Shown here piece by piece: positions 1 through 64,000 of a stretch of DNA of 64,000 nt (its first letter is position 1; the number at the start of each line of letters is the position of its first letter). The stretch comes from Bythopirellula sp. (GTDB lineage Bacteria; Planctomycetota; Planctomycetia; Pirellulales; Lacipirellulaceae), in the NCBI GenBank assembly GCA_028285205.1, contig JANQQA010000266.1, forward strand, positions 33,559-97,558, given 5' to 3'. The position numbers and the translations under genes were made by a program. A model generated the notes under the pieces. The model searched no databases. It saw nothing but the letters and a program-made list of their open reading frames with translations, and was not told the origin of the DNA.

Positions 1-2
1 CC

Positions 3-854
3 GAAAGTTATCGCCACCAATTGGCGCAGGAGTGGTTAGGCAAACCGCTTCCCAACTGGTCGAAACCGTGCCCGATCAAAGCGCGGGTGGCTCCAAATCT
101 GGGAGCAGGCGGTGCGACGAGCTTCGTTTTTGATCGCGGCGAAGTCTTCGGCTGGCGGATGGACATTCAGGGGTCACGCGAGCGAATCCTCGACTCGGTC
201 GTGCCGCACGAAGTGACCCATACGATCTTCGCCAGTCACTTCCGACAGCCGATTCCGCGCTGGGCCGATGAAGGCGCCTGCACGACGGTGGAACACCGCA
301 GTGAAATCGCCAAGCAGGAGCAGATGCTGATCGAGTTTCTGCAGACGCGACGCGGCATTCCCTTTAGTCACATGTTTGCGTTGAAAGAGTATCCCCAAGA
401 TGTGTTGCCGCTGTACGCTCAAGGGTACGCGCTTTCCAAGTTTCTGATCGACCAGCGCGGTAAACGCGAGTTCATGCAGTTTCTTGAGGATGGTTTAACC
501 GACGGCGATTGGATTCGCGCCGTCCGGCAGCGCTATGGTTATGGCAACTTGCAGACACTTCAAAACGCCTGGCAAAACTGGATTGTGCAGGGTCGTCCGC
601 AATTGCAACTGGCAGCCGACGCGGATACCGACGCAGTGCTGGTCGCCTCGTACGAAGCCCCAAGCACTCCGCCTACGCGTCCGGCAGCGCTCATTCGTGG
701 TCAAGATCCCGGAGTTACTCCTACGCCCGTCGTGCCTCCGCAGAATCCAGCCACGCCACTGGCTGGTAACACGCCGCGCGGACCGGTCGGGACGCAGGCT
801 GCCTCCAGGCCTTTGGGGAGCATTTACGATCGAGGAGGAACTGTACGCAGATAG
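3..854 (+). CDS. HEVTH-motif metallopeptidase-like protein (5' partial)
   Basis: HExxH-type motif in 'VVPHEVTHTIFASHFRQPIPRWADEG'; the frame stays open to the left window edge (ESYRHQLAQEW...), so the gene starts before the window. Confidence 0.7.
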   Translation, partial: ESYRHQLAQEWLGKPLPNWSKPCPIKARVAPNLGAGGATSFVFDRGEVFGWRMDIQGSRERILDSVVPHEVTHTIFASHFRQPIPRWADEGACTTVEHRSEIAKQEQMLIEFLQTRRGIPFSHMFALKEYPQDVLPLYAQGYALSKFLIDQRGKREFMQFLEDGLTDGDWIRAVRQRYGYGNLQTLQNAWQNWIVQGRPQLQLAADADTDAVLVASYEAPSTPPTRPAALIRGQDPGVTPTPVVPPQNPATPLAGNTPRGPVGTQAASRPLGSIYDRGGTVRR

Positions 855-900
855 GTGTGAAAGTGCTAATCAATCGCACCTCATCCGATCATCCGCGAGT

Positions 901-1836
901 TTACACCACTCGTTGAATCCAGGCGCTCCCCATGTTTCGCAGGCCTGGTTCAAAATAAGGAAAGGCTTCGCTTAGCGCGTCAGGCCGATACGCTTGCATG
1001 TAAGTCAGCGACCAACGCACTTTGAATGCAGAATTAAATGCTAGGAACGCTTGCAGCATGTACTGTTCAGCCCAAAAGTTGTGCCGATCGATGACGAAGC
1101 TCTTGGGGTAGTTGAAGGGAAAGCAGATGTCGTGGACGTGAACGAATACGCCCTTCTGCAGACGCGGCAGAATCTCGAGAATCTCAAACACGGTGTCGCC
1201 GCCGATGTGGACGGTGTGGCTTGAGTCGATAAACAGAATGTCATTGGCTTCGAGTGCCGAAAAAGTCGAGAGTGGCAAATCCTCAACTTTGGACTTCACC
1301 ATCTCGGTATGCTCATCAGAGATGTTCGCCAAATAGTCACGTGGGTAGGGATCGATCGAAGTTAGATGGCCGCCACTAGAATGACTCTCTTCGCGATTCT
1401 TCTCTAGTGCTAACTTCGAAAGCAAAGTCGACTGTCCACAGCCGATTTCAATCATGCGTTTTGGTTTGAGCTTTCGAATCATTCCGTACAGCAGTGCGCC
1501 GTCGAACCAACCGAAGCCGCCGTTACGTGAGTAAACACTACGATCTTCGCACGGTTCCTCAGGTAGTGCGTGATACTCATCCAGAAAGTTGCGCTGTAGC
1601 TCCTGCAGCAACTCGACCTGGGCCTCGAGGTGCATATCCACGCCCATCATTTCGCCGGGTTCCGTCCAAATTCTCTGGTCGAGCTTGTCGGTGTCCGGAA
1701 TCGGATAGTAGAAGCCGTTGGGGACTACGTGGATTCCTTTTTGTTGATAGCGGCGGAAGTACTTGCGGTCAATCAATGCCCCACGGGGCATCCGCAAAAT
1801 GATGGCCGCTGCCGCATCTCGAAGTAATTGCTTCAT
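901..1836 (-). CDS. class I SAM-dependent methyltransferase
   Basis: 'MIEIGCGQSTLLSKLALE' motif I, 'ILFIDSSHTVHIGGDTVFEI'; likely start MKQLLRD at 1836 rather than 1902. Confidence 0.75.
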   Translation of the reverse strand: MKQLLRDAAAAIILRMPRGALIDRKYFRRYQQKGIHVVPNGFYYPIPDTDKLDQRIWTEPGEMMGVDMHLEAQVELLQELQRNFLDEYHALPEEPCEDRSVYSRNGGFGWFDGALLYGMIRKLKPKRMIEIGCGQSTLLSKLALEKNREESHSSGGHLTSIDPYPRDYLANISDEHTEMVKSKVEDLPLSTFSALEANDILFIDSSHTVHIGGDTVFEILEILPRLQKGVFVHVHDICFPFNYPKSFVIDRHNFWAEQYMLQAFLAFNSAFKVRWSLTYMQAYRPDALSEAFPYFEPGLRNMGSAWIQRVV

Positions 1837-2195
1837 ATCAATTATGCTTCTGTTAGAGTTTCGATGGTCGATGCGTGATTGGCGTATTGCTACTAACCGC
1901 AATTATTGAGACGAGCCAAATTGTAGCCGAGTTTGAGAAGCCGTATAGGGTTTCACCGACTGAATCTGTCCCCAATCGGCTGCACCTCGCGGCAGCTTCA
2001 CGGATCGGTGAGCTGATGCAAAGCAATTGGCACCATTGAACTTATGGGATTCTGGCTTAGTTGTTCGTGGTGCGGCAAAGAGGGCCCGAGGATGCCGATT
2101 GGGTGGTCCTGAGCGATTTTGTAGCTTTTGCGGTCGGTATTGCTACAATGAGTGGTCCTACCTTGGTTCTGCCGCTTGATTGAGGACTCCTGCTG

Positions 2196-3947
2196 ATGCG
2201 ATGCTGCTGTAGATTTCTGGTTTCGATGATGTTGTGTTCGTGTATTGTGTTGCCGGCAGGAGGCGTGGTCAGAGAATGGGACGACGAAGGCGCGACGTCC
2301 GACTGGTCGGAGGCCGCGAACTGGACGGACGATACCGTACCTGAAACGACTGACGATGCGATCATTGGTTCACTGGCAGATGCATTCGACGATTCGGTCG
2401 TGTTGGATGTCAACGGTGACTTGGTGCGAACGCTAGGTTTGCAGAATGGTGCCGACTTCGACACCAACGGCGGTCGCTTGGTCATGACCGTCACTGGCAG
2501 TGTTGGAGAGGGTGCGGCGTCCGGTGCCACGATTTCTGAACTAATCGTCCGCAAGCGCAATGCCATCGGTGAAGCTGCGTTCGCCATCGACGCCAACAGT
2601 CTTGCGATCGGCGCAAATGGGCAGCTCGCGCTGCCTGATGGGGGCCAGGTTGAGTTGGACGGGACCGGTCCTCAACCTGGTGTGCTCAGCGTGGCCGACG
2701 GCGGCACCGTGCGCGGTTACGGATGGATTGAGTTAAGCGACACCGATGCATCACTTGGGCAGGTTACGAATTTGCTCGACAACAGCGGAGCGATCGTCGT
2801 CGAAGATCCGCTATTCACCGGCCCGGGCGAGCCGACGTCCATCTCGCTGGAGATCTCGGCCTCGAATGCTCCAACGTTTGCACAGCTAGATTTCGCTGGC
2901 ACCAGCGCGACGGGGACTGTCGAGCTTAGTAGGAATGCCTCCCTCATGGTCGGTCCCGTATTTTCCGGACCCAGTGAGCTGACCATGGCGGCCAACACAC
3001 AACTCGTCATGCAGAGCGCTGGCACGATTGCATCAGGGCAAATGATCGAAGTGAATTCAGGGGTACTTAATTCGGGTGAAGAGAACGAGTTGCCTGCTTT
3101 GCCCGCCGTGATCACGGGGGATGGTCTGTTAACGACTTCAGGAACTATTCGACTGAACACAGTGTCCGAAGAACTGATCATCGAAACCCCGATTGATGCA
3201 CTGGAAGGTGAAATCACAAATCGGGGCACACTTCGTTTCCGCGGCGGCGGCAACATCCGCGCGGTCAGCATTGATGACTTGGACCTGGGCACGGTTATCA
3301 ACGAAAGTAGCGAGGTGCTTCAATTTCAAGGTGGTCAGGCCTATGAGTCCGCTGTGTCTAACGATGGACTCCTGGGGATCGAGCCAGCCGAAGAGAATGC
3401 GACCGTCGACTTTGATAGTTTCGCTCAGTCGGCTGCCGGAGCATTGGCGATCGACGTCGGCGGTGAATTGGCGGGGGAATTCGATGTGCTGTCGGTCGTA
3501 GGTGATGCGACCTTGGAAGGAACGTTGCAGGTTACTTTGACCGACCTGTTCGAGCCCGAGCTGGGGAGTATGTTCACGATCCTCTCCTCGCAAAGCGGAG
3601 CGGTGAGTGGGGTGTTCGCAACGACTGACTTCCCCCAGTTTGGCGGCCGTACGTTTGACGTGATCTACAATCCCACCAGCGTGGAATTGGAAGTCATCGA
3701 AGCCGGATCACTCGCTGGCGACTTCGATTTCGATGGCGATGTCGATGGCACCGACTACCTGCTGTGGCAACGGGGTGAATCGCCGGACCCGCTGAGTGCC
3801 GAAGACTTCGCGGACTGGCAAGGTAACTACGGCACCAATCCGCCCGGACTGGCGAGCGCTACCGCCGTGCCCGAACCATCGTCACTGCTGATTGTGGCGT
3901 TTTCCTTGGTCGCTGCCGCGGTGCATCGGCCGATCAGCGTTCGATAG
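2196..3947 (+). CDS. PEP-CTERM secreted protein, repeat-rich with dockerin-like loop
   Basis: C-terminal 'VPEPSSLLIVAFSLVAAAVHR' sorting tail; 'GDFDFDGDVDGTDYLLWQRGESP' Ca-loop-like segment; N-terminal hydrophobic signal. Confidence 0.85.
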   Translation: MRCCCRFLVSMMLCSCIVLPAGGVVREWDDEGATSDWSEAANWTDDTVPETTDDAIIGSLADAFDDSVVLDVNGDLVRTLGLQNGADFDTNGGRLVMTVTGSVGEGAASGATISELIVRKRNAIGEAAFAIDANSLAIGANGQLALPDGGQVELDGTGPQPGVLSVADGGTVRGYGWIELSDTDASLGQVTNLLDNSGAIVVEDPLFTGPGEPTSISLEISASNAPTFAQLDFAGTSATGTVELSRNASLMVGPVFSGPSELTMAANTQLVMQSAGTIASGQMIEVNSGVLNSGEENELPALPAVITGDGLLTTSGTIRLNTVSEELIIETPIDALEGEITNRGTLRFRGGGNIRAVSIDDLDLGTVINESSEVLQFQGGQAYESAVSNDGLLGIEPAEENATVDFDSFAQSAAGALAIDVGGELAGEFDVLSVVGDATLEGTLQVTLTDLFEPELGSMFTILSSQSGAVSGVFATTDFPQFGGRTFDVIYNPTSVELEVIEAGSLAGDFDFDGDVDGTDYLLWQRGESPDPLSAEDFADWQGNYGTNPPGLASATAVPEPSSLLIVAFSLVAAAVHRPISVR

Positions 3948-3955
3948 CGTGTTCC

Positions 3956-4837
3956 TCAGTCCGTCATTTGGCCGCTGCCGATTTGGTAGGCGGTGGCTAC
4001 GGCGAGTAGGATGAAGATCCCATCGATCGGTCCGAACATGTCGCCGAAGCTAATTTGCTCTGCGAACACCTTGTCGAGAGCTTCGGTCATGGCGGCTTTG
4101 AGCGCCTCGCCGTCTTGCCCGCCAATTGCACCAATGCCAAGCATATCGGCAGCCGACGATTTGAGATGTTTGTATAAGTAGAACTTGGCACCCACGATGC
4201 CCAGAATCGAAATGCCCCCCGCCACGATTCCCGCGACCGTGCCATCTTTGTCCTCGTGACCGATGGCCATGCCTGCCCCGGCGGCGAAGCCTAAGCCCCA
4301 GGCGATCCAGCCGAGTTGGACGTCGAGGCCGATCGCAACGGCCGCCCACACGGCTGCTCCGAGGGCGGCGCCGATGGCACTGAACAATGCCCCCCGCGCC
4401 AGCGAGGCCGTCTGCGATGCGGCTGCTTTGCGCTTGCTGGGTGTCTCGTCGTCTTCAAGGACCTTTTTGGTTTCGTGCTGTTTACCCGAGCGCAGATCAA
4501 AGCCGCAGGCAACACAGATGACGGCGCCAGGTGTGAGTCGACTGCCACACGCGGAACACTCGTTCGAGCCCGAGGACTTCGGAGTTGGAGATTTGGCAGG
4601 GCTGGCGGAGGGGCTCGCAGTCGCGGCCGTCATTGATTTACTTGCAGAGAGCTCGTCGTCGAACCAATCGCCCAGGCTGTTTCCGTCGGTCAGTTCATCG
4701 AGCGGCTCAAGAGCTGCAGCGGGCGTCGGTACCTTGAACCGCTCATTACATTTGGAGCACTTGGCAGCCTTGCCGGCAAGTTCGTCCTTAACGCGGTATT
4801 TCTTCTGGCAACTCGGGCAAGCAAAGTCGATCGACAC
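3956..4837 (-). CDS. zinc-ribbon (MJ0042-like) membrane protein
   Basis: N-terminal 'FACPSCQKKYRVKDELAGKAAKCSKCNERFKVP' and second zinc ribbon 'CSACGSRLTPGAVICVACG'; hydrophobic Ala/Gly-rich C-terminal half. GTG start inferred. Confidence 0.65.
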   Translation of the reverse strand: MSIDFACPSCQKKYRVKDELAGKAAKCSKCNERFKVPTPAAALEPLDELTDGNSLGDWFDDELSASKSMTAATASPSASPAKSPTPKSSGSNECSACGSRLTPGAVICVACGFDLRSGKQHETKKVLEDDETPSKRKAAASQTASLARGALFSAIGAALGAAVWAAVAIGLDVQLGWIAWGLGFAAGAGMAIGHEDKDGTVAGIVAGGISILGIVGAKFYLYKHLKSSAADMLGIGAIGGQDGEALKAAMTEALDKVFAEQISFGDMFGPIDGIFILLAVATAYQIGSGQMTD

Positions 4838-5204
4838 GGCACACTCTCCGTCCGTAAGTAGGGAGTTCGTCACTGCATCAGTTGTGCCGGCTTCGCCTGT
4901 TCCGCTAGTGGCCAAGATAACGCAATGCTGACGAGGTGGCAAATTGTAATCGCGTCAAACTGGTGTGTTGATATCACATCTGCCAAATTTTTAGCAGCAG
5001 GTTAAACTAAAACTGACCACGTTGTGTGATCTATTCCAACCGGATAAGCTATAGGATTACCGCGCGGCTCGCGGGACCTCACGGCTGACGAATCGGCTGA
5101 CGAGGTGGACGAATCCGGCGCAGTCGCGTGTCCGTACGTCGTCGAGCGCGAGTTGTCGCAGGACGCCCGGTTGAACAGCTTCTCTTACTTCGGTCGAGTC
5201 AATC

Positions 5205-7097
5205 ATGAAGTTCTCTCCCCGCCTCATTCTGACACCGTTTGCGTTAATCGCGCTGTTGGCGATGACGTCGCTGGCGCAAACGGACGCCGACACCGGCGCA
5301 TCGCGGCCGAACATCCTGTGGATCACCAGCGAAGACAATGCCGCGCACTGGCTCGGGTGTTATGGCAACACCGAAGCGCAGACACCGCGGTTGGATGCGC
5401 TGGCGAGCCGGTCGGTGTTGTTCGAGCACGCGTACTCCAACGCACCGGTGTGCGCCGTCGCGCGGTCGACGATCTTGCATGGCGTTTACGCGGTGTCATC
5501 AGGAACTCAGCACATGCGGAGCCGACATCGGATTCCGGAGTCACTGCGGCCGTATGTCAGTTACTTGCGCGAACAGGGCTATTACTGCACCAACAACAGC
5601 AAGACCGATTACAATCGCCGCGGCAACGACGCGGCCATTTGGGACGAGAGTAGTCGGAAGGCCCATTACAAGAATCGGAAGCCTGGTCAGCCATTCTTTG
5701 CGATCTTCAACTTCACCGTTTCGCACGAGAGCAATCTGTTTCCGGACAAGGTGGTAAAGAACCGTGAACGAGGTCTGGTGCCTGAGCAGACGCGTGTAGC
5801 GGCGAAAGACGTGCAACTGCCGCCGCACCTGCCCGACTTACCAGCCATCCGTGAGGACATCGCCCGCTATCACGACTGCGTGACGGCGCTCGATAAACTC
5901 ATCGGCGGGGTGTTGGACGAATTGGACGAACGTGGGCTGACGGAAGACACGATTGTTTTCTACTACGCCGATCATGGCGGCGCGACGCCGCGCGGCAAGC
6001 GTTACTTGACGGACACCGGCGCACGGATTCCGATGATCGTACACGTGCCAGAGAAATGGCAACACTTGTCACCATTCCGCGCTGGCGAGCAATCACCAGA
6101 GCTGGTGGCCTTCGTCGATTTGGCACCCACGTTGTTGTCGTTGAGCGGACTGGAGAAGCCTGAGCAGATGCAGGGGCGCGCGTTTCTTGGCGAGCATCGT
6201 GAAGCGCCTGGGGAGGCCCCACTCGTTTTCCTCTACGCAGATCGCTTTGATGAGTTGTATGGCATGCGGCGCGCTATCACCGATGGGCGTTACAAATACA
6301 TCCGACGGTTTACTTCGCATTTGCCGGCTGCACCTTGCAGCTATTACAGCCTCGGGCAGCCTGGATGGGCGGAGTGGATGACGGCGTGGCAGAACGGCGA
6401 GTTGCCGCCCGAGTATGCTACGTTGTGGGAAACTCCGCAGCCGGTCGAAGAACTGTATGACCTGGAGGCCGATCCCTGGGAGGTTCGAAACTTGGCGGAA
6501 GATCCGACGCAGGCCAATCTTCTTGCGCATTATCGGCAGCGACTTCAACAACAGATGAACGCCGTGCAAGATACCGGCGTCATCCCCGAGCCGATGTTTC
6601 AGCCGCTCGCCGGTGAAGACACCATTTGCGACTACGCACGCAGCGAACAGTGCGACCTCGAAGAACTAACCCGTCTGGCATTCTTGGCGTCTTCGGGTGA
6701 TCCAGAGAACTCAACAGCGCTGTTCGCGATGATGCAGGACGACGATCCCGTGGTGCGTTATTGGGGCGCCTTGGGCTGTTCGGTTCTGGGCGAGAGGGCA
6801 GCGGAATTGTCACCGCATCTGGTCGCCTTAGGCGATGACCCATCGGCATGCGTGCGACTGACGGCAGCTGGGGCGCTGTGGGAAGCTGGCAAAAAGAAGG
6901 CCGGCCTGCAGGCGTTGCTCCGCGAGTTTGACCGGCCCAGCGAAAGTTTCAATGACGAAGACGAGATTCTGCTCACTAATTTGGCGAAGCAACTCGACAT
7001 GATCGAGCAGATTCCCCAGGACTGGTTCGAGCGTGTGCGCCAAGACAAGTCCGCCGGCCAGTACGTTCGCCGTTTCGTTGAGCGATTTGGCAAGTGA
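5205..7097 (+). CDS. sulfatase-family protein with C-terminal HEAT-like region
   Basis: Signal peptide, 'PNILWITSEDNAAHWLGCYG', 'YADHGG', 'CAVARSTILHG'; C-terminal 'NSTALFAMMQDDDPVVRYWGALGCSVLG' HEAT-like. Confidence 0.85.
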   Translation: MKFSPRLILTPFALIALLAMTSLAQTDADTGASRPNILWITSEDNAAHWLGCYGNTEAQTPRLDALASRSVLFEHAYSNAPVCAVARSTILHGVYAVSSGTQHMRSRHRIPESLRPYVSYLREQGYYCTNNSKTDYNRRGNDAAIWDESSRKAHYKNRKPGQPFFAIFNFTVSHESNLFPDKVVKNRERGLVPEQTRVAAKDVQLPPHLPDLPAIREDIARYHDCVTALDKLIGGVLDELDERGLTEDTIVFYYADHGGATPRGKRYLTDTGARIPMIVHVPEKWQHLSPFRAGEQSPELVAFVDLAPTLLSLSGLEKPEQMQGRAFLGEHREAPGEAPLVFLYADRFDELYGMRRAITDGRYKYIRRFTSHLPAAPCSYYSLGQPGWAEWMTAWQNGELPPEYATLWETPQPVEELYDLEADPWEVRNLAEDPTQANLLAHYRQRLQQQMNAVQDTGVIPEPMFQPLAGEDTICDYARSEQCDLEELTRLAFLASSGDPENSTALFAMMQDDDPVVRYWGALGCSVLGERAAELSPHLVALGDDPSACVRLTAAGALWEAGKKKAGLQALLREFDRPSESFNDEDEILLTNLAKQLDMIEQIPQDWFERVRQDKSAGQYVRRFVERFGK

Positions 7098-7258
7098 GGT
7101 GCTCTCCGCGCTATGCCGATGCTGCCCTAATTCTGTAATTGTCGGTGAGTTTTTTCAATTTCCGTAGAAAGAAGCCGACCGTTGGCCGCGTCACACTCGC
7201 GCGGTGACTCACCATTGTGGTCGGAGAACTGAAATCAAATTGAATTAGAGGAAATAGG

Positions 7259-7750
7259 ATGAATACAAAAGAAGCAATTGGAGCAACACTGGCAACCAGC
7301 TCAATGGTGCTCAGCAGCTACGTGGGGGATCTCACTGACGAAGAACTGATGACTCGGCCAGCTGAAGGTTGTAATCACATCGCCTGGCAACTGGGGCATT
7401 TGATTTCTTCGGAGTGCAGCCTGCTAGACATGGTCGCACCGGGTGCTGCTGCTAAGTTGCCCGAGGGTTTTGCCGAGAAGCACAGCAAGGAAACTATAGG
7501 CGACGATAACCCGGCGAACTTTTGCACCAAGCAAGAGTACCTCGACCTCTTCGAAACAGTGCATGCAGCAACGCAAGCTGCGCTCGAAAAAGCGAGCGAC
7601 GAAGATCTCAACAAGCCGGGGCCCGAGCACTTCGCTCAAATGTTCCCGACGGTCGGGCATCTTTACATCTTGATCGCAACGCACGGCATGATGCACGCTG
7701 GTCAGTTCGTACCGGTGCGTCGTAAGCTGGGTAAACCAGTTGTAATTTGA
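7259..7750 (+). CDS. DinB-family protein
   Basis: 'NHIAWQLGHLISSE' and 'HGMMHAGQFVPVRRKLGKP' His pattern typical of DinB four-helix proteins. Confidence 0.75.
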   Translation: MNTKEAIGATLATSSMVLSSYVGDLTDEELMTRPAEGCNHIAWQLGHLISSECSLLDMVAPGAAAKLPEGFAEKHSKETIGDDNPANFCTKQEYLDLFETVHAATQAALEKASDEDLNKPGPEHFAQMFPTVGHLYILIATHGMMHAGQFVPVRRKLGKPVVI

Positions 7751-7766
7751 GCGGGGGTTTTCAGGT

Positions 7767-7793
7767 GATTTTCCCTTTATTTTGTGGAAAATC
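7767..7793. other. short inverted repeat between DinB-like gene and csp gene
   Basis: GATTTTCC (7767-7774) / GGAAAATC (7786-7793). Confidence 0.4.
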
Positions 7794-7813
7794 CCTGATT
7801 ATGAAGAACTTAT

Positions 7814-7841
7814 TTGTGATTTGCCGGAGATCGGTTACAAT
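7814..7841 (+). promoter_or_regulatory. candidate sigma70-like promoter for the cold-shock gene
   Basis: TTGTGA (7814-7819) - 16 bp - TACAAT (7836-7841), leaving a leader of roughly 75 nt before ATG 7924. Confidence 0.45.
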
Positions 7842-7923
7842 TAGCCGCAAATAAGGCGAGTCGTCTGGAGATGTTTGGTTCAGACTGCCTTGTTGTTTTT
7901 TCTTTTTTTAGGGATGCGTTTCA

Positions 7924-8121
7924 ATGGCTGAAGGTACGATCAAGCGACTCACAGACAAAGGTTTTGGTTTCATCGACACCGGAACCAACCAGGACATGTT
8001 TTTTCATTCGTCCAATGTTGAAGGAGTCCGGTACGACGATCTCCGCGAGGGACAACGGGTGACTTACACCGAGGGACAAGGTCCCAAGGGCCCCCGTGCC
8101 GAGAACGTCACGCCTGTCTAG
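7924..8121 (+). CDS. cold-shock domain protein
   Basis: 65 aa 'MAEGTIKRLTDKGFGFIDTGTNQDMFFHSSNVEG' with RNP1/RNP2-like motifs. Confidence 0.93.
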   Translation: MAEGTIKRLTDKGFGFIDTGTNQDMFFHSSNVEGVRYDDLREGQRVTYTEGQGPKGPRAENVTPV

Positions 8122-8169
8122 ATCGCAGGCGAACGACTTTTCGAACGAAGAAGTTATCGACCGAACATC

Positions 8170-8205
8170 GAAGCCGACGAACCAATCGTCGGCTTCTTTG
8201 CGTTT
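8170..8205 (+). terminator. Rho-independent terminator after the cold-shock gene
   Basis: GAAGCCGACGA-accaa-TCGTCGGCTTC followed by TTTGCGTTT. Confidence 0.75.
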
Positions 8206-8313
8206 AGGGTGAAATTGCCGCAGATCTATTCTTTGTAATCAATCGCAAGTCCGTGCAAGTGAAGTCGCACAAACAACGCGTACTGGTCCAGGTTGCACGC
8301 ACTCGCTCGGCTA

Positions 8314-8700
8314 CTAGGCATTCTCTTCGCTTCTGTCTTGTCGATGGCTCGCAATATATCGGACAGCATCTCCGATCGATTGGATGCGCTCTGCGTCCTC
8401 ATCCGGAATGCTAACGTCGTACTCCTCTTCAAGTGCCATCACGAGTTCGACTGTTTCCAACGAATCAAACCCCAAATTCGTGAGTCGAGAATTGGCAGCA
8501 ATCGCTCCAGGTGCGGTGTTGAAGGTCTCTTCGAATCGGTCAATCAGAGACTGCAAGAGTTGAGCGGAAGCCCAGAGCAAGTGACCACAATTCGGACATG
8601 GCGCGTCAATGCCGGGATCCGAGTAAACGATATTGGTCGCCGCGCCACATAGCGGACATCTGCTTGGCATGCCTTCGGGCGTGCGCGATGAGACAGTCAT
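8314..8700 (-). CDS. zinc-ribbon + acyl-carrier-protein fusion
   Basis: N-terminal CPLC...CPNC ribbon; C-terminal '[44 protein letters not shown]' ACP signature with the DSL phosphopantetheine site. Confidence 0.8.
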
Positions 8701-8931
8701 CCAAGTATTCTACTGTGCTACGCTGGAGATAGCATAAGAGAATCGCACAAGTATCAGTATTGATTCATTGCCAAACGTCAGACTTCACCTGCGGATTTGG
8801 ATAGATGCGCAACGTGCTAAGGTTCAACGAAAGCCAATTCTGGCTTCTGATCCGCTGATCGTGTATATTCTTGTCACTTCTGCAGCAGCACTGTCTGCTT
8901 GTTCACTCCTCTCTCACCAATCTTCAGATCC

Positions 8932-11307
8932 ATGAACAACAACGTATCTCTAAACATTCTCCGCACGTTTACTTTGTTTGTCGCGACGGGGCTGATGAAT
9001 GGCTTTTCCGCGCGCGCCGCCGATATCGATCGATCGGTGCTGCCGATTCGTCGTCCTGCTGAAGCTCGCATTACCGAGATGGACGCGCGCAATGCGACCA
9101 AGCCGGAGCCATTCAGTGTCGAAGCTCCCGACGGTGCGCCCAATGTCGTGATTGTATTGATCGATGACATTGGCTTCGGCGCCACAACTCCGTTTGGTGG
9201 AGCCATCGAGACTCCGACCTTTGAAAGACTGGCCCGCAATGGCCTGCGATTCAACCGCTTCCACACGACTGCTCTCTGCTCGCCGACTCGGGCGTCGCTG
9301 TTGTCTGGGCGGAACCATCATAACGTCAACGTAGGTTCTGTGATGGAAGTGGCGACCGGCTTTCCCGGCAACCTCGGGATGCGACCCAATAACGCCAAGT
9401 ACTTTGCAGAAACGCTGCGTCACAACGGATACAGTACCGCGGCATTCGGCAAATGGCACGAAACGCCGACGTGGGAGGTCTCCGTCTCCGGTCCGTATTT
9501 CCGTTGGCCGACACATTCTGGGTTCGACAAGTTCTATGGCTTTATTGGCGGTGAAACCAACCAATGGGAGCCAGTCATCTTTGATGGCGTCACCCGCGTC
9601 CCGAAGAAAGAGCAGGACGACTACCACTTCACTGCCGACATGACGACCGAAGCGGTCGAGTGGGTCAAGTTTCAGCAGGCGATGACGCCGGACAAACCGT
9701 TCTTCATCTACTACGCGACCGGCGCGACGCATGCTCCGCATCACGCGCCGAAAAAATGGATCGAGAAGTATCAAGGAAAATTCGATCAAGGATGGCAGGC
9801 CCTGCGTGAGGAGACCGTCGCGCGCCAGAAGAAGATAGGAATCGTTCCTGCAGACACGAAGCTCACCGAGATGCCCGCGGACATCAAGGATTGGGAGTCG
9901 CTCAGCGATAACGAGAAGAGGTTGTTCGCATTGCAAATGGAGACCTTTGCCGGCTTTGCCGAGCACACCGACGTGGAGGTTGGCCGACTGGTCAGCGCCA
10001 TTGATGAGATCGGCGAACTTGAGAACACGCTGTTCATCTACATCATGGGCGATAACGGCTCCAGTGCGGAGGGTGGACTGGAAGGAACATTCAACGAACT
10101 GGTTCACCTCAACGGCATCTTCGATGCGGAGACCGTCGACAGCATGCTGCAGCGTGCCGACGACTGGGGAGGTCCGAACTCTTTCCCACACATGACCTGC
10201 GCGTGGGCAGTCGCCACGGACGCGCCGTTCAAATGGACGAAGCAGATGGCGGCCGATTTTGGTGGCACCCGCAATGGAATGGTGATGCATTGGCCAGCAG
10301 GGCTGAAAGCGAAGGGCGAGATTCGCAGCCAGTGGCATCATGTCAACGACGTGGCTGCCACCGTCTTGGAAGCGGCGAATCTTCCCCATTCAAAATCGAT
10401 CAATGGTGTTGAACAAAAGCCGCTGGACGGAGTGAGCATGTTGTATGCGGCCAAAGATAGCGAGGCGAAGGGTCGGCATAACACGCAATACTTCGAAATG
10501 TTCGGCAACCGCGCGATTTATCACGAAGGGTGGTTGGCCCGCGTTGTCCATCAAATTCCATGGGAGGGTAAGCCCCTGTGCGCGCTGGAGGACGATGTGT
10601 GGGAACTCTACAATATCGAAGCAGACTTCAGTTTGAGCCAGAACCTGGCCGAGGCGCACCCCGAGAAACTCAAAGAGTTGCAGAACGTCTTCAAGGACGA
10701 GGCCATCGCGAACAATGTGTTCCCGCTCGATGACCGCCTGTATGAGCGCTTTAACGCCAAGCTCGCTGGGCGTCCGGATCTCATGGGCGACCGAAAGTCA
10801 CTTACGCTGGCGCACGGCATGGAGGGAATTCTTGAGAACACCTTCCTGAATGTGAAGAACACATCCAAGACAATCGAGGCCAAAGTGACCCTTGATGGAA
10901 AGCGGCACGGGATCATTCTCTGCCAAGGTGGAAAATTCGGCGGTTGGGCGCTGTACATGAACGATGGCAAACCGGGTTACACCTACAACTGGTTCGGTCT
11001 GGATCGTTACACGATCGAATCGCCTACAGCGATAGAGTCTAACGAAGCGAAAATCAAGCTCACGTTCGATTACGATGGTGGCGGCATCGGCAAGGGTGGC
11101 ACCGCCACGCTGTTTGTCGACGGGAAGCAAGTCGCGGAAGGACGCGTCGAAAAGACCGAACCCGCCGTGTTCTCCGCGGACGAGACCGCCGATGTTGGTG
11201 TGGACGACGCCACTCAGGTGGTGGAGCAACTCTTTGAAGACCGTGAGGCGTCTGAATTTACGGGACATGTCGACTCGGTGATGATCACCATCGCTGACGA
11301 TGATTGA
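8932..11307 (+). CDS. arylsulfatase
   Basis: 'NVVIVLIDDIGFG', 'TTALCSPTRASLLSGRNHH' (CxPxR), 'YIMGDNGSS'; C-terminal jelly-roll-like region. Start likely 8932. Confidence 0.92.
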   Translation: MNNNVSLNILRTFTLFVATGLMNGFSARAADIDRSVLPIRRPAEARITEMDARNATKPEPFSVEAPDGAPNVVIVLIDDIGFGATTPFGGAIETPTFERLARNGLRFNRFHTTALCSPTRASLLSGRNHHNVNVGSVMEVATGFPGNLGMRPNNAKYFAETLRHNGYSTAAFGKWHETPTWEVSVSGPYFRWPTHSGFDKFYGFIGGETNQWEPVIFDGVTRVPKKEQDDYHFTADMTTEAVEWVKFQQAMTPDKPFFIYYATGATHAPHHAPKKWIEKYQGKFDQGWQALREETVARQKKIGIVPADTKLTEMPADIKDWESLSDNEKRLFALQMETFAGFAEHTDVEVGRLVSAIDEIGELENTLFIYIMGDNGSSAEGGLEGTFNELVHLNGIFDAETVDSMLQRADDWGGPNSFPHMTCAWAVATDAPFKWTKQMAADFGGTRNGMVMHWPAGLKAKGEIRSQWHHVNDVAATVLEAANLPHSKSINGVEQKPLDGVSMLYAAKDSEAKGRHNTQYFEMFGNRAIYHEGWLARVVHQIPWEGKPLCALEDDVWELYNIEADFSLSQNLAEAHPEKLKELQNVFKDEAIANNVFPLDDRLYERFNAKLAGRPDLMGDRKSLTLAHGMEGILENTFLNVKNTSKTIEAKVTLDGKRHGIILCQGGKFGGWALYMNDGKPGYTYNWFGLDRYTIESPTAIESNEAKIKLTFDYDGGGIGKGGTATLFVDGKQVAEGRVEKTEPAVFSADETADVGVDDATQVVEQLFEDREASEFTGHVDSVMITIADDD

Positions 11308-11522
11308 TGCCTAGGAAGGTGGATTCCGAACGGAGACGACATAGAGGCGATCGTTTCTACGTTGACATCTTTACGTCTCAGTCATCACGTCTGATATGCC
11401 GAACGCAGGTTGCGACTGGAAGCAAGGGTAAATAATCGTTGTCGACGTCGGTTTGCATGCTGCTACTGCTGCAGTAAAATAGCATGCTCTCACCAATACG
11501 TGCCGCTGATTAGACAACTACT

Positions 11523-14138
11523 ATGTGGCTGCTACGCGATCGGATTCCGCCTGCGCTTCTGCTCGTTGCGCTCTCGGTAGTGCCGCATCCGCTTCGCGTC
11601 GTCGCCGCCGAGCAATCCGAGAGCATACAGTTTTTCGAAAATCGTATTCGTCCCGTGTTGGTCGAATCGTGCTACGAGTGCCACTCCGCGGATGCCAGCG
11701 AAGTCCAAGGCGAGCTGACTCTCGATAATCGAGCCGCCGTCGAGCGCGGTGGTCGATCCGGTGCTGTGATCGTGCCTGCGGATCCTGACGCGAGCAAGCT
11801 GCTCCGCGCACTCGAATACAACGACCATGATCTGCAGATGCCACCAGGCGGCAGGCTGGCAGACGAAGTGATTGCCGATTTCCGGCGCTGGATCGAACTG
11901 GGGGCCCCCGACCCGCGCGATGGCAGCGCTGCACCAATCGATACGATTGCCTCACGCGCCGCGAGACACTGGGCATTCCAACCGCCACGCCGACCGGAGC
12001 TACCAGCGGACGTAGATGACCGTTGGTCTGCCAAGGCCTTCGACAGGTTGGTGTTTGCGGAACTCTCGACGGAAGGTCTCTCGCCGTCACGCCCAGCCCG
12101 GCCTGGCGAACTCATTCGTAGGCTCTACTTCGACCTGATCGGGCTGCCCCCCACGTGGGAGAAAGTCGATGCGTTCGAATCCATCGCTACCGATGCCGCG
12201 TATGAAGAACTGGTCGACGGTCTGATCGGCTCGCCACAATTCGGCGAACGCTGGGCTCGGCACTGGCTGGACTTGGCGAGGTTCGCCGACACCAAGGGCT
12301 ACGTGTTCACGGCAAAGCGCGAATTTCCCAACGCGTACAAGTACCGAGATTGGGTGATCGATGCCTTCAACGACGAAATGCCGATCGATCAGTTCATGAG
12401 GTATCAGCTGGCCGCCGACCAGATGGTTGAAGGTGACGAGCAGAATCATCACTTGGCAGCGCAGGGTTTTGTCACGCTGGGCCGGCGGTTTATCAACAAT
12501 CGTCACGATATCGTCGCGGATCGCATTGATGTGATTTTTCGCGGCATGATGGGCCTGACCGCTGCCTGTGCGCGCTGTCATGATCACAAATTCGACCCGA
12601 TTTCCGATGAGGACTACTACGCGTTGTACGGCATCTTGGCCAGCTCCGAAGAGCAGCAGGACGAAGACCTTCCGTTGAGACTCGTCGATCGAACGGAACC
12701 CAAAGACATCGGCGTGTTTGTCCGCGGCAACGCTCATAACCGCACCGAGCCCGTGGCTCGCGGCTTCCCAACCTATTTCACAAACTTCGCAACACCAATT
12801 ACCGGCGGCAGTGGCCGCTTGCAGCTTGCCCACGCCATAACGCATGCTGACAATCCGCTTACCGCACGCGTATTCGTCAATCGTGTTTGGGGGCACCTGT
12901 TTGGCGAACAACTTGTCAGATCACCATCGGACTTCGGACTGCGTAGTGAAGCGCCGCGGCATCAAGACGTGCTTGATTTGCTCGCCACTGAATTTGTTAC
13001 CAACGGCTGGTCGCTCAAGTGGCTGATTCGTGAACTAGTCACCTCGAGTACCTACCGACAATCGTCTGAGGCTGTGCGCGAGTTAATAGCTGCCGACCCA
13101 GATAATCAGCTTTGGGGTCGCATGAACCGTCGACGCCTCGACTTCGAAGCACTGCGGGACGGTTTACTCAAAGTGTCGGGTCGCCTCGATGAACGTGTCG
13201 GTGGCGAGTCGGAACGCATTGACACTGACGAAGGAGGCACGCGGCGCACACTTTACGCGCACATCGACCGTCAGAACTTGCCAGGTGTCTTCCGCGCATT
13301 CGATTTCGCCAGTCCAGATACCCATTCACCGGAACGACCGCACACCTTGGTTCCGCAACAAGCACTATTCCTGCTTAATAGTCCGATGGTTCAGCGAGTT
13401 GCTAGTCAGCTGGTCGATTCGCTGCCAGATGCGGAACCGTCCGTGCGCATCGCAGAGTTGTATCGCCGCGTGTTAGCCCGAGGGCCGAGACAGGAGGAGA
13501 CAGAAAGCGCTCAGCAGTTTCTCCAGCACCGCGAGCCAGAGACTTTGCCGAGAGATGAGTGGAGTTTTGGCTTTGGCTCGATTCAATTCTGTGACGAACA
13601 ATGTCGCGTTCACTTTCAGCCACTAAGCCATTTTGTTGACAATCGTTGGCAGCAAGAAAAGGAGTTCCCGGACAAGCAATACGGGCACCTCTGTATCACT
13701 ACTAAAGGTGGCCATCCCGGCGACCGACCAGAGTACAGTGCAATCCGCCGTTGGACGGCGCCGGCGACGGGCAAACTCGTCATATCCGGCGACCTCAGTC
13801 GACCAAGCGAGAAAGGCGACGGTATCGAGGCGCATGTGATTTCCTCACGACGTGGCGTGCTTGCAAACTGGACTCTTCAACACGGCAGTCAACAAACGCC
13901 CGTCGAGCCAACCGAAGTTGAGCTTGGTGAAACCATCGATTTTGTCGTGGGGTGTCGAGAAAACGCAGGCTGGGATTCGTTCGAGTGGAGCGTGTCGCTG
14001 GCACTCGATACTCCCGATGGCTGGCAGCGCTGGTCGTCGGAGCAGGATTTTCATGGGCCACAACTCGATCCGCTCGATTTGTGGTCGCAGCTAGCGCAAG
14101 TTCTCTTAGTCTCCAACGAGTTCCTCTACGTCGATTGA
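11523..14138 (+). CDS. Planctomycete cytochrome C / DUF1549 / DUF1553 domain protein
   Basis: 'RPVLVESCYECHSADASEVQGELTLDNRAA' heme-binding region, 'GERWARHWLDLARFADTKGY', 'NRVWGHLFGEQLVRSPSDFG', 'RPHTLVPQQALFLLNSPMV'. Confidence 0.9.
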   Translation: MWLLRDRIPPALLLVALSVVPHPLRVVAAEQSESIQFFENRIRPVLVESCYECHSADASEVQGELTLDNRAAVERGGRSGAVIVPADPDASKLLRALEYNDHDLQMPPGGRLADEVIADFRRWIELGAPDPRDGSAAPIDTIASRAARHWAFQPPRRPELPADVDDRWSAKAFDRLVFAELSTEGLSPSRPARPGELIRRLYFDLIGLPPTWEKVDAFESIATDAAYEELVDGLIGSPQFGERWARHWLDLARFADTKGYVFTAKREFPNAYKYRDWVIDAFNDEMPIDQFMRYQLAADQMVEGDEQNHHLAAQGFVTLGRRFINNRHDIVADRIDVIFRGMMGLTAACARCHDHKFDPISDEDYYALYGILASSEEQQDEDLPLRLVDRTEPKDIGVFVRGNAHNRTEPVARGFPTYFTNFATPITGGSGRLQLAHAITHADNPLTARVFVNRVWGHLFGEQLVRSPSDFGLRSEAPRHQDVLDLLATEFVTNGWSLKWLIRELVTSSTYRQSSEAVRELIAADPDNQLWGRMNRRRLDFEALRDGLLKVSGRLDERVGGESERIDTDEGGTRRTLYAHIDRQNLPGVFRAFDFASPDTHSPERPHTLVPQQALFLLNSPMVQRVASQLVDSLPDAEPSVRIAELYRRVLARGPRQEETESAQQFLQHREPETLPRDEWSFGFGSIQFCDEQCRVHFQPLSHFVDNRWQQEKEFPDKQYGHLCITTKGGHPGDRPEYSAIRRWTAPATGKLVISGDLSRPSEKGDGIEAHVISSRRGVLANWTLQHGSQQTPVEPTEVELGETIDFVVGCRENAGWDSFEWSVSLALDTPDGWQRWSSEQDFHGPQLDPLDLWSQLAQVLLVSNEFLYVD

Positions 14139-14157
14139 ACCGACTCCATCTGAGCCC

Positions 14158-15579
14158 ATGATGACCAATCCATCACAACCCATCGTTTCACGCCGCGAAT
14201 TCTTCGGCACCGCCGGCATGGGCATGGGCGGCATGATGCTCGGTGGCATGCAGAACCAATCTGCTCTCGCGTCGGCTGATCGGCTCGCCACACGTGCGCC
14301 GCACTTCCCGGGCAAGGCGAAGCACGTCATTCACTTGTTCATGAATGGTGGCCCATCGCACCTCGACACGTTCGACCCGAAGCCGATTCTCAACAAGTAT
14401 GCTGGCAAGGCGCTTCCCTACAAGAACTTGGGAACCGAACGCCCCACCGGCGGAGTGCTACCTTCGACGTTCAAGTTCAGGAAGTACGGCGAGAGTGGCA
14501 TCGAAGTGAGTGAGCTGTTCCCCCACGTCGGTAATTGTATCGACGACATCTCGGTGATTCGCTCGATGTATGCCGACGTGCCGAATCACGAGCCCTCGCT
14601 GCTGCTAATGAACTGCGGCGAAGGCCGGCTCATCCGGCCCAGTGTCGGTTCGTGGGTGACGTACGGTTTAGGCAGCGCCAACCAAAACTTGCCTGCATTC
14701 GTGGCACTATGTCCGGGCGGCTATCCAATTCAAGAATCACAAAACTGGCAGGCGGGATTTCTGCCGGGGGCGTACCAAGCCACCCACATTGATACGAAGC
14801 ACGTCGCGATCGACCGCTTGATCGAGAACATCGAGAACCAGCGGACGACTCGAGCAGATCAGCGGCAACAACTTGATCTGCTGCTGGAGCTAAACCGACG
14901 TCACGCGGCCCAGCGGCAAGAGGATCCACAGCTGGAAGCTCAGATCGAATCGTTCGAGCTTGCCTATCGGATGCAAATGGAGGCGACCGATGCCTTTGAC
15001 GTAACGCGGGAGCCGCAGCACATTCGTGATCTCTACGGTCCCGGCGTCCAGGGCCGACAGATATTAATCGCCCGTCGCCTGGTTGAACGCGGTGTACGAT
15101 TCGTCCAGGTCTGGCATGGCAACGGCCAACCCTGGGATCACCACGATGACATCGCCGATCGCCACCCGAAGCTGGCCCTCCAATGCGATCAGCCGATTGC
15201 GGCTTTGCTAACAGACCTCAAGCAGCGCGGATTGCTCGACGAAACGCTCATCCTTTGGGGCGGCGAGTTCGGCCGCACGCCGGTCGTGGAACTTCCGAAG
15301 GAGGGGGCGAATCAAGGGAAGCAGAATGGTCGCGACCATAACCACCACGGGTTTACAGTTTGGATGGCAGGTGGTGGCATCCGCGGCGGTTACGTCCACG
15401 GTGCCACCGACGCGTTCGGGTTCAAGGCCGAACAAGATCGCACGCACGTGCACGACCTGCACGCAACGATGCTGCATTGCCTCGGCTTCGACCACACGAG
15501 GCTGACTTACCGTTACGCCGGTCGTGATTTCCGCCTGACCGACGTTCACGGTCGTGTCGTGCGAGAGTTGCTCGCGTAA
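14158..15579 (+). CDS. DUF1501 domain protein (sulfatase-like fold)
   Basis: 'SRREFFGTAGMGMGGMMLG' Tat-like leader; 'KHVIHLFMNGGPSHLDTFDPKP'; 'LWGGEFGRTPV'; 'DHNHHGFTVWMAGGGIRGG'. Confidence 0.93.
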   Translation: MMTNPSQPIVSRREFFGTAGMGMGGMMLGGMQNQSALASADRLATRAPHFPGKAKHVIHLFMNGGPSHLDTFDPKPILNKYAGKALPYKNLGTERPTGGVLPSTFKFRKYGESGIEVSELFPHVGNCIDDISVIRSMYADVPNHEPSLLLMNCGEGRLIRPSVGSWVTYGLGSANQNLPAFVALCPGGYPIQESQNWQAGFLPGAYQATHIDTKHVAIDRLIENIENQRTTRADQRQQLDLLLELNRRHAAQRQEDPQLEAQIESFELAYRMQMEATDAFDVTREPQHIRDLYGPGVQGRQILIARRLVERGVRFVQVWHGNGQPWDHHDDIADRHPKLALQCDQPIAALLTDLKQRGLLDETLILWGGEFGRTPVVELPKEGANQGKQNGRDHNHHGFTVWMAGGGIRGGYVHGATDAFGFKAEQDRTHVHDLHATMLHCLGFDHTRLTYRYAGRDFRLTDVHGRVVRELLA

Positions 15580-15778
15580 ATGGCCTTAGAGAATCGCAGC
15601 GACATGCCAGCTGCCAGTGGGACCACAAACAACGGATCTGTGCTGAGCGGCCAGCCGTCAGAATCGGTATAGATCGTTTCACACGACCGAAGAGCTGACG
15701 TCCCAACCTGCTTGGCTGTTGATTGCTTGTTTTTCGCTCCTGGCTTAAACATCGGCAAGTAGGCTGGACGGTGGGTCT

Positions 15779-17446
15779 ATGCCGCACAAAACTCCACCGA
15801 GATTTCTGCTTCGATTTCTAGCCGCCATGATCGATCACGATAGCTCGAAACGACCGCCCGTGCGCGGTGACTGGTGGCTGGACGACTTGCCGCCGTTGGG
15901 GGGACGTCTGCGGTTTGTGTTCTATGCCTGCCTGTTGTGGTTGTCGGTCGTGAATCTTAAATCACCGCTGGCCGGCACCGGTTTCTATGGCGAAACCGAT
16001 GCGAAGGCATTTCAAGCCTACGGACTACTCGGGTGGCTAGGTGTCGACTACCTACCGGTGGAAACCCTCAATGTGGTCGTCGGCGTAACGACGGCCGCTT
16101 GGATCGCAGCGATGATCGGCTTGGGCGGACGCGCGGCGATGATCGTCACAGCCGTCGGTGCGCTATTCCTTCAGGGCATGTTTCTGGGCAGCAACGCGCT
16201 GAACCACTACTACTTTCTGCCGGTGTACACACTCGCTGCGCTGTGCGTCGCAAGACCGTCGGTCGACCACTGGTCGATCGATTGGTGGGTCCGGCATTGG
16301 CGCGGGAGACAGCAGCCGACAGGCGGTTTGGGCGCAACAGGCGTCGCGCGGAAGTTGGTACTTGTCGCGGCGGTCGGCTTTTACTTCGCCGCAGGCTTCG
16401 CCAAGCTGTTCCATTCTGGTCTGGCCTGGGCCGATGGGCAGACGGTGCAGTATTTTTCGCAGCTGCGCAGCGGGCAATACCCGCTGGCCGACTACTTCGT
16501 TGACTATTTGTGGCTCGCCAAGATCGGATCGGTCGTCACGTTGTTCTTGGAGGTCGGGGCGCCGCTGGCACTGTTCTCGCGCGGCTTTCGTCATCTGTGG
16601 TTGCTCGGATTGCTTGGCATGCACATGGCCATTCGTTACGGAATGGGCCCGGCGTACTGGCCGAACGTAGTCTGTTTACTGTTAGTCGTAGATTGGAATT
16701 GGTTGAAGCAAACGTTGCTGGCCTGGTACAGCAAAACACGACGAGCTGGAGCTCCCAACGAGGTGGCGGCTCACAGCAAGTCGACGATACTTGCTGGCAG
16801 GCTGCTGGGGAGCACCGCACTGGTCATTGCATTCGGCACGGCAGTATTCGGCATCTTCTGGTGGCCGCTGACCAACGTGTACATGTATTGCAGCTACTTC
16901 AGCATCGAGCAGGATATCCGGGCTGGGCATCCACGACTTGATTACTTTCGCGCGCCGGAAGTGCAGTCGATTGCGCGCCAAATCCACGAAGCGAAGCCGC
17001 CTCGCGAAGTCGCCGAGTATCTATGTTTTCAAGCGGCTGTAAGGTTGACCAACAATGAGACAGAGCCGTTGTACTTGTTCGACTCCGTGGGGACGGCGAG
17101 CTGGAAGCAGTGGGTGCTCACCGTCGCAGCACCAGTGATTGTGGAGGACTTGGCGACTAAGCCGGTGGGGCGGATCGAGCACGACCCGTCTGCCACGAAG
17201 TATGCCGCCCAGCAGTTCTTGGAGTACTACGCGGACGTGTTGCGAAATCAAGTGCCCGAGGAATTCCTGCGAGAGTACCAATCCATCGAGATCGTCTACC
17301 CGCTTGAGTGCGACCCCAACGAAGACGACTGCCTGCCGACCGAGTTGATGCCTTACGCGGTCCGCGAAGAGTACGCGAAGCGGGAGAAGAACCTACCGCC
17401 CCATTTGCGAATGGTGCCACTGGCACGAGTGGCGATTGCCGACTAA
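15779..17446 (+). CDS. HTTM (gamma-carboxylase-like) membrane protein
   Basis: Multi-spanning; 'LGSNALNHYYFLPVYTLAALCVARP', 'YFAAGFAKLFHSGLAWADGQTVQYF'. Confidence 0.75.
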   Translation: MPHKTPPRFLLRFLAAMIDHDSSKRPPVRGDWWLDDLPPLGGRLRFVFYACLLWLSVVNLKSPLAGTGFYGETDAKAFQAYGLLGWLGVDYLPVETLNVVVGVTTAAWIAAMIGLGGRAAMIVTAVGALFLQGMFLGSNALNHYYFLPVYTLAALCVARPSVDHWSIDWWVRHWRGRQQPTGGLGATGVARKLVLVAAVGFYFAAGFAKLFHSGLAWADGQTVQYFSQLRSGQYPLADYFVDYLWLAKIGSVVTLFLEVGAPLALFSRGFRHLWLLGLLGMHMAIRYGMGPAYWPNVVCLLLVVDWNWLKQTLLAWYSKTRRAGAPNEVAAHSKSTILAGRLLGSTALVIAFGTAVFGIFWWPLTNVYMYCSYFSIEQDIRAGHPRLDYFRAPEVQSIARQIHEAKPPREVAEYLCFQAAVRLTNNETEPLYLFDSVGTASWKQWVLTVAAPVIVEDLATKPVGRIEHDPSATKYAAQQFLEYYADVLRNQVPEEFLREYQSIEIVYPLECDPNEDDCLPTELMPYAVREEYAKREKNLPPHLRMVPLARVAIAD

Positions 17447-17553
17447 CCGTTGTTCGGTCCGCGTCATGCGTCGAGTGACTTTCTGTCAAACGGTAGAGCC
17501 AGGACGGCAGCAATTGTGGAAGCGTGTCGGTTTCGAGACTCGACACACAGCAC

Positions 17554-18373
17554 TTAAGCCCGTTTTTGGGCAATGACCCCAAAGGTGTTCTTCACACCAA
17601 TCGCGTCTAAGCCTTGGAAGACTAGGCTCTGAGTGCTGAAGTAGGGTGCGATCTCACAGTCGAACCCCAAGTCCGCAAGCAACTCTCGAATTGCCTGTTG
17701 GTCCACTCCTTTGCGAGTGACATGGTATTCGGTGTTGTCGTGCATCGATTCTTCCAGATAGATTCCTTGTGAGCGACGAAACCGCCGCTTCAAGCCACCG
17801 ATCACATCCCCGTCGAATGGCCGCCAAGAAAGATAGGCAGCACGTGCGAAGGTGTGCGAAAGCACTCCACGGGTATCGTAACGCAGCGGGTCTTGAAACG
17901 AAAAGAACTGACCCCCTGGTTTGATCACTGCGGCTAGTTCTCTAATTAGTCCGAGATATTCAGGCACATGGTGCAAGAACGCGTTGACGACGACGATATC
18001 GTAACTCGCGTTCTGTTCGGCGAGTGTTTGGTGAATATCCTCGCAACGCACTTCCAGCATTTCGCCAAACTTCTCACATCGCTGCTGCAACGATTCGAGC
18101 TGACTGCTCGAAATATCAACCGCGACAACGTTGGCCCCCTAGCTCCAGAAAGGGCAGCTTGACCGACCCTTCGCCTGCACCTAAGTCGAGCACCTTGGGG
18201 ACGTCGACCTGTTGCTTGGCCGTATCAAATACTTGGACCACGAGTTCGCCATACAGCTTCCGTAGCGACGCGTGCTTGATGTGCGGAGCACCATCGATGT
18301 ACTTTCGTGTCGCTTCTTCGTCGTAAGCCGAGAAGTTCGCCAAAGCGGCGACCTGATTGATTCTCTCATCCAC
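17554..18373 (-). pseudogene. class I SAM-dependent methyltransferase, frameshifted
   Basis: N-terminal part 18116..18373 ('KVLDLGAGEGSVKLPFLELG') and C-terminal part 17554..18090 ('SYDIVVVNAFLHHVPEYLGLIRELAAVIKPGGQF') join as 'FLELGANVVAVDISSSQLESLQQRCEKFGE' if one base is removed from the C5 run at 18135-18139. Confidence 0.85.
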
Positions 18374-18639
18374 TACTCGATTCCTCGTCTGTCCCGCCTA
18401 GCCGATCTTGCCACGTCACCACCGCCTCTGAGTCGTGGTTCCGCTGGAAACGTCTGATAAACCGGTGCTCGATGCTAGCGCAATCGATTGGCTATCGCGA
18501 CTGACTAGAAGGTTGGGCCACAGGTAAGCAGTTGCGAGGCAAGGCTGTTGTGGCAAGCGTACATAACGCGTCGGCCGCGCGGGATACGACGAACCGAAGT
18601 ACTAAGCTAACATCCGGCTACTACCCTCAGAACCGAGCA

Positions 18640-19584
18640 CTAAGCGGCACCAAAGAAATACCGCGTGACGTGATAAAACACCGGGGCGGCGAAGCAGATC
18701 GCATCAATCCGGCTGAGCACTCCACCATGGCCTTCAATCAGGGTACCTGAGGTGACCTCACCGCGATCGCGTTTGATGGCGGCCATCGTCATTGCGCCGG
18801 CGGAGGCCATTATCGAGATGGTGATCGACATCGCACCCGCTTGCCACCAGTACGGAAACGGAGTGGCCCAATAGAGTCCCAAGCCGACGACGGCCGTCGC
18901 GGCAGCACCACCGAGGAGGCCTTCCCAGGTGCGGTTGCTATCGATCGTCTCAGCGATCAAGTGTTTCCCAAACAGTCGATTGCAGAGGAATTGAAGTAAC
19001 TCGGAGAACAGAACAATCGTCACAAAAAAGAATAAGAGTCGCGCGTTCGCGAAATTGCCCTCCATGTTCTTGCACTTGATGTACAACAACGCGGGGGCGA
19101 AGCTCAGGCAGTAAACGCAGATCAGCAGCCCGAATTGGATTTTGGCCACACGCTCCAGGAAATGCTGGAAGTCACCCGATACCGCAACTCGAGCAGCAAT
19201 GAACAGAAACGCGTAGACCGGAATCAGTATGCTGTAAAACGCATAGAAGTCAAACGCCACTAACACGAACTGCAGCGGAGTAAACAGAAAGAAGACCCAG
19301 AACAGCGCGCGGTGATCCCCGGTGCTCGTAGGCGTGAGTGTAATGAACTCACGCAGTGCCCAAAACGATAACAGGCCGAAGAGGATCACCGTCAGTTTCG
19401 GCTGAAAGAAGGCGAACCCGAGGACGATGCTGAAGAACCACCACGCTTGGACCCGACTGTTGAACGTACTGACCGAGCGCTCGTCGAGTCGCATCGACGT
19501 CTGGCGTTTCAGCCACTGGCCGGCCCCGGTGGCAATGCTCAGCAGTGCCAACACGACTCCCAACAGTGCCCAGTCTTCGACCAT
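18640..19584 (-). CDS. cdsA: phosphatidate cytidylyltransferase-like (CdsA family)
   Basis: Multi-spanning; 'AETIDSNRTWEGLLGGAAATAVVG' and 'IKRDRGEVTSGTLIEGHGGVLSRIDAICFAAPVFYH' CTP-transferase signature. Confidence 0.85.
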   Translation of the reverse strand: MVEDWALLGVVLALLSIATGAGQWLKRQTSMRLDERSVSTFNSRVQAWWFFSIVLGFAFFQPKLTVILFGLLSFWALREFITLTPTSTGDHRALFWVFFLFTPLQFVLVAFDFYAFYSILIPVYAFLFIAARVAVSGDFQHFLERVAKIQFGLLICVYCLSFAPALLYIKCKNMEGNFANARLLFFFVTIVLFSELLQFLCNRLFGKHLIAETIDSNRTWEGLLGGAAATAVVGLGLYWATPFPYWWQAGAMSITISIMASAGAMTMAAIKRDRGEVTSGTLIEGHGGVLSRIDAICFAAPVFYHVTRYFFGAA

Positions 19585-19586
19585 GA

Positions 19587-20189
19587 CTATTGATCCTTGA
19601 GGCTGACCACGGCCTCTCGCGCACGGGCGAGAAACTCGAGTTTCGGTTCACCCGCCTCAAGCCAAATCGGGGGGCCAAACGTCAGCGACGAGAGCATCGG
19701 TACGGGCAAGTATTCTCCGCGAGGCAAGATGCGATTCATGTTGTTGATATGCACGGGAATCAATTCTAACTCGGGACGTTTCTTGCTGAGATAGTATAGC
19801 CCACTCTTGAATTCGCCGATTTCATGCCCGGGACTGCGGCTGCCTTCGGGAAACAGGATAAGCGAATGCGTGTCGCCGATCTCGCGAAGCATGAGATCGA
19901 TGGGGCTCTGGTGAACCTTGATCTCTTTGCGATCGATCAGCAAGGCGTTGAAGACTTGATGCAAATGACGGCGTACGAAGCCCCGTTCCCAGTAGTCCTT
20001 GGCCGCGATCGGTCGCGTGAGTCGACGAACCGGCGTCGGCAATGCCGACCAGACCAAGATTCCGTCCAGGTGGCTGGTATGATTGGCGAAGTACACGCGC
20101 TGGCAGGTATCCGGTTGTGAGTCGACCCAACGAACGCTGACGCCGCTGATAAATCGAGCAGTCCAGGTTAGTAGCGTCTCGGTGATCAT
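19587..20189 (-). CDS. lysophospholipid acyltransferase (PlsC family)
   Basis: 'YFANHTSHLDGILVWSALP' (NHxSxxD) and 'LILFPEGSRSPGHEIGEFKSGLYYLSKK' (FPEGxRS); stop lies 2 nt before the cdsA ATG. Confidence 0.88.
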   Translation of the reverse strand: MITETLLTWTARFISGVSVRWVDSQPDTCQRVYFANHTSHLDGILVWSALPTPVRRLTRPIAAKDYWERGFVRRHLHQVFNALLIDRKEIKVHQSPIDLMLREIGDTHSLILFPEGSRSPGHEIGEFKSGLYYLSKKRPELELIPVHINNMNRILPRGEYLPVPMLSSLTFGPPIWLEAGEPKLEFLARAREAVVSLKDQ

Positions 20190-20352
20190 GGGGTCTGCGG
20201 TAGGTCACGGGTTCGGCAACGGTCGGTGGCCGCGGAGTCGGCCGTTCAGCGCAATCGGTTAGAGACGAGTCCATCAGCGAGCGTCCGCCTACGTGGCCGA
20301 AACCTCTATCGTATCCAGCGAACTGGAGGTTCGGAAGGCTCCCGCCTCGGTG

Positions 20353-21561
20353 CTACGCACCGGAGTGGGATGGCGAAGAACGCAATTCTCGCGCGGTATC
20401 GCCGAATCGCCGGGGACTGGTGGGCCTGGCCGTGTCGGGATGTTTGGCTTGGTAGATGGACTCCAGGAGTTGCTGATAGCCGTCTACCATCGCGTCGAGC
20501 GAGCAGTGGGCGATGACATGGTCGCGTCCCTGCCGGCCGAGCTCGCTCCGTTTGGACGGATGCAGCAGTAGGTCGAGCGTCGCGTCGACGTAGCCCTCGA
20601 CATCTCCCGGTTGGAACAGCTCGCCGGTGCGACCGGGAATGACGGTTTCTGGGACCGATCCGACGCGGGCGGAAACGACAGGTACCCCGCAGCTGAGCGC
20701 CTCCAGAATCGACACAGGGCTGGCTTCGTTATGTGAAGTCAACGCAACCACGTCGATCGCGGGCAGTACGGCGTGAACATCGTTACGTGAGCCTAGCAAA
20801 TGCGTCACGTCTCGGATCCCGAATTCCTCCGCCATACGCTCGATCGTCTCGCGACGATCACCATCGCCGATAATCACGAATTGCGTTTCCGGTACCGTTT
20901 CTAGAATACGTTTCGCTCCGGCGAGGAACAATTCGTGGTTTTTCTCGGGACGCAAGGCGGCCAGGATTCCCACAAGTGGTGTGTCGTCGTCGATGCCGAG
21001 TTCCTGTCGCAGATTGTCGCCGCCACTTGGAACGAATTTCTCCGTGTCGACGCCGTTGTAAATCGTGTGCACCCTGTCGCGCGGGAACTTCTCGTATTCT
21101 GCCAAGTGCTCCGCGTGCGCGTCGGCCACGCCGATAAATCCGTCGGTTAGCGGAGTTAGCAGACGATTGAGCAGTCCGACCGAGTCGGGCCACCCTGTAC
21201 TGTGCAGCGCCGACAGAATCACAGGCACTCCGGCCAGTTTGGCGGCGAGGCGTCCCCAAAACATCTTGTCCCCGGCGCCGACGGTCACCACCGCGTCGAT
21301 CTCGCGACACTTAAGCAGTCGATACAAACGGACGACCACGCGTATGTCAAATTTGCTGCTGAGCAACGAGCTATGCACGGGCATTTCTTCGGCCAATTGC
21401 TCACCCAGGGGGCCACGTTCCTTCAGGCAAGCAATCTCAGGCGTGAACCGTTTGCGATCTAACCGGCGGACCAGGTTCATCAGCAAGGTTTCCGCACCGC
21501 CGACCGGGAGACTCGTCGTGAGAAATACGACGCGCAGCGGAGATTCCTGGAGATCGGTCAT
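20353..21561 (-). CDS. glycosyltransferase family 4
   Basis: 'FLTTSLPVGGAETLLMNLVRRLD', 'GVDTEKFVPSG', 'HNEASPVSILEALSCGVPVVSARVGSVPETV'. Confidence 0.92.
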   Translation of the reverse strand: MTDLQESPLRVVFLTTSLPVGGAETLLMNLVRRLDRKRFTPEIACLKERGPLGEQLAEEMPVHSSLLSSKFDIRVVVRLYRLLKCREIDAVVTVGAGDKMFWGRLAAKLAGVPVILSALHSTGWPDSVGLLNRLLTPLTDGFIGVADAHAEHLAEYEKFPRDRVHTIYNGVDTEKFVPSGGDNLRQELGIDDDTPLVGILAALRPEKNHELFLAGAKRILETVPETQFVIIGDGDRRETIERMAEEFGIRDVTHLLGSRNDVHAVLPAIDVVALTSHNEASPVSILEALSCGVPVVSARVGSVPETVIPGRTGELFQPGDVEGYVDATLDLLLHPSKRSELGRQGRDHVIAHCSLDAMVDGYQQLLESIYQAKHPDTARPTSPRRFGDTARELRSSPSHSGA

Positions 21562-21569
21562 GACGGCTC

Positions 21570-23042
21570 CTACACGTTGCCGGGAACGGAACGGCGGCGT
21601 TCAAGAATTGGTTTAAGCTTGCCGACAAGGTTGGCAACGAGCTGGTGCAACTGTGCGCGCTCTTCGCCATTCAGGATTTGGTGCGTGCCAAACGTAGCCA
21701 ATAGCAGTGCGAGCAACGTGCAGCCTGAAGCGACTGGGCCCGCCGCCAGCGTCAGCGGCGCGAACACCGTCAACCAAGTACCTCGGTCGAGGCAAAGTCC
21801 ATACCGTCGGCTCAGCACGAGTATTGTGATCAGGCATACGAGCGAGGAAGTGGACGTTGCCACGACGGCCCCGTACAGTCCCCAAATTGGCAGCAGCAAG
21901 AGGTTTAGGCCGATGTTCAGAATCAGCCCGAAAGCTAGTGGTACCGTCGCGAGACGTGTCTTTTCGGCACACCAAAGATAGTTTTGCGATAACGCGTAAA
22001 CCCCATACCAGATGCATCCCGACAAGGCCCACGGCAAAACGGTGAGTCCGTCGCTGTACTTTCCTGCCAGGATCACATCGAACAGCAACGGCGAGAACAA
22101 GAGCACACAGACTGCGAATCCTAGCATGCCGATACTAGTCAGCTTGAGCGAGAGGTTGAGTTGCTTGCCTACTTGCTCCTTGCGACCGGCTTCCCAGTCG
22201 GAACTTAAATGCGGCATGACAAGTCCGCTAAGCAGATCGGCGAACGAGATCAGCAACAGCGGTACAATCCGGCTGCTGTGATAGTTGCCTACTTGCGTCT
22301 GTGCTTCCAGATAGGTGAGGCCCGAGTAGTGCATCAACATGTAACGATCAATAATCGCGAAGAAGTGCGACAACAGATTCGTCAGCCAGACGAAAAAAGC
22401 AAATCGCATGAGCTGTGGCCAGAAATCCAGTTGCGGCAATTGGTTCAAGGGCCGATCCACTTCGCGCAACGCCGGCCACACCCACATCAGCGCGCCACTC
22501 GAGGCAATCGCGCAGGCGACGCCGTAGCCGATGAGGATGCTTGATACGCTTGCATCCACTAGCAACAAACTCAGCGCGAGTAAGGCGAACAGGATACTCT
22601 GGCCGAAATTCATTGCCGACACGACGCGGTAGAGCCGCAATGCTGTGAGCAACGACGTCAGCGTGTGGTGGAAGATGATCGACGCGAGGCAAATCGCGAT
22701 GCCATAGAGGAGGTTCACCTGGTCGTAAGTACGGAATAGTAGGTAGGAGAACGAACGAGCGAATAAGGCTACCGTACCGACGGCGAGCAACGTGCACACG
22801 ACCGTCCAAACGGTCGTGCGCCGCAGAAAAGTGAGCAAGTGCCCGCGCTGGCGAAAGTGTTCCAGGTACCGACCAAACGATCCGGGTACGCCCAGCACGG
22901 CCAATGGAGCCGCCAACAGCAAGAAGCTGTACGCCAACTCCCACTGCCCGAGCACCTCAGGATCTAGCCAACGACAAAACAGCACACCACGTCCAAAGCC
23001 GACGCTACGCTGGACGAGCGTCACGGCGATCAGAATCAGCAC
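21570..23042 (-). CDS. polysaccharide flippase (Wzx/oligosaccharide-lipid exporter-like)
   Basis: Multi-spanning MATE/Wzx-like protein: 'GRGVLFCRWLDPEVLGQWELAYSFLLLAAPLAVLGVPGSFGRYLE'. Start (GTG) uncertain; frame is open further upstream. Confidence 0.8.
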   Translation of the reverse strand: MLILIAVTLVQRSVGFGRGVLFCRWLDPEVLGQWELAYSFLLLAAPLAVLGVPGSFGRYLEHFRQRGHLLTFLRRTTVWTVVCTLLAVGTVALFARSFSYLLFRTYDQVNLLYGIAICLASIIFHHTLTSLLTALRLYRVVSAMNFGQSILFALLALSLLLVDASVSSILIGYGVACAIASSGALMWVWPALREVDRPLNQLPQLDFWPQLMRFAFFVWLTNLLSHFFAIIDRYMLMHYSGLTYLEAQTQVGNYHSSRIVPLLLISFADLLSGLVMPHLSSDWEAGRKEQVGKQLNLSLKLTSIGMLGFAVCVLLFSPLLFDVILAGKYSDGLTVLPWALSGCIWYGVYALSQNYLWCAEKTRLATVPLAFGLILNIGLNLLLLPIWGLYGAVVATSTSSLVCLITILVLSRRYGLCLDRGTWLTVFAPLTLAAGPVASGCTLLALLLATFGTHQILNGEERAQLHQLVANLVGKLKPILERRRSVPGNV

Positions 23043-23163
23043 GCTTGAGGCAAGCGTGTCAGTCCTCAGCCGACTCGTCGAAGCGGCTTGGTTCGAGTTG
23101 GATGAAATCGTGCTAATGGTCGTCTGCTTTCGTCGGCGCTGGCGGCGATTACGACTTCATCAC

Positions 23164-24018
23164 TCAAAACCGATTGCGATAGTCGCCCGGTACGAACTGC
23201 CGCTGGCTACTGAGCTTTCGCGGGTCGACGGTAAGCCAGTTGCGAAAGCGACTCCACTCGGGGTCGCCATGGATGCGTTGCAGGTGAAACGAGTCGTCGC
23301 CGGGCAGGTTGTACCCGCCATAGGCCGAACATACGCCCCAAAAACCTGCTTCGAATGCGATGCGAAATGCGGCCGTCGAAAGATTCTCCGGCAGACCGAA
23401 CGGAAATGCGAAGTAACGCACGGGACGATCGATAATGCCTTCCAGCTCGCGCTTCGAGCCTACGATTTCGTCGAACAGCTCGTCTTCGTCGGTAATCGCT
23501 CCCAGGTCGACGTGCGAGCGGGCGTGGGCACCGATCTCCACGCCAGCGTCTGCGAGTTCCAGCAGCTGATCGACGGTGTTCGGCGGTAGCGGACGGCCGT
23601 TGTCCACGTCGTGAGCGAAAGGATTGCCACTGAGAATATTGCTGCTGGTCACGAAATATGTGAAAGGAATGCCCTGGTCGACAAGCCACGGTAACGCGTT
23701 TTGACAATTGTCGGCGTAGCCATCATCAAAGGTGATGCAAACCGTCGGCCTATCGTTGGCTTCCGCGGCGATTCGATGCTGCGCCTCTTCGAGCGTGACG
23801 ATATCGAATCGCTCTCCCAGCCATTCGATCTGCTTGCGAAACATCTCATTCGGCAGCGTCCAATCGTTGGGATGCTCGTCAGCAATGCGGTGGTAAAACA
23901 GGCTCATGATCGGCACCTGACGGCGCTGCTCACGCGTCACTGCTGCTTGCTTCCGCTGTGGTAAGGTCGCGAGGTAATACAAATCGAGCAGGGGCGTTTT
24001 AATGGAATCGAGTGGCAT
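23164..24018 (-). CDS. polysaccharide deacetylase (NodB-like)
   Basis: 'VCITFDDGYADNCQNALPWLVDQGIPFTYFVTSS', 'GVEIGAHARSHVDLG'; probable start MPLDSIK at 24018 avoids overlap with the next gene. Confidence 0.9.
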   Translation of the reverse strand: MPLDSIKTPLLDLYYLATLPQRKQAAVTREQRRQVPIMSLFYHRIADEHPNDWTLPNEMFRKQIEWLGERFDIVTLEEAQHRIAAEANDRPTVCITFDDGYADNCQNALPWLVDQGIPFTYFVTSSNILSGNPFAHDVDNGRPLPPNTVDQLLELADAGVEIGAHARSHVDLGAITDEDELFDEIVGSKRELEGIIDRPVRYFAFPFGLPENLSTAAFRIAFEAGFWGVCSAYGGYNLPGDDSFHLQRIHGDPEWSRFRNWLTVDPRKLSSQRQFVPGDYRNRF

Positions 24019-24038
24019 GATGGAGCTTTCTGTCGGTC

Positions 24039-25157
24039 TTATAAGCTGAGCACATTGGTGAGTTGGCGAGTCAGACGCACCGCGCTTTGGAGGTAGTCGA
24101 ACGCTTGATTTCGCAGCAGGGCTGTTCCGCGGGCAGGAACAATTCTGAGATCGAACGTCTCGATTGGCTGGGCACGCCAATGGGCCTTGTACGGCTCGTC
24201 GCCCCGCATCAAGTCAAATGTCTGGTGGCCTTCTGCGATCGCGTATTGCAACGTACGGATGGTCGACAGTCGGCCGGGCTCGTCGTCGAGCCGTTCGGGA
24301 TCGACACCACCCTGGTAGGCGAATGTGGCGCGATCGCTGGCGAAGTGGTACTCCGCGGCAACCGGCTGACCGGCGAGTTCGAGCCACGAAAGGCGGAGTT
24401 CACCCGAGTCGAGTAGCTGCTGAGCGATGTCGCGATGAAAATCAGCCCAACGCTGCGAGGCGAAGCATCCCGGTTCACCCAGACTATTGCGGCGCCTCTG
24501 ATGCAAATCAGTCAGGATCGGCCAGGCACGTTCGAGTTGCTCCGGAGATTCGACCAAGTGCCAAGTCGCGTCATCACTGTCGAGGACGCGTCGCTCCAGG
24601 CGGCGCAGCTGTTTGCGATGCGATTTGGACTGCAAGGCGAGAAACGCTTCCCAATCCTCAGGGAGTGGCACCTCCCAGCGACTTTCGTTGCGGTCTTGGC
24701 GAACTTGGCAATCAAGGGACTTCAACTCGTCGCTAAGCGAGAACAATCCCGTGCAATCGGCAGCGATCGCGGTGAAGTCGGTCGTGTCCCATTGATCTGC
24801 ATGTTCAACGAGATAGTGGGCGAACGACTTCGCCGCCTTCTCGATGTTCTCTGGCTCAGTGATCAAGTCAAGATGATCGGAACAGACCTCGCCGTCGCCC
24901 AGCAATCGCAGGACTTGGCCCCTGGCCATTGAATTCTCGATGTAGCCGGGCAGAATGGCGATCAGTTGGTCCGGTTCGAATGTCGGTTCGTCCGCATCAA
25001 AAAGTAGCAGCACGAACAGCTTTCGATCGTCGCGGTAATGCTTCCACCACGTCGACTGCCAGGCCCATTTGCGAAAGACGCAGTTGCCGGCGAGCTCGTC
25101 CCAACGATCCTTGTAGGCGAGTAGCTCATCCAATTCTGAAACGTGGGAGATGTGCAT
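24039..25157 (-). CDS. FemAB/BioF2-like GNAT acyltransferase
   Basis: 'FRKWAWQSTWWKHY', 'KSHRKQLRRLERRVL', 'RLSWLELAGQPVAAEYHFASDRATFAYQGGVDPE', 'FDLMRGDEPYKAHW'. Confidence 0.82.
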   Translation of the reverse strand: MHISHVSELDELLAYKDRWDELAGNCVFRKWAWQSTWWKHYRDDRKLFVLLLFDADEPTFEPDQLIAILPGYIENSMARGQVLRLLGDGEVCSDHLDLITEPENIEKAAKSFAHYLVEHADQWDTTDFTAIAADCTGLFSLSDELKSLDCQVRQDRNESRWEVPLPEDWEAFLALQSKSHRKQLRRLERRVLDSDDATWHLVESPEQLERAWPILTDLHQRRRNSLGEPGCFASQRWADFHRDIAQQLLDSGELRLSWLELAGQPVAAEYHFASDRATFAYQGGVDPERLDDEPGRLSTIRTLQYAIAEGHQTFDLMRGDEPYKAHWRAQPIETFDLRIVPARGTALLRNQAFDYLQSAVRLTRQLTNVLSL

Positions 25158-25517
25158 TATGTGATCTTCGAGGCTGTGGGTCAGACTGGTGACACTCAGT
25201 ATCGCGGCGAAGGGTGATACTGCTGCACAGATGGCTGGATTTCGGCTGTTCAAGAATAGGTCACAGAATCCGTTGATCTGGCTGCTGCGACCCGCCCGCC
25301 CTGAGGCAAAAATTCACCATGTTGCTATTTTTCCACGCCCGATAGGTCGCGTGCTTAGCGGTCAAACGCCGTGGCGTCGCGGCCATAAAATCGCTCAACG
25401 TAGCGACTTTAGCTTCTGTGGTCGGGTTATGACGGCATCCACACCAGATGTGGCGCGGCAGTTGCCATGTTGGGTAGCCACTAAACCGTCGTTACTCGCC
25501 TTGTCTGGGAAATCACT

Positions 25518-27083
25518 ATGAGCTTCAACACCGAAAACAATCATTCTGGCAACTTGGCGGGCCTGAGCCCGGCGGAATGCCTCCGCCTGTTGGTCGAGCA
25601 ACGTCAAAAGTGGCTCCTGCCAACGATGGTCTGTGGAGCGTTGGCACTTGGTTACTCCCTGGTAATGTCGCGGTACTGGGAAGCGACGCAAGGATTCGTG
25701 GTTCGCCCTGAAGTGTCTGGTTCCTCGACCAACGAAGTGGGTAAGTTCGCCGACCTGTACCAGATGCGGACCTTTCAAGAGACGATTTTGGAACTCGCCA
25801 AGAGTCCTCAAGTGATTGCGGCCACGCTGAAGGCAGTGGAACAGGCCGAGACTGGCGAACCTGCGGAGGCGCCGTCTGCGACAGCGATCGAGAAGATGCG
25901 GAAAAGATTGAGTCTGTTGCCGCCAGGCGGGGCGGAGTTTGGCAAGACTGAGGTTTGCTATCTGCAGGTAAAAGACACCAACCGCCAGCGGGCACTAAAG
26001 CTGGTCGCCGAGTTTGGCAGACAGATTGATCGAAGACTGCACAGCCTCCGGACCGAAAAATCTCGCAGCCTGCGGAATGAGCTACAGCAGCAAGTCGCCC
26101 TGGCGGAAGAAGCTTTGGAAGCCGAGACGGCCCGCCTGGCGAAATTCGAAGCGCAGGTGGGGGCCGACTTGGGCGAACTCCGCATGCTAAACGCCTCCAA
26201 CAGCGGACAGAGTGATCTTCGCCAGCAAGCAATCCGACTCAACGACGAGCGACGAGCCGCAGAACTAGCGACTCGCGAATCCAGCCAACTGCTAGAGGTG
26301 CTGCAATCAGCTCGCAACGAACCCGAGCAGCTAATCGCCATGCCCAACAGCCTCCTGACTTCGCAACCGACGCTCCGTCGACTCAAGGACGGTCTGGTCG
26401 ATGCCCAACTCCGAGTAGCACGTCTGGAGGGCACGCGCACCGTCGATCACCCGCAGGTCAAGGCAGCAAACTCGGCAGTGGAGTTTGTCCGCCAAGATCT
26501 ACACCGGGAGCTTGCAGTGGCCATTCGTGGAATTCAGGTCGAAATCAAAATTGGCAACAGCCGTGCCGCAAAACTCGATCAGCAGTACGCCGATGTGCAG
26601 CAGCGCCTGAGTCGGTTGGCCCAGCTACGTGCCGGCTACGCCAATCACATGTCCGCCGTCGATAACAGCCGTCTGGTGCTCGACCGGGCTCAAAAGCAGC
26701 TTGGGCAGGTAAGCTCCCAATTGGCGGCATCCAGCAGCTCCAAGTTGGTCACTCCGATCGATCAGCCCGAGACGGGGCCCTACCGTGCCGGCCCAGGACG
26801 TTCAACGATCGTGTTGCTCGGCACGTTTGGTGGCCTAGTCTTGGGAATCGGGTGGGTATTCCTGACCGTTACTCCTGCGGCGGAGCGTGAACCCGAATTG
26901 GGAGTCACACCACAAACCCAACCTACTACGCGAACCAGCGGCAACGAGGCAGCCGCGCGACCGGTAGTGGAAATCATGCCGGTTCCGCGTCATGTGCCGA
27001 ATTTGCCACCCCACATCGCGGCGAAGATCGCAGAGATCGTGAAAGCACGCGAATCGGTCGTGTCGAGTGATCGCTGCGTTTAG
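25518..27083 (+). CDS. Wzz/GumC-like polysaccharide chain-length determinant protein
   Basis: N-terminal TM 'RQKWLLPTMVCGALALGYSLVMSRYW', long coiled-coil, C-terminal TM 'STIVLLGTFGGLVLGIGWVFLTV'; no kinase domain. Confidence 0.8.
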   Translation: MSFNTENNHSGNLAGLSPAECLRLLVEQRQKWLLPTMVCGALALGYSLVMSRYWEATQGFVVRPEVSGSSTNEVGKFADLYQMRTFQETILELAKSPQVIAATLKAVEQAETGEPAEAPSATAIEKMRKRLSLLPPGGAEFGKTEVCYLQVKDTNRQRALKLVAEFGRQIDRRLHSLRTEKSRSLRNELQQQVALAEEALEAETARLAKFEAQVGADLGELRMLNASNSGQSDLRQQAIRLNDERRAAELATRESSQLLEVLQSARNEPEQLIAMPNSLLTSQPTLRRLKDGLVDAQLRVARLEGTRTVDHPQVKAANSAVEFVRQDLHRELAVAIRGIQVEIKIGNSRAAKLDQQYADVQQRLSRLAQLRAGYANHMSAVDNSRLVLDRAQKQLGQVSSQLAASSSSKLVTPIDQPETGPYRAGPGRSTIVLLGTFGGLVLGIGWVFLTVTPAAEREPELGVTPQTQPTTRTSGNEAAARPVVEIMPVPRHVPNLPPHIAAKIAEIVKARESVVSSDRCV

Positions 27084-27139
27084 ACCATGCACATTTTGCA
27101 GCCGAATCAGTTCACTTAATCAACTTCGGACAGCTGCTG

Positions 27140-28552
27140 ATGACGTTCCTACTATCGCTTTTTGGCTTAGTTGCCCTGATTTGGGCACTCATCTACGCGA
27201 GGCATGGCTCGCTGCTGGTGAGCGGAGCGATCTTCGTGGTGGTTGGCTACGTCTTTAACCATCATGTGTGGCACATGAGCGTAGGGCCCGTTTCGCTGAC
27301 ATTGGGGCGTGTGCTGTTGGCGGCCTTGGTCCTACTGTTTGCCTGGCGTTGGAAACAGGGCCACATCGAACTGCGTCCTTTGACCGGCTGCGATTGGCTC
27401 GTCGGATTGTTGGTCGGGTATCTAACGCTTCGTTGTATGTGGACGCCTGCCGCTATTGGAGAAGCGTCCAGCGTTGGGCCGACATGGAGGTTGATCGCCA
27501 GCTTTTGGATGCCGGCCACGCTATACTGGATCGTTCGCAACGCGGAATTTAGTGAACGCGTTTGGAAAGCGATGCTCGCCTGCCTGGCGGCACTAGGTGT
27601 TTATCTAGCGCTGACCGGCCTAGCTGAAGTCAACCAACAGTGGTGGGCAGTCTTTCCGCGCTTTATTGCCGATCCAACCCTCGGCACGCACTTCGGTCGC
27701 GCCCGCGGGCCGGCGTTGATGTCGGCCAGTTTGGGGGTGTTCCTGGCGATCTGTTTCTGGGCAGCCTGGTTCCTGTGGGCCAAAGTTAGCCGTGCACAGC
27801 AGTTCCTACTGCTGGGGGCGATGGCGCTGATGGTCGTCGGCGTGTATGTCACCTATACACGTTCGACCTGGTTAGGCTTGGCTGGTGGGCTTGCCATAAT
27901 TCCTCTATTACATCTTCCGCGGTCGTGGCGGCCTGTGCTGCTGACGGGGATGCTGCTGGCCGGCTTTGTCGGAGCGATCGGGCTGGGCGATAAAGTCGTC
28001 AACATGAATCGCGAAGACACTGATGGTTCGGCCGAGCATTCGGTTTATCAGCGGGCCTCGTTCTTTCATGTCTCGATGAACATGTTCCGCGATGCTCCGC
28101 TGCTGGGTTGCGGTTTTGGGCGATTCTACGACTGCAAGTTGCCGTACCTGGCTGACCGCACTCAGCGGATCGAACTGGAATCCATTCGGAAACTAGATCA
28201 TCACAACACGTTTCTGAGCTTGCTCACCGAGACGGGTGCTATTGGACTGACGCTGTTCGCCGCCGTCCTGGCTGCCTGGTGGCGAGCAGCATGGCAACTC
28301 GCTAGAAATGCCGATGCGGAGAGCTGGATGCGTGCCCACGGACTGTTCGCTCTGGCGACGCTCATCGCGTACTTGGCCAGTGCAGTGTTCCACGATTTGA
28401 CACTTTCCCCCAGCGAGCAATGGTTGTTGTATCTGACGACAGGTGTTACTGTTGGGTTGCAGAGCTTGTTGCGGACTAGAGAGGCCGCAGCTCAGCCGAT
28501 CAAATCAACTTTGTTGGCTCAACCAACTTCGGGTGTCTGGGCTAGTCATTGA
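27140..28552 (+). CDS. O-antigen ligase/polymerase-like membrane protein
   Basis: Multi-spanning; 'YTRSTWLGLAGGLAIIPLL', 'MFRDAPLLGCGFGRFYD', 'LDHHNTFLSLLTETGAIGLTLF' Wzy_C-type motifs. Confidence 0.88.
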   Translation: MTFLLSLFGLVALIWALIYARHGSLLVSGAIFVVVGYVFNHHVWHMSVGPVSLTLGRVLLAALVLLFAWRWKQGHIELRPLTGCDWLVGLLVGYLTLRCMWTPAAIGEASSVGPTWRLIASFWMPATLYWIVRNAEFSERVWKAMLACLAALGVYLALTGLAEVNQQWWAVFPRFIADPTLGTHFGRARGPALMSASLGVFLAICFWAAWFLWAKVSRAQQFLLLGAMALMVVGVYVTYTRSTWLGLAGGLAIIPLLHLPRSWRPVLLTGMLLAGFVGAIGLGDKVVNMNREDTDGSAEHSVYQRASFFHVSMNMFRDAPLLGCGFGRFYDCKLPYLADRTQRIELESIRKLDHHNTFLSLLTETGAIGLTLFAAVLAAWWRAAWQLARNADAESWMRAHGLFALATLIAYLASAVFHDLTLSPSEQWLLYLTTGVTVGLQSLLRTREAAAQPIKSTLLAQPTSGVWASH

Positions 28553-28568
28553 AATAGGTTCGCTACAC

Positions 28569-29366
28569 GTGCCGCCGGTGATAACGCTATTCGGAATGAA
28601 GATCGATGCGGTCGATATGAAGACGGCCGTTCAGCGCGTGATGCAATGGTGCGCGGAACCTCGCGATGAGCCGTGCCGCTACGTGGTGACGCCCAATGTC
28701 GATCACGCGGTCATGTTCCAGACAGACGATCGCCTACGCCGTTCGTACGAAGGCGCGGCGATGGTGCTCGCCGATGGCGCGCCGGTCGTCTTGGCTTCGC
28801 GACTGCTGCGGAAGTCTTTGCCCGAACGAGTTGCGGGGAGCGATCTGGTTCCCGCGCTGTTCGAAGCAGTGTCCAGCGAACGTGAATCCGCGAGTGGTCC
28901 GCTTCGCGTCTTCTTGTTGGGCGCAGGTCCGGGAGTCGCAGAGCGGGCGGCTGAGGTAATCCACCGGCGCTGGTCAAGTGTCGAAGTGGTCGGTACGCTG
29001 TCGCCACCCATGGGTTTTGAGCATGATGAGGACGAGAATCAACGAATCCTCGATGCCGTCGCGGCATGCCAGCCTGACTTGGTTTTGATCGGGCTAGGCG
29101 CGCCGAAGCAAGAATTGTGGATAGGCCGTTATGCCGATCGTTTGGAAGCAAAAGCCGCGCTGTGCATTGGGGCAACGATCGACTTCCTGGCCGGTGAGAA
29201 AAGCCGTGCGCCGCGCTTGATGCAGAAGCTCGGTTTGGAGTGGGTGCATCGCATGGCGACTGAACCGACTCGGCTCGCGAAGCGGTACGCGCGCGACGCC
29301 TGGATTTTCCCCCGACTAGTGTGGCGTGAATGGCGCGACGGCAGCGCGACATCCCCCGAATCGTAA
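28569..29366 (+). CDS. WecB/TagA/CpsF family glycosyltransferase
   Basis: 'TPNVDHAVMFQTDDRLRRSYEGAAMVLADGAPVV', 'DLVLIGLGAPKQELWIGRY', 'CIGATIDFLAGEKSRAPRLMQKLGLEWVHRMATEP'. GTG start at 28569 preferred. Confidence 0.92.
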   Translation: MPPVITLFGMKIDAVDMKTAVQRVMQWCAEPRDEPCRYVVTPNVDHAVMFQTDDRLRRSYEGAAMVLADGAPVVLASRLLRKSLPERVAGSDLVPALFEAVSSERESASGPLRVFLLGAGPGVAERAAEVIHRRWSSVEVVGTLSPPMGFEHDEDENQRILDAVAACQPDLVLIGLGAPKQELWIGRYADRLEAKAALCIGATIDFLAGEKSRAPRLMQKLGLEWVHRMATEPTRLAKRYARDAWIFPRLVWREWRDGSATSPES

Positions 29367-29423
29367 GTCGCCGGCCGCCGACCCATCCTTCCGCCTTTAT
29401 CGTTGCGCCTTTATAGTGGTGGC

Positions 29424-30686
29424 ATGTCAGACCGCCACGCCATTTGCTTGTGTATCGACGGACTTCGGGCTTCGGCGTTGGGCACCTACGGTAGCTCTGC
29501 TTGTCCCACGCCTCAACTCGATGCACTCGCCAGTCGCGCGGCAGTTGTTGATTGGATGTTCGCAGATTCGCCGACGCGCGAAGGGTTTTATCACTCCGTT
29601 TGGCAGGGGACGCACGCGCTGCGCCGCGCGGGATTGTCAGCGCGACAGAGTGATCCGCCGTCGATTCTCCGTCGGCTGAGCGAGTCTGCATCCAGGCAAT
29701 TGCTGGTGACCGATGAGCGGAGTCTGGTTGAAATAGCCGATGACTTGCCGTATGACCTGGCGGCGTTCGTAGAAAATCACGCGACCAGTTCCGCCGACGA
29801 AATGGAGCTGACGTGCCTGGCACGATTTTTCTCGCAAGCAATCGAGCAGATCGTCGTGTGGCGGCAGAGCTTGCAGAAGACAAACAGTCTGATCTGGTTA
29901 CATAGCCAGGGGCTGGCCGGTCCGTGGGATGCACCGCTGCCGATGCGAGAGCGACTGCTCGAAGAGGATGATCCAGCTGCTGCCGAGTTTGTCGAGCCTC
30001 CCAGCGCCTTGCGAGATATCAACGACCCGGACGACGTGCTGGCGTTTCGCACTGCGTACGCGGCGCAAGTCATGGTTCTAGACGCGTGCCTAGGTGCATT
30101 CGTCGAAACGATTGAGGAGTTGTTCGCTGGCAGTGAAACTCTGCTGATGTTGTTTAGCGCGCGAGGGTATTCGCTCGGCGAACATGCATCCGTCGGAATC
30201 GAGTGTAGAGAACTGTACAGCGAAGGCTTGCATCTGCCGTGGCTCCTTTTGCCGTGCGGCAATAGGACTCCCCTGCCCCGCCAAATGTCGTTGTCACAGC
30301 CTGCTGATATCGCTGCAACGCTGCTCGATTGGTTTGGAATCGGCGAATCCCTCCGAGAGACGGACGGGTTGTCTTTGCTGCCGAATGGCGAGACATCGGG
30401 CAACGACACGCGTCAGTTGATTGCGGCCGTTGGCGAGTCTGGTGAATCAATGATCCGCACACCTGTCTGGTCGTTAATCGAGAGGGCATCCGCCGACATG
30501 TCAGCCTTCGCGCAGCTATTCACTAAGCCTGACGATCGCTGGGAGAGCAACGACATCAGCGAGCTCTGTCCCGAGGTGGTAGATCAGCTTCGCAGCGAGT
30601 TGCAAAATCTTCAGTCGCTAAGCCAAACAGACGAGCCGCTGCCGCTAAGGCCGCAGAGCGAGAGTCTATTGGAAGCCGTCCGGTAA
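29424..30686 (+). CDS. sulfatase/alkaline-phosphatase-fold protein, probable pseudo-enzyme
   Basis: 'CLCIDGLRASALGTYGSSACPTPQLDALAS' sulfatase fold start; 'DSPTREGFYHSVWQG' where CSPTR is expected; 'MLFSARGYSLGEH' where SDHG..LGEH is expected. Confidence 0.75.
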   Translation: MSDRHAICLCIDGLRASALGTYGSSACPTPQLDALASRAAVVDWMFADSPTREGFYHSVWQGTHALRRAGLSARQSDPPSILRRLSESASRQLLVTDERSLVEIADDLPYDLAAFVENHATSSADEMELTCLARFFSQAIEQIVVWRQSLQKTNSLIWLHSQGLAGPWDAPLPMRERLLEEDDPAAAEFVEPPSALRDINDPDDVLAFRTAYAAQVMVLDACLGAFVETIEELFAGSETLLMLFSARGYSLGEHASVGIECRELYSEGLHLPWLLLPCGNRTPLPRQMSLSQPADIAATLLDWFGIGESLRETDGLSLLPNGETSGNDTRQLIAAVGESGESMIRTPVWSLIERASADMSAFAQLFTKPDDRWESNDISELCPEVVDQLRSELQNLQSLSQTDEPLPLRPQSESLLEAVR

Positions 30687-30771
30687 CTGGGCGTGTGTCA
30701 CGAATCTCCCATGGTGATCCATCGCTGATCACGCTGCTTTTCAGCTGCAAGACTGTCATGACGCGCGGTTC

Positions 30772-31764
30772 TTGGCTAAGCTGGGACTTATGGCGTTTGC
30801 AGCTGGAACAGATCGACGTTTAGGGGCAGTCTACTATTGCTGCGCGATGTTCGTTTGCGTTTCTCTGTTGGCGACGCCAACCCAAGCGGTGCCATTGTTG
30901 CCCGATTTGGTTTCTTATGCGAGCGAAGAACTGGAGTTCATGTACGGCGGAGAGTTCGACACATCGGATACGCCTGGGAGAGTCTTTTATCGTTTCGACG
31001 TGGCGATTGCCAACTTTGGTGCGGGGCCGTTTCAGGTGCTGCACGAAACGGATCTCACCGCTCAGACGCAGGATATCTATCAGCAGGTTTTCGACAGTGA
31101 TGGCGGTCTCACGACGACGTTGATGGGCACGTTTGATTATCAGGATCCACCCTTTGGCAGAATGGCGCTCGCATCGCTAGCACGGTACAACCTACGTGAG
31201 GTCACCGCAAACGACGGCGTTGGCGACGTCGTGGCCACGTATGACAAGACCTCGCATGCGGTCGTCGATTCACTGCCAATTGACCTTTCGCTGCCCGACG
31301 CACCGACGACGCCTGCCTACCGAAGCGGTTATGCCAATCCCTTGGGAGTCTCGATTGGGTATGCCGATCTCTATGGCCGTAACATTCCCGAGCAGCGGAT
31401 CGACGTGACTGGTGTCCCGTCGGGCCAATACTGGTTGGAAGTTGTGATCGACCCCTTGGAATACGTGCAAGAGACCGACGACACGAATAACACGACACGG
31501 ATTCTGGTCGATCTGGACATCCCGACCACCGGCGACTACGACGGAGATTTCGATGTCGATGGCGCCGATTTCACGACGTGGCAGCGCGGTGAGTCGCCCA
31601 ACGCCCTGGCGGACGGAGACTTCTCATCATGGAAGTCAAATTATGGCACGACCTATCCGCCGCTAGCATCGTCTTCGTTGGCAGCGATTCCGGAGCCGGC
31701 TACGGCACTTCTGTTCGCGACGGCGTGCGTGCTAGCATTTGCGTCTCGCCAGACCACGCGGTGA
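30772..31764 (+). CDS. lysyl-oxidase-like PEP-CTERM protein with dockerin-like loop
   Basis: 'LPDLVSYASEELEF', 'FDVAIANFGAGPFQV', 'IPEQRIDVTGVPSGQYWLEVVIDPLEYVQETDDTNN'; 'GDYDGDFDVDGADFTTWQRGESP'; tail 'IPEPATALLFATACVLAFASR'. Confidence 0.75.
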   Translation: MAKLGLMAFAAGTDRRLGAVYYCCAMFVCVSLLATPTQAVPLLPDLVSYASEELEFMYGGEFDTSDTPGRVFYRFDVAIANFGAGPFQVLHETDLTAQTQDIYQQVFDSDGGLTTTLMGTFDYQDPPFGRMALASLARYNLREVTANDGVGDVVATYDKTSHAVVDSLPIDLSLPDAPTTPAYRSGYANPLGVSIGYADLYGRNIPEQRIDVTGVPSGQYWLEVVIDPLEYVQETDDTNNTTRILVDLDIPTTGDYDGDFDVDGADFTTWQRGESPNALADGDFSSWKSNYGTTYPPLASSSLAAIPEPATALLFATACVLAFASRQTTR

Positions 31765-31886
31765 CACGCTTAGGTTTGATTTGATCTGGAGACATGCCAG
31801 CAATCTGCCTACAATCCGCCGCCCTTCTCGGGCGACGGTGGGCGCCACCGTCTCTATCACGTAGCTCTATTGTCAGACGGTCGAGC

Positions 31887-34800
31887 ATGGTCGGACACGG
31901 ACGTCCGATAACGCTGAAGCTTCGAGTTTGCCGACTTGCCGCCGCGCAAATCGGTCCGGTCTCGTCGCGAAATTTTTTCAGCGTGCTGCTGCTGTTTCTA
32001 ATCGCGCTCACTGCGACAACGCGATGTGCTGCGGACGAAAAGACCGTTCGATTGCGTCTGGCGTGGGGCAGTGGCACAGCAGCCAAGCAGCGCTGGAACG
32101 GAACCATCGCCGTCGAAGGCGGAGTGCTGACGCAACTGCAACCGCTGGGCATCGAATCGGACGCGGCCGTGGCCATGCGAATTGACGGCAGTCGGTTGAT
32201 CGTCAACCCGCTCGAGAAACGTGGCTTCGACGGTTGCGACGTGACGGTGCAGGCCGACGAGCAGGCATTAGTGAGGGTGGAGCTGCGCAGTGATCAGCAA
32301 CTTCAGCAGACGGTGTTCGAGGCACCGCTGGCGGAGATTCTCGCCACCCAGCTCCAACGGCCGCTCGACGAGTCGGGGAGTTACTTCTTGGCTCGACGCA
32401 GCCCAGGCGATGTGTTGCGAGTGTTGCCGACTTGCGAGCACTATGTGTTTTCACCCGGTGAACAGTGGGAACTCAAGTTGCAGCCCGACTTGGCGGCCGA
32501 GTTGGCAAATGGGCCAGTCGTCCTGGAGCTACGTTTGCGGGCGACCGGTGCAGAGAAGTCGAGTTGGCAGGCAAGTCGGCAGATCACGGACGTCGCGCAG
32601 CTTGCCGCAGGCGTGACCTTTGGAATGACGAGTCCAACGATTGAAGGCGCCTATCGTTTGTCAATCGAGGCGCGCGCGCAGGAGGGGCTGGCCAAAAGGT
32701 TTGTTCCAGGGCAACAAGCTCGGACAATCGCCCGGCGCGAAATCGAGTATGTCGTGATCGATCCCGACGCCCAGTTAGCTCCGCTGACTGACGAATGGTC
32801 GCCTGTGCTGACGATCGACCCCGCGAACCCGAGCTGGTGGCAACGATGGCCGGCATGGGCGCAGGTTCCCCGGCTTCCCGGGCTCACCCCCGGAGCGGTC
32901 GGGAACATCCGACCCGTTGTGCGACCAACCCCGTCCGGAGACCTGATGGAACTCCCGCCTGCGCCGACAGGCGGCGATCCGTATTGGCAGTCGTACACGC
33001 TGCCTGTGCGCGATCCCGGCCAGCCTCATATGGTGGAAATCGAGTATCCCGTCGGCGTTGAGCAGTCACTCGATGTCGCCCTGGTGGAACCTGACGCAGC
33101 TGGCAAAGTGCTCAACGCCGAGCAGACGGGAAGCATGCGCAGTGTTGCGGCTGCGAGCGAGAAGGATGGCGAAACTTCCGTGTATCGCTTCCCGATTTGG
33201 CCACAGACACGTTCGCCCCAACTGCTGGTCGTCAACCGTCACTGCAACGCAGCCGGCCAATACGGAAAAATCAGGCTGCTGCGTCAGGAGAGCACGAACG
33301 CGCCTCAGGTCGCGCCGACTGCCGACGCGCCCAGCCATCGAATGGTCGCGGGCTACGTCGCGCAGCCGCGATTTGCCGAGGGCTTCGGCGCCGCGCAGAC
33401 GCTCGACTCAGCGAGTGGTCTGAGCGTGCAAAGCTGGTCGACTTTTTTGGCGGGCACGCGACGACTCGCGCAGGCGCTGCGCTACCAAGGTTACAACTCG
33501 ATGATGCTCACGGTAGCCGCAGATGGTAGCTGTCTGTATCCCAGCCAATTGCTCCAACCGTCGCCACGCTACGATACCGGTTTATTGGCAGCCAACGGCC
33601 AGGATCCGTTGCGCAAAGATGTGTTGGAGATGATACTCCGTATCTTTGATCGCGAAGGCTTGCGCGTGATACCTACGCTCCAGCTAGCGAGTCCGCTGCC
33701 AAGATTGGAATCGCTTCGACAGGCCAGCGACTCAGGCGAGACAGGCATCGCTTGCGTCGATCACCGCGGGCAGACTCTATGGGCACACGCAACTGACGAA
33801 TCCGGATTCGTACCTCATTACAATCCGCTCAATCAACGTGTACAGTCGGAAATCGCCGAACTCGTGCGGGAGCTAACCGCCCGATATGCGCATCACCACG
33901 CATTTGCCGGCGTTGGATTGCAAGTCTCTGGCGATGGTTACGGTCTCATGCCTGGCCTCCTGAGTGGTCTCGACGACCATACGATGGGTAATTTTTACCA
34001 AGCCGCGAACTTGCAGCTACCCAACATTGAAGGCGATCGCTTTTTGCAGCGCGCCAACTTGTTGCTTGGCGAACACCGCGAAGATTGGAAACGGTGGCGG
34101 CAAGACGGGATCACGCAGCTTTATCATCAACTCGCGGAGCAGGTAGCCAGCGCCCGCAGCGATCTGCGGCTGAGCCTCGTGACCGACGAGCTCTATGCCG
34201 GTCCGCAGCTCCGACGACGTGTGCGTCAAGCGATCGACGATCCAGCGCAGTTCCGTGAGATTCTCCCGGACCACGCGGTCGATCTCGCTCAAATTGCCGA
34301 GCATCCGGCGATCGATGCCTTGCTCCCCCACACGCTCAGCGCCACGGATTCGTTGCAGCGACAGGCGATTCAGCTTCGCATCAACTCTGCGTCAACGTAC
34401 GCGGAACTCCTCCCGGCGGAGCAATCGGTCGCGAACTTGTTCATCCGAGGGACGGAGGACTTCCGTCTACCCTCGTTCGATGCACAGAGCCCCTTTGGAG
34501 CCCCTCAGACGTTCTTGACCGTAAGTATGCGGCACAAACGTACGGGGCCCGCTGGCCGTTTCCAATTGATGAAAACTCTGGCCGCGAGAGATTCGACGCT
34601 GATTGTCGAAGGAGGGCATGCTCTGGACCTCAGCGAAGACCTGGACGCACGGGAGATCCGACACGCGGTTCGTCAGCTGCCCCGTGATGCGGAGGTTCGC
34701 GAGCAGCGAGTTCAGCCGATGACGCTGCGAGTCTATCGTGCGGAAAATTCGACCTTCGTCGTCCTTATCAACGAGTCGCCATGGCAAGCCGACGCACAGC

Positions 34801-35813
34801 TTCAGCTCGTGCCGTCGCAGGCCAGTGAGTGGCGGAAGCTGGGCAGCGGCACCGTCGCGGCTACCTCGCAATTGGCCGGCAACTTAGGGGCTGGCAGTCA
34901 GGCATGGAACGTCAATTTGCAGCCATTCGGTTTGCAAGCGTGGGAATTTGACGATCCGCGACTTCGCGTTGGTGATCTCGTCGTGAATGTCGCGGATTTT
35001 GCCAAAGCGGAACTGAAGCAGCGCCTGCAAGAAATGGAATCACGCGCGGGAAATCTAAGCATTCAGCGTCCGTATTCCAAGCTGCAGAATCCAGGTTTTG
35101 AGTTGCAGGATGGAGATGTTCGCATTGTCGGCTGGCAGCCTCGTCAGGGAGCGCTCGGCTCGATCTCGATTGATAACGCCAACCGACGTTCGGGCAGTCA
35201 TTCGCTACGACTTCAGAGCGAAGATCGGACCGGGGTGGCCGTCCAAAGTCATTTGTTCCCCGTCCCACAGACGGGGCAGCTAACCGTCAGCGCGTTTGTC
35301 AGCGTCCAACACTTCGGCCCAGACGCCCAGCTCCGAATAGCGGTGCAAGATCAGCAGGACGGTCGCGAGTATCAGCAATATGCGCTGCTCGGCAGCTCGC
35401 AACTAAAAGGCGATACCTGGACACGATTCGAACTTCCGCTAAACGATGTACCGGTGGACGAGAACATGCAGCTGCGGTTGCAGTTCCACCTCGTTGGCAA
35501 AGCGGAAGTGCTCGTCGATGACGTCGAGTTGCTCGATCTACGGTTCGACGACGCAAGGCGGCTGACCCTCGTGAAGCGCATCCACGGCGCGAACATGCTC
35601 TTGGAGCAGGGTCAGGTGGTCGATTGCCTGCGCGTCGTCGATGACTATTGGTCGCGCTATTTGCTAGAGCATGTACCGCCGACAGAAGCAGTCGAGGCGG
35701 TCGCCACAAAGCCAGCCACTGTGGTGGAAACCCAGCCTGAGGCGACCGAGCCGAAGGAAGACAAAGGCTTTGGCTCACGCGTGCGCGGCTGGGTACCGAA
35801 GCTCTGGCGCTGA
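31887..35813 (+). CDS. large secreted protein with GHL10-like TIM-barrel region
   Basis: Signal/TM 'NFFSVLLLFLIALTATTRCAADE'; central 'LAQALRYQGYNSMMLTV...REGLRVIPTLQLASPLPRLES...VGLQVSGDGYG' barrel-like; C-terminal carbohydrate-binding-like beta region. Confidence 0.55.
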   Translation: MVGHGRPITLKLRVCRLAAAQIGPVSSRNFFSVLLLFLIALTATTRCAADEKTVRLRLAWGSGTAAKQRWNGTIAVEGGVLTQLQPLGIESDAAVAMRIDGSRLIVNPLEKRGFDGCDVTVQADEQALVRVELRSDQQLQQTVFEAPLAEILATQLQRPLDESGSYFLARRSPGDVLRVLPTCEHYVFSPGEQWELKLQPDLAAELANGPVVLELRLRATGAEKSSWQASRQITDVAQLAAGVTFGMTSPTIEGAYRLSIEARAQEGLAKRFVPGQQARTIARREIEYVVIDPDAQLAPLTDEWSPVLTIDPANPSWWQRWPAWAQVPRLPGLTPGAVGNIRPVVRPTPSGDLMELPPAPTGGDPYWQSYTLPVRDPGQPHMVEIEYPVGVEQSLDVALVEPDAAGKVLNAEQTGSMRSVAAASEKDGETSVYRFPIWPQTRSPQLLVVNRHCNAAGQYGKIRLLRQESTNAPQVAPTADAPSHRMVAGYVAQPRFAEGFGAAQTLDSASGLSVQSWSTFLAGTRRLAQALRYQGYNSMMLTVAADGSCLYPSQLLQPSPRYDTGLLAANGQDPLRKDVLEMILRIFDREGLRVIPTLQLASPLPRLESLRQASDSGETGIACVDHRGQTLWAHATDESGFVPHYNPLNQRVQSEIAELVRELTARYAHHHAFAGVGLQVSGDGYGLMPGLLSGLDDHTMGNFYQAANLQLPNIEGDRFLQRANLLLGEHREDWKRWRQDGITQLYHQLAEQVASARSDLRLSLVTDELYAGPQLRRRVRQAIDDPAQFREILPDHAVDLAQIAEHPAIDALLPHTLSATDSLQRQAIQLRINSASTYAELLPAEQSVANLFIRGTEDFRLPSFDAQSPFGAPQTFLTVSMRHKRTGPAGRFQLMKTLAARDSTLIVEGGHALDLSEDLDAREIRHAVRQLPRDAEVREQRVQPMTLRVYRAENSTFVVLINESPWQADAQLQLVPSQASEWRKLGSGTVAATSQLAGNLGAGSQAWNVNLQPFGLQAWEFDDPRLRVGDLVVNVADFAKAELKQRLQEMESRAGNLSIQRPYSKLQNPGFELQDGDVRIVGWQPRQGALGSISIDNANRRSGSHSLRLQSEDRTGVAVQSHLFPVPQTGQLTVSAFVSVQHFGPDAQLRIAVQDQQDGREYQQYALLGSSQLKGDTWTRFELPLNDVPVDENMQLRLQFHLVGKAEVLVDDVELLDLRFDDARRLTLVKRIHGANMLLEQGQVVDCLRVVDDYWSRYLLEHVPPTEAVEAVATKPATVVETQPEATEPKEDKGFGSRVRGWVPKLWR

Positions 35814-36887
35814 CGCCAGCTCTGCGTTCATGATCGGTTCTGGCTCGTCACACGCGGGATGCACTCCGGGATCGTCGACGCTGTACCATTCCGCCAGCAC
35901 GTCCCGCCAGGCGCCCGCTTTCTTCACGCTGCAGAAGGCGTTGCGAACCTCGACCGACTGTGGATGGAGCTGTGAGTACTTTATCCCGAACTTGCGCATC
36001 GGCGGAACGCAGCGATCGGCACCGTACAGTTCTTCCGCTAGGGCGTAGTGTTCCGCAATGACATCACGTTGCTCGAACAGACTTGGCGGCTCGGGCAGCG
36101 GCAGCCCCGCCGCGAGTGCTCGTGCCTGCGAGAAAACCCAAGGATTACCAATCGCCCCGCGTGCGACGGTCACGCCATCGACGCCTGTGTAGCGAATCAT
36201 GTCGAGGCAGGCTTGCGCGTCGAACAAATCACCGCTGCCAAGCACAACGCGTTCGCCGGCGTGTGCCTTCAACTGCCGCAAGAAATCCCAACGTGACGGT
36301 CCATCGTAGCGTTGTGTTACGGTACGTCCGTGCACTGTGATCGCTGCCACACCGCGCCGATAAGCGCCATCGAAGATCTCGAAAAACTTGTCGCTGCTAT
36401 CGGTCGTGTCATCAATGCCGCGCCGCATTTTGACCGTGACTGGGAGCTGCGAGGGAACGGCATCGCGCACCCGCTCGACGATTTCTAACGCGACGTCCGG
36501 CTGACTTAGATGGAAACCACCGCGACAGCGACCCAAGACTTTCTTGACCGGACAGCCGAAGTTGATGTCGATCACGTCAAATCCATGCTCGACCAGTCGC
36601 TTCGCCGCTGGGCCGAATTGCAGGGGATCCGCGCCCATCAGCTGACCGCCGACGGGGTGTTCTTCCTCGGCCACGTGCATGAAATGGTGGTTCTTGCGAC
36701 GTGGCTTGACTTCTAGGATGAACTTGTCGAGCATCACCTCGCAGATAGTGTACGGCGCGCCAAGACGACGCGCAATCACCCGCATCGCAGCGTCGCTATA
36801 GCCGCTCAGCGCGGCTTGCACGACAGGAAAGTCGAGCCGCACATTGCCCAATCGTAGTTCGCCGAGAGTGGAGTTCATAGCGTTCAT
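35775..36887 (-). CDS. tRNA-dihydrouridine synthase
   Basis: 'PVVQAALSGYSDAAMRVIARRLGA', 'DVIDINFGCPVKKVLGRCRGG', 'AITVHGRTVTQRYDG', 'VLGSGDLFDAQACLDMI'; start MNAMNSTLGEL at 36887. Confidence 0.92.
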   Translation of the reverse strand: MNAMNSTLGELRLGNVRLDFPVVQAALSGYSDAAMRVIARRLGAPYTICEVMLDKFILEVKPRRKNHHFMHVAEEEHPVGGQLMGADPLQFGPAAKRLVEHGFDVIDINFGCPVKKVLGRCRGGFHLSQPDVALEIVERVRDAVPSQLPVTVKMRRGIDDTTDSSDKFFEIFDGAYRRGVAAITVHGRTVTQRYDGPSRWDFLRQLKAHAGERVVLGSGDLFDAQACLDMIRYTGVDGVTVARGAIGNPWVFSQARALAAGLPLPEPPSLFEQRDVIAEHYALAEELYGADRCVPPMRKFGIKYSQLHPQSVEVRNAFCSVKKAGAWRDVLAEWYSVDDPGVHPACDEPEPIMNAELASAPELRYPAAHA

Positions 36888-36909
36888 TTTCTCAGGAACC
36901 CAGTGACCG

Positions 36910-38034
36910 TCAACCGAGCTTGAGCGCGGCGTCGATCTCCGTTTGGACCTGGGCGTCGGTTTCAGTCTGCCGACGAGCCTGCAAGAGCTCGCGACACTCC
37001 TCGGTCGCCAGTTGCCCCAGCGCCCATGCGCAAGCGCCACGCACGAGCGGCTCTTCGTCGTGCAATCCCTTGGCGAGTGCTGATACAGCACTCGTGGGGC
37101 GCTGGTTGCCCAGCACGATCGCAGCGTTCCGCAGCAATCCGCGTCGATGCGAACGCCAAAGCGGAGTCCGTCGGTAGCGAGTTCGAAATGTCTGTTCATC
37201 GAGTCCGAACAGCTCGGTCAGCTCAAGCGGATTAAGAGACTTCTGCGGCGCGAACGTAGGCTCGGCCGATCTCGGCGCGTCGTGATTCCACGGACACACA
37301 TCCTGACACACATCGCAGCCAAACGCCCAATCGCCGATGTCTGGGCGAAGCTCCGCTGGGATCACGTCCTGCAACTCGATGGTCAGATAGCTGATGCAAC
37401 GCGTCGCGTCGAGCACGTACGGCTGCACAAAGGCATCCGTCGGGCAGGCGTCCAAACAGGCGGTGCACGTACCGCAGTGGTCCGTGGCGTGCGGACGGTC
37501 GTAAGCTAACTCTTGATCGGTGAGTAAGGCGGCGAGAAAGAAATAGCTGCCGGCATGCTTGGAGAGCAAAAGCGTATTCTTCCCAATCCAGCCGAGCCCA
37601 GCGAGCTGTGCGAACTCGCGTTCCAAAAGCGGAGCGGTATCGACGACTCCGCGAGTTATTGCCGCAGGTGCCACCTCCCTGAAATCGTCCGCCAGCTGGT
37701 GAAGACGTTCGCGAATGACATCGTGGTAGTCCAACTCGCCCCAAGCGTATCGCGAGACGCGTCCTGTTCCCGTCGCAGTCGGATGGGGCGGCTCGGTCGC
37801 GTACGGAAGCGCGAGCATCACGATGCTGCGCACGCCCTCGAGCACATGTTTGGGGTGTTGGTATGCCTCGCGTCGGTCGGACAAATAGTGCATTTGCCCG
37901 GCGTAGCCCGAATTGAGCCATTCGTCGAATTTGTCCATGCTCGTTGGTGCAGCTGCCGGACAGATTCCACACATTGTGAAACCCAGCTGGCGAGCTGTAG
38001 ATTTCAGACGCGCGCCGAGCAGTTCCTGATTCAT
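36910..38034 (-). CDS. queG: epoxyqueuosine reductase
   Basis: 'DHCGTCTACLDACPTDAFVQPYVLDATRCISYLTIE', 'GCDVCQDVCPWN' two 4Fe-4S motifs; C-terminal HEAT-like repeat. Confidence 0.95.
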   Translation of the reverse strand: MNQELLGARLKSTARQLGFTMCGICPAAAPTSMDKFDEWLNSGYAGQMHYLSDRREAYQHPKHVLEGVRSIVMLALPYATEPPHPTATGTGRVSRYAWGELDYHDVIRERLHQLADDFREVAPAAITRGVVDTAPLLEREFAQLAGLGWIGKNTLLLSKHAGSYFFLAALLTDQELAYDRPHATDHCGTCTACLDACPTDAFVQPYVLDATRCISYLTIELQDVIPAELRPDIGDWAFGCDVCQDVCPWNHDAPRSAEPTFAPQKSLNPLELTELFGLDEQTFRTRYRRTPLWRSHRRGLLRNAAIVLGNQRPTSAVSALAKGLHDEEPLVRGACAWALGQLATEECRELLQARRQTETDAQVQTEIDAALKLG

Positions 38035-38110
38035 CGTTGTATTCTAACACTGGTCATGTGCCGGCGATGCGCCCAGAGCACATTCAGTTTAGTGCCGATC
38101 CCACGACCAA

Positions 38111-38171
38111 TCCCAGGGCAGTCCGAATTGGAGGTTCTCGTTGCACGGACGGCCCTGGGAGACCGTCCTAC
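38111..38171. repeat. REP-like palindromic element
   Basis: TCCCAGGGCAGTCCG (38111-38125)/CGGACGGCCCTGGGA (38146-38160), one mismatch; alternative hairpin GGACGG...CCGTCC followed by CTAC (GTAG foot on minus strand). Confidence 0.6.
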
Positions 38172-38752
38172 GGTTTGTGATAGGCTCTGAGCCACCAATG
38201 GCCCCGCATTGCGCGTGAGGGTGGCCAACAATTTCACTGGCGTTGTGATCTTCAAATGCAGATAATTGACGAACTTCATGGGAGATATGAACCTTGGCAA
38301 GAGGCCTTTGTGAGTCATAGCTTTGGACCAAGCAGCCTTCCCAAGTGCAGTACGATCGGCGATCGTTGCAGCGCGCTTGCGCGAGACGCCGCAGGAACGA
38401 GCACCGTTGGTTACCTGTGCGGCGAGCCGTAAAATGCAAATTCGATTGAGTTTTGCGCCAGGCACTTTCAGCGAACACGATCGTACAAGGGTTATACGGT
38501 AAAGATGCGGTGCAAAAAGTGCGACTTTTGCGTTTTTGAATCGTGTTTTCAAATTCGTCCAGAGATGCAAAAGTCAGCAAAAGCCAAATGATCACGGACA
38601 TCGCCGACTGATCGTTTGCGGGGTGCATGGTGCTTTTCGTGAGGATGACCGACACCTGCTTGCACTCGTCGCGAGTGGTGAATTCGACTAAAATTTGACG
38701 AATCTGACCGGCATCCGGTCAGGCACAAAAATACATCGAGAAAGGGTTTCGA

Positions 38753-40783
38753 ATGAGAGTCTTGATGACGATCTTGGCGGCGTGGGCGTTGGCGGGTGCG
38801 GTGGCGAAAGCTGATTCGATGAAATCCGGCGTCGACCGCCGTGGTATGGACCAGTCTGTTCGCCCTCAGGATAACCTGTTCCTCTACCTCAACGGTGAAT
38901 GGCTCAAGCACACACCCATCCCCGCCGACAAGTCGACCTACGGTTCGTTCGAAATCCTCGCGGACGAGTCCGACGCGAATGTCCGCGCGATCATTACCGA
39001 AGCCCTCGAGGGTGAGCATGCACAGGGAACCAATCTGCAGAAGATCGGTGATTTCTTCCTCAGCTACATGGACGAAGAGGCGATCGAGCAACGAGGCATC
39101 AAGCCACTGCGCGAAGAGCTGGAGAAGATCGATAACCTCTACAGCATGGAGGAAGTCGTCCAGCACTTCGCCTATCTGCAGAGTATCGATGTGGGGGGGC
39201 CAATCGGTTTCTACGTTGATCAAGATGATAAGAACTCAACGCAGTACTTGCCGGCGATCGTGCAAAGCGGCTTGTCACTTCCCGACCGCGACTATTACTT
39301 GGAAGACGGCGACAAGTACCAGTCGGCGCGGGCAGCGCTGAAGAAGTACGTGACGACGCTCTACGAGCTTGGCGGTCTGTCCGACGGCGAAGAGGCGGCG
39401 CAATCGGTGCTCGAAATCGAGACCGCTCTCGCCGAGGCCCACTGGACGAAGACCGAGCTGCGAGACGCCAACAAGCGCTACAACAAATACAAGGTCAGCG
39501 AATTGGACGGGCTGATTCCTGAGTTCCCCTGGTACGATTTCTTTGCCATTCTAGGCGTGACGGACATCAAAGAGCTGAACGTCGTCACCCCCAGCTATTT
39601 TCAAGAGGCGGTCGAGCTGACCAGTGGCATGACCGTCGACCAGTGGCAGCACTACTTACGCTTCCATTTGATCAACAGCTTTGCTACCGCACTGCCAAAA
39701 TCGTTTGTTGACGCGAGGTTCGAACTGTATGGCAAGGAGCTGGCTGGCCAGGAAGAACAGAAGCCGCGCTGGAAGCGTGCCGTTCGCGCCATCGCCGGCG
39801 GCCGAGGCTTCGGTGCGTTGGGCGACGCGATTGGTCAAGAATACGTCAAACGGCATTACCCGCCACAGGCGGAAGAACGCATGAAGGTGCTCGTGGCCAA
39901 TCTCATGAAGGCGTACCAGAGCAGCATCGACGACTTAACCTGGATGACGCCCACGACGAAGGAGCGTGCGCTGGAGAAGCTGTCCAAGATCACCACGAAG
40001 ATCGGCTACACCGAGAAATGGCGTGATTACTCTACGCTGGAAGTAAAGCCCGACGACTTGGTGGGTAACTTCCTGCGATCGGGGAAAGTCGAGTATCAGC
40101 GCATGATCGACAAACTTGGCAATCCGGTCGACCGCACCGAATGGTATATGACCCCGCAGACCGTCAATGCCTACTACAATCCAAGTTCCAACGAAATCGT
40201 CTTCCCAGCGGCTATCCTGCAGCCGCCCTTCTTCGACTTCGAAGCGGACGATGCGGTCAACTACGGTAGCATTGGCTCAGTGATCGGCCACGAGATAAGC
40301 CACGCTTTCGATGATCAGGGCAGCAAATTCGACGGCGATGGCAACCTCAACAACTGGTGGACCGACGAAGACCGCAAGGCGTTCAAGAAACTGACCAGCC
40401 AGTTGGTCGATCAGTACGCCAGCTACTCGCCGCTGGACGGTGAAAATGTTAATGGTGAATTGACGCTTGGCGAGAATATTGCTGACCTATCGGGCATGTC
40501 CATCGCTTACAAAGCATACTTGCTCTCACTCGATGGCGAGCAGCCGCCGGCCCTCGATGGTTGGACGGGACCGCAGCGGTTCTTTCTCGGTTGGTGTCAA
40601 AGCTGGCGACGCAAGTACCGCGATCAGGAGATGCTGCGCCGCTTGCTCACCGACCCCCATTCGCCCGCCCAGTACCGGGCGAACGGACCGCTGCTGAATT
40701 TCGATCCGTTTTACGATGCGTTTGATGTGAAAGCAGGTGACGGGCTGTTCAAGGACACGGATGATCGAATTCGGATCTGGTAA
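38753..40783 (+). CDS. M13 (neprilysin-like) metallopeptidase
   Basis: 'SVIGHEISHAFDDQGSKFDGDGNLNNWW', 'ENIADLSGMSIAYKAY', 'VNAYYNPSSNEIVFPAAILQPPFF'. Confidence 0.95.
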   Translation: MRVLMTILAAWALAGAVAKADSMKSGVDRRGMDQSVRPQDNLFLYLNGEWLKHTPIPADKSTYGSFEILADESDANVRAIITEALEGEHAQGTNLQKIGDFFLSYMDEEAIEQRGIKPLREELEKIDNLYSMEEVVQHFAYLQSIDVGGPIGFYVDQDDKNSTQYLPAIVQSGLSLPDRDYYLEDGDKYQSARAALKKYVTTLYELGGLSDGEEAAQSVLEIETALAEAHWTKTELRDANKRYNKYKVSELDGLIPEFPWYDFFAILGVTDIKELNVVTPSYFQEAVELTSGMTVDQWQHYLRFHLINSFATALPKSFVDARFELYGKELAGQEEQKPRWKRAVRAIAGGRGFGALGDAIGQEYVKRHYPPQAEERMKVLVANLMKAYQSSIDDLTWMTPTTKERALEKLSKITTKIGYTEKWRDYSTLEVKPDDLVGNFLRSGKVEYQRMIDKLGNPVDRTEWYMTPQTVNAYYNPSSNEIVFPAAILQPPFFDFEADDAVNYGSIGSVIGHEISHAFDDQGSKFDGDGNLNNWWTDEDRKAFKKLTSQLVDQYASYSPLDGENVNGELTLGENIADLSGMSIAYKAYLLSLDGEQPPALDGWTGPQRFFLGWCQSWRRKYRDQEMLRRLLTDPHSPAQYRANGPLLNFDPFYDAFDVKAGDGLFKDTDDRIRIW

Positions 40784-40825
40784 TCAGCCTGATGGCCGAC
40801 CAAGGTCGACCTTCGTTGCGAGGAA

Positions 40826-41641
40826 TTGATGGATTTACAGTCAATCTTCCAGGCAATCGAGTCGGATGACCTGGCTGAGGTCACGCAGCTGCTTGACGAT
40901 TGCCCGGAGCGCGCGCGAGTTCGGAATGCCGACCAAGAGAAGTGGGACGAGATATCGCCCCTCCATGCGGCTGCCAAACAAGGTCATCTGGCGATCGTGA
41001 AAGAGCTCGTCGCGCGCGGCGCGGAGGTCTATTCGAATCCGGTCGCCTCGTACCCGCCCGTCATCGTTGCTGCTTGGAATCAGCAGCCTGCGGTCGTCGA
41101 CTACTTCCTGAAAGAGATTCCCGAGAAAGCTGCGGGAACTCTGGGCCTCGGTGTCACGATCCACTTGGCGGCACGCCAAGGCTGGACAGATTTGGTTCGC
41201 AAACATATCGAGCGTGACCCGCTCGCCGTTCATCAGCGGGGATGGTTAGGAGATACACCCCTACACTGGTCAGCACATAATGGTTATGCCGAGATCGTCC
41301 GCTTGCTGCTAGACGCCGGCGCCGACATCGAGGCCGATGAGATTAATTGCTACGGGGGCAAACCGCTCCACTGGGCAAGCGAACATGCCCCTGAAGTCGT
41401 GAAGTTGCTCCTGGATCGGGGCGCCAACGTTCATGCTCGCAATGATCTGGAAGGTTCCGACTTTTTTGGCGTGACGCCGCTGATCATGAACGCCCGGCAA
41501 CGTGACGACTGCAGCGAGTCGACGAAACTGTTGCTCGCTGCTGGTGCCGACCCAACCGCGACCGACTCTGCGGGTAAGACGGCGCTAGCTTATGCAACCG
41601 ACCTTGGGAACATAAGAATCATCGAGGTGTTGACTTCTTAA
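40826..41641 (+). CDS. ankyrin-repeat protein
   Basis: 'ISPLHAAAKQGHLAIVKELVARGAEV', 'DTPLHWSAHNGYAEIVRLLLDAGADIEAD'. Confidence 0.92.
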   Translation: MMDLQSIFQAIESDDLAEVTQLLDDCPERARVRNADQEKWDEISPLHAAAKQGHLAIVKELVARGAEVYSNPVASYPPVIVAAWNQQPAVVDYFLKEIPEKAAGTLGLGVTIHLAARQGWTDLVRKHIERDPLAVHQRGWLGDTPLHWSAHNGYAEIVRLLLDAGADIEADEINCYGGKPLHWASEHAPEVVKLLLDRGANVHARNDLEGSDFFGVTPLIMNARQRDDCSESTKLLLAAGADPTATDSAGKTALAYATDLGNIRIIEVLTS

Positions 41642-41674
41642 ACTGGTAAGGTGCAGAACCCGGAATGGTAACTC

Positions 41675-42085
41675 GTGATCCGAGTAGCTGAGATTGCAAC
41701 AAGCTTTGCCGAGGCACTTGATGCGGAGGATTATATTGCAGCTCAGGAACTCCTGAGTGAACAGTGCGAATACGATTGTAGAGATCAATTTTTCGTCGGA
41801 CCCGAAGATATCATCGCCTCATACCGTGCAAATGGTGATTCCGCCGGACGAACGTTTGATTGCGTCGAATACGAGAGCTCGGTTCTCGAATTATCGGAGA
41901 ACACGGCGTTGATCCGTTTCAAAGATCACGTGCTTCACGAAGGGCGACGGTTTACCTTCGAATGCGAGCAAGTCATCGAGGTAAACCACGCTGGCAGGAT
42001 TTGCGTCATCGCCCACCGCGACCTGCCTGGCCAACGGGAGGCGCTTCGTTTGTTCAAGGAAAGTGTCGGCCTGCCGAACTCGTGA
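41675..42085 (+). CDS. SnoaL/NTF2-like small protein
   Basis: 'FAEALDAEDYIAAQELLSEQCEYDC...GPEDIIASYRANGDSA' alpha+beta pattern; GTG start. Confidence 0.55.
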   Translation: MIRVAEIATSFAEALDAEDYIAAQELLSEQCEYDCRDQFFVGPEDIIASYRANGDSAGRTFDCVEYESSVLELSENTALIRFKDHVLHEGRRFTFECEQVIEVNHAGRICVIAHRDLPGQREALRLFKESVGLPNS

Positions 42086-42274
42086 TTTCCGCCTTCGGTC
42101 ATTGGGGCGACTCGTGCCAGAAGTGGCGTTTTCGGCAGGGAAATCCAGCGATTTCCACCATTTGTTGCGATTTCGTAACCTCTTAATTAGCCTGGAGATA
42201 GAGCCCAAGCGTTTGCTGTTTGCGGCCTGTGGGCTGACTTCCGAGCTAATTGCAACTTTGAAAGAGGTGAAACG

Positions 42275-42748
42275 ATGATTGCACGATTGGGTTGTGTGTT
42301 GGTGTTGGCTGTGGCGTTCACTGTCGCCGACACGGGCGCGGCGAAAGCACAATGCGGTGTTGCTGGTGGTTTGTATGGTTACGGCTTTGGAGCGTACGGT
42401 TTCGACGTCGGCCGGTTGTATGGTGTGCTCTCGCGAAATGTCCCGTACTACGCAGCGTTCCCACCCGTTTACTACAGCGCACCAGTGCCACGTACTTACG
42501 GCTACAGCCCCTTTGCCTATCCGCCAGGAACGGCCACTCCAGAGATCGATTTCGGCCCAGTGGCTGCTAAGGAGATAATCAACCCCTTTGTGCCGGCTTC
42601 CACGAAGCAGGACACAAAGGCAAAAGCGAACAACGTGACGCAAAGTGGCAGTACTGCCGTTCCGCTAGCGATCGTGAATCCTTACGTCGATTCCTCGTTG
42701 GCGGAGAATGCTGGACCTGAGTTGCGAGCGGCTGTGCTGAATCGCTAG
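42275..42748 (+). CDS. secreted Gly/Tyr-rich hypothetical protein
   Basis: Signal peptide 'LGCVLVLAVAFTVADTGAAKAQ'; 'GLYGYGFGAYGFDVGRLYGVL', 'INPFVP', 'VNPYVD'. Confidence 0.7.
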   Translation: MIARLGCVLVLAVAFTVADTGAAKAQCGVAGGLYGYGFGAYGFDVGRLYGVLSRNVPYYAAFPPVYYSAPVPRTYGYSPFAYPPGTATPEIDFGPVAAKEIINPFVPASTKQDTKAKANNVTQSGSTAVPLAIVNPYVDSSLAENAGPELRAAVLNR

Positions 42749-42779
42749 TTCCTCTCGATTCCACAACGATGTGAATTCC

Positions 42780-42819
42780 ACGGCGTTGGCTAGTGCTAGC
42801 ATTAGCCAACGCCGTTTTT
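42780..42819 (+). terminator. strong Rho-independent terminator
   Basis: Perfect 13-bp stem ACGGCGTTGGCTA / TAGCCAACGCCGT (10-nt loop) followed by TTTTT. Confidence 0.9.
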
Positions 42820-42963
42820 GTTGGTGTGTGCTACCATTCGCTATGGACAGGCCTTTGGCATTCGCTATCATCCGCACGTCGCGTACGACGCAACGAGACC
42901 TACGATCACACGAGAATGGGGATGTTCTCGGCTCCTCTCCACGATTGGTAAAGGAACTTACCA

Positions 42964-44019
42964 ATGCGGTGTTTGCTTAGCACTCTGGCACTAGGCTTAG
43001 TCTTTTCGGCAGTCACGGGCTGTCGCAGCCAGGCGCCGACGATGACCAACCCCTTCTTAGCGCCTGACCGTGTACCGCCCCCCTCGACGCGCACATTGAT
43101 GCCCGGCACAGCGCAGCCATACTACGGCGGCGCGCCTGCTCCGACCACTCCAGTGATCGGAAATCCACCGCAGGGTGTTCCTACCACTCCAGTACAACCG
43201 GCCCCCTCAACGTTTGTCCCGCCGCCTGCTGGTACGGTGCCGCCAGGTGGTTGGAATTCCACGCCGCAGCCATTTCCCGGGACTCCGACATCCCAGAACG
43301 TGCGCCCCAGCAACATACAGCCAGCTGCCGCCAACTTGCCGGTCGGGGACTCATCAGTTGTTCGCATAGCCCCTGATCAACAGAATCTGCGCTTCGAAGG
43401 CGCGACGTCAACCTACCAGTCGGTGCCGGTGGCCTCACCGACTTCGCAGCAACTGCCTCCTGACCCCTCGATCCTTCCGACGCCGCAGCAACCGCCTGTG
43501 GGATTCACTGCTCAGCAGGCGAGTTACCAATCGCCTGTGCCACCGGTGGCGGTGGTACAACAGCCGACGCCGGTTTCCGATCCAAGAGAAGTCCGCATCC
43601 GAGCGATTTCCTCCGACCAGCTGGACGCGAACGGCACGCTGCGCTCGCGCGACGGCTTTCGTCCGCAGGGTACCAGCCAAGTCCGCAAGCCAACGCTGCC
43701 AAGCAGCGCCGTAAATGCGGAAGCCAATATGTCGCCGGCTCCGAGCGATCGCTTCGGCGTTGGTCCACAATACGATTGGCTGCGTGGCCGACTGGAGTAC
43801 GGCCCTTCGACGGGGCAGTGGTCGGTCCGCTACACATCCAGCGGGGGAACCTCTGACCCGTTCGGTGGCAACTTGCCGATCGCCAACCCCCAAGTACTCG
43901 GCGCATTGCAGGCGGGCGATTTCGTCCAACTGCGCGGACAGGTTGAGGATCAGCGACCTGCGGGAGTCGACACCGCACCGATCTACCGCGTGTCGGTCGT
44001 GCAACGGCAACGAATCTGA
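42964..44019 (+). CDS. proline-rich lipoprotein-like hypothetical protein
   Basis: Signal ending 'FSAVTGCRS' lipobox-like; Pro-rich linker; folded C-terminal region 'YDWLRGRLEYGPSTGQWSVRYTSS...DFVQLRGQVED'. Confidence 0.7.
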   Translation: MRCLLSTLALGLVFSAVTGCRSQAPTMTNPFLAPDRVPPPSTRTLMPGTAQPYYGGAPAPTTPVIGNPPQGVPTTPVQPAPSTFVPPPAGTVPPGGWNSTPQPFPGTPTSQNVRPSNIQPAAANLPVGDSSVVRIAPDQQNLRFEGATSTYQSVPVASPTSQQLPPDPSILPTPQQPPVGFTAQQASYQSPVPPVAVVQQPTPVSDPREVRIRAISSDQLDANGTLRSRDGFRPQGTSQVRKPTLPSSAVNAEANMSPAPSDRFGVGPQYDWLRGRLEYGPSTGQWSVRYTSSGGTSDPFGGNLPIANPQVLGALQAGDFVQLRGQVEDQRPAGVDTAPIYRVSVVQRQRI

Positions 44020-44064
44020 TATTTTGGAAGCGGTTGCTCGTAACGCGGTGCTGCGAGCTAGTCG

Positions 44065-46041
44065 TTGTCTTTGTCTAGTTTGATCGGTGTAGCGAGCGTG
44101 TCGCGGATTCCCAGCGGAATACAACGAAGTGTACAAGCGGCCGTCGGCAACAATCTGGCCCGCTGCGCGAGCTACTTGCCCAAGATTGCTGAACTCGAGC
44201 CGGGGCTGAAAGAGCTTTCCGACCACGATCTTCGCAAGACGAGTCTTGGATTGCGCTACCGTGCGCGTAGCGGCGAGACGCTTGATCGGCTGTTGGTCGA
44301 GGCCTTCGCGCTGGTCCGCGAGGCGGGGCGAAGAAAGCTCAACATGCGGCACTTCGACGTCCAGTTGCTGGGTGGGGCGGCAATGCACCATCGGTCGATC
44401 ATCGAGATGCAGACTGGTGAAGGTAAGACGCTCACCGCAACGTTGCCGCTGTACTTGGCCGCACTCAACGGCAAGGGAGCGCACCTCGCCACGGTCAACG
44501 ACTATCTTGCCCGTCGCGACGCGGAATGGATGGAGCCGCTCTACGGCCTGCTCGGCATGAAAGTCGGCATCATCCAAGCACAGCAGCCGCAGCCCGAGCG
44601 ACGGAAGGCGTACGCCTGCGACGTGACTTATGGCACGGCCAACGAGATGGGCTTCGACTTTTTGCGCGACCGACTGCTGCTGCGGAGTCTTGAACGAGGG
44701 AGCAAAGACCTGTTCGGCCAGATGCTCGGCGTTGCGGGGCAAGAAGGCCAGGACTCGCCGGTGCAGCGCGGATTGAGCTTTATGCTGGTGGACGAGGCCG
44801 ACAGTATTTTGATCGATGAAGCACGCACGCCGTTGATCATCAGTGCCCTTCCCGGCGAGGACGAAAAGATCGCCGCCGAGGCGTACCATTGGGCCGCCGA
44901 AGTGCGCGACGACTTCGTGGAAGACGAAGACTTCGACTACGATCACGAAGATCGCACCATCGAACTCACGCTCGAAGGACGTCAGAAGGTGCGGGCTCTG
45001 AAGAAGCCGAGTGCCATGGATCGACTGCCGCTGTCGACAATCTACGAATATGTGCAGCGCGCGATCAAAGTCAGCCGCGAGATGTTCCTCGACCGGCAGT
45101 ACGTCGTGCGAGACGGCGAGATCGTCATCGTCGACGAGTTCACGGGACGTTTGGCCGAAGGCCGCAAGTGGCGCGCTGGCATCCATCAAGCCGTCGAAGC
45201 CCAAGAAGGCGTCGAGATCACTTTTGCGACCAATCAGGCCGCTCGCATCACCGTTCAAGACCTGTTCCTCCGTTACGAACGACTCGCCGGCATGACGGGT
45301 ACAGCCTCGACCAGTCGCGGCGAACTAAAGAAAATCTATCAAGTCAACGTCGAGTCCATCCCCACCAACAAGCCACCGATCCGCAAGCAACTGCCCACTC
45401 AGGTTTATGGCACCAGCGATCAACGTTGGGCTGGCGTAGTCGAGGATGCTGCGGAACAACACGCCCTCGACCGTCCCGTACTCATTGGCACGCGCTCGAT
45501 CGACAAGAGCGAGCAACTGGCCGAGTTACTGGTCGCCCAAGGCATGCAGCCGGTGATCCTCAACGCTCGACATGTCGCCCAAGAAGCTGAGATCGTCGCG
45601 GCAGCCGGGCAACGCGGCAAAGTCACCGTCGCCACGAACATGGCCGGTCGTGGCACCGACATCAAACTCGAAGACGAAGTTCGCGAACTCGGCGGTTTGC
45701 ATGTCATCTGCACCGAACTGCACGAAGCCCAACGCATCGACCGTCAGCTGATCGGTCGGTGTGGACGTCAAGGCGACCCCGGCACCTATCGTCAGTTCCT
45801 CTCGCTTGACGATGAAATCCTGCTGCTCGGCTACGGACCGAAGCGTGCAGATCGGTTCAAGACGCAGGGCGAAAAATCCCAGGGCCCAGTCCGCGGTATG
45901 GAATCGATGTTTCATCGCGCCCAACGCAAAGTCGAACGCCGCCACTTTCGTGATCGCAAAATCATGCTGTATCACGAGAAGGAACGCCAAAAGGTCCAGC
46001 AACAGATGGGCCAGGATCCCTATCTCGACACGCCGGGCTAG
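44065..46041 (+). CDS. secA: SecA-like preprotein translocase ATPase, C-terminally short
   Basis: 'EMQTGEGKTLTATLPLYLAAL', 'VNDYLARRDAEWM', 'FMLVDEADSILIDEARTPLIIS', 'AGMTGTAS', 'TNMAGRGTDIKL', 'IGRCGRQGDPG'; 658 aa. Confidence 0.93.
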   Translation: MSLSSLIGVASVSRIPSGIQRSVQAAVGNNLARCASYLPKIAELEPGLKELSDHDLRKTSLGLRYRARSGETLDRLLVEAFALVREAGRRKLNMRHFDVQLLGGAAMHHRSIIEMQTGEGKTLTATLPLYLAALNGKGAHLATVNDYLARRDAEWMEPLYGLLGMKVGIIQAQQPQPERRKAYACDVTYGTANEMGFDFLRDRLLLRSLERGSKDLFGQMLGVAGQEGQDSPVQRGLSFMLVDEADSILIDEARTPLIISALPGEDEKIAAEAYHWAAEVRDDFVEDEDFDYDHEDRTIELTLEGRQKVRALKKPSAMDRLPLSTIYEYVQRAIKVSREMFLDRQYVVRDGEIVIVDEFTGRLAEGRKWRAGIHQAVEAQEGVEITFATNQAARITVQDLFLRYERLAGMTGTASTSRGELKKIYQVNVESIPTNKPPIRKQLPTQVYGTSDQRWAGVVEDAAEQHALDRPVLIGTRSIDKSEQLAELLVAQGMQPVILNARHVAQEAEIVAAAGQRGKVTVATNMAGRGTDIKLEDEVRELGGLHVICTELHEAQRIDRQLIGRCGRQGDPGTYRQFLSLDDEILLLGYGPKRADRFKTQGEKSQGPVRGMESMFHRAQRKVERRHFRDRKIMLYHEKERQKVQQQMGQDPYLDTPG

Positions 46042-46256
46042 CTCCAACGCTGCGCGGATCGACCGTGCGGCCTGAGTTCAGGTAGCATCAGTCCTTGCGA
46101 TCGCTAACCGCTCCGATTTCACCCCCTCTCTTGGTGTTTTGAAAGGTTTTCCGTTTTCATTTACAAAACCTCAGCCCCTGACACATACTACGCATTCGTA
46201 AGTTCTTTCCTGCGTTGCTGTTAGTTCACCTCCTTGCTGAATACAGGCGTCTGTTC

Positions 46257-46284
46257 TGAAAGGTTGAAGATGACAGACCTTTCA
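46257..46284. other. short inverted repeat
   Basis: TGAAAGGT (46257-46264) / ACCTTTCA (46277-46284). Confidence 0.35.
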
Positions 46285-46968
46285 AAATCCGGCCCTCGCT
46301 CGCGACAACCTTTCACCATTCACTCTTCACAGTTCGCAATTCCGCGCAGCGAAAACCTCTCCGCGACGCAGCCAATGCTGCTCCGGTTGGTGATTCGAAT
46401 ACGAATAAGCTTAGCTGATCAACTGGCCCAATTTCAACAAAAAATTCTCGTGTTGAATTCCATCACGCAACAGTGCGAAGACGCGAAGTGAAGCGACTTG
46501 CGAACGATCTTTGCGGTCGCGCGTCTATGAAAGGCATTCAAGGGATGCCGCCAATACTGCAGATTTTGGACGACGAAGTCCAACAGCGAAGGCTCACGCC
46601 GCTTGTGGATAGATTAGGTTCGCAATCTGCCAGAATTTTGCGCAGAATGCGGGGCATTGGCCGCGAAATGCAACGAAAGAAATTGATCACAGCTAAGCAA
46701 GTTTTATAAATCAGGATTACTGTCGGGCATTCTCACCGACTGCATTTTGGCTTAAGTGAGATTCAGGATACATGTGCACACGTTAGGGCATTTCGTTACC
46801 TTCGAGTAATCTGCCCAAGTGGACGAATCTAGGTCCGATTCAGACGATTGCAATCTGTGGTAGCGTGGGTCAAGCCGACGCAGTCTTCGTTTACATTTAG
46901 AACTGTTCGCTCCCATTGCCTAGTCGTGTCAAGTATAATTTGCGTGAGCGAGTAGGCAGTATGATGCT

Positions 46969-47337
46969 GTGAAGTTCTTGGCCATCGTGATCAGAGCAAT
47001 GACAGGCTATTTCAACCCGGTGGACTCGTATGCTCAAGTCGTAGGATTGCGTGACGCAGGTGCGCAGGTGCAGTTTTCCGGTGACACGAAAGATTGCCGA
47101 ATACACGCTGTTAGCCTTCATGGAACCATCCTCTCTGCGGGGATTCTTAGCCAGCTACTTGAGCTTGAAAATGTCCGTCACCTCGATCTTTCGTTGACAA
47201 ACCTCGACGATTCAATGCTGCTAAAACTTTTGAATCTATTGACACTTGACGAGATAAACGTTCGTCATTCAAAGGTCACCGTGGAAGGCATCCGTGCATT
47301 TGGAGTGTGGAGATCAGACTGTCGCATCGTACAGTAG
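46969..47337 (+). CDS. small LRR-like hypothetical protein
   Basis: 'LLELENVRHLDLSLTNLDDSMLLKLLNLLTLDEINVRHSKVTVEGI' resembles leucine-rich repeats; start uncertain. Confidence 0.45.
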   Translation: MKFLAIVIRAMTGYFNPVDSYAQVVGLRDAGAQVQFSGDTKDCRIHAVSLHGTILSAGILSQLLELENVRHLDLSLTNLDDSMLLKLLNLLTLDEINVRHSKVTVEGIRAFGVWRSDCRIVQ

Positions 47338-47629
47338 GCCTGCAAACTGCTGCGTTCTCGGTGCCGTCCGTGAACCCAACCGACGCGGCCTAGTGGAGTT
47401 TACGGTCAGTCATTCTCACCGATGGCACTTGACGCGGCAGACTCCGGGCGATGATTCCATCCTGAGTCGCTCTACCGATTCTTGAATCGCAGCGTCGACA
47501 GTTTGCTCGATTCGTATCTAGTGTTAGCAGTATTCAATTACTTTCTTACCTCAAACGTTGATGCATGTGCCTGCTAGTAGTACGCTGAACTGAAGCTGTT
47601 CAACACCACGCTGCACATCCTACCGTCCA

Positions 47630-48031
47630 ATGCCGAATCGTAGACCAAAGCCGATATCAAATCGAATGCGATTTGACATGGTCACGCTACTGGTAGGTAC
47701 AACTTTTTGGGCCCTGTTGCTCACCATAATGCGGATCGTAAATTTCCCACAGCGAGGTTACTTCGGAGTATCGTTCCTGCTCCTGGGCGTGGGTGCTGGA
47801 TTGTTCGTGTTTCGTAGTCTTGGTCGGCCATTAACAATATCAATCGCAAGTGGGGTTCTTTTTTCGACTTTCGGTGAATGGATTATTCTCGTTTTTGAAG
47901 GGAACCCATTGCATTTTGATTTTGGGTTTGTGATTTTTGGAGCAGCATTCGGGTTCTTTGCATTCTTTTTCTATGTTGCGATTCTTGTGTGCTCTGAAGT
48001 TGTGCGCTCGTTGCTGTCGCGCTTTGGCTGA
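47630..48031 (+). CDS. small multi-spanning membrane protein
   Basis: 133 aa with several hydrophobic segments ('FDMVTLLVGTTFWALLLTIMRIV', 'AAFGFFAFFFYVAILVCSEVV'). Confidence 0.55.
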   Translation: MPNRRPKPISNRMRFDMVTLLVGTTFWALLLTIMRIVNFPQRGYFGVSFLLLGVGAGLFVFRSLGRPLTISIASGVLFSTFGEWIILVFEGNPLHFDFGFVIFGAAFGFFAFFFYVAILVCSEVVRSLLSRFG

Positions 48032-48068
48032 GATTATGGCTGAGCATCAGCGAGTCGGCTGACAGTTT

Positions 48069-48153
48069 GTAGGATGGGCTATAGCGAAGTGGCAGCCCAT
48101 CGAGTCGAGTAGCCGAGTTAGCCGAAATGATGGGCCTAGCGGCACCATCCTAC
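48069..48153. repeat. REPIN/BIME-like inverted repeat pair
   Basis: GTAG+GATGGGCT...AGCCCATC hairpin, then an inverted partner GATGGGCC...CCATC+CTAC; outer ends GTAGGATGG/CCATCCTAC. Confidence 0.65.
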
Positions 48154-48187
48154 GTACCGATATTGCTGGCAGCCTAGGACAAGAGAG

Positions 48188-48222
48188 GCCCACCAAAGGC
48201 ACACTGGGCATCTTTGGTGGGC
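48188..48222 (-). terminator. stem-loop downstream of PEP-CTERM gene
   Basis: GCCCACCAAAG (48188-48198) / CTTTGGTGGGC (48212-48222), downstream of the leftward gene ending at 48282; no long T-tract. Confidence 0.55.
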
Positions 48223-48281
48223 TCGTGTTGGTGCGTTGGTAGTGGGGCAACGCACCTTATCGGGGGCAGAATCTGCCTCCG

Positions 48282-50213
48282 TTAGGCAGTCTTCGTTCGT
48301 CGAACGGCCGCGATCGTTGCGGATAGTAGAGTTAGTGCCAACGTCGTTGGTTCGGGGACCGAAGCTGCAAGGGCGAATGGCTCGCCGCTGAACTCGCGCT
48401 GCAGTTGCAAGTAGTCGCGGCCGTCAGAGTCGCCATCGCCGTCGGTGTCGGCGAAGTCACCGTTGCCATAGGCATCGTGCCAGATGCCCAGATCGATCTG
48501 GTCGACTTGAAAGTCACCGTTGAAGTCGGCACACGTGCTGCAAGTGAAATCGACGAACAGATTGTCGACGTCGTGTGCGACCGAGCCATTGCCCGCATCG
48601 GCGGCTAGTGCAGCCCGCATCGGCTGGAACGCCAACCCTTCGATGAATTCCTCCTGATAAACGTGATGCTCGCTGCCGTCGGTGCCGTCGATCAGTGCCA
48701 ACGAGATCAACGCACCCTCGCCAACATCCTGGACTTCGAGCACAGCGGTGTTCCATTCCCCGTTGAGCAAGTCGAGTTCACCAAACGGATCGAGCAGCCG
48801 CGACTCGCCAACCTGTTGGCCGTCGAAGTGCAGTGAGATGTGATTGGCACGATCGCCAAGGCAGTCGAAGCATTCGTCTTCGGGATCGTTGAATGTGTCG
48901 AGGCCGATCCCGAGGGTACCCAGTAGATTCGGCTCGGCACCAAGATCAGGTTGGATTGGACCGTCTTCGCCGTAGAGGTTGGCGGGCAGCAAGGAAAACG
49001 ACATCCCGCCACCTGGCTGGTTGAAGTCGGCGCTCTGCATGCGGAAGTCGAACTCAGCGTCGATCCGATCGTAGCGGTTTGGCGAAGTGAGTTGGAAGGC
49101 AGCGGCTGCTTGCTCACCCGGCTGGTCGTGGGTGAGTCGTAAGAACCCATCGAACGGGTCGCCATCGGGATCGAACAACATAGTTGCGCCCGGACCAGGA
49201 CCGTTGGCAACATGATGGAAAGGAGTGCCGTGCAGCACCGTGGAGGGACTGCTGGGGAGCATGCTGAAGTCTTGAGCGGTTGACGTGTGGTCGCCGGTCT
49301 TCAGCACCATGCCATCGCCGCCCATGTCACCGCTGAGGTCAAGGTTGTTGCCGAAGGCGTCGCCCGTCTGTGTGAAGTCGTAGTCGAGATCGATCTCTCC
49401 GTTGGCATCACCGATTTGAAGATCAAGCAAGGCTCGTTGGCCGACCGTCGGTAACAGGCCATCGAAGACACCGGAGTCCTCGGAGTGGGTGACGATCCCT
49501 TGCTCGTCGTACGCCAAGGACATGCGCCCACCGGGACTCGACAGGTAAGGACTTTCCATGTTGAGGGAGAAAGATCCATCGTAGCCGTCGAGTTGCAGTC
49601 GGCCGTTTTCCCACGTACTGCTGCCGGCGCCGCCCATTTTGGTCTCTACTTCGAACAGCCGAGCACTGCGCGTCAGGCCGGTGTCGAGGTCGGTGAGCGT
49701 CAAATCGACCGGATCGCGACCAACGCGCGCCGAGCCAGAGATCTTGTCTACCTTCCAGCTGGGCTTCCATTTGATTTTGCCATTTGGTTTTCTGACGCCG
49801 ACGTTAAACGCGGCGACCGATTTGGCGTAGGAACGAGCCCATTGCCCCTTGTTCGCGATCGCTGCCCAGCCGTCGACCTGATGGAATCCACCGGTTGGGG
49901 TGAACGTGATCTGGGCATTGGCTTCGGCCTTGGCGAGACTGCCACTGGAGGAATCAACGCTCTTGCTGTTCGAGTACGGGGCGGAGAATGGTCCAATCGT
50001 CCCGCGATCTCGATCTCGATCGACGCGGGCTCCACGGCTCTTCGCGCTGGTCTTCACGTCGTGTTTCCACGCACCGCGAATCACGCCGTTGGGATTCAAT
50101 TGAATCGTATAGTCGTGCCGCACCTTGTATGCGTGGACGTCCAATTGGAAGCCGGTAACGAGCATACAAGTGCACAAGATTGCCCGAACAATGTTTCTTA
50201 GCGTTGTCTTCAT
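48282..50213 (-). CDS. PEP-CTERM protein with dockerin-like region
   Basis: 'VPEPTTLALTLLSATIAAVRR' tail; 'ADFNGDFQVDQIDLGIWHDAYGNGDFADTDGDGDSDGRDYLQLQREF'; signal peptide from MKTTLRN (50213). Confidence 0.85.
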   Translation of the reverse strand: MKTTLRNIVRAILCTCMLVTGFQLDVHAYKVRHDYTIQLNPNGVIRGAWKHDVKTSAKSRGARVDRDRDRGTIGPFSAPYSNSKSVDSSSGSLAKAEANAQITFTPTGGFHQVDGWAAIANKGQWARSYAKSVAAFNVGVRKPNGKIKWKPSWKVDKISGSARVGRDPVDLTLTDLDTGLTRSARLFEVETKMGGAGSSTWENGRLQLDGYDGSFSLNMESPYLSSPGGRMSLAYDEQGIVTHSEDSGVFDGLLPTVGQRALLDLQIGDANGEIDLDYDFTQTGDAFGNNLDLSGDMGGDGMVLKTGDHTSTAQDFSMLPSSPSTVLHGTPFHHVANGPGPGATMLFDPDGDPFDGFLRLTHDQPGEQAAAAFQLTSPNRYDRIDAEFDFRMQSADFNQPGGGMSFSLLPANLYGEDGPIQPDLGAEPNLLGTLGIGLDTFNDPEDECFDCLGDRANHISLHFDGQQVGESRLLDPFGELDLLNGEWNTAVLEVQDVGEGALISLALIDGTDGSEHHVYQEEFIEGLAFQPMRAALAADAGNGSVAHDVDNLFVDFTCSTCADFNGDFQVDQIDLGIWHDAYGNGDFADTDGDGDSDGRDYLQLQREFSGEPFALAASVPEPTTLALTLLSATIAAVRRTKTA

Positions 50214-50483
50214 CTTCTCGTCTCCCATGATTCGCTTGCAGCGGGGTCTCTGCCTGCGGTACCACACACGCAGGCGATCCAAGAGGGCGACGAGGTCGTT
50301 AGCCGCCTGGGCTCGAACGTCGCTCTACGGAAGAACACACCGTCTGGGAACGCGACCCGACAGGTGCAGCCTTGAAAACTACGAAATGGACGAGCTCACT
50401 TTGAGACGAAGTGTCGCGAAGACGATGCACCCATGTCGCAAGCAGCGAGAATTGACGGAACCCCTACTCGTCACACAGATTCG

Positions 50484-51002
50484 CTACGCCGCCAGGTTTT
50501 TCGGCTGGTCAGCCGATCGCAGACGGGGCGCTTTCTGCGTGAAGCGGTGGCTGAACTGCTTGCCACTTGCGGTAATGAATTGGATGTGAAACTCAGGATT
50601 CTCTGGTAGCTCCAAGTCCTCGGGCACGTCGAAGAAGCACGCGGGGCTGATCGAGATCGTCGACTCGGGACCGACGTTCCATGGGGGCTTGTCATCGCCA
50701 GAGAAGCCCCAATCACCGGCGACCAGGCCGTCGTCGGTGAGCAGGAAGCACTCGAAGAAGATGATCGAGTTTTGCCGCAAGCTGTGATTCGCGACGAGCA
50801 CGCCACCCGTGTCGAGTTGCTGGATGCAGAGCCGGCGCCAACCTTCTTTGTCGGGGTGTCGGCGCGACACGGTGCGGAAATTGCTGAGCTGATAGAACTG
50901 CAGGTTGGGTCGCTCCTTGCGCGACTTCACCAACCAGAAATAGCTTGTCACGAGAAAGGAGAATCCGCTGAAGACCATGCGGATATCGAACACGCTTTCC
51001 AT
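50484..51002 (-). CDS. hypothetical protein
   Basis: 172 aa ORF with N-terminal hydrophobic segment; no recognised family. Confidence 0.5.
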   Translation of the reverse strand: MESVFDIRMVFSGFSFLVTSYFWLVKSRKERPNLQFYQLSNFRTVSRRHPDKEGWRRLCIQQLDTGGVLVANHSLRQNSIIFFECFLLTDDGLVAGDWGFSGDDKPPWNVGPESTISISPACFFDVPEDLELPENPEFHIQFITASGKQFSHRFTQKAPRLRSADQPKNLAA

Positions 51003-51104
51003 GGCATCGTTCCCGAAGACCGACTGAGCCAGAGGGCTGGCAATCGCGGGACGATAGCAGTCGCGTCAGATGCTGGCAACACTGACCACCGTGCGTGCTA
51101 GCAG

Positions 51105-51479
51105 CTAGAACGGCACGTCGTCTTCGTCCTGGGCGGCCTCCGCGAAGGCGTCGTTGGGGTCGACTTGCGACGTTTCGTCAGCGCCGCCACCTAGCACTTT
51201 AAAGCTGACGGCTTCGGCGTTGAGGAAGAATTTTACGTCGCTCTGAGGATCTTTCTGCCACCGACGCCCATTCAGCCGGTACGTGAACTCGACGTCCTGC
51301 CCCTCGCTCAGTCCGTCGGCGTTTTCGCACGCGTCGCCGGTGAACTCGATGGGAATGTAGTTGGTAAACCGCTCGCCCGGTTGTTCCAATACGACCAGCC
51401 GCTTGCGAAAACCCTTTTGGCCGTAGGTTTTGGTTTCTTCGATCAGGTGCACAATGCCGCGAACAGTCGGTTGGCTCAT
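51105..51479 (-). CDS. DUF3127-like OB-fold protein with SSB-like acidic tip
   Basis: 'GIVHLIEETKTYGQKGFRKRLVVLEQPGERFTNYIPIEFTGDACENADGLSEGQDVEFTYRLNGRRWQ'; C-terminal DDVPF. Confidence 0.75.
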   Translation of the reverse strand: MSQPTVRGIVHLIEETKTYGQKGFRKRLVVLEQPGERFTNYIPIEFTGDACENADGLSEGQDVEFTYRLNGRRWQKDPQSDVKFFLNAEAVSFKVLGGGADETSQVDPNDAFAEAAQDEDDVPF

Positions 51480-51559
51480 AATGGGGTGGTCAGTACAGGA
51501 GTGTTGTTTCGGGGAACGATAGATTCCTTAGTTTAGCGAAACGAGCTGGCCAGTAAAAC

Positions 51560-53260
51560 TCACTCCGCTTGAAATTCCGCCGCGAACGCTTTGGCATTCA
51601 GCAATTCGCCCGTCGCGAACTCGGTCAGTTGATTCCAGTTCAGCGATCGGCCGGGGCCGAAGACCTTCTCATTCATGAACTTGCCGACTGCGGGCTTGGT
51701 TGTGTAGATCGCGTTTCGAGGCTCGCCGTCGAGCTGCAATTCGCGCACAATTGCGGCGTGCACCTGGCAAGCGAACAACTCGCCCATCATGTAGTTGTGG
51801 TAGTAGGCGGGAGCCGAGACGACGTGAATCTTGCTCGCGTAGTCAGGTGCGTTGCGGCCTTCAGGGCGTCGCACCAGTTGGTACTTTTCGACAAGGTCCC
51901 ACCACAGCTGGTTAAGGTCCTGGGTGGGGTTCTTGTACAGCTCGACTTCAAATCGCAACATGACCTGACACCAGCGGGAAAAGATGAGCAACTTGTCCCG
52001 GCGCTGGCGACGGCTGGCCTCGTCGAATGTCGTGGCGTCAGCCACGTCGACGCCGTAGACCTTCAGCCATCGCGAGTCGGTGCAGAAGCGTTCGAACATC
52101 ATCGCCACCCCTTCGGTGGTGAGAATGTGTGCGTTCGCTCGCAGCACGTAGGGTAGCTCCCGTGGGATGTTCTTGCTGCTATAGACGGCGTGCCCCAATT
52201 CGTGCAGCATCGTGCTCATCCAGTAGCTGTTGGGCTTGATGTTCGCCAAGACACGCACATCCCCTTCGCGATCGATGTCGGTGCAGAACGCGTGCGGACT
52301 CTTGCCCGGTTTCTCGTAGAGGTCGCTTCGCTCGAGGACATCTTCGATCGGCAGATCGATGCCGCGGTAGAATTCGCGGCAGATCTCGAGGATATCTGCA
52401 TCGCGGAAGGGGGCGTCAAGATCAGCACCGTAGACATCTTGCGGCTCTTGAAAAAACGGATCGTGGTAGTGCCACGGGCGTAGGTCTTCCATGGCAATGC
52501 CGTAGCTGCTGGCGAGTCGCTCGTCAATTTCGCGCTTGGCCCGCGCAAACGGCTCCCGCGTCAACTCGTCCAACTCGTCGAACAGCGCGAGCACGTCGGT
52601 TTGTTTCTGTTCGTTCAGTTCGAGCTTCATGACGTGAAAATCGGCGAAGCCAAGCTTGCGGGCTGCTTGGTTGCGTAACTGCACCAGTTCACTCAAGTCG
52701 AGGGCCACCTCCGCGCCAACTTGTTTGGCTGCTTGCCATACGAGTCTGCGTTGTTCCAGGTCCTTGGAGGTCTTCAACACCTCGCGCACTTCGCTATCGG
52801 TGTAGACCGTGTCGCCGACCGTCGCGCGAAAGACGTTGAACTGCATTTCGATGGCGTTCGATTTAGCCGACATCCGCCGCAGCAAATCGACGTCGACCTG
52901 TTTTTCCAGGTAATCAAGATACAGCAGTTGAATCTGCCGCTGCTGTGACGCGGCGAGTTGGGCGTCCTTCAAGTCCTTCAGAATTGCAAAGTCTTCTGCG
53001 TTGGAAAGCAATTCGTTGTAGCGATTCTCCAGTGCTTCCTTTTCGGCAAACGCCTCGTTGGACCCCGTTGTATTCGCCTTCCACCACGCCTTGCCGAGGG
53101 CCGTCTCCAAGGGTTTGACGTTCTGCTCGTAGCGCGCAATGAACGCAGCCGCCTGTTCAGTAGGCCCATGCTGGGCGAGAACAGTGTGGTTGGATAATAC
53201 CAACGTGCACAGGGCGGCGCTGAGGCCGAAAACGGTCTGTCTCATCACTATCTTCTCCAT
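51560..53260 (-). CDS. M2-like (ACE-like) zinc metallopeptidase
   Basis: 'STMLHELGHAVYSSKNIPRELPYVLRANAHILTTEGVAMMFERF' (HExxH + downstream E); 'AWWKANTTGSNEAFAEKEALENRYNELLSN'; signal peptide. Confidence 0.82.
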   Translation of the reverse strand: MEKIVMRQTVFGLSAALCTLVLSNHTVLAQHGPTEQAAAFIARYEQNVKPLETALGKAWWKANTTGSNEAFAEKEALENRYNELLSNAEDFAILKDLKDAQLAASQQRQIQLLYLDYLEKQVDVDLLRRMSAKSNAIEMQFNVFRATVGDTVYTDSEVREVLKTSKDLEQRRLVWQAAKQVGAEVALDLSELVQLRNQAARKLGFADFHVMKLELNEQKQTDVLALFDELDELTREPFARAKREIDERLASSYGIAMEDLRPWHYHDPFFQEPQDVYGADLDAPFRDADILEICREFYRGIDLPIEDVLERSDLYEKPGKSPHAFCTDIDREGDVRVLANIKPNSYWMSTMLHELGHAVYSSKNIPRELPYVLRANAHILTTEGVAMMFERFCTDSRWLKVYGVDVADATTFDEASRRQRRDKLLIFSRWCQVMLRFEVELYKNPTQDLNQLWWDLVEKYQLVRRPEGRNAPDYASKIHVVSAPAYYHNYMMGELFACQVHAAIVRELQLDGEPRNAIYTTKPAVGKFMNEKVFGPGRSLNWNQLTEFATGELLNAKAFAAEFQAE

Positions 53261-54089
53261 CGCGGTTTCTACCTGATCGGTTATGGGAAAGGCACCCAGT
53301 CGTGTCAGATTGTTTTTGCCTCATCGCCTCGTCTAAACTTATCCGCCGTGACTCGATCAGGCGCTGAAAAACAAGCCGCTACGAGTTTTGCAACGTCAGA
53401 GTCAACGAAAAACACGCTTCAATACCGCAAAAGTCACGCCTCGCCGTCCCAGTTGGTCTCGTAAGTCGTTGCCGCCGAATACGTTACAAGATTGATATCC
53501 GTCGAGCGAGCACGACTTTTGCATTTTCTCACCATTAACCGATGTCTTTGCATATTGTGCCGTTATTGCGTAACTAGTTTATCAGCCGCTGTTTACATGC
53601 GATCGTGAATTCGATTTTTGCGCCCGCTCCCAGTGGGCGAATCTGGGCGCCTCACAACACTCGCGATGCACGTCGTTCTGACGCCTCGAACTGCCGACGA
53701 CCAAGACCAGAGCTGCAATGCGATTGCCGTAATTCTAGCGTGAACGGTAACCGATTACACCAATAACTTTTGGCCACCCGGGAAGCGTCGGCAATACCAC
53801 CGCGCAATTGGGAATCTTGCAGCATCGCTGGGGCGTGTAGGATCGTAGATAATCGTAACGACGTGAGCGATGCCGTCGGTAGAGGTTGGCCGTCGAATAC
53901 GCGTCACGAGCTCCTCATCGCGCGCAGACATCCATGGCCCAAGGAGTCGCGTAGCAAAATGCAGTTCTACCGGTAAACTGCGATGCAGTGTGTCGGTGGC
54001 ACTACGCGCGGGCGGTGTTGCTATGATTGCTACTTCGATGCAACCAGGTCAGTGGCTTCACCTTGTTCCATTGACAAAAGTTACCGATC

Positions 54090-55424
54090 TCACAACGATC
54101 TGCGACGACGACGATTGGAAGCGACCAGAGTCCCGGCTGTCAGCACGGAAAGGGCTAGTGTTGTGGGCTCGGGAATCAGCCTAATGTCGAAGATATAGGC
54201 TCCACCCGTTCCTGGGAAACGGGAGTCAGCAAATCTCGCTCCGACCAGAGCTTGCGCACGATTGTGTTGTGTGGCATCAATAGCTACGTCCCAGCCAAAT
54301 AGGTCGTCCTCAGTGCCGTCATTCGCCACAATTTTGGTGAGCTGAGTTCCACTTGAAACATCAAACAGGTATGCACTTCCGGATTGGGAGCCTCGGTCGT
54401 CATCTTCGATTGCGGATATAAGAGCGATTCCTCCATCCATCGCAACCTGCAGTCCAAAGTTGTCGAATGGAGCACCATCATCAGCGAGGAATTGCGCCAG
54501 TTGAGCTCCTGAGTTGGCGTCAAAAAGGTAAGCCACACCCGTAAAGACACCATCAGGATTCCTGCCGCGAGCTCCCACTAAAACCAGGTCCTCTTCGACA
54601 GCAACCGATATACCGAACTGGCCTCGGCCAAAGTCATCCTCGGGGATCAATTTCAAACGTTGACTTCCGGTGGTTGCGTCAAAAACGTACACGCTTCCTT
54701 TGCCATCGTCATCAAGATAAGCACCAACCACAGCGTGATTGGCATCGATGGCCACAGACTGACCAAATTGGTCTCCTGCTGCACCGTCACTTGCAGTCAA
54801 CTTGTGCAGCTGCTGACCAGTATCGGTATCGAAAAGATATGCACTTCCGGAATCTCGCTCAGGCCTTTCCCCCGGTTGTGGATTGTCGTCTTTTCGAGCT
54901 CCAACCAGTGCTAGCGAACCATCGATCGCAACAGACTGACCGAACTCTTCTCCTCCTTGCTCGCTGTCCGGGACAAGCTTGTGGAGTTCGGCACCCGTCG
55001 TGGTGTTGAACAAGTATGCTGCTCCGACCGTGTTGCCATTAAGGACGGTATTAGGGGCACCGATAAGGGCAAGTGGACCATCATCTGCACGGCCTCCGAG
55101 GGCTATCGAAGTGCCAAACCGATTCCCCGCGACACCGTCGGATGCTTCGATCTCAAAAAGCTCTACACCCGTTGCAACCTCGAACAGATAGGTACTGCCG
55201 GCTCCAGAATCGCCATCACCGGATCCTTCCAGTGAACTAACAATTGCGAGACCCTCCTTTACCGCGACGGAGTATCCAAATTGATCAAACTCGCTGGCGT
55301 CTGCGGGAGTTACTTTGCGGGAGCTTGCATCAGCGGCGACGAAACCTAGTGCCGAATTGGATAGAATGACGCAGGTAACGCATGTCGCTGCGATGGCTTT
55401 GAGCGACTCTCTCGAACGATTCAT
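54090..55424 (-). CDS. FG-GAP/beta-propeller PEP-CTERM protein
   Basis: Seven copies of 'FGxSVAxxxxxALVGA' repeat; tail 'IPEPTTLALSVLTAGTLVASNRRRRR'. Confidence 0.88.
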   Translation of the reverse strand: MNRSRESLKAIAATCVTCVILSNSALGFVAADASSRKVTPADASEFDQFGYSVAVKEGLAIVSSLEGSGDGDSGAGSTYLFEVATGVELFEIEASDGVAGNRFGTSIALGGRADDGPLALIGAPNTVLNGNTVGAAYLFNTTTGAELHKLVPDSEQGGEEFGQSVAIDGSLALVGARKDDNPQPGERPERDSGSAYLFDTDTGQQLHKLTASDGAAGDQFGQSVAIDANHAVVGAYLDDDGKGSVYVFDATTGSQRLKLIPEDDFGRGQFGISVAVEEDLVLVGARGRNPDGVFTGVAYLFDANSGAQLAQFLADDGAPFDNFGLQVAMDGGIALISAIEDDDRGSQSGSAYLFDVSSGTQLTKIVANDGTEDDLFGWDVAIDATQHNRAQALVGARFADSRFPGTGGAYIFDIRLIPEPTTLALSVLTAGTLVASNRRRRRSL

Positions 55425-55437
55425 TAGCTCTCTCCTC

Positions 55438-55472
55438 TGTTCTATTCTGTTCTGTTCCGTTCCGTTCCGTTA
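55438..55472. repeat. pentanucleotide tandem repeat
   Basis: Seven 5-nt units TGTTC TATTC TGTTC TGTTC CGTTC CGTTC CGTTA, just upstream of the 54090..55424 start codon. Confidence 0.85.
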
Positions 55473-55695
55473 TGCCGCCTAGGGTCTTTGGCGGGATAAT
55501 CGATTTGCTCCAATATAGGTAGGGCCCTGAAATGAAGCAACGATATTCAGCTGTGCCCGGATTATTGCAGCACTTTCGGCATCATCGGCCAATGGCTGGC
55601 GGGTAAAGAACTCGCAGTTGAATCTCGGAATAGCGCTCTGCCGCCGCTTGGCAGCTTGCGGTCTTATTGTCGTTGCTGATTGCCGCTTGGTAATT

Positions 55696-56130
55696 TCACT
55701 CTGTGGGAGTTGCTTCCTTAGATGGCTCCTTCCGTAATTCCTCCAGTGTGCCTCCTGGAAGCTTGCCATCAGCCAGCAGTTCTCCAAAAGTACGGCTCTC
55801 CTTGTCTTCGGGGTCGATGCGCAGCTTTGCAACTTTCTTGAGAGCCGCTACGATCTTTTCCTTGTCTTTCTTGTCCTTTTTGCGGTCGAGTAGCGTGCGA
55901 AAATGCTCGCCGTACTTGTTGCAGTTTTTCTTCTTCTTGCCTTGATGACAGATCAGGCATCGATTCTTCCGATCTGTCATGAGCTTCGACAGATCGGTTT
56001 CGACGGTGGCGTCTGGATCGATGTAGGTTTTTTCAAACTCCTTGTGGTACTGCACGATTGCCAGCGCCGGAGAGTTGTCCACGCACGTGGCGATCAGAAC
56101 AGCAAGCGGCATGAGTACACGCGGTGACAT
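55696..56130 (-). CDS. secreted monoheme cytochrome-like protein
   Basis: Signal peptide 'LMPLAVLIATCVDNSPALA'; single CxxCH in 'RCLICHQGKKKKNCNKYGEHF'; Lys-rich. Confidence 0.6.
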   Translation of the reverse strand: MSPRVLMPLAVLIATCVDNSPALAIVQYHKEFEKTYIDPDATVETDLSKLMTDRKNRCLICHQGKKKKNCNKYGEHFRTLLDRKKDKKDKEKIVAALKKVAKLRIDPEDKESRTFGELLADGKLPGGTLEELRKEPSKEATPTE

Positions 56131-56368
56131 CAGTCGATTACTCCTAATTCTCTGGCTTGTCGGACGAGATACGCAATCGCGTGTTGTGCCCGAAGTAACT
56201 TCAATAACCGTACCATCAGTGATCGCAACATCCAATACTGCATCGTGCTGTGGCTGCGCAATTGCCTGGGTTGGCTTTCACTTGACTTGCTGTGGTAGCG
56301 AGTGATTTACGCTACAATACAGCCGCAACCTAACCACGTTCCAACTTCCGTTCTTGCACGACCCACAA

Positions 56369-57184
56369 ATGAGATACATAAGCACTGTCTGCTGCATACT
56401 GTTCGTACTCGGAGCATTCTGTTGTCTGCTCTTAGACGCGGCGGCCCAAACCGTAGCGACGACCGCAGCCGATGTCGCGAGTAAGCCGACTTTGCGCGTT
56501 GTGACTTACAATATTCACCACGGCGAGGCGAGAGATCGCAAGTTCGACTACGAACGTCTCGCCAGCACGATCGCCAGACTTGCGCCCGATGTCGTGGCAC
56601 TGCAGGAGGTGGACAAGCAAACCAAACGGGCCAGCGGCATCGATCAAGCGGCTGAGCTAGGCCAGCGGCTCGAGATGAACCACGTTTTTGGTAATGCGTT
56701 GTACTACGCCGGAGGCGAGTACGGCGAAGCGATACTGTCACGGTTTCCGCTTCAAGACGCCAAGGCGCATCATCTGCCGTATGCGTTCGGCAACGAACCG
56801 CGAACGGCGCTAGAAGTTACCGTGCGGCCCGACAACGGGCTCCCCGATTTCGTCTTGGTCGGAACTCATCTTTGTCACCAGAGTGAGGCCACGCGTGTGG
56901 GGCAGGCTAAGGAATTGGATGCGTTGTTCGCCAGCCGAAAGGATTACCCGGTCATCCTGGCCGGTGACCTGAATGCCCGACCGAGTAGCGCGCCGATGAA
57001 GGTGTTGCTGGGCGAGAACTGGATCGATGCGGTCGCGCCAAAATCGAGAATCGACTACATCTTACTACGCAAATCCGACCCCTGGGAAATCGTCGAAACG
57101 AAGATTGTCCGTGAGCCCATCGTGTCCGATCACGATCCAATACTGACGGTTTTGCGGTGGAAGGGCAGCGAGCAGACTCGCTAA
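56369..57184 (+). CDS. endonuclease/exonuclease/phosphatase family protein
   Basis: 'VVTYNIHHGEARD', 'VVALQEVDKQTKR', 'LAGDLNARPSSAPM', 'SRIDYILL', 'SDHDPILTVL'. Confidence 0.92.
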   Translation: MRYISTVCCILFVLGAFCCLLLDAAAQTVATTAADVASKPTLRVVTYNIHHGEARDRKFDYERLASTIARLAPDVVALQEVDKQTKRASGIDQAAELGQRLEMNHVFGNALYYAGGEYGEAILSRFPLQDAKAHHLPYAFGNEPRTALEVTVRPDNGLPDFVLVGTHLCHQSEATRVGQAKELDALFASRKDYPVILAGDLNARPSSAPMKVLLGENWIDAVAPKSRIDYILLRKSDPWEIVETKIVREPIVSDHDPILTVLRWKGSEQTR

Positions 57185-57316
57185 CTTCCGACCCAAGACG
57201 GTGTTTCGGGTCGACGCAGCTTTCGTCGGCATTCATCTCCGAATATACGGACGCCCATTCACACAATTTGAGGTGAGGAATGTGAGCACTAAGTACGATC
57301 GCACAAGGAACCAAAG

Positions 57317-57541
57317 ATGTCAGACTCAAACGAACGCGAAGCAGCCAATGGCGATGTGGGCAAAAAGACAGGGTCTCAAGGTTCTCTGTTTGCCTTTGGA
57401 CTACCGATTGGAATCGCGATTGGCGCAGCCATCGGAGCGGCCACTGGCAACATCGGGATGTGGGTTGGCATTGGTGTTGCCCTTGGGATCGGAATAGGCG
57501 GACTGGGCACTGCTGTTGGTGCCAATCGTGACAAGTCGTAG
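57317..57541 (+). CDS. glycine-zipper small protein
   Basis: 74 aa with 'GLPIGIAIGAAIGAATGNIGMWVGIGVALGIGIGGLGTAVG'. Confidence 0.65.
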   Translation: MSDSNEREAANGDVGKKTGSQGSLFAFGLPIGIAIGAAIGAATGNIGMWVGIGVALGIGIGGLGTAVGANRDKS

Positions 57542-57665
57542 GTTGCGTGCCGACACGCGTGACTTTCGATGGGCGTACAGCTCCGAGGGACACGTGAAGA
57601 TCGCAGAGGGTCAGAAGTATGCTGTCGTTTGGCGGACTATTTCGCCACGGTCGTTCAGGGTGACC

Positions 57666-58100
57666 CTAATCGTCGAACCACTCGTCCTTGGGGTCGAAAG
57701 CGGGGATCGGTACGTTGACGAACTTCAGCTTGCCAATCGCCCGGTGCCGGCAGCCGGGTTTGATCATCACCGTCGTGCCGGGTTGAACGTCGAACAGTTG
57801 GCCGTCGAGTTCGATGTGGCCGGAGCCTTCCAGGAAGTAGTACAGCTCGGTTGTGCGTTTGTGGTAATGGGTCCGCGCGGTGCCGTCGGTTTCGACCACG
57901 TGCAGCGAGGCGATCTGATCGGCATCGTTGAGGAAAGCGCGTTTGGCCGAGCCACATGGGCAAGCCGTCGGCTCCAGTTGGTCGAGATGCTCGATGCGGT
58001 AGTTTGCGTTGTCGGATGCCGAGTGCATTGATTCACTTCGTTGCGACGATGGGCGACTAGCTGGTAACCGCTTACCCTCCCCGAGCCCCGTGCGCTGCAA
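57666..58100 (-). CDS. cupin-domain protein
   Basis: 'THYHKRTTELYYFLEGSGHIELDGQLFDVQPGTTVMIKPGCRHRAIG' cupin motifs. Confidence 0.9.
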   Translation of the reverse strand: MQRTGLGEGKRLPASRPSSQRSESMHSASDNANYRIEHLDQLEPTACPCGSAKRAFLNDADQIASLHVVETDGTARTHYHKRTTELYYFLEGSGHIELDGQLFDVQPGTTVMIKPGCRHRAIGKLKFVNVPIPAFDPKDEWFDD

Positions 58101-58114
58101 GGGAAGGGATTTGT

Positions 58115-60340
58115 CTACACGACGGCCAACTGCTCGCGTTCGACGGTCACGACGACGCCTTTGAACGCCGGTGTCTTGCTATCCGGATCGACTTGCCGGC
58201 TCACCAGCACATTGGCTTCAGGGTAATACATCGCCGCGTTGCCTGGTCGGATCTCCTCAAACGCGTGCAAACGCACATTGCCCAGCGACCCGGCCGGCCC
58301 ACGCACTGTGACGGTCATCGAAGGGTCGAGCCCCAACCGTTTGATGTCGTCGGGATGAATCAGGATCACATCACGGCGCTCGACGCCTCGGTAGAGGTCG
58401 TAGTCTTCGTACACGACGGTGTTGAATTGGCCTTCGCTGCGGATCGTCATCAGCCGCAGTTGGTCGGCCCCCTGCCCTCTCAGCGCTGGCAACTCGTGGG
58501 CGTGCAGTTGTGCCCGTCCGGAGCCAGTGGGAAATTTCGGCTCATGAAAAGTGCGGCCGCCAATCTGAAATTCCTGCTTGGATTGGTCGATGTCTTTGAT
58601 CTGCTGGAAGCCGGGTATCACCTCGGCAATTGCCTCGCGGATCTTGCCCGTTTGTTGCATGGATTTCCAGTTGATTGGCGCGTCGTCCGCTGAAGCGGAC
58701 GCGTCTTCGGTGGGGCCCAGAGCTCTTTCGGCGATGGTGGCAATGACTTCGACTTCACTCTTGGGGCCCGCCAAACGCTGCGGACCGCCGTCGCTGAGGC
58801 GGACGTAGTTGAACATCGACTCCTGAGTGGTCGGTTGTGGTTCTTCATCGCGGGCGAGGACTGGCAGAATGATCGTCTCTTTTGCCAATCCGAAGGCGTG
58901 TCCCGTGTTGAGCGTCGTGTTGAGGTAGACCATCATCTCGAGGTTTTCGATTGCTTGCTGGGCGTAGTTCGCATCTGGATTCGATCCGTAGAGATTTCCT
59001 CCCAAGCAGAAGCCAAGTTTGAGATCGCCGCTCGCTGAGCCTTCCATGCACGCCATCGTGTCGCGCCCAACCGTGGTTGGCAGGGATACGTTGAAGTGGT
59101 TCTGCAGCCGCTGGAAAACTGCGTCCTTTAGTTTCGGCGTCACGCCGACCGAACCGATACCTTGGACGTTGGAATGCCCCCGGATCGGCATGAGCCCTGC
59201 GCCGGGTCGCCCGACCATGCCGCGCATGAGAGCAAGATTGCCGATCGCCTGCACGTTCTGCACGCCGTGGGCGTGATGCGTGATGCCCATCGTCCAACTG
59301 AAGATGGCGTTTTTCGCCTGCGCGTATCGCTCGGCGATTTCGTTGATCTGAGTCGCCTCGACGCCGCTTTTCTCGACGATCTCCTCCCACGGAGTCGCGA
59401 GCAAGTGTGCCTTGAGCGTCCACCAATGGTCGCACGATGATTGTAGGAACGCCGAATCATGGGCATCCAACTCGACGAGGCGTTTTGCGATGCCGGTGAG
59501 CAGTGCCAGGTCGCCGCCGATGTGTGGTTGTACGTAGAGGCTGGCGATTTCGCTGCCCAGCAGCAGGCTGCGTGCGTCGCTGGGAACATTGAACCTGACC
59601 ATTCCCGTCTCTACTAACGGGTTGATAACAATGACCTGACCGCCGCGGCGCCGCACCTGCATCAGCGTGCGCATTAATCGTGGATGATTGCTCGCAGGAT
59701 TACCGCCAATCACAAACACAAGATCGGCATGGTCGAGGTCTTCCAATGTGATCGTCGCGGTGCCACTGCCGGTGACGCTGGTGAGGCCGACGCCGCTGGC
59801 TTGGTGGCAGTAGTAGCTGCAGTTGTTGACGTTGTTGGTGCCGTACAGACGGGCGAACAGCTGTAGCAAGAAACCGGCCTCGTTACTGCTCCGTCCGCTG
59901 AAGTACCAAAATGTTTGGTCGGCGGAGAGTTCCTTCAGCTTAATCACAATTCGCTTGTAGGCGTCGTCCCACGAGATCGGCTGAAAGCGTTTCAACTCGG
60001 GCGTGAAAAGCACTGGGTGCGTGAGCCTTCCACAGTTTTCTAACTCGCGCGGAGTGAGGCTTTTCAATTCGGCTGGCGTGTACTGCTTCCAGAACTCGGG
60101 GCCGATCCCCCCTTGCATGTCGGCGACCATTGCTTGCAAAGACTTCTTGCAGACTTCCGGGAAGTGGCCCGACTCGTTGACCATCCCACCACGCTGGCCC
60201 CCCATTCCTAGAGCGCACGTCTTGCACGCGTTCTTGCTGCGCATCGCCTTCCAGAGCTTCCGCAAGCCCCCCGCTTCCTGGGCTTTGCGGAACGTGTAAG
60301 CAACTGCGGGCCAGCCACCACCGGAACGTACTTTCTTCAT
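58115..60340 (-). CDS. FdhF/YdeP-family molybdopterin oxidoreductase
   Basis: 'NACKTCALGMGGQRGGMVNE', 'WYFSGRSSNEAGFLLQLFARLYGTNNVNNCSYYCHQASGVGL', 'GHSNVQGIGSVGVTP', C-terminal molydopterin-binding fold. Confidence 0.92.
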   Translation of the reverse strand: MKKVRSGGGWPAVAYTFRKAQEAGGLRKLWKAMRSKNACKTCALGMGGQRGGMVNESGHFPEVCKKSLQAMVADMQGGIGPEFWKQYTPAELKSLTPRELENCGRLTHPVLFTPELKRFQPISWDDAYKRIVIKLKELSADQTFWYFSGRSSNEAGFLLQLFARLYGTNNVNNCSYYCHQASGVGLTSVTGSGTATITLEDLDHADLVFVIGGNPASNHPRLMRTLMQVRRRGGQVIVINPLVETGMVRFNVPSDARSLLLGSEIASLYVQPHIGGDLALLTGIAKRLVELDAHDSAFLQSSCDHWWTLKAHLLATPWEEIVEKSGVEATQINEIAERYAQAKNAIFSWTMGITHHAHGVQNVQAIGNLALMRGMVGRPGAGLMPIRGHSNVQGIGSVGVTPKLKDAVFQRLQNHFNVSLPTTVGRDTMACMEGSASGDLKLGFCLGGNLYGSNPDANYAQQAIENLEMMVYLNTTLNTGHAFGLAKETIILPVLARDEEPQPTTQESMFNYVRLSDGGPQRLAGPKSEVEVIATIAERALGPTEDASASADDAPINWKSMQQTGKIREAIAEVIPGFQQIKDIDQSKQEFQIGGRTFHEPKFPTGSGRAQLHAHELPALRGQGADQLRLMTIRSEGQFNTVVYEDYDLYRGVERRDVILIHPDDIKRLGLDPSMTVTVRGPAGSLGNVRLHAFEEIRPGNAAMYYPEANVLVSRQVDPDSKTPAFKGVVVTVEREQLAVV

Positions 60341-60461
60341 TGCTTGCGTCTTGGGAATTCAGGTTTCAATGCTGGTATGCATTGAGTGGATGCGGTAGGT
60401 TAATTGCTAATATACTTCACCCGCTTACGTTCGCCCACCTGATTGTGCCGGAGAGCTTGAC

Positions 60462-61655
60462 ATGTCCAGTTCACGAAGCCGCATCTGTCTTGGTCTTTCG
60501 CCGCTACTGTTCGTATTGCTCATGTGTGCTGTATCGGAGGCAAAGACTACGGAATCGGATGCCTTGCGAGTCGGCTTGCATAATCTCATTGTCTCAGTGA
60601 CCAAGGGGGAACAAGCGGATGCACATTCTGAGTGGCAGGCAGTCGTCGATTCTGCGAAAGTCAGTGATCTTCTCGTGATTCTCGGAGCGATGGGTAGGCC
60701 GAATGAGCTGGTCGAGCCATTCGAAGGTCCCGAGAGTCTTGGGCCACTGGCAGAAAACTGGATTCGCGCCGCTGTCGATACGATCGCCGAGCGGGAAATC
60801 GAGAATAACGGAAACCTACCAACCAAAGATCTTGAAAACTTTGTGCTTGACGCATCGCACAGTCCGCGCGCCCGACGGATCGCCTACGAGTGGCTTGTCA
60901 AAGTCGATCACTCCGCTCCAGAACGCTTGCTGCCGCAGATGTTCGACGACGAGAGCTTGGAGCTGCGCTACGACGCGTTAGCGGCATTGCTGGCCGAGGC
61001 GAAAGAAGCAACGGACGACAACACGAAGATAGAGAAGTATCAACGAGCCCTGAAGTCTGCGCGTGACAATGAGCAACTCCGCGAGTGTGCCGAGGCGCTC
61101 AAGGAACTCGGCGAGACGCCTAACATGGCCAAGCAAGTTGGCTTTCTCACCGACTGGAAAGTCGTCGGCCCGTTTGACAATACCGACCGCAAGGGGTTCA
61201 ACACGATTCACCTCGACGTGACGAAAATAGATTTCGACGCCGAATACGAAGGCAAGCACGGTTCAGTAAAGTGGAAAGAATCCGTCGCGGAGCAGGAGGA
61301 CCTCGAGAAGCTCGGCACGGTTGATCTGAACGAGGCACTCGTCGAGGAAAAAAGCGTGCTCGCCTACGCGACGACGACGTTCGTTTCCACAGTTGATCAA
61401 GAAGTCGAGTGTCGCTGGGAATCCAAAGAAGCAACCAAACTGTGGGTCAACGGCGAAGAGGTCGCTGTGAAAAACGTTTATCACTCGGGCGGTGGATTCG
61501 ATCAGTACATTGTGTCATGCCGGTTGAACAAGGGACCCAATCAAATCGTGATTAAGGTTTGTCAGAACGAGCAGACACAACCTTGGACCCGGCCGTGGGA
61601 CTTTCGTCTACGGGTGACCGACGAGCTGGGTGGAGCTATCCAGCAAGCCAAGTGA
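60462..61655 (+). CDS. secreted hypothetical protein, HEAT-like N-terminus and beta-sandwich C-terminus
   Basis: Signal peptide 'LGLSPLLFVLLMCAVSEA'; 'FLTDWKVVGPFDNTDRKGFNTIH' and 'KLWVNGEEVAVKNVYHSGGGFDQYIVSCRLNKGPNQIVIKVCQNE'. Confidence 0.65.
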   Translation: MSSSRSRICLGLSPLLFVLLMCAVSEAKTTESDALRVGLHNLIVSVTKGEQADAHSEWQAVVDSAKVSDLLVILGAMGRPNELVEPFEGPESLGPLAENWIRAAVDTIAEREIENNGNLPTKDLENFVLDASHSPRARRIAYEWLVKVDHSAPERLLPQMFDDESLELRYDALAALLAEAKEATDDNTKIEKYQRALKSARDNEQLRECAEALKELGETPNMAKQVGFLTDWKVVGPFDNTDRKGFNTIHLDVTKIDFDAEYEGKHGSVKWKESVAEQEDLEKLGTVDLNEALVEEKSVLAYATTTFVSTVDQEVECRWESKEATKLWVNGEEVAVKNVYHSGGGFDQYIVSCRLNKGPNQIVIKVCQNEQTQPWTRPWDFRLRVTDELGGAIQQAK

Positions 61656-61700
61656 ATCCTGAATTGGCCGTTTGTAACATTGCGTTCTTGGGAATCTAAA

Positions 61701-62942
61701 ATGCAACTGCACATCATGTTTCGATATTCGTTGCTCTTGGTAGTGCTACTCGGAATGGGCGACATGGCTGCTGGTGACTGGCCCATGTTTCGCGGTCCCG
61801 GTGGGCGTAGTGTGGGAGGCGATGACGACCTGCCGCAGGAATGGTCCATCTCGGAGGGCACGAACGTCGCTTGGACGGCCGATTTGCCAGGTCGTGGGGT
61901 GTCTGGACCAATCGTGGTCGATGGCAAGGTGTTTGTGACCGCTTCCAGCGGGCCCCAGCGCGATCGGTTGCACGTCTTGGCCTTCAACTCGGAGACCGGC
62001 AAACAACTTTGGCATCGGCAGTTTTGGGCGACTGGCAAGTCGATGTGCCATGAAACCTCTGCAAACGCGGCCCCCACTCCGGCGAGTGACGGCGAACGAA
62101 TTTTCGCCTTTTACTCGTCAAACGATCTGATCGCTTTGGACCTGGACGGCAATCTGCAGTGGATCCGCGGATTGGAACTTGACTATCCGGGGGCCGGAAA
62201 CGCGCTGGGCATGTCGAGTTCACCGGTAGTGGTGGGGGATGTCGTGGTCGTGCAGAGCGAAGCCCAGGGCAATTCGTTCGTCGCGGCGATCGACCGCGCG
62301 ACTGGCGAGACTCTTTGGGATCTGAAGCGTCCAGAGGCTTCAAATTGGTGCTCGCCCATCGCTGTGGATGCTGAGTACACCATCGACAAGCAGCCGGCTG
62401 TGATCTTGCAGTCGGGCGAGGGCATTGGACTACACCGCGCCGACAACGGAGAGACCCTACTGCAAATTGCGACCGAGTGTGAGTCCATTCCTTCGCTGAC
62501 ATTTGATAAGTACCTGTACGCCCCCTCCAACGGGATTCAGGTCTACGATATCCTTTCAGCCGGACTCGAAGACAAGGATAAGCCTGTCTGGCAAGAGTCC
62601 AAGCTGCAACCAGGCTCGCCCAGCCCGGTCGTCGTGGACGATCAGATATTCGTAATCAATCGCAGCGGAGTACTCACTTGCGGATCGACCGCCAGTAAAG
62701 AGGTGAAATGGAAAGTCCGTCTTGGCGGTCGCTTCTGGGCGACACCGGTGTTGGTGGGCAAACATCTCTATTGCATCAACGCTGATGGAAAGAGTTTCGT
62801 TGTGAGTCTCAACGAGGACGGCAGTAAGGGCGAGATCGTTGGCGAAAACGAGTTTGGCGAGGAGATTCTCGGTTCGCCTGCGGTCGCGGACGACGGACTG
62901 TTCGTCCGCAGTCATGCTCATCTATGGAAGATTGCGAAGTAG
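61701..62942 (+). CDS. PQQ-like beta-propeller protein
   Basis: 'DWPMFRGPGGRSVGGDDDLPQEWS', 'NVAWTADLPGRGVSGPIVVDGKVFVTASSG', repeated tryptophan-docking-type blades. Confidence 0.88.
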   Translation: MQLHIMFRYSLLLVVLLGMGDMAAGDWPMFRGPGGRSVGGDDDLPQEWSISEGTNVAWTADLPGRGVSGPIVVDGKVFVTASSGPQRDRLHVLAFNSETGKQLWHRQFWATGKSMCHETSANAAPTPASDGERIFAFYSSNDLIALDLDGNLQWIRGLELDYPGAGNALGMSSSPVVVGDVVVVQSEAQGNSFVAAIDRATGETLWDLKRPEASNWCSPIAVDAEYTIDKQPAVILQSGEGIGLHRADNGETLLQIATECESIPSLTFDKYLYAPSNGIQVYDILSAGLEDKDKPVWQESKLQPGSPSPVVVDDQIFVINRSGVLTCGSTASKEVKWKVRLGGRFWATPVLVGKHLYCINADGKSFVVSLNEDGSKGEIVGENEFGEEILGSPAVADDGLFVRSHAHLWKIAK

Positions 62943-62953
62943 GCCCGTTGTCG

Positions 62954-64000
62954 ATGCCCGACTCGATTGAGATTCAGCCCGCGGCACGGTCCGTGCGGGC
63001 GCTCGTCCGACCTCCGGGGTCGAAGAGCATAACGAATCGGGCACTTGTGTGCGCAGCGCTGGCCGAAGGCAGTTCGACGCTGCGTGGCGCGCTCGACAGC
63101 GAAGATACTCGAGTAATGATCGCTGGGTTGCTCGCGCTAGGAATCAAAGTCGTGGTGCGCGACGAAGGGCAGACTCTCGAGGTCGTCGGATGCGGTGGTT
63201 TCCCGCCGGCCAAATTGGCCGAAATTTTCGTCGAGAACAGTGGCACGACAATCCGATTCTTGACGGCGCTCGTGACACTAGGAAAGGGCGAATACGTTCT
63301 GGATGGTATCGCCCGCATGCGCGAGCGGCCAATCGGTGACCTGGCACGCGCCCTCCAGCAACTGGGGGCGAAGGTGCTCTGTCAGGGAGAGAACGAATGC
63401 CCACCGGTCAAAGTGGTTGCGGCGGGACTGAACGGCGGGCATGCGAGAATCCACGGCGGCATTTCGAGTCAGTACCTGAGTGGGCTGTTGATGGCCGCCC
63501 CGTGCGCCACCAGCGACGTAGTGCTCGAAGTAGAGGGCACGCTCGTTTCGGTGCCCTACGTCGCGATGACAACGGCTGTGATGCAATCGTTCGGAGCCGA
63601 AGTGCAGACGGTGAGTGATTATGCGACACTCACGGTGAAAAACACCGGCTATCACGGCACAGACTACGCGATCGAGCCCGATGCCTCGGCAGCGAGCTAC
63701 TTCTGGGCAGCCGCGGCAGTTACCGGTGGTCAAGTGACGGTCACTGGCTTGAGCAAGAACAGTCTGCAGGGAGACGTGGCCTTTGTCGAATGTCTGCGGA
63801 AAATGGGATGCGAAGTCCGCTATGAACCGGACAGCACGACCGTGATCGGCCGAAAACTCACCGGCATTGATGTCGATATGAACGCGATCAGCGACACCAT
63901 GCAAACTCTGTCTGTCGTCGCGCTGTTCGCAGACGGAACAACCACGATTCGCAACGTCGGCCACATTCGGCACAAAGAAACCGACCGCATCGCGGCGGTT
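62954..64000 (+). CDS. aroA: 3-phosphoshikimate 1-carboxyvinyltransferase (3' partial)
   Basis: ATG at 62954: 'MPDSIEIQPAARSVRALVRPPGSKSITNRALVCAALAEGSS...NSGTTIRFLTALVTLGKGEYVLDGIARMRERPIGDL...HKETDRIAAV'; runs off the window edge (absent from the ORF track). Confidence 0.96.
   Translation, partial: MPDSIEIQPAARSVRALVRPPGSKSITNRALVCAALAEGSSTLRGALDSEDTRVMIAGLLALGIKVVVRDEGQTLEVVGCGGFPPAKLAEIFVENSGTTIRFLTALVTLGKGEYVLDGIARMRERPIGDLARALQQLGAKVLCQGENECPPVKVVAAGLNGGHARIHGGISSQYLSGLLMAAPCATSDVVLEVEGTLVSVPYVAMTTAVMQSFGAEVQTVSDYATLTVKNTGYHGTDYAIEPDASAASYFWAAAAVTGGQVTVTGLSKNSLQGDVAFVECLRKMGCEVRYEPDSTTVIGRKLTGIDVDMNAISDTMQTLSVVALFADGTTTIRNVGHIRHKETDRIAAV

Follow-up and report, generated by a model that had tools for sequence, protein, structure and literature searches.

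The window, by which we mean the whole 64,000-nucleotide stretch of Bythopirellula sp. DNA analysed here, encodes a sulfatase-like protein whose status as a pseudoenzyme is well supported by comparison within its family. Our computations show that the sulfatase and phosphoesterase residues are lost, and they establish the fold, the ancestry and the constraint on the family. On balance, we lean slightly towards reading it as a fold-intact, unexported pseudoenzyme with a remodelled pocket, kept through the class Planctomycetia and presumably serving a ligand-sensing or regulatory role.

Table 1. Features of the pseudo-sulfatase gene and its neighbours (positions in the window; residue numbers refer to the window protein).
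Feature	Position	Strand	Evidence
Chain-length determinant-like protein	25518..27083	+	weak NCBIfam match, E 9.7e-10
Wzy_C O-antigen ligase/polymerase-type protein	27140..28552	+	PF04932
WecG/TagA/CpsF glycosyltransferase, immediately upstream	28443..29366	+	PF03808
Pseudo-sulfatase ORF, 420 aa, no signal peptide	29424..30686	+	homologues start at same point; AF2 pLDDT 94.1
D12-G13: first metal Asp kept, second lost	29457..29462	+	column table
DSPTR (48-52); R52 (29577-29579) is the nucleophile column	29565..29579	+	alignments, column table
Y56, column of the Arg of CxPxR	29589..29591	+	column table
D97, column near the active-site Lys of sulfatases	29712..29714	+	column table
H160 to W168-D-A-P171; catalytic His of PHxP (column 165) lost, Ala here	29901..29936	+	column table
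S245-A-R-G248 replacing (S/T/A)DHG, then intact L251-G-E-H254	30156..30185	+	column table
K368-PDDRWE-x-N376, clade-specific C-terminal motif replacing LYDLxxDPxExxN	30525..30551	+	column table
GHL10-type protein, 1339 aa, N-terminal hydrophobic segment, probably exported	31794..35813	+	PF02638

The original prediction of an intact frame of the sulfatase kind is borne out: the product matches the Pfam Sulfatase family PF00884 at 37.1 bits, above the gathering cut-off of 25, and is distant from the NCBIfam sulfatase equivalogs (33–37 bits against cut-offs of 433–900). Structure prediction had been proposed as a check. With a family alignment of 56 sequences as input, AlphaFold2 (AF2) gave a model of pLDDT 94.1 and pTM 0.93, and the top Foldseek matches in the PDB were all sulfatases or phosphonate monoester hydrolases (PMH; E 5e-19 to 1e-16). 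Judged by this model, the protein has the complete fold of the sulfatase/alkaline-phosphatase (AP) superfamily. The whole fold, including the C-terminal subdomain, is common to the window protein and the formylglycine (FGly) sulfatases of family S1 (choline-sulfatase, S1_7, S1_16), as are the landmarks TP..D.LA, LGEHG and E..x.P; what the window protein lacks in comparison are the Cys/Ser nucleophile, the Arg of CxPxR, the Asp and His of DHG, the His of PHxP and the signal peptide. The best PDB sequence match is to PMH/PehA (2w8s, 2vqr; E 9.6e-8) and covers the C-terminal half. PMH has FGly and a full metal site, and the PehA model NF045661 scores the window protein at 33 bits against a cut-off of 900.

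Since strand 1 of the model starts at residue 4 and homologues begin at about the same point, the N-terminus is too short to hold either a membrane anchor or a signal peptide. Two sulfatases of the same genome (L091, L092) bear signal-peptide-like N-terminal extensions that the window protein does not have, and the Thr-type relatives L124, L126, L139 and L142 have no signal peptide. Sequence and model thus indicate a protein that is probably unexported and cytosolic, and this location is probably ancestral.

Which residue occupies the place of the nucleophile is decided by alignment. The original prediction had set DSPTR at the CSPTR position and read the FGly Cys as replaced by Asp; the string is present, but its assigned position does not hold. 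In sulfatase L088, Cys lies 23 residues past the T of TP..D.LA and 10 ahead of the G of TG. We took T29 of the TP..D.LA block and G62 of the W.G block as anchors in the window protein, and since T29+23 and G62-10 both reach R52, the nucleophile column is R52, four residues downstream of D48. Against the Thr-type relatives, the profile alignment runs through this stretch without a gap and pairs T with R52 and R with Y56. Another profile alignment, against FGly sulfatases, sets PTR on PTR only with a four-residue gap that deletes the Cys. Two-sided counting and the ungapped alignment together rule out DSPTR as a CSPTR motif. Indeed, relatives within the genus carry DSPHL, DSPTL or DSPSL, DSPTR being unique to the window among them, so that the resemblance to PTR is peculiar to the window, and the Asp of the string (D48), raised earlier as possibly conserved, is so only in part (32/66).

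All conservation counts come from a column table over 66 Pirellulales members. The nucleophile column holds Leu in 39 of the 66, Thr in Gemmata-type members and Thr or Cys in relatives with an intact motif; no Cys occurs there in the columns displayed for Pirellulales members, and no Cys, Ser or Thr is fixed as nucleophile across the 66. Column 56 is Tyr in 46 of 65. Hence R52 and Y56 stand in the window protein where an S1 FGly sulfatase has (C/S)xPxR with a Cys or Ser nucleophile.

The metal site has fared similarly. As originally read, the N-terminal metal pair is DG, not DD, and SARG..LGEH replaces SDHG..LGEH. D12 is kept in 60 of 65 Pirellulales members, and position 13 is Gly in 46 and Arg in 14, with D or T in the intact-motif relatives. 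Three very divergent members (L169, L170 and L172, family f15) have D12 also replaced, by Glu. The Asp column of DHG holds Ser, Ala or Leu; the ARG triplet is conserved not as such but as xRG, with R247 in 54 of 65; and the His column of PHxP (165) is mixed. Altogether, three of the four metal-ligand columns of DD/DHG are lost across the 66 members, and where S1 FGly sulfatases have DD, D(N/H)G and the PHxP His, the window protein has DG, AR and A165.

Phosphoethanolamine (PEtN) and phosphoglycerol transferases combine a nucleophilic Thr with an Asp and a His that bind metal. The window protein likewise lacks this combination, residue 52 being Arg and 246/247 holding no Asp-His pair. It is thus very improbable that the window protein is an active member of that transferase branch with an intact alternative Thr site, the exception that the original prediction had itself named: the Thr type of its closest relatives and the T52, R56, H165 and D246 still present in Gemmata-type members would speak for it, but in Pirellulales the Thr column is mostly Leu (Arg here), and the Asp and His of DHG and the His of PHxP are gone. 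In the Gemmata-type branch, an active site of this kind may persist.

In place of the lost residues, others are strongly held. H160 is present in all 66 Pirellulales members, W168 in 65 of 66, D169 in 64 of 65 and D97, which is also Asp in the Thr-type relatives, in 62 of 66; overall, the residues at pocket positions are 83–100% conserved, the mean over all columns being 47%. By analogy with known sulfatases, D12, D97, H160, W168-D169 and R247 would sit at or near the ends of the active-site strands, where they may cluster in a pocket. This conservation, and the location of the gene in an EPS locus, would also suit an enzyme with new chemistry, its AP-fold pocket (D12, D97, H160, R247, W168-D169) re-tooled, for example, as a transferase or lyase that needs no metal and has an EPS precursor as its substrate. 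We consider this unlikely, given that no nucleophile candidate is fixed and that the residue set shifts between orders (N12/D160/Q247 in Gemmata-type members, mostly E or D at 160 in others), as a catalytic centre would seldom do. The most class-conserved new feature is not the pocket but the C-terminal motif KP(D/E)DRW. Its form K368-P-D-D-R-W-E-x-N376 is strongly conserved in Pirellulales, and the motif, absent from the outgroups examined, marks the pseudo-family.

In a tree of 42 sequences, all Planctomycetia members form one clade (100/100) with Pirellulales nested within it (100/99), and subgroups of the clade track the family groups of the genomes, so that the family seems to have been inherited vertically through the class. 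As sister group (99/94), the tree gives PTxPxR-type proteins belonging to other Planctomycetota classes, four of them Thr-type and one Cys-type (L123). The closest intact-motif relatives are thus mostly unexported PTxPxR Thr-type proteins rather than FGly/Cys sulfatases. Such Thr-type relatives retain D12, T52, R56, H100, H165, D246 and H247; they have D97, W168 and the YG and TP..D landmarks in common with the window protein but, unlike it, no KPDDRWE. Five of them (L124, L126, L128, L139 and L142) are uncharacterised sulfatase-like proteins, most of which lack a signal peptide. The authors of SulfAtlas pointed out that oxidation of Thr would not yield formylglycine and that PF00884 mixes such proteins in (PMC5066984).

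The Gemmata-type members retain T52, P54, R56, H165 and D246, have N12 and Q247, and are without H100. In loci L149–L153, Thr52, Arg56, His165 and Asp246 kept beside N12 and Q247 give the picture of a half-eroded active site. Thr prevails in the sister group and is also the residue of the Gemmata-type branch, so it is simpler to assume an ancestor with Thr, and Thr is likelier than Cys as the ancestral nucleophile. The replacement of an FGly Cys by Asp, as originally proposed, therefore fails at both ends: what aligns there is R52 (Leu in most relatives), and the ancestor was probably of the other type.

When one genome per species was scanned by pattern, 254 relatives came up, and the 80 that were retained all lie in records named as Planctomycetota except L223, which sits on a short contig of a metagenome-assembled genome named Candidatus Nealsonbacteria and is probably a misbinned Planctomycetota contig. 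All 36 Pirellulales genomes of the class sample match at E <= 1e-54; beyond the class, the search of the phylum gave the Cys-type L123 as its top match (5.2e-51). Among the 60 nearest genomes, 58 have a member, and the two without it (G002, G035) are 79% and 86% complete. One open frame spans at least 330 profile columns in 65 of the 66 Pirellulales members, and pairwise dN/dS among close members, for pairs with unsaturated dS, is 0.05–0.34, so that the dN/dS check proposed at the outset returned purifying selection. Because it is family-wide, the loss of catalytic residues is due neither to chance nor to sequencing error, and by these sequence measures the disabled protein is kept by purifying selection across the class. 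A pseudogene in the course of decay could explain the lost catalytic residues and the very divergent copies of some lineages (long branches L167, L168 and L174), but it is contradicted by the open frames, the dN/dS values and the invariant motifs, and we give it next to no credence. The original suspicion of a pseudo-enzyme is thus upheld.

What the gene lies next to bears on what the protein may do. As originally described, it directly follows polymer assembly genes (chain-length, Wzy and WecG). Between it and the GHL10 gene lies a 330-residue protein matching lysyl oxidase (PF01186, E 1.3e-9; 30772-31764, + strand), of which no homologue occurs near the gene in the other loci compared. Neighbours were counted with marker profiles, since clustering of raw ORFs is inflated by shadow ORFs. 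In the window's own family, WecG lies upstream in 26 of 30 loci and GHL10 downstream in 25 of 26; the WecG linkage also occurs once each in f3, f13 and f15, and the GHL10 linkage in f2, f3, f7, f12, f13, f15, f16, f18 and f19. Of 60 genomes, 58 carry the GHL10 gene, in some cases at another site. Across families f21–f26, which represent the other orders sampled, the pseudo-sulfatase gene is near neither EPS nor GHL10 genes, and its neighbours, namely HEAT-repeat, DUF1570, MoxR/DUF58, UVR-motif and acyltransferase proteins, include no shared partner and have no common theme. Orthologues are thus linked to EPS loci in the window's family and, by one genome each, in three others; for the rest of the class this does not hold, and an EPS-specific function as a class-wide rule is ruled out, since synteny fails outside Pirellulales. 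An EPS role in Pirellulales is plausible, although it may be secondary or wrong, because in other orders the gene lies away from EPS and GHL10 genes with no shared partner.

Such a pattern could also reflect a structural or housekeeping scaffold unrelated to EPS, the EPS neighbourhood in Pirellulales being a genomic accident held by synteny. Class-wide conservation, the unrelated neighbours outside Pirellulales and the prominence of KP(D/E)DRW over the pocket would fit this; the near-invariance of H160, W168, D169 and D97 at pocket positions in Pirellulales and the recurrence of the WecG linkage in four Pirellulales families argue against it, and we hold it to be improbable.

The nearest precedent, by analogy and with no claim of membership, for non-catalytic control of envelope polysaccharide synthesis by an AP-superfamily protein is YejM (PbgA/LapC), which is thought to be without proper catalytic placement and regulates the synthesis of lipopolysaccharide (LPS) (PMC7773988). 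YejM is membrane-anchored with a periplasmic, LtaS/EptA-like domain, whereas the window protein is not membrane-bound: with strand 1 at residue 4, it has no N-terminal transmembrane domain of the YejM type, and the YejM model is not among its NCBIfam matches.

For the sensing or regulatory pseudoenzyme that we favour, we infer ligand, partner and EPS role along the following lines. The protein would derive from a probably Thr-type sulfatase-like hydrolase or transferase, has come down through Planctomycetia and is kept by purifying selection. In Pirellulales it has lost the nucleophile, the motif Arg and the catalytic His together with most of the metal ligands, and D12, D97, H160, W168-D169 and R247 would form a remodelled pocket, which may bind a ligand such as a phosphorylated or lipid- or nucleotide-linked sugar. 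The C-terminal KPDDRWE motif might contact a partner, and the protein could thereby sense a precursor and adjust polymer assembly.

In a survey, nine sulfatases of Lentisphaerae and Planctomycetes that have lost a positively charged residue were considered possibly inactive (PMC5066984). Our literature search returned no paper describing the present family and nothing relevant on pseudosulfatase. Pfam-based annotation would label the gene a sulfatase, as it passes the PF00884 cut-off. Planctomycetes have very large sulfatase sets, and a near-universal member without catalytic residues would mislead both sulfatase counts and function predictions. Tentatively, and against our own expectation, these proteins could be class-wide cytosolic sulfatase-fold pseudoenzymes, passed on vertically since the ancestor of Planctomycetia, that act as a ligand-sensing switch (or with new chemistry) in surface polymer assembly, with Gemmata-type intermediates recording the stepwise loss. 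The family itself runs by degrees from a Thr-type site still half intact in Gemmata-type members to full replacement in Pirellulales, which would allow the loss of catalysis and the gain of a new role to be tested step by step.
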